Below, piece after piece: positions 1 to 39,952 of a stretch of DNA of 39,952 bases. The notes under the pieces are model-generated. The model was not told the DNA's origin and did not search any database. It saw only the letters and a list, made by a program, of their open reading frames with translations. The position numbers and the translations under genes were made by a program. The number at the start of each line of letters is the position of its first letter. The stretch's first letter is position 1. Source of the stretch: Methanobacteriota archaeon (GTDB lineage: Archaea > Thermoplasmatota > Thermoplasmata > RBG-16-68-12); the NCBI GenBank assembly GCA_005878525.1, contig VBMB01000138.1, positions 1-39,952 of the forward strand, in the 5' to 3' direction.

Positions 1-2
1 CG

Positions 3-1007
3 TCGGAAATCGACGAGGCGATGCGCCTAGGGACCGCGTTCCCGAAAGGGCCCCTCGCCACGGCCGACGACATCGGGGTCGACGTCGTGCTCGCCGCCCT
101 GAGGGCTGTCAAGGACGCGAAGCCCGCGAAAATCCTCGAGGAGATGGTGGCTCGCGGGGACCTCGGCGTGAAATCGGGGAAGGGATTCTACGAACACGGT
201 TCGGGAGGCGACACGATGACGTACGAGACCCTGCTCGTCGCCCAGGATGCGGCGACCCATGTGGCGACCATCACGATCAACCGGCCGGATCGGCTCAATA
301 CCTTGAGTCCGCAGGTCTTCGAAGAGCTCGACAAAGCGCTCTCCGTCCTCGGGGAGGATGAGGGCGTGCGCTGCGTCGTCGTCACGGGTGCGGGAGACCG
401 GTCGTTTAGCGCGGGGGCCGACCTCACGTCGTTCGGCGACATCTCGAAGGCGTTCAAGGTGTGGCGCTTCTCGCAGCGATCCGAGGCAGTCGTCACCCAC
501 CTGGCGAATTTCCCGAAGCCGACGATTGCCGCGATCAACGGGCACTGTTTCGGCGGCGGTCTCGAGATCGCCCTCGCATGCGATTTCCGGATCGCGGCGA
601 GTCGGGCGAAGCTCGGCCAAACGGAGGTCAACCTGGGCCTCGTCCCCGGAGCCGGCGGCAGTCAGCGGCTCGTTCGCGTCCTCGGTCAGGCGAAGGCGAA
701 AGAGCTCGTGTTCCTCGGTTCTCGACTCACCGCGGACGAAGCCGCGACGATTGGCCTGGTGACGAAGACGGTGCCGAACGAAGCGTTCGGGGCGGAGGTC
801 CGCGGGTTTGCGGAGAAACTCGCGAAACAAGCGCCCATCGCCATTCGTCTCGCGAAAGTCCTCCTGAACCGGAGCAACGACACCCCCATCGAAACCGCCC
901 TGGAGATGGAAGCGATGGCGTTCGGGCTCGTCTCCTCGACCGAGGACATCTACGAGGGCCTCCAGGCCTTCATGGAGAAGCGTGAGCCGAAGTTCAAGGG
1001 CGAGTGA
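3..1007 (+). CDS. 3-hydroxyacyl-CoA dehydrogenase (C-terminal part) / enoyl-CoA hydratase fusion, 5' truncated by window edge
   Basis: Frame is open to the window start. HAD C-terminal motif FPKGPLATADDIGVDVVL...LGVKSGKGFYEH, then in frame a crotonase domain (ITINRPDRLNTLS, SAGADL, FGGGLEIALACDFRIAA, LGLVPGAGGSQRL). Confidence 0.93.
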   Translation, partial: SEIDEAMRLGTAFPKGPLATADDIGVDVVLAALRAVKDAKPAKILEEMVARGDLGVKSGKGFYEHGSGGDTMTYETLLVAQDAATHVATITINRPDRLNTLSPQVFEELDKALSVLGEDEGVRCVVVTGAGDRSFSAGADLTSFGDISKAFKVWRFSQRSEAVVTHLANFPKPTIAAINGHCFGGGLEIALACDFRIAASRAKLGQTEVNLGLVPGAGGSQRLVRVLGQAKAKELVFLGSRLTADEAATIGLVTKTVPNEAFGAEVRGFAEKLAKQAPIAIRLAKVLLNRSNDTPIETALEMEAMAFGLVSSTEDIYEGLQAFMEKREPKFKGE

Positions 1008-1012
1008 ATTCT

Positions 1013-1032
1013 TTGTGCGCAATTGCGCACAA
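1013..1032. repeat. 20-bp perfect palindrome between convergent genes
   Basis: TTGTGCGCAATTGCGCACAA is identical to its reverse complement. Lies between stops at 1007 (+) and 1041 (-). Confidence 0.85.
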
Positions 1033-1040
1033 TCTGGACC

Positions 1041-2231
1041 TCACCTTGCGACGACGTTCTTCTTGGCGAGCGCCTCGATCTGCCGCGAGGTGTATCCCAG
1101 AGACCGCAGGATTGCGTCCGTGTCCTGGCCTTTCGTCGGGACGCGCGCGGGGTTCCGCGTCTCCGTCGTCGTGTGCTTCGCGGGGTGGGAGATGACTTGG
1201 AGCTTTCCGACTCCCGGCACGTCGACCGTCGGGAGGAGGCCGCGGGCTTTCACCTGTGGGTCATTGACGACCTGCGGCACCCGCTTCACCCCGGCGAGCG
1301 GGAGCCGTTCCGCGAAGAAGAGCGGCTCCCACTCTTCGAGTGTCCGTTCTCGGAATCGGGCGGCGAGCGTTTGCGCGACGGCGGGCCGCTCGGCCGGTTC
1401 GGCGAATTGCTTTCCAGACAGCTCCGGCGCCCCGATGAGTTCGCACATCCGCTCCCAGAACTTCGGTTCGACCGTGGCGACGGAGATCCATTGGCCGTCC
1501 TTCGTCTCGTAAAGGCTGTAGAAAGGGAACGATCCGGTGAGGAGGGTTTCACCGGGCATCGGTTCTTCACCCGTCGCAAGATACCGCGCGAGACCGAGGA
1601 CCAGCAGGGTCACGGCCGTGTCGTAGATGGAGACATCGATGAATTCGCCCCTTCCCGTTCGGTCTCGAGTCCGGAGCGACGCGAGGATCGCCAACGCCGC
1701 GTTGAAGCCGCCCGCCAGGTCGGCGATGGGCACGCCCGGGATCGCGGGTCGTCGTTCGTCGAGGCTCCGGGTGACGGACAAGAGGCCCGCGAGCGCCTCG
1801 AAATTGATGTCGTGCCCCGGGAGATCTTTGTACGGACCGTTCTGGCCGTATCCGGAGAATGAGCAGTAGATCAGCTTCGGATTCCACATCGCGAGGGCAT
1901 CGTAGTCCGCTCCGAGACGGGCCATGACGCCGGGCCGGAACTGCTCCACGACGACATCCGCTCGGCGGATGAGTTTTCGGAGGATCTCTTGACCTTCGGA
2001 CGTTTTCAAGTCGACCGCGAGCGAACGTTTTCCGCGGTTCACCATCGCAAAGGGATACGAGACATCGTGGATGATCGGCGGCACCGATCGCATGTAGTCG
2101 CCGAGCTGTGGGTCTTCCACTTTGATGACGTCGGCCCCGAGGTTGCAGAGGAGCTGGGTGCAGAACGGACCCGGGAGGAGGCGAGTGAAGTCGAGGACGA
2201 CGATGCCATCGAGGGACGCCGCCACAATCAC
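1041..2231 (-). CDS. CaiB/BaiF family CoA-transferase (alpha-methylacyl-CoA racemase-like)
   Basis: 396 aa with VLDFTRLLPGPFCTQLLCNLGADVIKVEDPQLGDYMR, KTSEGQEILRKLIRRADVVVEQFRPGVMARLG and YCSFSGYGQNGPY, typical of the CoA-transferase III family. Confidence 0.92.
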   Translation of the reverse strand: MIVAASLDGIVVLDFTRLLPGPFCTQLLCNLGADVIKVEDPQLGDYMRSVPPIIHDVSYPFAMVNRGKRSLAVDLKTSEGQEILRKLIRRADVVVEQFRPGVMARLGADYDALAMWNPKLIYCSFSGYGQNGPYKDLPGHDINFEALAGLLSVTRSLDERRPAIPGVPIADLAGGFNAALAILASLRTRDRTGRGEFIDVSIYDTAVTLLVLGLARYLATGEEPMPGETLLTGSFPFYSLYETKDGQWISVATVEPKFWERMCELIGAPELSGKQFAEPAERPAVAQTLAARFRERTLEEWEPLFFAERLPLAGVKRVPQVVNDPQVKARGLLPTVDVPGVGKLQVISHPAKHTTTETRNPARVPTKGQDTDAILRSLGYTSRQIEALAKKNVVAR

Positions 2232-2281
2232 GGAACCGAGCCGGCCGGCATGAACCTTCTCTCAACCTCGTGAGGTTTCGC

Positions 2282-3571
2282 TCACGCGTCGACCGCCGCT
2301 TGTCCTCCTTGAAGGTCGTGTTCGGTCCGCCGCTTCCACTCGGCGGTCAAGGCGCGCAGATTCTCAGCTGACAGTTTGTCGAGATCCTCGCCTTCTCCGG
2401 TCGTTCGTTCGAGATACCAGTATTTCTCGTACCGCCCCGCATCTCGGAACTCAATCTTCGCGATCTGCGCCCAGGGGATGAAGTCATCGTTGAGCTGGCG
2501 CTCGTATGGATTGTCGTACCAGAGGTGGAATCCTCGTTCGCTGAACGCAACCGCGGCTGGCAATCCTCCTCCGTAGAGCACCCAGAGCACGGGAAGCACA
2601 ACGAGCATCAGGCCTCCGAACGAGATGACGAGGATGGGGGCGACTTCGTCCGACCTCTCGTGGAGGTTGAGGAGAAACGTCGTCAGATAGACCAGTGCGG
2701 CGAAGATCGCGACGAGCACGATCGTGACGTACCTCCTCTGTCGCACGGAGATACTCTTCCGGTTGGGCCTCCAAGACAGACTCGGATCCCGGTAGGCACC
2801 TTCGAGGATGCGCACCGGTGGAATGCCGTTCACCGCGCGCCGATGGAGCACTGCCCGTCCGTGCCACCAGACGCCGGCCCACAACCAGAGCGGGATGAGC
2901 GGTCCTACCAGCAGGGCGATGAACGCGAGCAGAATCGGGGGCGGCGCTGGATCCGCAGGAGAAGGACTCAGGATGCGAACGAAGAAGACGAGCGTCCCAT
3001 CTGCGCGCGAGGCGACGTTGCCAATCATGTACACGCGATCCCCAGACATGTAGACGGTCCCCGAAGTCCGCACCGCGTTTGGCGCCGGATGGAGCCCGGG
3101 ACCGACCTCCCACCACCGCTCCATCGTCGCGAAGACCGTTCCCGCCCCATCGGTCACGGCGAAGCTTCCCGTCGCGTCCCAACTCCAGACCCATCCGCCG
3201 TCCGTGTCGACTTCTCGACCTCCGAAGACAATCGATGAATTCGACACGATGACGCCAGCCACCTTCGCGATCTGCCCGAGTCGCAGCTCGCCGACGGGCA
3301 CGATCGGCGCGGCGTTCCATTCCTTCAGCGTGGAATAGTCGTAGGCCACCATGCCCGCCCATGGTGCGGCGACCACCGTGACCATGACGAGGAAGCCGAG
3401 GGCGGAGATTCCGCGGAAGCTGAGGTTCTTCGCTCCCGATCCGTGGCCTTCGCCGCACCGTTCCTCCCAGCATCGTCGACAGACGAAAAACCGGTCGACC
3501 GTGCACCAGTACAGTCCGAACGCGTACGCACCTCGGAATTCCGTGTGGCAGCGCGCGCAGACCTGAGCCAC
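2282..3571 (-). CDS. Membrane protein with N-terminal Cys-rich zinc finger and C-terminal PH-like segment, function unknown
   Basis: 429 aa. CARCHTEF...CTVDRFFVCRRCWEERC zinc-finger-like N-terminus, about five hydrophobic segments, C-terminal IPWAQIAKIEFRDAGRYEKYWYLE resembling bacterial PH-like domains. Confidence 0.75.
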   Translation of the reverse strand: MAQVCARCHTEFRGAYAFGLYWCTVDRFFVCRRCWEERCGEGHGSGAKNLSFRGISALGFLVMVTVVAAPWAGMVAYDYSTLKEWNAAPIVPVGELRLGQIAKVAGVIVSNSSIVFGGREVDTDGGWVWSWDATGSFAVTDGAGTVFATMERWWEVGPGLHPAPNAVRTSGTVYMSGDRVYMIGNVASRADGTLVFFVRILSPSPADPAPPPILLAFIALLVGPLIPLWLWAGVWWHGRAVLHRRAVNGIPPVRILEGAYRDPSLSWRPNRKSISVRQRRYVTIVLVAIFAALVYLTTFLLNLHERSDEVAPILVISFGGLMLVVLPVLWVLYGGGLPAAVAFSERGFHLWYDNPYERQLNDDFIPWAQIAKIEFRDAGRYEKYWYLERTTGEGEDLDKLSAENLRALTAEWKRRTEHDLQGGQAAVDA

Positions 3572-3682
3572 GAGACTTCATCTGAGCGATAGCCTAAATT
3601 CCTTTGTCTGGAAATCCGCGAACGCGGATCCGGTGGCGAACCTTCTTATCTCACGCGGCCCTTGGGAAGGTCAGGACCGCGG

Positions 3683-4828
3683 ATGCCTGATGCCGTAATC
3701 GTCGGAGCTGTGCGGACGCCGATTGGGAAGCGCGCCGGTTCTCTCACGAACTGGCGGCCGGACGACCTGGCCGCGTTCGTCCTTCGCGCTCTCGCGGACC
3801 GGACCGGCATCGAGCCCAAGATTGTCGAAGACGTGGTGCTGGGCTGCGTCACCCAGGTCGACGAACAGGGCCTGAACATCGCCCGCCTCGCGCCGCTGAT
3901 CGCCGGATTTCCCGAGTCGGTCCCGGGGACCAGCGTGAACCGGATGTGCGCCTCCGGACTGCAGGCGTTCAACTTCGCCGCGATGGAGGTCATGACGGGC
4001 CAGAACGACGTCGTCATCGCGGGCGGTGTCGAGGTGATGTCCCGCGTCCCCCTGGGCTCCGACGCCGGAGCGCTCAGCCCGAAGCTTCTCGAGAAATACG
4101 AGATCGTGCAGCAAGGCATCTCCGCCGACCTCGTCGCGGACAAGTACAAGATCACCCGGGAGCAGATGGACGAGTTCTCGCTCTGGTCCCACCGCAAGGC
4201 GATCCGGGCGATCGATGAAGGCCGGTTCAAGAAGGAGATCGAACCCGTCCCCGTGTTCGACGAGGGTGGCAACAAACGGATGTTCGATACCGACGAGCAC
4301 CCGCGTCGGACCACGTCGCTGGAGAAGCTCGCGTCCCTCGCGGCTGCGTTCAAGCCCGATGGCCGGATCACGGCAGGCAACTCGAGCGGCATCAATGACG
4401 GCGCGTGCGGGATCCTCGTGACGACGACCGACAAGGCGAGGGAATTGAAGCTGGAACCCCGCGCACGATTCGTCTCGACCGGCGTCGCGGGCACAAACCC
4501 GACGATCATGCTGGACGGCACGATCCCTGCCATCCGGAAGGCCCTGACGCGGGCCGACCTCAAGGCGGACGACATCGACATCTGGGAGGTCAACGAGGCC
4601 TTCGCCTCCGTCCCGATTGCGACCCGGGACACGATCGGCTTCGAGGACGCGAAGCTGAACGTCAACGGCGGCGCGATTGCGTTGGGCCACCCGCTCGGCA
4701 TGAGCGGCGCTCGGCTGATCACGACGATGCTCCACGAGATGGAGCGACAGGACCTCCACTACGGACTCGCGACGTTGTGCATCGGATTCGGGATGGGCCT
4801 TGCGACGATCATCGAGCGGCCCACCTAA
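3683..4828 (+). CDS. Thiolase / acetyl-CoA C-acyltransferase
   Basis: VIVGAVRTPIGKRAG, NRMCASGLQAFNFA, NEAFASVPIA, NVNGGAIALGHPLGMSGARL and CIGFGMG motifs. ATG at 3683 is preferred over the upstream TTG at 3662. Confidence 0.96.
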   Translation: MPDAVIVGAVRTPIGKRAGSLTNWRPDDLAAFVLRALADRTGIEPKIVEDVVLGCVTQVDEQGLNIARLAPLIAGFPESVPGTSVNRMCASGLQAFNFAAMEVMTGQNDVVIAGGVEVMSRVPLGSDAGALSPKLLEKYEIVQQGISADLVADKYKITREQMDEFSLWSHRKAIRAIDEGRFKKEIEPVPVFDEGGNKRMFDTDEHPRRTTSLEKLASLAAAFKPDGRITAGNSSGINDGACGILVTTTDKARELKLEPRARFVSTGVAGTNPTIMLDGTIPAIRKALTRADLKADDIDIWEVNEAFASVPIATRDTIGFEDAKLNVNGGAIALGHPLGMSGARLITTMLHEMERQDLHYGLATLCIGFGMGLATIIERPT

Positions 4829-4856
4829 CGACTTCACAAACCACTCGACGCCGGTT

Positions 4857-6668
4857 TCAGCTTGTACTGAGCTGGATTACGCGCTCATCGACGACAAGGC
4901 GGTCCACCGCGTTCACCGTCATGACGACTGTGTTGCCGGAAAGGCCAGTCGTGGTGAGGGCACCCGTCGACCGGAAGGCATCCGCGAACCATAGCGCCCA
5001 CGCCGCTGCGCTTGGGCTCTGGATGGTCAGCGTGATCCCACTGTACCAGTTCACCCATTGGCTTAGAAGGCATGAGACAAAGATGATCTGGTCGTTGATG
5101 GACTTTCCCAGCCAGGATTGCATGTTTCCCAGCGCGACCTGATTGTTCGTCGCGGTGATCGCGGCCGACAGCTGGGACTGCGCGCTGCCCACGTTGAAAT
5201 TCGCCAGGGAGATCTTCCCCCCAGTCATGTTCACGTCGCCCCATTGGAGGCGCCCCTGCGCCCGGTTCAAGGGTTGCCGCACGGCCGCGGCCGCAGGCTG
5301 CGTCGCCGCGCCTTGGTCTGCCCAGTACTGGACGTAGGCCGAGGTGTTGCCCACCTCCCGAGCCTCGTCGCCAAGGTTGGGTCGGATGATTGTCTGGGAG
5401 TTCGTATTGGCGTAGAGGAACTCCGCGTTGATGAATGCGTAGTCCGAGCCCGAGGCCCGGAATGGACTTCCCACGAACGTGAGGAGTGTGAGGTGGAGCG
5501 TACCGGTCCCCTTATCGCGCGGCTCGAACACGAACGGGATTCCTTGATGGACCACCTGCCCGCCGGCTTGGGCCAAGGTGACCCCTCCCGCCTCGAGGCT
5601 CATCGTCTGAACCGGATACTGGCGGTTCCCGCGGTTCAGGATCAGGGAGCCGCTAATCGAACTCGCCGTCACCAGCGTGCCGCAGGCGACCGATCCGGAG
5701 TAGTGATTGGCGATTTCGAGGTAAATGAACTTGATTGAATCCGCGGTCGGCGCTGCGTAATATGTGCCTCCCGTTGTCGTCGCGATCTCTTGGAGGAGCG
5801 AGGCGTCCGCGTCTGGACCGAGTCCGATCGTGAAGATCGTGATGTTGTTCGCCTTCGCCCGGGCGGCCTCGAGTCGGGCCTGAGCATCGCCGCCGGCTTG
5901 GGTCGGGCAACACGTGTTCTGACCGTCCGTCAGGAGAATGATGACCCATGCATGGCTCCGGACTCCATACGTGATGAGCTCGTTATTCGCGACGAAGAGC
6001 GCCGCGCCGAAGTTCGTGCTGTCGCTCGAGCCGATCGTGTCGAGGTCAGCCTGGGCTCCGCTGTAATCCGGGATACCGTTGTTGTATGGGGAGAAGAGAT
6101 GGTGCGCTGGGCCGCCAACATTGGTCCGGGTGAGCCGGGCGACCCCGTTGAAGTCGACACTCGCTACCCGGTCGGGGCGGGTGAGACGCCCAATGTAGTC
6201 CTTCGCGGCGCTGATTCGTAGGCGACCGGGATCGCTCCCAGGCGACGGGCAACAGGTCATGGACCCGGAACTGTCGATCGCCAGGACGATGTCCTGGTCC
6301 ACGTGCGTGATCCGACTGTCGTGGATCGTAGGCACGTATTGCATCGTGATGTTCGCGGGCACCGCGCCGCCCGTGTTGAATTGAAGGGTTCCGTCGCTCG
6401 GAGTCGAGAAGGCTGACGAAGAGGGCGTGCCGAGCGGGATCGTGAAGGAGAACTGGCCGCCGGGGACCGCGGCTCCGACCGCGGCATACCGAAGGTAGTC
6501 GAGGGCCTGGAGCGCCGCGACGGAGGTCTGGCGTTCGGCGGCGTACTCGCGAGCGGGAATCACGGAGATGACGGCCGCCTGGAGGAAGAGCACCGCCGCG
6601 AGCAGAGCAAAGAGAGTCGCGACTGTCGACGCGACTCCTTCCGAGTCCTCTCGGAACGAGTTCGCCAT
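4857..6668 (-). CDS. VWA-domain surface protein with archaeal pilin-like N-terminal hydrophobic helix
   Basis: Start chosen at MANSFREDSEGVASTVATLFALLAAVLFLQAAVI. MIDAS motif VLAIDSSGSM, later LLTDGQNT. TATA-like tttaaata at 6697-6704 supports this start over the upstream Met. Confidence 0.82.
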   Translation of the reverse strand: MANSFREDSEGVASTVATLFALLAAVLFLQAAVISVIPAREYAAERQTSVAALQALDYLRYAAVGAAVPGGQFSFTIPLGTPSSSAFSTPSDGTLQFNTGGAVPANITMQYVPTIHDSRITHVDQDIVLAIDSSGSMTCCPSPGSDPGRLRISAAKDYIGRLTRPDRVASVDFNGVARLTRTNVGGPAHHLFSPYNNGIPDYSGAQADLDTIGSSDSTNFGAALFVANNELITYGVRSHAWVIILLTDGQNTCCPTQAGGDAQARLEAARAKANNITIFTIGLGPDADASLLQEIATTTGGTYYAAPTADSIKFIYLEIANHYSGSVACGTLVTASSISGSLILNRGNRQYPVQTMSLEAGGVTLAQAGGQVVHQGIPFVFEPRDKGTGTLHLTLLTFVGSPFRASGSDYAFINAEFLYANTNSQTIIRPNLGDEAREVGNTSAYVQYWADQGAATQPAAAAVRQPLNRAQGRLQWGDVNMTGGKISLANFNVGSAQSQLSAAITATNNQVALGNMQSWLGKSINDQIIFVSCLLSQWVNWYSGITLTIQSPSAAAWALWFADAFRSTGALTTTGLSGNTVVMTVNAVDRLVVDERVIQLSTS

Positions 6669-6696
6669 GTAGAACGATTGTCCAGGGGAAGCCCTC

Positions 6697-6704
6697 TTTA
6701 AATA
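6697..6704 (-). promoter_or_regulatory. TATA box candidate for the VWA gene at 6668
   Basis: TATTTAAA on the minus strand, centre about 32 bp from the start codon. Confidence 0.6.
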
Positions 6705-6907
6705 CTTGGTTCGTTCAAAATCTTTCGTGATAACCAGCGGGAGGAACGGCTCCGGAATTCGATTCCAGCCATGGCACGGGACGAGCTTGTATGGAGGCGG
6801 GCAGCCCAACGTTGCAAGATTCTCGGCCGGACTCGACGGTGCCACGGGACAATCCTCTACCTCGAGACGCACGCATTACGGACGGCGGCGATTGACTCGC
6901 AAGCCCG

Positions 6908-6914
6908 TATTTAG
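6908..6914 (+). promoter_or_regulatory. TATA box candidate for APC permease
   Basis: TATTTAG centred about 25 bp before the ATG at 6936, consistent with a leaderless transcript. Confidence 0.5.
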
Positions 6915-6935
6915 ACTCGGAGCCATTGCCGCGCG

Positions 6936-8393
6936 ATGCGGCCGCGCGGTGACGGCACACAGACCGGCGTGTCGGCCAAGCTGAACACGTTCGACGTGAC
7001 CAGCCTCGTCGTCGGCTCGATCATCGGGGCCGACGTGTATGTCGCCACCGCGATCGGGGCGCGGCTCGTGGGCCCGTCGTCTCTGCTGGTGTGGGTCCTG
7101 GCAGGAGCGATGGCGATGGTCATCGCCCTCTCCTTCTCCTATTGTGTGATGATCTTGCCAAAGGTCGGCGGACCCTATGCCTATGTGAAGGCGGTCGCCG
7201 GTCCATTTCCCGGATTCATCGTCGGGTGGGGTCTCCTCCTCGCAGAGTGGTTCTCCCTCGCGGTCTTCCCCGTCGCATTCACCCAATACTTCCTGGCGCT
7301 CGACCCGGGAATCGACGATCTCGGCAAGGCCCTCCTGAAGGCCGTCTTCATCGCGATCATCCTGGTGACGAACCTCATCGGGGTCAAGGCCGCGGGCAGG
7401 GTGAACGACGTCCTGACCGTCGCAAAGTTGTCCCCCCTCCTCTTGATTGTCCTCGGAGGCATCGCGTTCTTGGCCCTTCAGCCGGGGCAGTTCGCGGGAA
7501 ACCTCGTCCCGTTCTTCACCGGCGACTTCTCGGCATTCGGCCGGGCGCTCGTCCTCATCTTCTGGGCGTACGCGGGATTCGAACTCTCGACCCTGCCGAC
7601 GGATGAGGTGATCCAGCCGAGGAAGACGATCCCGCGGGCGATCCTCATGGGCATGGTGATCGTGATTGCCTTCTACTTCCTCACGAACTTCTTCGTCATC
7701 GGCACGGTTGGCGGACGCGCGCTCGGCGCGTCGAGCAGTCCGCTCGTCGATGCGGCTCGGGCGACGTTCAGTTCGCCCGCGCTCCTGACATCCGTGATCG
7801 TCCTGGTCGTTGGTGTGGGCGCTCTGTTGTCGATCACGGGAGCCGATGAATCGGGGACCGTCGGCACCTCGCGGTTGGCCTACGCCATGTCGATCGATGG
7901 ATTGCTCCCCGAGGTGTTCAGTCGGAAACAGAAGCGGTTCCGCACGCCGTACCTCGGGCTGATCATCCTCTGCGTGACGGCGTATGTGGCGAGTCTGATG
8001 GGCACCTTGTCCGATTTGATCAGCTCGGCCGTGTTCCTCCTCGCATTCGTCTACTTCGCGACGTGCTTCTCCACGATCTTCCTCGAACGCATGCACCCGA
8101 GGCTCTCGAGCGGACTTCGCTGGAAGGTCGCCATCCCGGTGGTCGGGATGTTCTTCTCCGTCGTCCTCATGGGACTCGTCAGCCCGCGGTTGATCGGGAT
8201 CTCGCTCGTCCTTCTCGCGATCGGCATCCCGATCTACACGTTCTTCTCTCCGCAGAAGGAACTCGTGGAACTGAAGGATGCGTTCTGGTCCCCGGAGGCG
8301 ATCTCCCGCAGGGCGTACCTGCAGGGGCAGCGGTTCCTCGCGTATCCGTTGCGGGCGATCAAGAGGCTCATGCGGAGGCGTTCCGCCTCTTAG
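6936..8393 (+). CDS. APC superfamily amino acid permease
   Basis: 485 aa with about 12 hydrophobic segments, FDVTSLVVGSIIGADVYVATAIGA and FWAYAGFELSTLPTDEVIQPRKTIPRAI typical of amino acid/polyamine/organocation transporters. Confidence 0.9.
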   Translation: MRPRGDGTQTGVSAKLNTFDVTSLVVGSIIGADVYVATAIGARLVGPSSLLVWVLAGAMAMVIALSFSYCVMILPKVGGPYAYVKAVAGPFPGFIVGWGLLLAEWFSLAVFPVAFTQYFLALDPGIDDLGKALLKAVFIAIILVTNLIGVKAAGRVNDVLTVAKLSPLLLIVLGGIAFLALQPGQFAGNLVPFFTGDFSAFGRALVLIFWAYAGFELSTLPTDEVIQPRKTIPRAILMGMVIVIAFYFLTNFFVIGTVGGRALGASSSPLVDAARATFSSPALLTSVIVLVVGVGALLSITGADESGTVGTSRLAYAMSIDGLLPEVFSRKQKRFRTPYLGLIILCVTAYVASLMGTLSDLISSAVFLLAFVYFATCFSTIFLERMHPRLSSGLRWKVAIPVVGMFFSVVLMGLVSPRLIGISLVLLAIGIPIYTFFSPQKELVELKDAFWSPEAISRRAYLQGQRFLAYPLRAIKRLMRRRSAS

Positions 8394-9949
8394 CCGACCT
8401 TCAGCTTCGGCCAGTCCTCGAGGACCGCGTGGGCCCCGTTGTACCCCGGAGCGCCGCTCACGCCGCCTCCGGGATGCGTGCCGGCGCCGCACAGGTACAG
8501 CCCCTCGACCGGCGTGCGGTAATTCGACCAACCGGGTACCGGCCGGAACGAGAAGAACTGGTCCGGTCCCATCTCCCCGTGCGACTGGTGCGCTTCTGTC
8601 AGCCCGAAGCGACGCTCCAGGTCGAGCGGCGTGATCACGTCGCGGGCGAGGATTGCCTTCGGGACGTTCGGCGCGTACTCGGAGAGCGTCTCGATCACTC
8701 GGTCCCCGTACGGCTCCCGTAACTCGTCCCAGGAACCCACGGCCAGGTGATATGGACTGTACTGTACGTAGATCGAGAGCGTGTGTTTCCCCGGCGGCGC
8801 GACGGACGGATCGAGGGCGCTCTGGGTGACGACCTCGAGCCAGGGATGCTCGGAGGGTCGGCCGTACTTGGCGTCGAGAAACGCGTCCTCGACGTAGTCG
8901 ATCGAGGGTCCGATGTATGTGCTTCCCCGATGATGCGGTCCGGGCGTCCGGTCGGCCGCGGACCACCGGGGGAGCTCCGACAATGCGCAGTTGACTTTCA
9001 TCGCGGCCCCGTGCATTTTGATCGCGGCGATGGCGCGGCGAAATTCGACGGGCAGGTTATCCGGTTCCACCATCTGGAGGAACGTGCGTTTCGGATCCGC
9101 GGTCGAGACGACCGCCTTGGCGTCGATCGTTCGCCCTCCTTCGAGTCGCACCCCGACTGCGCGTCCTCCCTGGACGCGAATTCTCTCGACCGGAGAGCGG
9201 AGAAGGATTTCCACGCAGCGGGCGCGTGCGGCGGCCGCGAGGGCGTCGGGCAATGCGCCCATCCCGCCAAGCACGAGCCCCCAGCCACCGACCTGGCCGT
9301 CGATGTTCCCGAGGAGGTTGTGCGCGAGCGTGAACGCGGTCCCTGGCGCCGAGGGTCCGGAGAAATGACCGATTACGCTCTCGTTCGCGAAGGCGGCTTT
9401 GACCTCATCCGACTCGAAATATTCATCGAGGAGTTCTTCCGCGCTGTAGAAGAGCAAGCGCCGGAGGAGGTCCTCCGCTTCCGGGCCGCGGAGAAGCGAG
9501 ACCAAGTCAGCGATCGGGACGGGCGGGGCGAGGAGCATCGGTTCGACGAGGTCGTAGACCTCGGCCCACATCGCCTCGTACTTCGGATACGCCGCCGCGT
9601 CTTTCTTCGAGAACTTCGCGATTTCCTTCGCGGTCTTCTTGCCGCCGGACCAGAGGAGAAGATATCGTCCATCGGGGAAAGGGCAGAAGCCCTGTGGGTC
9701 GAAGGCCACTTGCCGCAGCCCGAACTTCGCGAGCTCGAGATCCTCGATGATCTGCGGGCGGAAGAGTCCCGACACGTAAGCCGCAGCGCTGACCTTGAAT
9801 CCCGGCGCGATCTCGTCCGTGACGCACGCGCCTCCGACACGGTCTGCACGCTCGACAACGACGACGCCGAGCCCCGCTTTGGCGAGATAGTTCGCGGCGA
9901 CGAGCCCGTTATGGCCCGCCCCGATGATGACGACGTCCGCCGGGGTCAT
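8390..9949 (-). CDS. Phytoene-dehydrogenase-like NAD(P)/FAD-dependent oxidoreductase
   Basis: Start at MTPADVVIIGAGHNGLVAANYLAKAGLGVVVVERADRVGGACVTDEI (Rossmann GxGxxG). C-terminal VEGLYLCGAGTHPGGGVSGAPGYNGA is typical of this family. Confidence 0.92.
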   Translation of the reverse strand: MTPADVVIIGAGHNGLVAANYLAKAGLGVVVVERADRVGGACVTDEIAPGFKVSAAAYVSGLFRPQIIEDLELAKFGLRQVAFDPQGFCPFPDGRYLLLWSGGKKTAKEIAKFSKKDAAAYPKYEAMWAEVYDLVEPMLLAPPVPIADLVSLLRGPEAEDLLRRLLFYSAEELLDEYFESDEVKAAFANESVIGHFSGPSAPGTAFTLAHNLLGNIDGQVGGWGLVLGGMGALPDALAAAARARCVEILLRSPVERIRVQGGRAVGVRLEGGRTIDAKAVVSTADPKRTFLQMVEPDNLPVEFRRAIAAIKMHGAAMKVNCALSELPRWSAADRTPGPHHRGSTYIGPSIDYVEDAFLDAKYGRPSEHPWLEVVTQSALDPSVAPPGKHTLSIYVQYSPYHLAVGSWDELREPYGDRVIETLSEYAPNVPKAILARDVITPLDLERRFGLTEAHQSHGEMGPDQFFSFRPVPGWSNYRTPVEGLYLCGAGTHPGGGVSGAPGYNGAHAVLEDWPKLKVG

Positions 9950-10084
9950 CCCCAGCCGGGGATAACTTCGACTCCTATGGCGGTTTCGTCTTGCAGGCCT
10001 GATACGACCGCGAATTGCCTTTCGGTATGGTATTGAGTCGTTGGTTCGTGAGAGACAGCTCGGGATTCCGGCTATCAAGGAAAT

Positions 10085-11011
10085 TCAGCGACGCTTCAAC
10101 GCTGGGTTCATGATCTCCTCGAGTCCGTATCCTAGCATGGCGAAGCCTAGCACCACCACCGTGATGAAGAGTCCGGGCGGGCCAAAGTACCACCAATGAC
10201 CCTGGACAAGTGCGAGGTGGACGTACGATTCATTGACGAGGACTCCCCAGCTCTTGATCACGTCGGGTCCCGACGCGCCCAGGCCGAAGAAAGAGAGAAA
10301 GGCCTCCGTGAAGACCGAGTTCGACACGGTCAGCACGGCCTCCGCCCAAACGAGCGGCATAACGTTCGGAATAATGTGCTTACGGACGATGAAACCCGGT
10401 CGCGCACCGATCGCGCGGGACCGTTCGATGAACTGACGTTCCTTTACGGTCAGAACTTGCGATCGGATTACCCGCGCGGTGCTCGGCCAACTAACGATGG
10501 CAATTGCCAGGATGATCGTGGGGAGGCTGGGCGTAAGGATGATGACGAGTACCAGGACGAACGGGAGCCAAGGTATCACAAGGAAGAAATCGGTCATCCG
10601 CGCGAGGATCAGGTCCGTTATGCCGCCGTAGAAGCCGCCAAAGACGCCTACCGCGGTCCCGAGGACCATCGCGACGATCGATGCGCTGAACCCGATAATC
10701 AGCGAGATTTGTCCGCCATAAACGAGAAGAGTCAAGAGATCGAAGCCCTCCCAGTCGGTTCCGAGCCAGTGAGCGCTTGACGGAGGCAAGTTGTCGTCCG
10801 TCCGCTGCAGCTGCGTTGGATACGGCCCGACGAGAAGCGGAGCCCCGAACGATATGACCGAGAAGAGCACAATGATGGCGATGCCCGCGAAGGCAAGGCG
10901 GTTCTTTATCAAAACCGCAGCAAACTTACGGAACCTTTCGATGTCGTGCGAGAGCCGCTCGCGAAGCAGGGAATACCGCCTTCCGACGACGGTGGTCTCC
11001 CCCATCTTCAT
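10085..11011 (-). CDS. Peptide/nickel-type ABC transporter permease (DppC-like)
   Basis: 308 aa with PLLVGPYPTQLQRTDDNLPPSSAHWLGTDWEGFDLLTLLVYGGQISLIIGF and ERSRAIGARPGFIVRKHIIPNVMPLVWAE (EAA loop). Confidence 0.93.
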   Translation of the reverse strand: MKMGETTVVGRRYSLLRERLSHDIERFRKFAAVLIKNRLAFAGIAIIVLFSVISFGAPLLVGPYPTQLQRTDDNLPPSSAHWLGTDWEGFDLLTLLVYGGQISLIIGFSASIVAMVLGTAVGVFGGFYGGITDLILARMTDFFLVIPWLPFVLVLVIILTPSLPTIILAIAIVSWPSTARVIRSQVLTVKERQFIERSRAIGARPGFIVRKHIIPNVMPLVWAEAVLTVSNSVFTEAFLSFFGLGASGPDVIKSWGVLVNESYVHLALVQGHWWYFGPPGLFITVVVLGFAMLGYGLEEIMNPALKRR

Positions 11012-12003
11012 GCCTCGCGAACCCGAGGGTCTAGGAACATGTACAGGACATCCGCCATCGCATTGGCGACGACCACGCCAATGGTGGCGATCAGAAAAAT
11101 CCCCGAAAGGAGGGGGAAGTCAAAAGCTGTCGTAGCTTCCCAAGTGAGCTGGCCGAGGCCTTGGATGGTAAAGACAATTTCGATAACGATTGCCCCGCTC
11201 ACGACCCAACCAAAGTACAACGCGGACGCAGTCACCAACGGCAACCGCGCGTTCGGCAACGCGTGCCAGCGCAGCTGTTGACCCTGACTCAACCCCTTTG
11301 CGCGCGCGGTTATCATGTAATCTTCGGGCAAGACGTCGGTCAGGGAGTTGCGCAACGTCAGGGAAAACCAGGCAACGTTCGTGATGACGAACGTGGCGAC
11401 GGGCAGGATCAAATGCCACATGTAGTCCAGGACCGTCGAAAGCAAGTCCATCCGCGCATACGCACCAAAGTCCCAATACACGGGAAAAATACGTATGGTT
11501 ACTGAGAGGCTGAAGATCAACAAGAGAGACACCCAGAAGGACGGCATCGAGTACCCAAATAGGGTGGAAAGGGTGATGATGACGTCCGCCGGGCGTCCGC
11601 GCCTCCATCCCGAGATCCGACCGAGGATGATTCCAAGCCACATGGTCGTGGCGGTGGCCACGCCGACGAGGATGAGTGTCGTCCAGAGGCGTGGGGCGAT
11701 GATGGTCGCAACGGGGACCCCTGTCTGGTACGTGATGGAGGTCCCTAGGTTCCCGGAGAACACGTTCCGGAGGTACGTGGCAAAGCGGACGATGAGGGGC
11801 TGGTCAAGGGCCCATTCGTGGATCAACGCCGCCCGGAGGGGGCACTCACCGGTCACATTCGATGTTCCGCAGCCCCGGGGCAAGAGCACGTACGTAGGGT
11901 CCCCGGCGATGACTTGAAAGAGAAGGAAATTCAGAGACGCGATGAAGAAAATGGTGATGATTACATAGACGGTCTTCCGCAATAGATACCGTCGAAAGTT
12001 CAT
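11008..12003 (-). CDS. Peptide/nickel-type ABC transporter permease (DppB-like)
   Basis: 331 aa. MNFRRYLLRKTVYVIITIFFIASLNFLLFQVIAGDPTYV N-terminus, EDYMITARAKGLSQGQQLRWHALPNARLPLVTA EAA loop. Overlaps DppC start by 4 bp. Confidence 0.93.
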   Translation of the reverse strand: MNFRRYLLRKTVYVIITIFFIASLNFLLFQVIAGDPTYVLLPRGCGTSNVTGECPLRAALIHEWALDQPLIVRFATYLRNVFSGNLGTSITYQTGVPVATIIAPRLWTTLILVGVATATTMWLGIILGRISGWRRGRPADVIITLSTLFGYSMPSFWVSLLLIFSLSVTIRIFPVYWDFGAYARMDLLSTVLDYMWHLILPVATFVITNVAWFSLTLRNSLTDVLPEDYMITARAKGLSQGQQLRWHALPNARLPLVTASALYFGWVVSGAIVIEIVFTIQGLGQLTWEATTAFDFPLLSGIFLIATIGVVVANAMADVLYMFLDPRVREA

Positions 12004-12039
12004 CCGGTCCCTTCTGGTCGCGGCCGATGCTGCTCGCCC

Positions 12040-12056
12040 GATCGCTCCCGGCGATC
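12040..12056 (-). promoter_or_regulatory. Small inverted repeat (possible mRNA stem-loop) at SBP/permease junction
   Basis: GATCGC-tcccg-GCGATC, 6-bp perfect arms and 5-nt loop, overlapping the end of the SBP stop codon. Confidence 0.4.
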
Positions 12057-14880
12057 ATCGACTCGGGACTTCGATTTTACCTTCTTCCTCCTCTTTCTTC
12101 CGGCGGCGCATCCTCAGGAAAACGGCGACCGCCACCAACACGGCGACGATGCCCAGCGCGGTGCCGGCAATGACGAGGGGCGACAACCCCGCTGGCGGCT
12201 GAGCCAGCGGATTCAAGGAGAAGTCGACGGTCTTCGTTTGTCCATCCACGACCACGATGCCGGTCTTGTTGCTCGACAAGTAACCGGTCGCACTCGCGTT
12301 GACGGAGTAAGTCCCTGGCGTGAGAGACTTGTTGTACGACCCTTGGCTATTCGCGCTCACCGCGTACTGCTGTCCGCCGCTCGCATAAATGTAGATCGCG
12401 GCTCCGGCGATCGGGGTGTTCCCGGCGGCGCTTCGTACGGTGCCCGCGATCCACCCTCGAGCCGGGATGAGGAGGAAGTTCACCGCCGTCATCGCATTCG
12501 CGGAGACGGTCACGCCCGTCGTGGTCTTGCTTTCGTGCAGAGACGCACTGGCCGTCACGGCGTACGTCCCGGCCGGAAGCAGGATGCTGTACGCCCCGGT
12601 TGAATCCGTCAAGGCGGCGTAACTCCCGGGCGACGTGCGAACCCCGGCCCCGGAAATCGCGAGTTGGGTCGTGCTATCTTTGACCGTTCCATTCACCCAA
12701 CCCAGGCCTCCGACGACCGGGACTACATGGACTTCGAACGGGTCCGAGGTGGCGCTTAACGCCCCATCGGATACCGTCAACGTCACGTTGTAGTATCCCG
12801 AGCCCGCCCATTTGTAGGAGGCCGTATCGCCCTGGGCCGCTGAGGTGGTCGAGTGGATCGTCTGGTTGCCTTCTCCCCAATGCCAGGCCCACGTCAGCGT
12901 CTCGCCCGGATCCGGGTCCGTCGAATTGCCAATGAAGGTCACTGACTGATTCACGAACGCCGTGATCGGTGGCGTGCCGGCAAGGATGGGCTTCGTAGGT
13001 GGGTTGTTCACGGGTCCGCCCATCACGGTCAAGTCGAAGAACAAGGGGTTAGCGCCCCAGAAGGCATCCATCTGGCGGTACGGATGGGCGTTCCAGTCGC
13101 CCCAACCGGTGAACCGGTCCGTCCGCCAAGCCCACTCGCCGTACGGAAAAAGGTAGATGATGTAGACTGCGCTCTCGTAGTTCAGTTTCTCGGCCGCCCG
13201 CACATCTTTCTGCCTCTGAGTGAAGTTCGTGTCAGAGAGCTGCTTCACGTAGAGGGCGGTGTAACTCGCATTGTCCCAGAAGTTGTCGTTCCAGCCATCA
13301 AGGGTGAAGCTCGACTCGATGCTGAGCAGGTAGTTCGGGTCCGGATCGCCGGACCAGTACCAGATGTATGTGTCCACTTTGCCGCCATAGACGTCCTTAC
13401 TCAGCGAATTCTCCAGCTTGGTTGTTGGGACCAGCTTGATCCCGATCTGGGCCCACGCGGTCACCAAGTAGTTGCCGACGGCCTGTTCCTGCAAGAATTC
13501 CTTCCGGACGTCCATCGAGAAGATGAGTTGCGTGCCTTGTGCGATTGTCCTCGGTTTGCCATTCGTGTCGGTGAAGCTGATTGTTCGGTTCGCTTGCCGG
13601 TACCGAGCTCCGGAGCGGTCCGTCCACCATGAGTCGTACCCAGCCCTGTCCAGGAGCGCGTTCGCCGCGCTGACATCGAACGTCAGGTTCGCGCCGGGAT
13701 CGGATGGCGGATCGTACCACCACTGTGGAGTGATCGGGGTCATGAGAGAGTCGCCCCGGACCCCGTGGCCTCCGTAGATCGTCTTTAGGATGTAATCCTT
13801 GTTTGTCGCCATTGCCATCGCCCGGCGGACGTTCTCATCGTATCGGGCGGGGTTGAGGAACGTCGTATCATACTGCGAGATGCCAATTTCATTCCAGTAC
13901 TGGGTGCTGATCAATCCCTCCTGCCGCGCGATGCCGCTCGCCCCCGCCAATGACTCGTAGCCGGCGGAGCTAAACTTCCCCATGTCGATGGCGCCGGTCT
14001 CAAGCGCGTACACCATTTGGCTCTCGTCTAGGAATTGAATCATGTAAATGGTATCAATATTGGACGGTCCCGTGTGGCTCCCGACCGGATGGTACTTGGG
14101 ATTCTTGTGAACCGCGATCGGCTGGTGCTGCGACCATTGCGTGCAGATGTTCGAGTCCGCAACGAACGGGCCGCTCCCGATTAGCCCGGGAGGGCTGCTG
14201 GTCGGACAGTTGTCGTATCGGTACTGCGCGTTGTCGAGCGCAATGCCGAACCATTGGCTTCGGGGGATGATTGGGAAGAAGAGCGCCTTGCCCGGCACAA
14301 AAGGCCGGTCGAAGTAGACGGTCACGTTCCCCGGGGACGTGACCTGCGCTTGGCATCTGGCGCCCGGGGGCGGATCCACATACGAATGCTGGGTGGGCGG
14401 CACTCCGCAAGACACGATACGGTTCGCATAAGGTTCGTAGTTCCACAAGAGGTTGAAGTTCTGGGCGTTGTAATTGATGGTGAAGGCAACGTCGGATGCG
14501 GTCAACGGGGTGCCGTCGGACCAGTTCACGTTTTGCCGAATCCAATACGTCCAATTCTGAGACGTGGCATCCGGGACAGCGTTCACCGCGATGCTAGGAA
14601 CGAAATTTCCATCTTGATCAAACGAGTACAGATAATCGTAAACCAGCCCATAGAACTCGAACGACGGATCATTTAGGCCTTGGAACGGGTTCAGTTTGTC
14701 GAGCGCTTCGAGGAAGCCGATGCGCAACTCGACCGGGGCCGCCTTCGGGGCAGGCGTGGCTGGTGCGGCTCCGACCGGCTGCACTGCGAGAACGAAGACG
14801 ACCAACCCACAAATCACGCCAAGGCGCGTCTGCCAAATACGAATCGCCTCCAAAGAGAGGTGGAACCGCCTCCGCCCCAC
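12055..14880 (-). CDS. Peptide ABC transporter substrate-binding protein with PKD domain, two carboxypeptidase-regulatory-like domains and C-terminal membrane anchor
   Basis: 941 aa. SBP_bac_5-type segments, PKD-like (STDPDPGETLTWAWHWGEG...GYYNVTLTVSDG), two GWVNGTVKDSTTQLAISGAGV.../GWIAGTVRSAAGNTPIAGAAI repeats, terminal TM plus RMRRRKKEEEE. Confidence 0.88.
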   Translation of the reverse strand: MGRRRFHLSLEAIRIWQTRLGVICGLVVFVLAVQPVGAAPATPAPKAAPVELRIGFLEALDKLNPFQGLNDPSFEFYGLVYDYLYSFDQDGNFVPSIAVNAVPDATSQNWTYWIRQNVNWSDGTPLTASDVAFTINYNAQNFNLLWNYEPYANRIVSCGVPPTQHSYVDPPPGARCQAQVTSPGNVTVYFDRPFVPGKALFFPIIPRSQWFGIALDNAQYRYDNCPTSSPPGLIGSGPFVADSNICTQWSQHQPIAVHKNPKYHPVGSHTGPSNIDTIYMIQFLDESQMVYALETGAIDMGKFSSAGYESLAGASGIARQEGLISTQYWNEIGISQYDTTFLNPARYDENVRRAMAMATNKDYILKTIYGGHGVRGDSLMTPITPQWWYDPPSDPGANLTFDVSAANALLDRAGYDSWWTDRSGARYRQANRTISFTDTNGKPRTIAQGTQLIFSMDVRKEFLQEQAVGNYLVTAWAQIGIKLVPTTKLENSLSKDVYGGKVDTYIWYWSGDPDPNYLLSIESSFTLDGWNDNFWDNASYTALYVKQLSDTNFTQRQKDVRAAEKLNYESAVYIIYLFPYGEWAWRTDRFTGWGDWNAHPYRQMDAFWGANPLFFDLTVMGGPVNNPPTKPILAGTPPITAFVNQSVTFIGNSTDPDPGETLTWAWHWGEGNQTIHSTTSAAQGDTASYKWAGSGYYNVTLTVSDGALSATSDPFEVHVVPVVGGLGWVNGTVKDSTTQLAISGAGVRTSPGSYAALTDSTGAYSILLPAGTYAVTASASLHESKTTTGVTVSANAMTAVNFLLIPARGWIAGTVRSAAGNTPIAGAAIYIYASGGQQYAVSANSQGSYNKSLTPGTYSVNASATGYLSSNKTGIVVVDGQTKTVDFSLNPLAQPPAGLSPLVIAGTALGIVAVLVAVAVFLRMRRRKKEEEEGKIEVPSR

Positions 14881-15138
14881 GCGTGATAAAGGATGCCACT
14901 GTCCCCATATGAAGGTATCTCCATGCTCTGAATCTGGAACCGTGCAAAGTCCTTCAGACGTCCTACAATAACCGAGTGCTAAAAGGCGCGCAGAAACTCG
15001 CCGATTTGACGACTTTTGTGCAAGAACCTTTAATAAAACCTGAGGTTTCGGTTTGCCCGAACCCTTCCGACGTGCGGAAACGCGCGGAGTGGGCGTTCAT
15101 GAACGAAACGGATCCAGACCAACGAAGCGAGGCGAGAG

Positions 15139-15987
15139 ATGGAGCTCTGGCTCGTCTGCGCCCTGCTCACGGTCGTCTGCTACGGCGTGGGCGAGGGCCT
15201 GTCCAAAGAGCCGACAGTCCGGCTCGGTTCAGCTCGAATGCTCGTCCTGTACGCGGTCGGTAGCGCGCCAATCTACGCCGCCTGGTTTTTCCTCGGATCC
15301 GGCTGGGACCGCCTGACGGCCGTCGGCGTGGCCCTGGCGACGGCGAGCGCGGTCTGCGGCTGCTTCGGCACGATCTTCTGGTTCCGCGCCATGGAATCCG
15401 GCACCGCGAGCGTCGTCAGCGGATTCACCGCGGCCTACCCGGTCATCACGGTCGCGGCGGCCGTCGTCATCCTCGGCGTCTCGCTCGTCCCGGTGCAGAT
15501 CGTCGCGATTGCGTTCCTGCTGATCGGCGCGGTTGTCCTCGGGCTCCACGACCACCCGGGCGAAGCCGCGGTCGGGAGAGCCTGGCTCGCCCCGATGATT
15601 GTCGCGATCATCTTGTGGGGCGCCTGGGGAATCCTGGAGCGCATGTCGATCGACGCGCTCGGCTTCGCGGGAAATGCCGGAATCTACGTGATCGTCTCGA
15701 CGCCCATCTACTTGGCCGTCGCTTCGAGAGGCTTACGAGAGAGCGGCTCCTGGGATCGTGCCGGGATCCGCGAGGCGATTCCGTCGCTGTTCCTCTTTAG
15801 CATCGCCGGGATTACAATTTTCCTGGCGATCGGGCTCGGTCCGATCGCGATCGTCGTGCCCCTCACGACGGGGTACCCGATCGTCGCGATCCTGGTGCGG
15901 CGGTTCTGGATGGACGAGCGGCTCACGTTCCCGCAGAAGTTCGCGATTGGCCTCGCGATGGTCGGGGCCTTCCTCGCGGCCCTCTGA
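15139..15987 (+). CDS. EamA/DMT family transporter
   Basis: 282 aa with about 10 TM, two-fold EamA pattern, MESGTASVVSGFTAAYPVITVAAAVVILG and IAIVVPLTTGYPIVAILVRRFWMDERLTFPQKFAIGLAMVGAFLAA. Confidence 0.86.
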   Translation: MELWLVCALLTVVCYGVGEGLSKEPTVRLGSARMLVLYAVGSAPIYAAWFFLGSGWDRLTAVGVALATASAVCGCFGTIFWFRAMESGTASVVSGFTAAYPVITVAAAVVILGVSLVPVQIVAIAFLLIGAVVLGLHDHPGEAAVGRAWLAPMIVAIILWGAWGILERMSIDALGFAGNAGIYVIVSTPIYLAVASRGLRESGSWDRAGIREAIPSLFLFSIAGITIFLAIGLGPIAIVVPLTTGYPIVAILVRRFWMDERLTFPQKFAIGLAMVGAFLAAL

Positions 15988-16026
15988 TGCGGCAAGCTTT
16001 TCAACGCGGGTCCGTCTCCGGCCGAC

Positions 16027-16932
16027 GTGTTCCGCCCGTGGCGCAGCTTCCCGACGATGGTCGCCTCGGGCCTGGTGATCGGCTTCGCGACGGGCGGCTT
16101 TCCCGCGTACTCGAAGGAGATTTCGCAGGTCGCCCTCGTGCTCGGGATGACGTTCTCGATGACCGAAATCTCGATCTCCGGGATTTCCCCGCGCGCTGAG
16201 CTGCGACCGTTCTTGGTGGCCTTCGGGATGAGCTACGTCGTCCTGAGCGGTCTGATCCTCGCCTTCGCCGTCCTGAGTCCGGATCCTCAAATCCGGAGTG
16301 GTTGGGTGCTCATGGCGGCGGTCCCCCCGGCCATCGCCGTCGTGCCGATTACGTCCATCCTCCGAGGAGATACGCGTCAGTCCGTGATTGCTTTGGCCCT
16401 TCTGTATCTGCTTGGCCTAGGTCTCGTACCGGCCATCACCCTCGTTTTCACGAACCAAGCCGCGCCGTTCGGAGAACTCGTCTTGCAAACGGTCTTGCTG
16501 ATTGGAGTCCCGCTCATCGCGTCCCGGTTCCTCCGGCGGTTTCCCCGAGTCGTCAGTTTTCGCGGTAGTGGGGTGAGCATCTCGTTCTTCTTTCTCGTCG
16601 TGGCGACGGCCGGCTCCACCCGCGGACCGTTATTGGCCCATCCCGAGCTCATCACGTCTCTCGCCCTGTTTTCGTTCGGACGGACCTTCCTATTGGGTGG
16701 GGTTGTTTTCCTGCTCACGCGGGCGCTCCGCATCCCATGGGCGGATCGAGTGGCCGTGACCACGTTCTCGTCGTTCAAGAATCTCGGCTTGACGGTCGTC
16801 CTCGCGTTCGCGGTGTTCGGCTCCGTCGCCACGTTGCCTTCAATCGTTTCCCTGGTCTTTGAGATTCTCTGGCTGGCGGCGCTGCCTTTGTTGTTCCGAG
16901 CAGACATGCCCGGAGCCGCGCCACTTGCTTAG
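16027..16932 (+). CDS. Bile acid:sodium symporter (BASS/SBF)-like membrane transporter
   Basis: 301 aa, about 9-10 TM. LGMTFSMTEISISG, PPAIAVVPITSILRGDTRQSVIAL and SFKNLGLTVVLAF resemble the SBF family. GTG start. Confidence 0.68.
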   Translation: MFRPWRSFPTMVASGLVIGFATGGFPAYSKEISQVALVLGMTFSMTEISISGISPRAELRPFLVAFGMSYVVLSGLILAFAVLSPDPQIRSGWVLMAAVPPAIAVVPITSILRGDTRQSVIALALLYLLGLGLVPAITLVFTNQAAPFGELVLQTVLLIGVPLIASRFLRRFPRVVSFRGSGVSISFFFLVVATAGSTRGPLLAHPELITSLALFSFGRTFLLGGVVFLLTRALRIPWADRVAVTTFSSFKNLGLTVVLAFAVFGSVATLPSIVSLVFEILWLAALPLLFRADMPGAAPLA

Positions 16933-16944
16933 GGGGCTGCAAGA

Positions 16945-17358
16945 TCATGCGGGCGACGGACGGGCCGAGAGCGCTCGCGAGACCGCCCCCTTGACCGGAT
17001 CGTAGTCGCGGGGATCTCGAAAGACATCGCGACCGTCCACGATGACTGCGAAGCCTTTGCCGACACGGTGGCGGAGGCCGAGCCACACACCCCTCGGCGA
17101 ATCGAGTCCCACGACCTCGATCCGAACGCGGTCCCCGAAATCCCGGAACAGGTGTTCCGCGATCCGATGCGCCCGATCCGCGTTCTCGAGCACGAAAGCC
17201 GGGGTCTCGTCCCACTCTTCGTCCCTCAGTGCCTCGACGTTCCGGTTCGTGAATGGCTGGGCGCACGCGGGCCCGCACGGCTTCAAGATCGCCGGCAGGA
17301 GGCCGAGCAGCTGGATCCGCGGGGGGCGCGTCACCACGTTCTCGAAACGGCGAACCAT
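16945..17358 (-). CDS. Conserved-looking hypothetical protein
   Basis: 137 aa, fills the gap between SBF-like and CstA genes; non-shadow ORF with CGPAC motif. Family not recognised. Confidence 0.55.
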   Translation of the reverse strand: MVRRFENVVTRPPRIQLLGLLPAILKPCGPACAQPFTNRNVEALRDEEWDETPAFVLENADRAHRIAEHLFRDFGDRVRIEVVGLDSPRGVWLGLRHRVGKGFAVIVDGRDVFRDPRDYDPVKGAVSRALSARPSPA

Positions 17359-17436
17359 GGTATCTGTCTTCCGCGGCGGTGAGGGGGCCTCTTGGGGGTC
17401 GGGCTAGCGCATCCGGGCGGGTTTGGCCGGGGCCGG

Positions 17437-17451
17437 TAAACGTGACGTTTA
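17437..17451. promoter_or_regulatory. 15-bp perfect palindrome upstream of cstA (operator candidate)
   Basis: TAAACGT-G-ACGTTTA in the divergent intergenic region between 17358 and 17516. Confidence 0.5.
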
Positions 17452-17515
17452 AGCGGCCTGACAAGAATACCCGTGGCAGCTCCTCGCAGGGGTTCGGGGA
17501 GCGGGAGGAGGTACC

Positions 17516-19339
17516 GTGGTCGACATTCTGTCAACTCCGTTTCTGTGGGTCGTCGTCACGATCGGGCTGTATGGAGTCGCGTACTGGGGCTATGGAAAGT
17601 GGATCGACCGGAACGTGTGGCGATCCAGCGCGAAGAAGGCGACGCCGGCGCACATGTACATGGACGGCGTGGAGTACTTTCCCGTGAGTCGGTACGTCCT
17701 CTGGGGCTATCAGTTCAAGAGTATCGCGGCGCTCGGACCGATTCTGGGTCCGTTCATTGGAATCACGTTCGGATGGCTTCCTGCCCTCCTGTGGATCATC
17801 GGCGGGAACTTCTTCATCGGATGGCTGCAAGACTACGGCGCGATGATGTTGTCGGTCCGGAAAGAGGGACGTTCGTTCGGACCGATTACATACGAGTTCA
17901 CGGGGGCCCGGGGCCGGACAAACCTGCTCGCCTTCGTCCTGTTCTACCTCATCATCATCTCGGCGACGTTCATTGCCCTCATCGCGTCGTTCTGGAACGC
18001 GTTCCCGGGGACGTTCGTCGCAACGGTCGGCATCCTCCTCGCCGGGCTGCTCTGCGGCCAGCTCCTGTACCGGGTCAAGATGAACGTCTTCGCGGTCACC
18101 GGAATCGGACTCGCCGTGGTCGTCCTGAGCATCTACTTGGGCGTGGCCTTCCCGATTACCCTTGGTTTCGGGGTGTGGAACATCCCCATCTGGGCGTTCG
18201 TGGCCGCCGTCATCCTGTACGCTGCCGCGGTCCTTCCGACTCCGATGTTCGTCCAGCCGACGAACTACCTGGCGTTCTACCCGGCCTACGCGGCAATTCT
18301 CTTGATTCTCTTCGGAGCCCTCATGACCCCGTTTTGGGGCGCCAGCTTCCTCGGGTTGACGTTGCCGAGGGCACCTACCCCGATTAGCATCCAGATGCCG
18401 GCCGGCCCGTTCTGGTTTGATCCCCAGGGAATCCTCGGGCCGATCTGGCCAATCCTGTTCGTCGCGATCGCCTGCGGCGCGATCTCCGGATGGCACAGCC
18501 TCGTGAGCAGCTCGTCGTCGGCGAAACAGCTGGACATCGAAACGGACGCCCTCCCGGTTGGCGGCGGAGCGATGCTCTCGGAAGGACTCCTGGCTCTCGC
18601 CTCGCTGATCGCGTACATGGTCCTCGCCCCGAGCTTCTTCGTCGGCCGCACGAATGTCGCGGCCTGGGTCGCGGGCGCGGTCACGCTCACGACGCCGTTC
18701 CTCGGTGGTCTGACGGCTCCGATCCTGACGACGTTCTTCGGCCTCGTGCTCATCATTTATGCGCTCACGGTTCAGGCGCTCGTCACGCGATTCTTCCGCC
18801 TCGTCGCCGCGGAATCGTGGAGCGAAGGTCGGTTCCACGTGTTCGGCAACAAGCACGTCTCGACGGTGGTCGGCCTCGGCATCCCATGGGCATTCGCGGT
18901 CTCCGGGAGCTGGTGGGCCCTCTGGTTGTACTTCGGTGGCGCGAATCAGCTCCTTGCGGGTCTTGCGATCATGCTCATCACGATCCACCTCGCAAGGACG
19001 CGCGCCCCGACGAGGTTCTCCCTCATCCCCGGGGTCTTCATGATCGTGACGACTTTGGCGGCACTGGTGTGGCAAACCGGGACGTTCCTGTACTCCGTCT
19101 GGGCGTACCTGAACAACGACAACTCATGGGTCCTCCGGAACGTCCGGCCGCCGATTAACACGAAGGACTACATCCTCGTGGCCGTCGCAATCAATGCGGT
19201 CTTCGTCGCCGTGGGAACCGTGTTGTTCGCTGTCGGCCTGTCGATGGCGGTCCGGCTGTTCCGCAGCTACCGCAGCAGCATGGCGGAGCGTCGCGCTCGG
19301 GCGCCCGCGGCTGCGGACGGCGGCGAGCGAGAGAGGTAG
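17516..19339 (+). CDS. cstA: Carbon starvation protein CstA family (peptide/pyruvate transporter)
   Basis: 607 aa. ATPAHMYMDGVEYFPVSRYVLWGYQFKSIAALGPILGPFIGITFGWLPALLWI and GAISGWHSLVSSSSSAKQLDIETDA are hallmark CstA motifs. GTG start. Confidence 0.95.
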   Translation: MVDILSTPFLWVVVTIGLYGVAYWGYGKWIDRNVWRSSAKKATPAHMYMDGVEYFPVSRYVLWGYQFKSIAALGPILGPFIGITFGWLPALLWIIGGNFFIGWLQDYGAMMLSVRKEGRSFGPITYEFTGARGRTNLLAFVLFYLIIISATFIALIASFWNAFPGTFVATVGILLAGLLCGQLLYRVKMNVFAVTGIGLAVVVLSIYLGVAFPITLGFGVWNIPIWAFVAAVILYAAAVLPTPMFVQPTNYLAFYPAYAAILLILFGALMTPFWGASFLGLTLPRAPTPISIQMPAGPFWFDPQGILGPIWPILFVAIACGAISGWHSLVSSSSSAKQLDIETDALPVGGGAMLSEGLLALASLIAYMVLAPSFFVGRTNVAAWVAGAVTLTTPFLGGLTAPILTTFFGLVLIIYALTVQALVTRFFRLVAAESWSEGRFHVFGNKHVSTVVGLGIPWAFAVSGSWWALWLYFGGANQLLAGLAIMLITIHLARTRAPTRFSLIPGVFMIVTTLAALVWQTGTFLYSVWAYLNNDNSWVLRNVRPPINTKDYILVAVAINAVFVAVGTVLFAVGLSMAVRLFRSYRSSMAERRARAPAAADGGERER

Positions 19340-19396
19340 CCGCACCGACAAGGCTCTTGAGCCCGTCGCGCATCGGGAAAGGAGGAGAGAGGCGAG

Positions 19397-19687
19397 ATGA
19401 CTGAATCGAACGACGCCCCGAAGCCGAAAGGCCGGGGCGGAAAGATTAAGGAGGCTGCGAAAGGCGTCTTCTACGGGATGGCGGCCCATGGCCATGTCAC
19501 GGCGGCGCTCCGTACCCGGATGTACCTCGAGCATCTGTTCATGTTCATCACCCTCGGAGACATGCTCGGCGTGCCCGTCATTCCCCCGTACTACTCCCTC
19601 AAGATTCTGCCGTACGCGGTCCCGAACATCAAGAGCTGGAAGCAGCGCGTATTCCGGGAGCGGGACTTCACCGACCAAGTCTTCTGA
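19397..19687 (+). CDS. Small protein P1 upstream of paired Get3/ArsA-like ATPases
   Basis: 96 aa, strong SD-like AAAGGAGGAG upstream, 8 bp before the ATPase gene. C-terminal half is similar to the 22944-23213 product (LGVPVIPPYYSLKILPYAVPNIKSWKQRVFRERD). Confidence 0.82.
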   Translation: MTESNDAPKPKGRGGKIKEAAKGVFYGMAAHGHVTAALRTRMYLEHLFMFITLGDMLGVPVIPPYYSLKILPYAVPNIKSWKQRVFRERDFTDQVF

Positions 19688-19695
19688 GGGAATCC

Positions 19696-20688
19696 ATGGG
19701 CCTTGCCTCCTTTTTCGAGAAGAAAGGCGACAAAGGGATCGTGATCTTCGCCGGGAAAGGGGGCCTCGGCAAGACGACGTGCAGCGCCGGCCTGAGTCAC
19801 TACATGGCCTCGAAACGGAAGCGCAACGTGCTCTGTTTCTCCACAGATCCGCAGGCGAGCCTGAGCGATATTTTCGACCGGGACATTTTCGGAAAAGGGC
19901 TCGTCTCCGTCATCCCGAACCTGGACGTAGTGGAGATCGATGCGGACCGGCGCGTGGCCGACTACCAAAATGAAGTCAAGCAGAAGATCCTCACCATGTA
20001 CGGGCTTTCGGAGCTCCCTGTGGAAATCGAAGAATATATCGACTCGACGTCAGCGGAGCCCGCGATGTACGAGTCGGCGACGTACGACGCGATGGCCGAC
20101 CTCGTGTCCACGAGCGGCCACGACCTGTACGTGTTCGACATGCCGCCGTTCGGCCACGGCGTTCGCATGATCGCGATGGCGGAGATCCTGAGCAAGTGGG
20201 TCGGGAAAATCACGGAGGCGCGCGAGAAGGCCCAGGAGTACGAGGCGGTCGCGGCGACCTTGAAGGGGACGAAGGTCTCGGAGGACGAGGTCCTCAAGGA
20301 GCTTCAAGACATTCAGGCGAAGATCACGCGGTTCACGGACCTCATGGTCGACCAGCGGCGCACATCCTTCTTCATGGTCCTGATCCCGGAGCGCATGGCG
20401 ATCCTGGACACGGAGCGCGCGCTCGAGATGTTCGACGCCCTCGGCCTTCAGATGGCGGGGTTGATCGTGAACCAGGTGTACCCTGCGGAGCTCGCCGAGG
20501 CGAAAGGCGGCGAAGCGGTCGAGTTCCTCCGGAACCGCGCGCGGATGCAGCGGAAATATCTCGATGAGATCAAATCGAAGTTCGCGGGGAAGGTCGTCGC
20601 GATGCTCCCGATGTACCCGAGGGAACCGCGCGGACTCGACATGATCGAGCGGGTGTCCCAAGACCTGCTCTTCGGACCCGCGCTCTAG
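19696..20688 (+). CDS. Get3/ArsA-family ATPase (copy 1)
   Basis: 330 aa. Deviant Walker A FAGKGGLGKTT, switch I STDPQASLSD (canonical D retained), switch II region VFDMPPFGHGVRM. Confidence 0.92.
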   Translation: MGLASFFEKKGDKGIVIFAGKGGLGKTTCSAGLSHYMASKRKRNVLCFSTDPQASLSDIFDRDIFGKGLVSVIPNLDVVEIDADRRVADYQNEVKQKILTMYGLSELPVEIEEYIDSTSAEPAMYESATYDAMADLVSTSGHDLYVFDMPPFGHGVRMIAMAEILSKWVGKITEAREKAQEYEAVAATLKGTKVSEDEVLKELQDIQAKITRFTDLMVDQRRTSFFMVLIPERMAILDTERALEMFDALGLQMAGLIVNQVYPAELAEAKGGEAVEFLRNRARMQRKYLDEIKSKFAGKVVAMLPMYPREPRGLDMIERVSQDLLFGPAL

Positions 20689-20698
20689 GTGATGCCGT

Positions 20699-21733
20699 GT
20701 GACGACCCTTCCCGAACTCCTCGAACAACGGCCGAAGATGCGGTACATCTTCACGGGCGGAAAGGGAGGCGTCGGGAAAACGGTTGCCGCGGCGGGGCTC
20801 GCGTACCACTGCGCTTCCCAAGGCGAGAGCGTCCTGGTCGCGTCCTTGAACCCGGTCCACTCCCTGTCGAGCCTGTTCGGCCAGAGCCTTTCCGGCGGAA
20901 AGGTCATCGAGGTGAAGGGCGCGAAGAACGTGTATGCGGTCGAGGTGGAAACGACCGAGGTCGTGGAACGTTACCGTAATTCGATTCGAGGCCGCGTCAA
21001 GGAATTCCTGAAGTGGGCGGACATCCCCCTCGATGCGAGGCCGTTCATCGAGATTGCCGCGACGAACCCTGCGTTCGAGGAGAGCGCGATGTTCGATCGG
21101 ATGGTCGATTACATCCTCAAAGAAGGCGAAGCGTACGATCGCGTGATCTTCGACACCGCGGCGGTCGCGAACGCGGTGCGCCTGATCGGCCTGAGCAAGA
21201 TCTACGGCCTCTGGCTCACCCGCATGATCGATTCGCGCAAGGAGGCGCTTAGCATGCGCGTCCAGCTCTCGTTCCGGAAGGAGAAGGTCATGGCGGAGGT
21301 GAAGAAGGATCCGCTCATGGCGGACCTCATTTCCATGAACGAGCGGTTCGAGAAGGCCAAAGGCGTGCTCGTAGATCCCGAACGGACCGCGTTCTTCTTC
21401 GTGACTCTGCCGCTCGCCCTCCCGATCGCAGTCGTCCGTCGTTTCATTGGGATGGTTCAGAAGTTCAACATCCCGATCGGCGGGGTCGTCGTGAACGAGG
21501 TGCTCCGCCCGGAGATCGCGCTGCAAGACGGCGCAGGCGAGTACCTCGCGAACAAGTACCACGAACAGACCGCGTACATGAAGGTCCTGTACCGCGACTT
21601 GGGTCCGCTCGTCCGGTCGTACATCCCGCTGTATTCGTCCGAGGTCACGGGGGTCGACATGGTCCGTCGGGTCTCCGAGGACATGATGACGTACACCCCG
21701 CCCTTCGCTGCCGAATTGATGGGCGCGGCATGA
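20699..21733 (+). CDS. Get3/ArsA-family ATPase-like protein (copy 2), divergent switch I
   Basis: 344 aa. Walker A TGGKGGVGKTV. Switch I is SLNPVHSLSS instead of STDPAHSLSD. Switch II region FDTAAVANAVRLI. GTG start 10 bp after copy 1. Confidence 0.92.
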   Translation: MTTLPELLEQRPKMRYIFTGGKGGVGKTVAAAGLAYHCASQGESVLVASLNPVHSLSSLFGQSLSGGKVIEVKGAKNVYAVEVETTEVVERYRNSIRGRVKEFLKWADIPLDARPFIEIAATNPAFEESAMFDRMVDYILKEGEAYDRVIFDTAAVANAVRLIGLSKIYGLWLTRMIDSRKEALSMRVQLSFRKEKVMAEVKKDPLMADLISMNERFEKAKGVLVDPERTAFFFVTLPLALPIAVVRRFIGMVQKFNIPIGGVVVNEVLRPEIALQDGAGEYLANKYHEQTAYMKVLYRDLGPLVRSYIPLYSSEVTGVDMVRRVSEDMMTYTPPFAAELMGAA

Positions 21734-22218
21734 AGCCCACGACGCGGGATCACGTCGTCGCTGCGACGCACTTCGTCTTGGGTCCCTCAAATTTTGTTGT
21801 GATTCGCCTTCCGGACAATTGGGACTTGCGCCTCGGTCGACATCCGATGGATGTGGACTACACGGTCGCCTACGACGGCGTGCGTTGGGCCCAAGAAGGC
21901 CGGGCCGCGGGGCTCCTCGTCGATGCACGAGCCCGGCGGGCGATCGAGTTGTCCGTGCGAACCTCGCGCGGATCGATCCCGCCCCCGAAGTTCGATGAGT
22001 CCCACCCCGGGACGTGCAAGATCGGAGGCCATTCGGCTTCCTACACGCTTGGCTCGGCTCACTTCGGCCTCCTGGGGACGAAGATCTATCACGTGCTCCA
22101 TGTGTCGTACCGGTGCGACGAGACCCAGCGTCTCGTCGATCTCCGGTTCATGCACCGCGGAGCGCCGGAACTTCTCGAAGGGCTGCTGTCTCCTCTCGCG
22201 GGAACGCGCTGCCACTAG
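21730..22218 (+). CDS. Hypothetical protein P3 translationally coupled to ATPase copy 2
   Basis: 162 aa. ATGA start/stop overlap with the upstream ATPase gene. Family not recognised. Confidence 0.75.
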   Translation: MKPTTRDHVVAATHFVLGPSNFVVIRLPDNWDLRLGRHPMDVDYTVAYDGVRWAQEGRAAGLLVDARARRAIELSVRTSRGSIPPPKFDESHPGTCKIGGHSASYTLGSAHFGLLGTKIYHVLHVSYRCDETQRLVDLRFMHRGAPELLEGLLSPLAGTRCH

Positions 22219-22850
22219 GCAGCGAGGCGTTCCGCCAATGCCCGGATGGCCGCGATTCCTCGAGACGCGGCCCCCGGTGCCACGGACACGGAGGCCGCGA
22301 TGCCCGGCTGCTTCCCGGAGGTCACATGGAGGGCCGCGATCGGGTCCAGCGTGCCGGGGTCGATGCTTTCCAGGATTCGACGGGCACTCCGCTCGTCGTC
22401 CGAGGACAGGAGGAGTTCACTCCCACCGAGGGAGACGTTCGACCAGCCCGCTTTGGAGCGACTCCTCCGCCGGCCGATACGAGTCTGCGGGTCCACGAGC
22501 TCGAACTCGATCCGCGGGTCCTTCCGGAGGGAGGCCTCCACCAGCGCGGCATCTCGCCGGCCCTGAGCGGTCCCGATCGCCCAGTTGATTGGCATTTCTC
22601 GAGGTCGCAGGGTGACCGTGAGAGAGAATTCCTGAAAGGGCGGATCGGCTCCCTCCGTCTTCATCCGGAAGGCGGTCGTCCCGAACCACTGGATTTTCGA
22701 GGTCCCGCCCAACCCGACGACGGCCCGCTTGAGTTCTGTCCCGATCCGGCGGGCGAGGCGACGCGTGTAGACGAAGGCACCGTAGTACCAGACCAGAAAG
22801 AAGGCGGCGATGACGAGCACCGCGATCAAGCCGGGGTCGAGATCCGCCAC
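22215..22850 (-). CDS. Single-TM hypothetical protein
   Basis: 211 aa, N-terminal TM (LIAVLVIAAFFLVWYYGAFVY) followed by a soluble domain. Convergent, sharing CTAG with P3. Confidence 0.72.
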   Translation of the reverse strand: MADLDPGLIAVLVIAAFFLVWYYGAFVYTRRLARRIGTELKRAVVGLGGTSKIQWFGTTAFRMKTEGADPPFQEFSLTVTLRPREMPINWAIGTAQGRRDAALVEASLRKDPRIEFELVDPQTRIGRRRSRSKAGWSNVSLGGSELLLSSDDERSARRILESIDPGTLDPIAALHVTSGKQPGIAASVSVAPGAASRGIAAIRALAERLAA

Positions 22851-22943
22851 GGCCGACGGAAATGCGAGTGCACCCTAAAGGCCTCCGGCGGCGGAGGAAA
22901 ACGTTTAGCGCCGCCCGACCATCCGCTCGGACTGGGGGACGGC

Positions 22944-23213
22944 GTGAGCCGCTGGAGGCGCGCCTTGCAGATCGTCAAGGAGATCCTATGGGGCCTGTTC
23001 TTCTTCGACCTCTACACGGAGAACATGAAGATGCGCATCCGGTACAATGACGCGGTCAACCTTCTCGTCTTCTCGGAGCAGCTCGGGATCCCGCTCATGA
23101 ATTCCTACGTTTCCATGCGTCTGCTCCCATACTTTGTCGGGCAGCTCGAGGGATGGAAGCGCCGCGAGATGCGGGAGCGCGAGATCCTCGAGGAAGCCCC
23201 GGAGATTCACTAG
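22944..23213 (+). CDS. Small protein P2, paralog of P1
   Basis: GTG start gives 89 aa: MSRWRRALQIVKEILWGLFFF...EQLGIPLMNSYVSMRLLPYFVGQLEGWKRREMREREI, aligning with P1 without gaps over the last ~35 shared residues. Confidence 0.8.
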   Translation: MSRWRRALQIVKEILWGLFFFDLYTENMKMRIRYNDAVNLLVFSEQLGIPLMNSYVSMRLLPYFVGQLEGWKRREMREREILEEAPEIH

Positions 23214-23511
23214 CGGCGGGAGCGTTTCCGCACCGCCAGCATGCGTCCCGCGCGATGCCGTTCCACGCCGCGCAAGTGGTGCATGGCCACCGTCGCGCCA
23301 GCGGGATGTGGCTCGGATCGTGGACCGTCGCCCCGGCTCCGCGTCCGCAGCTCCAACATCGGTCCAGCTCGAACTCGTTGCGCTGCCCGCATGCAAGACA
23401 GAGCCAGTCTCCTCGCCGAGCTCCCGACCGGAACGATTGACGTCGTCCCCAGGCGAACCCCGCCAAGCACGAAAGAAAGACAGCTACGGCTGCGATCGCG
23501 AGCGAGTCCAT
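23095..23511 (-). CDS. Membrane-anchored protein with two RanBP2-type zinc fingers
   Basis: N-terminal TM, then DWLCLACGQRNEFELDRCWSCG and RWPCTTCAAWNGIARDACWRCG: two W-x-C-x2-C-x10-C-x2-C modules. The C-terminal tail overlaps P2 on the opposite strand. Confidence 0.7.
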   Translation of the reverse strand: MDSLAIAAVAVFLSCLAGFAWGRRQSFRSGARRGDWLCLACGQRNEFELDRCWSCGRGAGATVHDPSHIPLARRWPCTTCAAWNGIARDACWRCGNAPAASESPGLPRGSRAPASRGASIPRAARQSMGADAWKRRNS

Positions 23512-23627
23512 GGGGGAACGGCGCGTCGTTCCCGGGCCGAACTAAATACGTTCCTCGCTGCCTATCTAAAATGAAACTCTGACGCGCGTCTTGCTGCCGC
23601 GATCGTGGCGGGAGTGCCCCACCGGAA

Positions 23628-24242
23628 TCAATGTCCAATCACGCGCGAGCCGAAATAGAAAGTCACGACGAGGGACAGCGCTTGCTCGGCGCGGCCCGCC
23701 AAGAGCCCTCCTTGTTTCGTCACCAGGGCGAAGCAGATGTACGCGGTCAAGCCGAGTGCGCCGACCGCGACGATATCGCGGAAGAACGTGGCGAGGCGGT
23801 GACGGATGTGGCTCTCGTGTGCCCGACGGTGGACGAGCCAGGAGGCCGTGGCCCCGAGAACATAGCCCCCGAGGACTTGCAGGACCGCCCGGAGGTCGGC
23901 CGGAATGCCCTGCAGGGAAGGGCTCCGGGTCAGGAACCACGCGGTGAGGCCCGCGAATCCGAGGAACAAGAGGATCCGGACCAGTCGCGGATGGTGCGGA
24001 GCAGTTGGAGCGGGCTGGCCGGGCTGAACCGCAAGCGGGGTCGAGACGGCACGGCTCCCGAAGTAGAAGGCGATGACGACGACCACGGCATTCACGAGGA
24101 CGGTCGGTACGGTCGGTGTGGACCCTCCCTGAAGGAGGACGTACCCATATGCCGCGGTCACGATAACGGCGATCGCCCCGCGCACGCTCCCGTGCGGGAG
24201 TCGGAGGGGCTCGGGTAGTTGGCCGACCTGAGGGATGGCCAC
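23628..24242 (-). CDS. Membrane protein of unknown function with apparent internal duplication
   Basis: 204 aa, about 5-6 TM. Each half ends in a similar motif (VVIAFYFGSRAVS / LVVTFYFGSRVIG). Confidence 0.7.
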   Translation of the reverse strand: MAIPQVGQLPEPLRLPHGSVRGAIAVIVTAAYGYVLLQGGSTPTVPTVLVNAVVVVIAFYFGSRAVSTPLAVQPGQPAPTAPHHPRLVRILLFLGFAGLTAWFLTRSPSLQGIPADLRAVLQVLGGYVLGATASWLVHRRAHESHIRHRLATFFRDIVAVGALGLTAYICFALVTKQGGLLAGRAEQALSLVVTFYFGSRVIGH

Positions 24243-24296
24243 GTTCGCGCAACAGTGGATGGGGCGCTTAAGGCTGACGATGCGCGAATGAAAAAT

Positions 24297-24518
24297 CTAG
24301 AGGAAAAAGGTGCTAATCGCCTGCGTCAACCGGCGCAGCAGGCGACCGTCGTCCTCGGATTTGGACGACCGGCGGTCCGAGTGGTTCGGGCGAACCCCGT
24401 CAGCGAGCCACGCGCCGTCGCGGTCCCCGAATTCGGCCCGAACATACCGGTCGAGGTCCGTCGCCCGGGTTCGCTGCAACCCGGCGGATATCGACGTGTA
24501 CGGAGGGATGCTCATCAT
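24297..24518 (-). CDS. Small hypothetical protein (tentative)
   Basis: ORF beginning MMSIPPYTSISAGLQRTRATDLDRYVRAEFGDRDGAW fills an otherwise empty gap. No family recognised. Confidence 0.35.
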   Translation of the reverse strand: MMSIPPYTSISAGLQRTRATDLDRYVRAEFGDRDGAWLADGVRPNHSDRRSSKSEDDGRLLRRLTQAISTFFL

Positions 24519-24748
24519 ACCGGCCACCTCCGGATCCACGGATCCAGCCCGCGCACGGCCCAAGCGTAGCGGACTGCGGAGTCCGACGGGAGGGCGTCGT
24601 TCGTCTCATCAATTGGCTTCGTAAATCGTCTGTTTCTCTTGTTCCAATGCATGTTTGGTTGATTGCAATGGACGTTAATAAAGCCTTTGTTTTAATTATG
24701 GAAACATTTATGTTAGAGCACAAACATACATTGTTCCGGAGGCGGCCA

Positions 24749-25366
24749 ATGAAGGCATTCAAGGTCATCAAGAGCCCCGAAGCATTTCAGCTTCTCGCAG
24801 ACGAAACACGGAGACGGATCATCTATCTTCTCCGGGCGAAAGAGATGACGGTGAGCCAGATTTCGGCGGAGCTCGGGCTCACGCCCCAGGCGATCTACCA
24901 TCACATCCGCAAGATGCGCGACGCCGACCTCGTCGAGGTCGCTCGCGAGGAACGCGTGGACCACTTCATCGAGACTTACTATCGCGCCACGGCGGAGATG
25001 TTCAACCTCTCCCACGGCGAGGGGATGTCCCCGGCGTATGCAGCGGAGAAGGCCACGGAGGCGTTGCAGGCCCTCGCGAAAATCGGGCTGCGCGTCCGGA
25101 CGGATCCGGAGGTCGTGGCCCGCATCGTCGAGCTCGAGAAGCGCATGGAGGCGGTCGGCGAGAAGCCGGAGTGGGCCGAGGCGATCGCCGGTCTCGAAGA
25201 CGTCGATTTCTTCGTGAAACAGGGGATCACCCATCTCGCGAAGCTGCTGACGATGACGGACAAGGAGTTCACCGAGTACCTGAACGTTGAGCGCGAATAC
25301 CGCAAGCTCTTACGGTCTCTCCTCGAGGAACCCGCGAAGGTCCAAGCGCTCGCCCGGAAAGCCTAG
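24749..25366 (+). CDS. ArsR-type winged-helix transcriptional regulator with C-terminal extension
   Basis: MKAFKVIKSPEAFQLLADETRRRIIYLLRAKEMTVSQISAELGLTPQAIYHHIRKMRDADLVEV. GGAGG-like SD upstream. Confidence 0.88.
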   Translation: MKAFKVIKSPEAFQLLADETRRRIIYLLRAKEMTVSQISAELGLTPQAIYHHIRKMRDADLVEVAREERVDHFIETYYRATAEMFNLSHGEGMSPAYAAEKATEALQALAKIGLRVRTDPEVVARIVELEKRMEAVGEKPEWAEAIAGLEDVDFFVKQGITHLAKLLTMTDKEFTEYLNVEREYRKLLRSLLEEPAKVQALARKA

Positions 25367-26517
25367 AGTTCCCCGATCTCTTCGCGCGAGATGACGAGTC
25401 GCTGGATCTGCGAGGTCCCTTCCCAGATCTGGAAGATCTTTGCGTCGCGCATCCACTTCTCGACCGGCTCGTCTTTCATGTAGCCCGCGCCGCCGAGGAT
25501 CTGCACCGCGTCCGTCGTGACGTCCATCGCCATGTCGGCCGCGAACAGCTTCGCGATGCTCGCCTCCTTGTTCATCGGCATGCCTTGGTCGAGCATCCAC
25601 GCGGCCCGCCAGGTCAGGAGGCGCGCGGCCTCGATCTTCGTCTTCATGTCCGCGAGCATGAACGCGATCGCCTGCTTCTTCGCGATCGGCGTGCCGAACG
25701 CCTTCCTCTTGCGCGAGTAGTCGAGCGCGTACTCGTAGGCCGCCCGCGCGATCCCGATGGCCCCAGAGGCCACGAGCGGTCGGGAGGACTCGAGCGTCTT
25801 CATCGCCCCGTAGAACGCGGTGCCTTCGTCGGAGCCGAGCAGGTTGTCTTCCGGGATCCGGCAGTCGTCCAAGATGACCTCCGCCGTGTGGCTCGCGCGG
25901 ACGCCCATCTTGTCCTCGACCTTGCCCGCCTTCAGCCCCGGCGTGCCGTGCTCCACGACGAACGCCCGGATGCCGAAATGCGCGCGGCTCTTGTCGAGCG
26001 TCGCGAAGACCACGTGGATGTCCGCGATCCCGCCGTTCGTGATGAAGCGCTTGACGCCGTTCAAGACCCACTCCTCGCCGTCCTTCTTCGCGGTCGTCGA
26101 GATGTTCGCGACGTCGGATCCAGCGTCGGGCTCGGTCAGGCAGAGCGCGCCGAGGCGCGCCTCTTTGCCGGTGAAGCGCGTCAGGAACCGTTTCTTCTGG
26201 TCCTCGGTCCCCATGTGGATGATCGGAAGGTACGCCAGGCCCGCGCCGATCAACCCGGTCGCCATGCCGGCGCAACCCCAGTTCAGCTCTTCGTTGACGA
26301 CCACGTGGGTCAGGGCCGAATCAATGCCTCCACCGCCGTACGCCTCGGGGATGAAGGCCGTGTCGAGGCCGAGCGCATGCGCCTTCTTGATGACGTCCCA
26401 CGGGACCGTGCCTTTCTTGTCGTACTCGAGGGCGACGGGCCGCATCTCGCGTTCCGCGAACTCGTGCGCCGTCTTCTGGAGGAGCCGTTGTTCATCCGTG
26501 AGGTCGAACTCGACCAT
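25363..26517 (-). CDS. Acyl-CoA dehydrogenase
   Basis: 384 aa. LCLTEPDAGSD, KRFITNGGIADIHVVFA, ADMAMDVTTDAVQILGGAGYMKDEPVEKWMRDAKIFQIWEGTSQIQRLVISRE. Confidence 0.96.
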   Translation of the reverse strand: MVEFDLTDEQRLLQKTAHEFAEREMRPVALEYDKKGTVPWDVIKKAHALGLDTAFIPEAYGGGGIDSALTHVVVNEELNWGCAGMATGLIGAGLAYLPIIHMGTEDQKKRFLTRFTGKEARLGALCLTEPDAGSDVANISTTAKKDGEEWVLNGVKRFITNGGIADIHVVFATLDKSRAHFGIRAFVVEHGTPGLKAGKVEDKMGVRASHTAEVILDDCRIPEDNLLGSDEGTAFYGAMKTLESSRPLVASGAIGIARAAYEYALDYSRKRKAFGTPIAKKQAIAFMLADMKTKIEAARLLTWRAAWMLDQGMPMNKEASIAKLFAADMAMDVTTDAVQILGGAGYMKDEPVEKWMRDAKIFQIWEGTSQIQRLVISREEIGEL

Positions 26518-26559
26518 CGTCTCCGCTCCGCCGCGCTCACGGGACGATGAGCCCCGCGA

Positions 26560-26567
26560 TATTTAAT
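26560..26567. promoter_or_regulatory. TATA box candidate between divergent acyl-CoA dehydrogenase and epimerase genes
   Basis: TATTTAAT, near-symmetric (ATATTTAAT / ATTAAATAT), about 27 bp before the GTG at 26591 and about 46 bp from 26517. Confidence 0.5.
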
Positions 26568-26590
26568 CTCTTGATAGACATGACCCGCGC

Positions 26591-27538
26591 GTGCGCGTGC
26601 TCGTGGCGGGCGCGAGCGGCGTCCTGGGACGCCGAATCGTTCGGCAGCTCGTCGCGCGCAACCACACGGTCGTGGGGCTCGCCCGGAGCGGAACCGCGGA
26701 AGCGACCGTGCGGTCGCTCGGAGGCGAACCGCGACGGGCCGACCTGTTCGATGCGGACGCCGTCGCGCAGGCGGCCAAGGGATGCGACATTATCATCCGA
26801 GCCGCGACCGCGATTCCGACGAAAGTTCGCACCGGGCCGAAAGATTGGGCGGTGAACGATCGGATCCGTCAGGAAGGGACGCGCTCGCTCGTCACGGCCG
26901 CTGCCCGCGTCGGGGCTCGGGCGTTTCTGCAAGAGAGCGTCGTCTGGGCCGTGGGGACGCTCGACGGAAGACCGTTCGACGAGGACGCGCCGCCGGCCAA
27001 CGATCCGGTCCTCGCCTCGGCGTTGGACGGCGAGCACATCGCCCGGGAGGCGGGCTCGGCCGACGGGTTCGACACCCTGGCTCTGCGCTGCGGCGGATTC
27101 TATTCCGCGGACGGCTGGCATACGAGGATCCTGGCGGAGTCCATCGTGAAAGGACGCCCGGTGCTGATCGGACGCCAGAGCCCCGTGTGGTCGCTGATCC
27201 ACTCGAACGACGCCGCCGGCGCCTTCGTCACGGCCGCGGAAGCGCCGAGGACCGGTGTGTGGCACATCGTCGACGATCGGCCGGTCCCATTGGCCGAGTT
27301 CCTGGGGGAGATCGCGAAGCGACTCGATGCCCGCCCGCCCCGCCGAATGCCGCGGTGGCTCGCGCGGATGTTCCTGGGCCGATACGGGACCCGGATCCTG
27401 AGTTCCTCGTTTGCGACGTCGAACGCCCGGTTCCGGCGCGATTTTGGCTGGCGGCCTTCCTTTCCCACGTACGCGGAAGGCCTTGAAGAGGTCGTGACCT
27501 CGTGGCGGGCCGAGGGCTTTCCGACGCGGGGGTCGTGA
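26591..27538 (+). CDS. NAD-dependent epimerase/dehydratase (extended SDR)
   Basis: 315 aa. VLVAGASGVLGRRIVRQLVARNHTVVGLAR Rossmann motif and SDR-like body. GTG start. Confidence 0.9.
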   Translation: MRVLVAGASGVLGRRIVRQLVARNHTVVGLARSGTAEATVRSLGGEPRRADLFDADAVAQAAKGCDIIIRAATAIPTKVRTGPKDWAVNDRIRQEGTRSLVTAAARVGARAFLQESVVWAVGTLDGRPFDEDAPPANDPVLASALDGEHIAREAGSADGFDTLALRCGGFYSADGWHTRILAESIVKGRPVLIGRQSPVWSLIHSNDAAGAFVTAAEAPRTGVWHIVDDRPVPLAEFLGEIAKRLDARPPRRMPRWLARMFLGRYGTRILSSSFATSNARFRRDFGWRPSFPTYAEGLEEVVTSWRAEGFPTRGS

Positions 27539-27541
27539 GGA

Positions 27542-27964
27542 ATGGAACGTCTCGATCGGTACCTCATCGGTGTCGTGCTAGCCCATTTCGTCGTGAACTT
27601 AGTGCACGCGACCGCCCATTTCGGCCTTCAGGTTCTGCCTGCCGGTCTCAATCTCGTCTTCATCCTCGGGGTCATCCTGATCGGGCCGATCGTCGCCCTC
27701 GTCATCTTGCGATTCAACCCACCGCTCGCGGCGGCGCTCATCGCGGTCCTCATGGGCGCCTCCTTCGTGTACGGGCTCGTGAGCCACTTTGTCGTCCCCG
27801 GCCCCGACAACGTCACGTTCATCGGGTCGCAAACCTGGACGGTCTTGTTCGTGGCGACCGCCTTCCTGCTCGGCGTCCTCGAACTGGGGGGCCTTCTGGT
27901 CGCCGTGATCGCGTTCTGGGCGGCGGCTAGAACTCCTTCGGAACCTGTTGCGCGAGTTGGGTGA
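27542..27964 (+). CDS. Small integral membrane protein, unknown function
   Basis: 140 aa, 4 TM, His-rich first helix HFVVNLVHATAHFG. 3 bp downstream of the epimerase gene. Confidence 0.75.
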   Translation: MERLDRYLIGVVLAHFVVNLVHATAHFGLQVLPAGLNLVFILGVILIGPIVALVILRFNPPLAAALIAVLMGASFVYGLVSHFVVPGPDNVTFIGSQTWTVLFVATAFLLGVLELGGLLVAVIAFWAAARTPSEPVARVG

Positions 27965-28304
27965 TGCGGCTCAGCGGGCCCATGAGGGCCATGACCTTCG
28001 GCATCGAGCCTCGGAATCGGATTTTCCCGCCGAGCACGAGTCCTTGGAAGTCCTTCTCCCCTTTCCCGAGTTGCGTCCAGGCCTCGTAGGTCCCTTCGAA
28101 CTTGAAGTCCGCGGGGACGTCGGGCGCGACGTCGTGGACCGCGACCCGGCCCCCCTGAATGTCGAGGAGGAACGACGCGCTGCGGTCCGTGCAGGTGAGG
28201 ACGATCTTCGCGGCGATCGCTCCAGCTTTCTTTCCCCATTCCGGGTCCGCATTCAGGCGACCTGCGAGTTCGTCGAAGAATGCCTTCGTGAAGTATCGGA
28301 CCAT
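27927..28304 (-). CDS. SCP2 sterol-transfer-family protein
   Basis: 125 aa from MVRYFTKAFFDELAGRLNADPEWGKKA. C-terminal FKFEGTYEAWTQLGKGEKDFQGLVLGGKIRFRGSMPKVMALMGPLSRI is typical of SCP2 domains. Confidence 0.85.
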   Translation of the reverse strand: MVRYFTKAFFDELAGRLNADPEWGKKAGAIAAKIVLTCTDRSASFLLDIQGGRVAVHDVAPDVPADFKFEGTYEAWTQLGKGEKDFQGLVLGGKIRFRGSMPKVMALMGPLSRITQLAQQVPKEF

Positions 28305-28415
28305 GGACGCCCCTTTGCGGCCCCGAAGCAGGCGGACACGAAAAAGCCTCGGTTGGTGTGCGGGTCTCAATCGAGACGGGAAAGGTTTTACGGACCGCGG
28401 TCTCTGCGCGGCCGC

Positions 28416-28500
28416 GCGTGGGTAGCCAAGCCCGGTCAAAGGCGAGGGACTCAAGATCCCTTCCCGAAGGGGTTCCCAGGTTCGAATCCTGGCCCACGCA
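28416..28500 (+). tRNA. tRNA-Leu (anticodon CAA), 85 nt, no encoded CCA
   Basis: Acceptor GCGTGGG/CCCACGC plus discriminator A; anticodon loop ctCAAga within aggga/tccct stem; long variable arm; T-arm ccaggTTCGAATcctgg. TATA-like ggtttta about 29 bp upstream. Confidence 0.95.
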
Positions 28501-28753
28501 TCGGATTCGCTCCGTTCTGCGGGTGAGTCGGACCGACACTCACCCCGGCCGCGGGTTGCATCGCGCGAGTCGACTCCTCTCGCGGTCCCGCGCGTTCCGA
28601 CTGCAGATCTTGAAACGCGTCGAAGTTCCGAGCAAAAGGCCAAGCTCTTCACGTGTACGAGGGACACACAATAACCTGAACATCGGTTCGTGAGAACGAG
28701 GACGCAAGACATAAGAAAGCGTCGCCGCCATCGCCCGGCCCCCAGGTGGGAAC

Positions 28754-30049
28754 ATGAAACAGGTGATGGAGCCCCAGAACCGCCCCCAGCGGCGATCGCC
28801 GCTGGCGATGAAGTGCACCGTCAATCGCGCGAATCTGAAGCCGAATGCGGGCACCTCCGTGTACATTGCCGTGGACCTGACCCCGTCCGCCGCCGTCATC
28901 GCGGGGCGCGTCCGAAGCATCTCCCTCGCGATCGATTCGAGCGGTTCGATGGACGGCGAGAAGATCGAACAGGCGAAAGCCGCGGCGCTCGCTCTCATCA
29001 AACAGCTTCGCCCGACCGACCAGATAGCGATCGTGTCATTCTCGGACACCGTCACGGTCCAGCTGCCCATGACGCAAGTCGGGAACTCCCGAGAGGTCGC
29101 GGCGGCCGTGAAGGCCATCTCGGTCAGCGGCCTCACCGCGATGTACGACGGGCTGGATTCCGCCTTCAACCAGGCGCGCCGGGCCTCTCAGGAACCCGGG
29201 ACCGTGAATCGGGTCCTGCTCCTGACCGACGGCAATCCCACCGTCGGCAAGACGATCGGCTCGGAGTTCGTGACCCTCGCACAGCGGATTCGCGAATCCG
29301 GCATCACGATCACCGCGATCGGGATTGGAACCGACTACAACGAGCAATTGCTGGAGAAGATTGCTGAATCCGGCGGGGGGCTGTGGCACCACATCGTGGA
29401 TGCAAGAGCCAACCTCCCCCAGATTTTCCAGGACCAAGCGGCCCAGATGGCGGGCACCGTCGTCTCGAATCCCGAGTTGAAAGTCTCAATCATGCCCGGG
29501 TCGGAGCTGGCCGATGCCTATACCGTCAAGCCGGTCCTAAACCGACTGCCTCGACCTCGGTTCGACGGAGCCGCCTATGCGGTTCCGCTACGAGACCTGA
29601 TCGCGGGTGAAGAGCAGACGCTCGTGTTCCGAATTGGCGTCCCGTCGAAGCCCGCGGGGAAGGCGACGCTGATTCGCTTCTCTTTGGTCGAAGTGATGCA
29701 AGACGTCGAAGTGAATTTCACCGACGACCCGAGGCTGTCGAACGCCGAGACAAACCCGTACCCACGCACTCTGCTGAGCTCGGCGGAGGCGACCGTCCTT
29801 ATGCAGCGGGCGGTGCAGTCGAGGGATGCGACGGCGCTCCAGAAGGCGGAGACGATCATGCGGTCCATGGCGACGGATGCCGGCGCGGCGACCGCGATTC
29901 GCGCGAACCCCACCCTGAGCGACGTCGCGACGACGATGCGGGATGCCCAGGCGACGGTCGCACGGAGCGGGCTCCAGCTCAGCGACGCCGCGAAGAAGGA
30001 CTTCCTGCAATCGACGACGATCATCGGGAAGAAGAAACCGAAGCGGTGA
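28754..30049 (+). CDS. VWA-domain protein (phosphosignalling operon)
   Basis: 431 aa. MIDAS LAIDSSGSMDGEKIEQAK, GLTAMYDGLDSAF, LLLTDGNPT. Confidence 0.92.
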   Translation: MKQVMEPQNRPQRRSPLAMKCTVNRANLKPNAGTSVYIAVDLTPSAAVIAGRVRSISLAIDSSGSMDGEKIEQAKAAALALIKQLRPTDQIAIVSFSDTVTVQLPMTQVGNSREVAAAVKAISVSGLTAMYDGLDSAFNQARRASQEPGTVNRVLLLTDGNPTVGKTIGSEFVTLAQRIRESGITITAIGIGTDYNEQLLEKIAESGGGLWHHIVDARANLPQIFQDQAAQMAGTVVSNPELKVSIMPGSELADAYTVKPVLNRLPRPRFDGAAYAVPLRDLIAGEEQTLVFRIGVPSKPAGKATLIRFSLVEVMQDVEVNFTDDPRLSNAETNPYPRTLLSSAEATVLMQRAVQSRDATALQKAETIMRSMATDAGAATAIRANPTLSDVATTMRDAQATVARSGLQLSDAAKKDFLQSTTIIGKKKPKR

Positions 30050-30729
30050 TGAACGTGACGAAGTGTTCTGCGTGCGGAAGCGAGAACAGGCAAGACGCAC
30101 GATTCTGCGACGCGTGCGGCGCGAAGATTGAACCCGAAGCCGAAACGTCGGAATTGAAGCTCGCCCCGATGCCGGCCGAGGACGAGGGCTCGATCGCTCC
30201 GACGAACGAGGACGAAAGCCTCGTCGATTCGATGTTTGGCCCGGAAGCGGGCGGGCTCGAACCCACGGGTGAACCGGAGCCCTCCGCCGATGCGATGGAA
30301 CCGGAGGGCGAAAGTTCCCCCGACCTCGCAGACGTCGAGGACGAAGGCCCGGCCGAGGCCACGGAGCCCGAGGAAGAGCTCCCGGCCCCGCTGCCCAAGG
30401 CGGGTTACCTCGTGTTTCCCGACAACACGGAGCAGCCGATTCCCCCGTCCCAGTGGTTGATTGGCCGCACGGACTTGGCGAAATACCTCCCCGACCCGAA
30501 ACAGGCGAACGAGATTTCGCGAGGGCATCTCACGGTCTTCCAGGAAGGCGATCGGTTCTTCGTCGAAGACGGGACGACGATGGTGCAACGGAAGGCCAGC
30601 ACGAACAAGACCTGGCTGGTCCGAGGCAGCTCCCGAATCCTGGTCACCGGGACGGGCCGCACCGAGCTCCAGCACGACGATGAGATTGACGTCGCGGAAT
30701 TGGTCACGCTGCAGTTCGTGGTGAGATAG
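30049..30729 (+). CDS. Zinc-ribbon plus FHA-domain protein
   Basis: N-terminal KCSACGSENRQDARFCDACGAKI, acidic linker, then FHA-like WLIGRTDLAKYLPDPKQANEISRGHLTVFQEGDRFFVED. Start overlaps upstream stop (GTGATGA). Confidence 0.88.
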   Translation: MNVTKCSACGSENRQDARFCDACGAKIEPEAETSELKLAPMPAEDEGSIAPTNEDESLVDSMFGPEAGGLEPTGEPEPSADAMEPEGESSPDLADVEDEGPAEATEPEEELPAPLPKAGYLVFPDNTEQPIPPSQWLIGRTDLAKYLPDPKQANEISRGHLTVFQEGDRFFVEDGTTMVQRKASTNKTWLVRGSSRILVTGTGRTELQHDDEIDVAELVTLQFVVR

Positions 30730-30742
30730 GCCTGCGAACGGT

Positions 30743-31954
30743 ATGACCCTCTCCCTTCCCTGCACCTTGAAAGGTCGGAAGGGTCGCTACGAAGTCGTCT
30801 CCAAGTTGACGGAAGGAGGGATGTCGACCATTTATCTCGGCAAGTCCAAGCGCGGTCAATCCGTCATCGTGAAAGAAGCGAGCGGGGTCGATCTCGCCCA
30901 ATCCGAGGAACGACTTCGGATCGAAGCCGAGATCCTACGCACGCTCAGCTCGCCCGGCCATCCGAGGGTCGTCCGATATCTGGACGTGGGCAGCAACCTC
31001 GGACCGTTCTGTCTCGTGGAGGAACAACTCGAAGGCGAGACGGTGGCGGAGTTGTACAAGGATAAGCCAGCCGATGCGGCGACGGCTACTCGACACATCA
31101 TCCAGCTCCTCGAGGCGCTCTCGTACCTCCACGGGCGGAACGTGATCCACCGGGACGTGAAGCCGAAGAACATCATCCTCGACGCCCGCCGAGAGGTCGT
31201 CCTCATCGACTTCGGAGCGGCGAAGAAGGAGTTCCACCAGTTCACCGGGTCCGGAACCGTCATCTACACACCGGGCTGGGGAGCCCCTGAGCAGAACCTG
31301 GGAGAGGCGACTCCGGCGAGCGATCTGTACAGCGTGGGCGCGGTGCTCTTCTTCCTCCTCACCGCCAAGGACCCCCAAGCTTCGATGAAACAGCTCGCGG
31401 CCGGTAAATCCGAACTCTTCCGATCCCCCCGCGACCTCGAACCCAGCGTCCCCCGGGAGCTCTCGGAAGTCGTGACGCGGGCCATGTCGTTCGATCCGAA
31501 GGAACGGTTCCCTACGGCCCAGGACATGGCGCAAGCGATGTCCGGCGGATCGGGGGAGTCGCTCGAGTTTCCGCACCTCGTGGTGCTAGGAAAGAAGTGC
31601 AAGGTCAAGCGGGAGATGGAGATCGGCCGGGACCACAAATCCTGCGACCAGAGTTGCACGAAGAGAGGCTTCGGGCACCCTCCCGAGATCGGCATCCTCG
31701 ATGCGGAACGGTACCTGTCGAAGCATCACGCCCGGATTCTGAAGGATGGGAAAGGCCGCTGCTGGATTGAAGACCTGGGGAGCTTGAACGGCACGGCGAT
31801 GTCCCACGACGGCGGGAGAACCTATCGACAGATCCCGGGATTCAAACGCGAAAAGCTGACCGACGGCGATGTCGTCGCCCTCGTGTACAAGCCGGGGCGC
31901 GGGCCGTACATGACGATCGCATTCAAAGGTGGCCGACGACGCGGGGGCCGGTGA
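30743..31954 (+). CDS. Ser/Thr protein kinase with C-terminal FHA domain
   Basis: 403 aa. LTEGGMSTIYLGK, VIHRDVKPKNIIL, LIDFGAAK, GWGAPEQ, then EIGRD...YLSKHHARILKD...WIEDLGSLNGT. Confidence 0.95.
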   Translation: MTLSLPCTLKGRKGRYEVVSKLTEGGMSTIYLGKSKRGQSVIVKEASGVDLAQSEERLRIEAEILRTLSSPGHPRVVRYLDVGSNLGPFCLVEEQLEGETVAELYKDKPADAATATRHIIQLLEALSYLHGRNVIHRDVKPKNIILDARREVVLIDFGAAKKEFHQFTGSGTVIYTPGWGAPEQNLGEATPASDLYSVGAVLFFLLTAKDPQASMKQLAAGKSELFRSPRDLEPSVPRELSEVVTRAMSFDPKERFPTAQDMAQAMSGGSGESLEFPHLVVLGKKCKVKREMEIGRDHKSCDQSCTKRGFGHPPEIGILDAERYLSKHHARILKDGKGRCWIEDLGSLNGTAMSHDGGRTYRQIPGFKREKLTDGDVVALVYKPGRGPYMTIAFKGGRRRGGR

Positions 31955-32802
31955 CGTTGACGCGAAATGCCAATGACAAAGGAGTGTCCGCCAGGATGTC
32001 CGATACGATCATCCGCTCCCCCCGGGGGGAAGTGGGGTTTGCCTCGAACGTAGGGAGGGTCCGACCGGTCGATGAAGACAGCATCCTCGCGGTCGAGCTG
32101 CGGATGGCGTTCCTGTCCGAACCCCGAACCCGGCTGCTCCTGATGGTCGCGGACGGGATGGGAGGACACAATCGCGGGGAGGTGGCGAGCCGGATTGCGA
32201 TCCAGACGGTCGCACGCACGCTCCTCCCGCTGTTGACGAGCGAAGAGGACATCCCGCGAGCCACGTACTACCGGGACCTCGGAGCCGCCGTCGCCCGCGC
32301 GAATCAGGCGATTCTCGCGGAGGCCGAACGGCATCCGGAGTGCCAGGGGATGGGCACGACCTTGAGCCTCGCCGTCGCCGATGGTCGCAGCCTTCATGTG
32401 GCGAATGCGGGTGACTCCCGCGTCTACATTGTCAATGCACGAGAGATTTTCCAGGTGACCCGGGACCATTCCCTCGTTCAGGAGATGGTCGATCGCGGGG
32501 AGCTCTTGCCCGAGGAAGCGAAGCACCATCCGAGGAAAAACGTGATCACGATGGCCCTCGGAGTCTACGAGGAGGTGACGCCAGACATCGGATGCCTCAC
32601 CATGGAGCCCGGTGACAGCGTCTTGCTGTGCTGCGACGGCCTCATCAATCACGTGGAAGACGAGGACATTCATCGCGTCGTCGTCGAAACGAGCGATCCC
32701 CAAAAGGCCTGCGAGATCCTTGTCGCGTTGGCGAACAGGGGAGGCGGAACGGACAATATCTCGGTCATCATCGCGCGCGCCCCACCGACCTCCACGACGT
32801 GA
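31951..32802 (+). CDS. PP2C-family Ser/Thr protein phosphatase
   Basis: 283 aa. SNVGRVRPVDEDSILAVE, LLMVADGMGGHNRGEVAS, VANAGDSRVYIV, VLLCCDGLINHVEDEDI, GGGTDNISVII. GTGA overlap with the kinase stop. Confidence 0.94.
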   Translation: MTLTRNANDKGVSARMSDTIIRSPRGEVGFASNVGRVRPVDEDSILAVELRMAFLSEPRTRLLLMVADGMGGHNRGEVASRIAIQTVARTLLPLLTSEEDIPRATYYRDLGAAVARANQAILAEAERHPECQGMGTTLSLAVADGRSLHVANAGDSRVYIVNAREIFQVTRDHSLVQEMVDRGELLPEEAKHHPRKNVITMALGVYEEVTPDIGCLTMEPGDSVLLCCDGLINHVEDEDIHRVVVETSDPQKACEILVALANRGGGTDNISVIIARAPPTSTT

Positions 32803-32972
32803 GCAAGATGTTCGACCTGCGGAACGGACCCGGAAGAATGCTCTCGCCTGGAGAGCCGAAGGCTTCCGAAATCGCGGAAGCCGAATGGTCCACCGGAGGC
32901 GCCGCGGCACGTCTCGCACGGGAGGATGTGTCGATCAAGAGCGGAATGAGCGACCAGGAGACGGACCCGTGA
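32799..32972 (+). CDS. Small ORF coupled to both neighbours in the phosphosignalling operon
   Basis: 57 aa (GTG start) MSKMFDLRNGPGRMLSPGEPKASEIAEAEWSTGGAAARLAREDVSIKSGMSDQETDP. GTGA overlap with PP2C stop (32799-32802) and with next gene start (32969-32972). Confidence 0.55.
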   Translation: MSKMFDLRNGPGRMLSPGEPKASEIAEAEWSTGGAAARLAREDVSIKSGMSDQETDP

Positions 32973-33613
32973 AACGCACCTACTTCCTCGTCGCCATCGC
33001 CTGCCTGCAAATTCTCCTCGGCTCGATCACCCTGATCGGCGCGGCCCAGCCGGTACGGATGGCCCAAAATGCCCTCGTCCCCACCGGGCAGGTCTACCTC
33101 TTCGAATTTGGCATCCTGGGGACGGGGCGGCTGAGCGGAAATCTCTCGGAACTTCAGGGCCGGTCCTTTGACCTCTTCGTGTTCGATGACGCCGGCTACG
33201 CGTCGTTTCGCAGCGGCTCCAATTCGGTGGCTCCCCTCTTCGAGCAGAGCGGAACGAGTATCGTGTTCACCATGAATCTGACGGGCTCGGGTCAGTATCA
33301 CGTGGTCGCCGTCGATGTCCCACAGCGGCGCGAACTCCAGATCCAACTTGAATTCGTCGTCGTGGGCCTGAAGACCGGGGAAACGGTCGTTGCATTGATT
33401 GTGCTCGTCGGCGGGTTGGCACTCGTCGGGGCCACGCTCATGTTGAGCGTTTGGTCATGGCGGCGAGGTCCTCGGACGCCCGCGCCGGCTCCCGCGCCGG
33501 ACCCGCCATCGGATCCGTTCCCCGATCCGCCCCTGGATCCCCTCCCTGATCCGTCCCCCGACCCGCAGGAAGCCGCCCAGGACCCGCCCGACGACAATAC
33601 ACGAATCTACTGA
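32969..33613 (+). CDS. Two-TM exported/membrane protein with Pro-Asp-rich C-terminal tail
   Basis: GTG start gives MKRTYFLVAIACLQILLGSITLIGAA..., extracytoplasmic domain, second TM (VVALIVLVGGLALVGATLMLSVW), tail PDPPSDPFPDPPLDPLPDPSPDP. Confidence 0.8.
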   Translation: MKRTYFLVAIACLQILLGSITLIGAAQPVRMAQNALVPTGQVYLFEFGILGTGRLSGNLSELQGRSFDLFVFDDAGYASFRSGSNSVAPLFEQSGTSIVFTMNLTGSGQYHVVAVDVPQRRELQIQLEFVVVGLKTGETVVALIVLVGGLALVGATLMLSVWSWRRGPRTPAPAPAPDPPSDPFPDPPLDPLPDPSPDPQEAAQDPPDDNTRIY

Positions 33614-33650
33614 ACCGTCCCGTGAGAGGGACTCGGCCTGAGGGTGGGGA

Positions 33651-33673
33651 CGTCGGAGCCTCGAATTCCGACG
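33651..33673. terminator. Hairpin between convergent genes (bidirectional terminator candidate)
   Basis: CGTCGGA-gcctcgaat-TCCGACG, 7-bp perfect arms and 9-nt loop, with a partially complementary ggggac/gattcccc extension. Confidence 0.4.
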
Positions 33674-33696
33674 ATTCCCCCTGGTTTCCGGAACGA

Positions 33697-34482
33697 TCAT
33701 GCCGCGAGGGTCTCGGCGAGCTTGTCGAGGGATTCGTTCCAGCCTTGGTTCGCGCCGTCGCGATCCGGACCCGCCGGGATGCCGACGTGGTGCAAGGTGA
33801 GCTTCGTCTTGCCGTCATGATCTTCGAGCGTCACCGTGACCTGCATCTCGAGCGGGAAGTCGCGGCTCATTCCGTAATACGGCGCCGGGACGACGTTGCC
33901 TTTCTCGTCCGCGAAGCTGTCCGTGTAGACGATTCGCTTCAGGGGAACGATTTCGCGGCATACCCCCGTCCCCCAGATGTCCTTGCCGTCGGGCTGCCGC
34001 ATGCAGTAGAGAAAGGCTCCGCCGACGCGGAGATCGATCTTTGCGACCGGCGTGGTGAAAGTCCTCGGGCCCCACCACCGCTTGAGACGTTCCGGCTCCG
34101 TCCACGCCTTCCAAACGAGGGCCCGCGGGGCGTCGAGGACGCGCACGATCACGAGCTCGCGATTCGCGGCTTTCGCGGGCGCGCCCCGCTTCTGCATCTC
34201 CGTCACCAGCTCGGTGAATCGCTCCATCGTCTCGCCCGCCCCTTCCTCCATCCCGGACGCGAGCATCGCCTCGAGGTCTTCGACGTTCTCGAAGAGGGAG
34301 CTCTGCGTCAGCTTCGTCTTGCCGCGGATCTCCTCGAAGATCGCGGTCTCGACCAGGACGTGGCCCGGCATCCCCTCGTACTCGAACGTGTCGACCAGCC
34401 GCTTGGGCGGCTCGACCTCGGGCGGGGTCATCGCCTCGTGACCCTCGCAGAACGGACAATTCTCCTTCCGGATTTCCGTCAT
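33697..34482 (-). CDS. SRPBCC/AHSA1-family protein, chimeric with partial SRPBCC and GalT-like zinc motif at N-terminus
   Basis: MTEIRKENCPFCEGHEAMTPPEV (GalT-like) + FEEIRGKTKLTQSSLFENVEDLEAMLASGMEEGAGETMERFTELV (C-terminal half of AHSA1) + full AHSA1 (ELVIVRVLDAPRALVWKAWTEPERLKRWWGPRTFTTPV...GWNESLDKLAETLA). Confidence 0.85.
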   Translation of the reverse strand: MTEIRKENCPFCEGHEAMTPPEVEPPKRLVDTFEYEGMPGHVLVETAIFEEIRGKTKLTQSSLFENVEDLEAMLASGMEEGAGETMERFTELVTEMQKRGAPAKAANRELVIVRVLDAPRALVWKAWTEPERLKRWWGPRTFTTPVAKIDLRVGGAFLYCMRQPDGKDIWGTGVCREIVPLKRIVYTDSFADEKGNVVPAPYYGMSRDFPLEMQVTVTLEDHDGKTKLTLHHVGIPAGPDRDGANQGWNESLDKLAETLAA

Positions 34483-34687
34483 GGGACTCCGTATGAAGGA
34501 AGGCACCCATGAACGGGCGCTATTTCGCGGTTGCGAGTCCTATGCGCGCGCGAACCTGAAACCGAGGCGGGTCCAAGTCGGCGGAGCCGGGGGGTGGAGC
34601 AAGTGAAGGCAGTCGCAAACCGGCTCGCTATATGGCCGGGTCCCGTCGGTCGCCGCGGTCGCCCCAAGGACCGAGTCCGCAAGAGTA

Positions 34688-36166
34688 ATGAGCGATGACA
34701 GCCATCGCCGGCAAGACCGTCGGGGAGGAGTGGGAATGGCGGGTTCGTCAGTTGGAGAGGGTGCGCCAGGAGAATCGACCGAGCGCTATCGGCCGCCAAG
34801 CGGCCGGAGCAAACTGATCATCATCGTCGTGGCTCTGTTAGTAGTCACGAACGTGGTCACCGGCTTGACTGCCTTCTATCTCGCCCAGCCACCGGTCGCG
34901 GTGACGCCGCTGTGTGGTACAGGAGCGAGCGTGCGGTCGGCGTCAGTATCGACGAGTGGGGACATTGGCGCATCCGGCGACGCATCGCCGGTATTTACGG
35001 TCCACTTCGCTCCGCCTTACCGGACGACCCAAGCGACGATCACGCTCATCGGTCCCTGGGCGGGGAGCGAGTTCGATCACTTCAAGCCGGTCCTCGAGAA
35101 CTTCACGACCTCGACCGGAATCCCGGTCACATACCAGCAGATGCGGCAGGAGCAACTGCAGCAGGTTCTTCCCGCTGACTTCGCCACGCAGACGGCCCCT
35201 GGAGATGTGATCTTCATGACCAGCTCGTTCATCAAGGCGAACGGGCCTCAACACATGATCAAGGTCAACGCCAATATCAGCGACTCGGACTTCCTCCCGG
35301 GTTCGCTGGATCCGGTCAAGGTCGGCAGCGACATCTATGGCGGCGTGTACACGGGAAAGGTGAAGCCGGGATTCTGGTACCGGAAGTCCTTCTTCCAAGC
35401 TCATAACCTGACGGTCCCGACCACTTATGCCGAGTTCAAGAGCCTCCTCGTGACCATTTCGAAGATCAAGGGCATTCGGACCCCCATCGTCAGCGGCGAC
35501 AGCGTCGGTTGGCCTCTCTCCGACGTGACGGAACACTTCATCGCCACGTACGGCGGGGCCAGCATGCATCGAGCTCTGACCAACGGGACCAAACGTTGGA
35601 CGGATACGGACGTGCGGGCGGTCTTCGCCGACCGACTCGTCCCCCTCCTGGCCGGAGGCTGCTTCAGCGAACCGTTGGAATGGAACACGGTGGCGCTCGC
35701 CAACTGGTGGGGCGGTCTGCACGCGTTGTACTTCATGGGCAGTTGGATCACCGGGCTCGTCGACAACGCCACGGACCTCGGCGTCTTCTCCCTGCCGCCG
35801 CCCACCGGGACGACGACCGGGATCGTCTTCGGCGGCGATTACTTCTTCGTTCCGAAGTACACGACCCACCAGACGGAGGCTCTCATCCTGCTCAAGTATC
35901 TCGCGAGCAAGGACGGCCAGACGATTCAGGTCAAGCAGGGCGGCCACATTGCGACGGCGCTCGGGGTGCCGTTGAGCGACTACCCGACCGTTGACCGCGG
36001 CGTCGCGCAGCTCATGAACGGAGTCGTCATCCTCTCCGACCTCGACGACACAATCGGAGGGACGTTCCAGACTAATTTCTGGAGCCAACTCCAGCTGTTG
36101 TGGGTGTCGCCGAATCAGCTGGATAGCGTCCTCGCCGCGATCCAAGCGAAGATGCCCGCATCATGA
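34688..36166 (+). CDS. Sugar ABC transporter substrate-binding protein, N-terminally anchored
   Basis: 492 aa. N-terminal TM (LIIIVVALLVVTNVVTGLTAFYLA), SBP_bac_1-like body (HFKPVLENFTTSTGIPVTYQ, GPFGT-type cleft motifs), directly upstream of two permeases. Confidence 0.85.
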   Translation: MSDDSHRRQDRRGGVGMAGSSVGEGAPGESTERYRPPSGRSKLIIIVVALLVVTNVVTGLTAFYLAQPPVAVTPLCGTGASVRSASVSTSGDIGASGDASPVFTVHFAPPYRTTQATITLIGPWAGSEFDHFKPVLENFTTSTGIPVTYQQMRQEQLQQVLPADFATQTAPGDVIFMTSSFIKANGPQHMIKVNANISDSDFLPGSLDPVKVGSDIYGGVYTGKVKPGFWYRKSFFQAHNLTVPTTYAEFKSLLVTISKIKGIRTPIVSGDSVGWPLSDVTEHFIATYGGASMHRALTNGTKRWTDTDVRAVFADRLVPLLAGGCFSEPLEWNTVALANWWGGLHALYFMGSWITGLVDNATDLGVFSLPPPTGTTTGIVFGGDYFFVPKYTTHQTEALILLKYLASKDGQTIQVKQGGHIATALGVPLSDYPTVDRGVAQLMNGVVILSDLDDTIGGTFQTNFWSQLQLLWVSPNQLDSVLAAIQAKMPAS

Positions 36167-37143
36167 GGCGGTTGCGGATCGAAGGAGTCACGGGGCTCCT
36201 ACGAAAACTAAGGGATCGCGTGAGCGGGGCCTTGAGAGGTCGGGGCAGCCCTCGGGCTCGAAAGGCGGGGTTGCGCATCGCGTTCTTCACCCCGGCCCTC
36301 CTGCTCATCATGCTCTTCGTCGCGTATCCGGTCCTGACCACGATCGGCGTCAGCTTCTTCGATGCGAATGGTCGCTTCGTCGGGCTCGGGAACTACCAAC
36401 AGGTCCTAGGGAGTCCGGACACGATCAACCTCAACGGGTTTCCCAAGCCCCCGCCGTATGGGACGCTTATCAACAATGCCGTCTGGATCGCCATCCACCT
36501 TCCCCTGTCGATGTTCCTCGGCCTCTGGCTTGCGTTGGTGCTCCGGGAGGTGCGGGGTTCCTCGTGGGTCAAGACCGCGATCTTCATCGGAATGGTCACG
36601 CCGCTCATCATCGGCGGCATCATGATGCTCTACATCTACGATGGTTCGATCGGCGTCGTGCCGAGGTTCTTCGACGCAATCGGAATTCACTCCCTCGGCG
36701 TCGGATGGCTCCAGCGCCCCACCACGCTCTTGTTCGGGCTCATCTTCGGCTCGGTGTGGCTCTGGACTGGCTTCAGCATGATTGTGTACTCCGCCGGCCT
36801 GACGACGATTCCGAAGGAGTACTGGGAAGCCGCCAAGATCGATGGCACCCCGACGTTCCGGACCTTCACGCAGATTACCTTCCCCCTGCTCAAGCCCATG
36901 ACGATCGTCGTCTTCACGATGAGCATCCTCTATGAGCTGAAGATTTTCGACCTCGTCTACGGTGCGACGAATCCACAAGGCGGCGTGGGAGGAGCGGCTG
37001 ATGTCCTCGCGCTCCAGATGTTCCGGGAGGCCTTCGTTCAGCTTCCTGCGGACTATGGGACCGCGGCCGCCGTCGCGACGTTCCTCAGCCTTCTCACGTT
37101 GACCGCGACGGTGATGACGATTCGCTATATGGTGAAGCGCTGA
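36163..37143 (+). CDS. Sugar ABC transporter permease (MalF/UgpA-like)
   Basis: 326 aa. FFTPALLLIMLFVAYPVLTTIGVSFFD and EYWEAAKIDGTPTFRTFTQITFPLLKPM EAA loop. ATGA overlap with SBP stop. Confidence 0.93.
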   Translation: MRRLRIEGVTGLLRKLRDRVSGALRGRGSPRARKAGLRIAFFTPALLLIMLFVAYPVLTTIGVSFFDANGRFVGLGNYQQVLGSPDTINLNGFPKPPPYGTLINNAVWIAIHLPLSMFLGLWLALVLREVRGSSWVKTAIFIGMVTPLIIGGIMMLYIYDGSIGVVPRFFDAIGIHSLGVGWLQRPTTLLFGLIFGSVWLWTGFSMIVYSAGLTTIPKEYWEAAKIDGTPTFRTFTQITFPLLKPMTIVVFTMSILYELKIFDLVYGATNPQGGVGGAADVLALQMFREAFVQLPADYGTAAAVATFLSLLTLTATVMTIRYMVKR

Positions 37144-37970
37144 TGATCAGAATCCGACCGCGCACGATCGTGATCCATCTCTTCGCCTGGGGGCTCGCGA
37201 TCGGCTGGCTGTTCCCCTTTGTCGGTTTGGGGATGGCAGCGTTCCGCCCGCTGCCGGAAATCATCGGCGGCTGGTGGAACTTCGACCGTTTCACGCCGTC
37301 CTTCACGAAGTTCGGTGCTGCATTTAACGCGATCGAGCTCGGCCTGCGCAATTCGTTTCTCATCGCGGTCCCAGGCACGCTGATCCCGATGTTCGTCGCG
37401 ACGCTCGCCGGGTACGGGTTCGCGCGGTTCTCCTTTCCGATTCGAGACTATCTGTTCCTGACCATTGTCGTCCTCATGACGATTCCGCAACAGATGGTGG
37501 CCATCCCCATCTTCCGAATCATGTTCAGCCTCGGCCTCGCGAACACGGTGCTCTCCTTGGTGATTCTCCATTCGGCGTGGGGGCTCCCGTGGATTGTCCT
37601 GTTCATGCGCAACTTTTTCTCCGCCCTTCCGAAGGATGTGGAGGAAGCCGCACGCGTGGACGGGGCCTCGGACTTCAAGGTGTTCTTCAGGATCGTCCTG
37701 CCCATGGCATTGCCTGCCTTGGGGGCCGTGGCGGTTCTCCAGTTCATGTGGGTCTGGAATGACTTCTTCTTCTCGATCCTCCTCTGTCCATCTAATCCCA
37801 ATTGCATGCCCGCCACGGTGGCGTTGATTCGCACGATCGGGCAGTTTCAATTCGATCCGGGTCTCCTCGCCGCGGGCTCCATCATCGTGATGCTGGTCCC
37901 GGTCCTCCTGTACGTCCTCCTGCAGAGGTTCTACATCCGCGGGATGATCGGATGGACCGTGAAGGGCTGA
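37143..37970 (+). CDS. Sugar ABC transporter permease (MalG/UgpE-like)
   Basis: 275 aa. PKDVEEAARVDGASDFKVFFRIVLPMALPALGAVAVLQFMWVWNDFF. TGATG overlap with upstream gene. Confidence 0.94.
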   Translation: MIRIRPRTIVIHLFAWGLAIGWLFPFVGLGMAAFRPLPEIIGGWWNFDRFTPSFTKFGAAFNAIELGLRNSFLIAVPGTLIPMFVATLAGYGFARFSFPIRDYLFLTIVVLMTIPQQMVAIPIFRIMFSLGLANTVLSLVILHSAWGLPWIVLFMRNFFSALPKDVEEAARVDGASDFKVFFRIVLPMALPALGAVAVLQFMWVWNDFFFSILLCPSNPNCMPATVALIRTIGQFQFDPGLLAAGSIIVMLVPVLLYVLLQRFYIRGMIGWTVKG

Positions 37971-37989
37971 AGAAGTCCGGGTCGCCATC

Positions 37990-39201
37990 CTAAGCCATCA
38001 GGCGTCGATCCGACACGAGATCCAGTAGGGCGCCGGACGCCCAAGCTTGCAAGGGATTCGCCCGAACGTCGTTGTGCGAGGAAGTCGATAGATTCACGAG
38101 AGTGCCTCCATCGACCGCGTAGCACTCGGGCATTCGACCCATCTCTTCGTAGGCCATCAAGAGGGCTTGGACGACCTGCTTCGCCTCGTCCTCGAGTCCC
38201 TGCTTGAGCAGCCCACGAGCGAAGAACCAGTTGTCGTGGGGCCAGATGCTGCCGATCTGGTAGGACCCAGGGACAAAGTCGGGCTCAGACGTTGCGTGGG
38301 TCCGCAGTCCGTAAGGCGTCCACATGTCCGGCTGGAACAGTCGGGCGACGATTCGTTGGACTCGCTTCCTCGGCACCGCGTTCATGAGGAGCAAATGGGC
38401 CGGGTTCGAGGTGATGGCCGTCCGGAGTCGCTTGGCCCCGTCCAGGGCGAGCGCATAGAAGTGCTGGTCTCCCATCCAGAAGGTTCGATTCAAAGCCTTC
38501 TGAAGCGCCGAGGCCGCCGCCAGCGCCCTCTTGCCCACAATCGGCTCGCCACGTGGTTCCGCAAGGGCCGCGTACGCGCGATGAGCGGCGACCGCGTATC
38601 CCTGCACCTCGATGATTGCGACCGGCGGCCTCACGAGGATGTGATCATCGAAGCCGTCCTTCCATCCTTGGTGCAAAAGCCCGTGCGGGTTCGCGCGTTC
38701 GTATTCCAGAAAGCCATCTCCGTCCTTGTCGCCGTACTGTGTCATCCAACGATAGGCGGCTTCGATCGTCCCCCACAACTCGTCGATGAGTGGCCTGTCT
38801 CCCGTGCGTTGCGCATACTCGCCCGCGACGATGAGGTACAGCAGCGTGCTGTCGATGCTACCGTAATAGGGGAAATCCCAGTTCGGCAACTCGTTCCTGG
38901 ATTCGATGTCGAAGCGATGCTCATGCAGAATCTTTCCCGGCTCCTCTTCGGAGCGTGCGTTGAACCGGCGACCTTGGTATCGGGCCAGGACCTGCAACGT
39001 CGCTTTCGCAATCGTGGGATCGATCGAGAGCGTCTGCCACGCCGAGATTAGAGAGTCGCGGCCGAACAAAGTTCGATATCGCGGGGATCCCGCGAAGAGG
39101 TAGCCTTCCGGTGCCCGGAGCTGATCGAGGTCTCGCCTCAGATTCCGACGGACTTCGTCGATGTTCATGACATCGCGCATCCCGAAGCCATGGTCACTCA
39201 T
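37990..39201 (-). CDS. Amylo-alpha-1,6-glucosidase / glycogen-debranching-type (alpha/alpha)6-barrel glycosidase
   Basis: 403 aa. TLFGRDSLISAWQTLSIDP, YYGSIDSTLLYLIVAGEYAQRTGD, GWKDGFDDH, GSIWPHDNWFFARGL, MPECY. Confidence 0.88.
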   Translation of the reverse strand: MSDHGFGMRDVMNIDEVRRNLRRDLDQLRAPEGYLFAGSPRYRTLFGRDSLISAWQTLSIDPTIAKATLQVLARYQGRRFNARSEEEPGKILHEHRFDIESRNELPNWDFPYYGSIDSTLLYLIVAGEYAQRTGDRPLIDELWGTIEAAYRWMTQYGDKDGDGFLEYERANPHGLLHQGWKDGFDDHILVRPPVAIIEVQGYAVAAHRAYAALAEPRGEPIVGKRALAAASALQKALNRTFWMGDQHFYALALDGAKRLRTAITSNPAHLLLMNAVPRKRVQRIVARLFQPDMWTPYGLRTHATSEPDFVPGSYQIGSIWPHDNWFFARGLLKQGLEDEAKQVVQALLMAYEEMGRMPECYAVDGGTLVNLSTSSHNDVRANPLQAWASGALLDLVSDRRLMA

Positions 39202-39248
39202 CGGAGCGTCGCAACCCGCGGCGATTCAAGCTCAATCAAGTGAGTCCT

Positions 39249-39952
39249 TCAAACCAAGGCCTTCCCGGTCTTCTTGTCGAACAAGTGCACTTTGTGGGCG
39301 GGGAAAGAAATCCACACTTCGGTCCCCATGTCCGCGGGGAACTCCGGGACCACGACGGCTTTCACCAAGGCGTCGCCGACCTTAACGTCCAAGATCGTTT
39401 GGTCGCCCAAGGGCTCCGTCGCGAAGGTCTCGGTGCAAAGACACGGTTCCTGGATCGACTCCAACGACACCTGAACATCTTGAGGACGGATACCGAGGAC
39501 GATCTCGTCGGAGCCGGCGCGGGTGGCGACCTCCGCAAGTCCGGCCGATAGAGGGAATTTGAAAACGTTCAAGTTGAACGTTCCCTCAGGGCCGAGCGCG
39601 CCCTCAAGAAAATTCATCGGCGGATTCCCGATGAAGCCTCCGACGAACTGGTTCGCCGGCGTCCGGAAGATTTCGGTCGGCGACCCGAACTGCTGCAGCA
39701 GCCCTCCGTTCATGATCGCGACCCGGTCGGCCATCGTCATCGCCTCGACCTGATCGTGGGTCACATAGACCGTGGTGACGCCAATGTCTTTCTGAAGTCG
39801 CTTCAGTTCGGCTCTCATGTGGACGCGGAGCTTCGCATCCAGGTTGCTGAGGGGCTCATCCATGAGGAACACCTGAGGTTCCCGGATGATGGCTCGGCCA
39901 ACAGCCACCCGCTGTTGTTGGCCACCGCTGAGCTGAGCGGGCTTGCGGCCCA
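39249..39952 (-). CDS. Sugar ABC transporter ATP-binding protein (MalK/UgpC-like), 5' end beyond window
   Basis: Reads GRKPAQLSGGQQQRVAVGRAIIREPQVFLMDEPLSNLDAKLR...VTTVYVTHDQVEAMTMADRVAIMNGG, then C-terminal TOBE-like domain. Frame is open to the window edge. Confidence 0.95.
   Translation of the reverse strand, partial: GRKPAQLSGGQQQRVAVGRAIIREPQVFLMDEPLSNLDAKLRVHMRAELKRLQKDIGVTTVYVTHDQVEAMTMADRVAIMNGGLLQQFGSPTEIFRTPANQFVGGFIGNPPMNFLEGALGPEGTFNLNVFKFPLSAGLAEVATRAGSDEIVLGIRPQDVQVSLESIQEPCLCTETFATEPLGDQTILDVKVGDALVKAVVVPEFPADMGTEVWISFPAHKVHLFDKKTGKALV

Follow-up and report, generated by a model that had tools for sequence, protein, structure and literature searches.

What is the role of two adjacent Get3/ArsA-type ATPase genes, the second of which encodes an Asn at the position of the catalytic switch I Asp? 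The question is raised by an archaeal contig of 39,952 nucleotides (hereafter, the window), where the two genes, here termed A1 and A2, lie on the same strand and are separated by 10 bp. A1 is an ORF of 330 amino acids with an ATG start codon, and A2 is an ORF of 344 amino acids that starts at a GTG codon. In yeast Get3, the engineered D57N substitution yields a protein that binds ATP without hydrolysing it (PMC12506534). An earlier note on this DNA had proposed that the pair forms a heterodimer of one hydrolytic and one ATP-locking subunit, acting as a Get3-type targeting or sorting factor rather than as an arsenite pump.

Nucleotide sites of the two ATPases

The profile search against PF02374 suggested by the earlier note places both proteins, over their full length, far above the cut-off of 24.3 bits (Table 1), and its description of two adjacent single-domain ATPases is borne out. 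The scores against TIGR00345 (GET3_arsA_TRC40) are 215 bits for A1 and 182 bits for A2, with a cut-off of 135. By sequence, the nearest solved structures are archaeal Get3 3zq6 and 3ug6, and the AlphaFold2 model of A2 (pLDDT 83) likewise finds its best PDB matches in archaeal Get3 (3ug6, 3ug7 and 3zq6). No PF02374 protein beyond A1 and A2 was found in the genome, which is 81% complete.

As first read from the sequence, A1 keeps the TD of switch I (STDPQASLSD) together with a deviant but Lys-complete P-loop (GKGGLGKTT), and its switch II reads FDMPPFGHGVR. In A2, the P-loop is GKGGVGKTV and switch I reads SLNPVHSLSS. The switch I alignment of A2 to archaeal Get3 (3ug6/3zq6) is ungapped, and A2 Asn51 is therefore the equivalent of yeast Get3 Asp57, as had been claimed. 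In the same alignment, no acidic residue of the switch takes the place of Asp57 in A2. The switch II of A2, also flagged at the outset as altered, is degraded (FDTAAVANAVR), and the distal Asp of switch I is lost as well. The rest of the nucleotide site is intact, with the trans-acting signature Lys, the Walker A Lys and Thr, the switch II Asp, the adenine-side Asn of the VNQ motif, and all further nucleotide-binding residues that were checked being invariant in both A1 and A2.

A1 has invariant changes of its own, a P-loop Val to Leu and a switch I DPAH to DPQA replacement that are found in 42/42 A1 orthologues, and the active half is thus specialised too.

Table 1. Coordinates in the window of the ATPase pair, its switch I residues and the neighbouring module genes
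Feature	Description	Position	Strand	Basis
CstA	Transporter of the carbon-starvation family, 607 aa; opens the cluster	17516..19339	+	PF02554 316 bits
CstX1	Small protein, 96 aa	19397..19687	+	NCBIfam NF041419 (cory-CC-star) E 1.4e-8, below 80-bit cut-off; X1 class in 33 loci
A1	Catalytically complete Get3/ArsA-type ATPase	19696..20688	+	PF02374 231 bits; Asp in 42/42 orthologues
A1 Asp51	Catalytic Asp of switch I, equivalent to yeast Get3 D57	19846..19848	+	Sequence; alignment with M. thermautotrophicus Get3
A2	Get3/ArsA-type ATPase, Asn in switch I	20699..21733	+	PF02374 179 bits; AF2 model; Asn in 46/46 orthologues
A2 Asn51	Asn (AAC) at catalytic Asp position	20849..20851	+	Asn in 46/46 orthologues
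p162	Accessory protein, 162 aa, C-terminal Cys-His	21730..22218	+	Orthologues in most pair loci
CstY-like	211 aa, a single hydrophobic segment at the N-terminal end	22215..22850	-	Orthologues in paired and single-ArsA loci
CstX2	Second CstX paralogue, C-terminal His, start codon uncertain	~22965..23213	+	NF041419 E 2.5e-8, below cut-off

Conservation and single origin of the pair

Within the genus, A2 is carried by 13 genomes, including that of the window, and the switch sequence is identical in all of them. Outside the genus, a scan of genome contigs revealed A2 orthologues of 61-66% identity, with A1 adjoining, in four MAGs of Bacillota and one of Thermoprotei. Whole-genome searches, the counts of which rest on phylum-level genome draws, identified A2-type proteins in ~30 of 350 sampled Thermoproteota genomes and in 8 of 349 Bacillota genomes. 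In these searches of Thermoproteota and Bacillota, an A1 reading frame or remnant adjoins every A2 that was found, and the pairing is thus conserved in related genomes. Among distinct sequences from Thermoplasmatota, Thermoproteota and Bacillota, the residue is Asn in 46 of 46 A2 proteins, none having the Asp, and Asp in 42 of 42 A1 proteins. A sequencing error or a local degeneration of A2 is ruled out by this invariance, both in the 13 congeneric genomes and in all orthologues found. In two Thermoproteota loci (L075 of genome G513 and L084 of genome G605), a broken A1 reading frame lies beside an intact A2, representing either assembly error or decay.

In a maximum-likelihood tree, A1 forms one clade (100/98) and A2 another (100/100), and the two are mutual sisters (99/97); therefore, the duplication and the Asp/Asn split occurred once. 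Classing proteins by their Asn might be considered circular, and for this reason it is relevant that the tree was built without the Asn/Asp labels and nonetheless groups every Asn protein into a single clade without an Asp member. The total branch length over which the split has been kept is ~9.9 and 8.9 substitutions per site, the first figure being that for the Asn. Pairwise distances within A1 and within A2 are correlated with an r of 0.93, as expected for genes that are inherited together. A recent, lineage-specific duplication is ruled out, as A1 and A2 are 28% identical and fall into separate clades across three phyla.

The CstA module and its single-ATPase relatives

The pair is embedded in a module that consists of the genes for CstA, CstX1, A1, A2, p162, CstY and CstX2, the order of which varies among relatives. 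Profiles made from these genes recover the same set around the pair in Thermoproteota, Bacillota and Thermoplasmata, and CstA is present in nearly all pair regions that are long enough to contain it; the genome of the window has one CstA only. X1-class proteins lie beside CstA/A1 in the 33 loci of Table 1, and X2-class proteins are found in most pair loci. The CstX, CstY and p162 assignments rest on custom profiles, size and context, with CstX being identified by size, context and a sub-cut-off match to NF041419, and being set beside the published CstX by description. Across the phylum sample, a clear match to NF041419 is confined to the genome of the window, with three weak matches elsewhere, and the module is therefore patchy there. 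Some relatives lack it, among them a genome of the same genus that is 94% complete (G011).

The start of p162 overlaps the stop codon of A2 by 4 bp. Its AlphaFold2 model (pLDDT 91) has only weak matches, to the Tsi3, PsbP, Mog1, LpqN and Eag-chaperone folds (TM ~0.45), and a search of viral structures yielded no significant match. A C-terminal Cys-His is found in 23 of 29 relatives of p162, and a C-terminal His in 23 of 37 X2-class CstX2 proteins. These tails recall the C-terminal CC tail for which the cory-CC-star family is named, and could represent a shared metal or redox site. An ArsR-family HTH regulator (24647-25366; NF033788, above cut-off) is encoded ~1.4 kb downstream of CstX2.

The gene set of the module matches that of the cstA-cstX-cstY-arsA clusters in a 2010 study by Castillo and Saier (PMC2963123). 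On the basis of coevolution, they put forward that CstA is energised by ArsA homologues, to which CstX would link it. As in that system, CstA is adjacent to the ATPase genes, and a CstX gene of ~90 codons lies between CstA and ArsA. In the same study, two organisms have adjacent ArsA pairs (cluster 15) and two have a second CstX paralogue; the authors also found that the switch Asp was replaceable only by Asn, and suggested homodimers (PMC2963123). Coupling of an ArsA to CstA has thus already been proposed; what is new here, and absent from that study, is the invariant division of each pair into one Asp and one Asn protein, its origin in a single ancient duplication, the tracking of pairs by the number of CstX genes, and p162.

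ArsA proteins that are linked to CstA or CstX and occur singly provide a natural comparison, and the Asp is kept in all sampled cases. Eight such loci are from Bacillota, each with a single CstX next to a single ArsA, and four are from Thermoproteota, where CstA and CstY accompany the single CstX and ArsA; two more single ArsAs that keep the Asp have neighbours cut off by contig ends. No p162 was found in the four sampled archaeal single-ArsA loci. Pair loci, in contrast, mostly have both an X1 and an X2 paralogue, a single CstX being present in four well-covered pair loci (L120, L129, L131 and L132). Loss of the Asp is seen only when an Asp-bearing partner is encoded next door, and CstX is usually duplicated as well, which is what an obligate heterodimer predicts.

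A proposed one-sided ATPase for CstA and its alternatives

On balance, and with modest confidence, we favour a reading in which A1 and A2 form an obligate heterodimer with one active and one locked ATP site, a cytosolic ATPase that would be coupled through CstX to CstA. The asymmetry that the earlier note had put forward stands, with conserved pairing, the Asp-to-Asn change in the second copy only and the other ATP-binding residues kept, while the dimerisation itself is something that we infer. In such a dimer, the signature Lys of each subunit would complete the ATP site of its partner. Only A1 has the water-activating Asp, such that the A1 site would turn over and A2 is expected to bind but not to hydrolyse ATP, an inactivity that is also suggested by analogy with yeast Get3 D57N. 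The A2 site may then act as a clamp that keeps the dimer closed, or as a nucleotide sensor. CstX1 and CstX2, which were duplicated along with the ATPases, would link the heterodimer to CstA, and ATP binding together with hydrolysis at the A1 site would drive or gate CstA uptake of a peptide- or pyruvate-type substrate, in the manner of ArsA on ArsB.

A coupling role of small proteins is supported by the E. coli CstA, which imports pyruvate only with its small partner YbdD (PMC5847655). The E. coli CstA-YbdD system is described as a transporter without a Get3-like ATPase (PMC5847655), suggesting that CstA can work without one and that ATP therefore need not energise it. Within the heterodimer reading, the chances that ATP energises CstA transport are about even, the alternatives being nucleotide gating or assembly of CstX, CstY and CstA. 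A broader proposal, that in Thermoproteota, Bacillota and soil Thermoplasmata a deeply conserved, obligate asymmetric Get3/ArsA-type heterodimer lets CstA import its substrate at the expense of ATP, and that this non-ABC P-loop engine evolved the degenerate-site design independently, with two CstX couplers duplicated to match, is offered tentatively, and we would expect it to fail rather sooner than to hold.

The Get3 fold, and the fact that paired ATPases track paired CstX, would also suit a dedicated Get3-like factor for the assembly or insertion of CstX1, CstX2, CstY or CstA that is not an energy source. The most hydrophobic CstX segment ends ~31-39 residues before the C-terminus in nearly all relatives, and p162 weakly resembles Mog1/PsbP and Eag-chaperone folds, both of which would be in keeping with such a role. 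However, the client-groove insert of the pair is not hydrophobic, the CxxC motif is absent, and the peak hydropathy of CstX is just ~1.5 over 19 residues, and we consider an assembly factor unlikely. A somewhat smaller likelihood is given to a regulator that senses ATP/ADP and would switch CstA open or shut with the energy state, hydrolysis serving only as a reset. The locked ATP site fits a sensor, as does the description of CstA homologues elsewhere that transport without such an ATPase (PMC5847655), but no sensor-specific feature was found and the full catalytic set is kept in A1. It is also conceivable that the Asn is tolerated and A2 is active by another route, with both subunits hydrolysing ATP, possibly as separate homodimers. 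That the Asp is replaced only by Asn in single-domain ArsA homologues (PMC2963123) is compatible with this possibility, which is nonetheless improbable given that the switch of A2 has no alternative acidic residue, that its switch II is degraded (FDTAAVANA) and that the distal Asp of switch I is lost.

The role in targeting or sorting envisaged by the earlier note, in the form of a general asymmetric Get3-type factor for tail-anchored proteins, is not sustained. The fold and sequence are Get3-like, and the incomplete genome has no other PF02374 protein that was found. Archaeal and eukaryotic Get3 (TRC40) shares the fold and nucleotide site with the pair, and A2 naturally has the change engineered in the D57N ATP-bound form (9ns5). 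Yet Get3 is homodimeric and has a zinc CxxC motif and a hydrophobic client groove, whereas A1 and A2 are a paralogue pair with neither: in the residue listing of 42 A1 and 46 A2 proteins, neither CxxC column has a Cys, and the mean KD of the client insert is -0.87 in A1 and -0.47 in A2, as compared to +0.45 in the one Get3 reference, from M. thermautotrophicus. In addition, the CstA/CstX context is constant, with the module in nearly every genome that has the pair, and its lack in some relatives, including the 94%-complete one, argues against a housekeeping function. Such a targeting factor is therefore very improbable. The pair is probably a one-sided ATP engine for CstA.

For an arsenite pump ATPase, there is the family name and the ArsR-family regulator downstream. 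The earlier note was right to dismiss this function, the probability of which is close to nil. The proteins are single-domain and not a fused ArsA of 600 amino acids, they score only 78-80 bits against TIGR04291 with its cut-off of 650, their context is that of CstA, and no Acr3 is found in the genome. Of 19 genomes of the genus, four (G003, G007, G010 and G011) have the Acr3 arsenite permease, independently of the ATPase pair, with G007 and G011 having Acr3 and no pair. An SBF-like membrane protein encoded at 16027-16932 was checked as an Acr3 candidate and has no NCBIfam match at E 0.01.

The one-sided engine that we favour has partial parallels elsewhere. The ArsA of arsenite pumps likewise has two nucleotide sites that serve a membrane transporter, but it is a single two-domain polypeptide in an ars context, whereas A1 and A2 are separate, asymmetric subunits in a CstA context. 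In M. tuberculosis, two adjacent Get3-like genes encode Rv3679 and Rv3680 (BagA and BagB). Both products are contained in one PDB entry (6bs3), and A2 is very distant from them (E 1e-5 to 1e-4). Heterodimeric ABC exporters with a degenerate site combine a hydrolytic ATP site with an impaired one (for instance, PMC12038006 and PMC7756269); the similarity to A1/A2 is one of working and not of homology, as fold and transporter are unrelated.

With a natural counterpart of D57N kept in one of two paired Get3/ArsA subunits, and single-gene, CstA-linked relatives as controls, the need of a Get3/ArsA dimer for two hydrolytic sites becomes directly testable through A1 and A2. Similarly, the conserved gene set offers a means of testing whether ArsA-like ATPases power CstA, as proposed in 2010.

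Two further loci in the window may be mentioned. On the minus strand, positions 10085-14880 encode an oligopeptide-type ABC permease pair and a solute-binding protein of 941 amino acids with PKD and carboxypeptidase-regulatory-like domains. At 28754-31954, a vWA-domain protein adjoins a Ser/Thr kinase with an FHA domain, in an archaeon.
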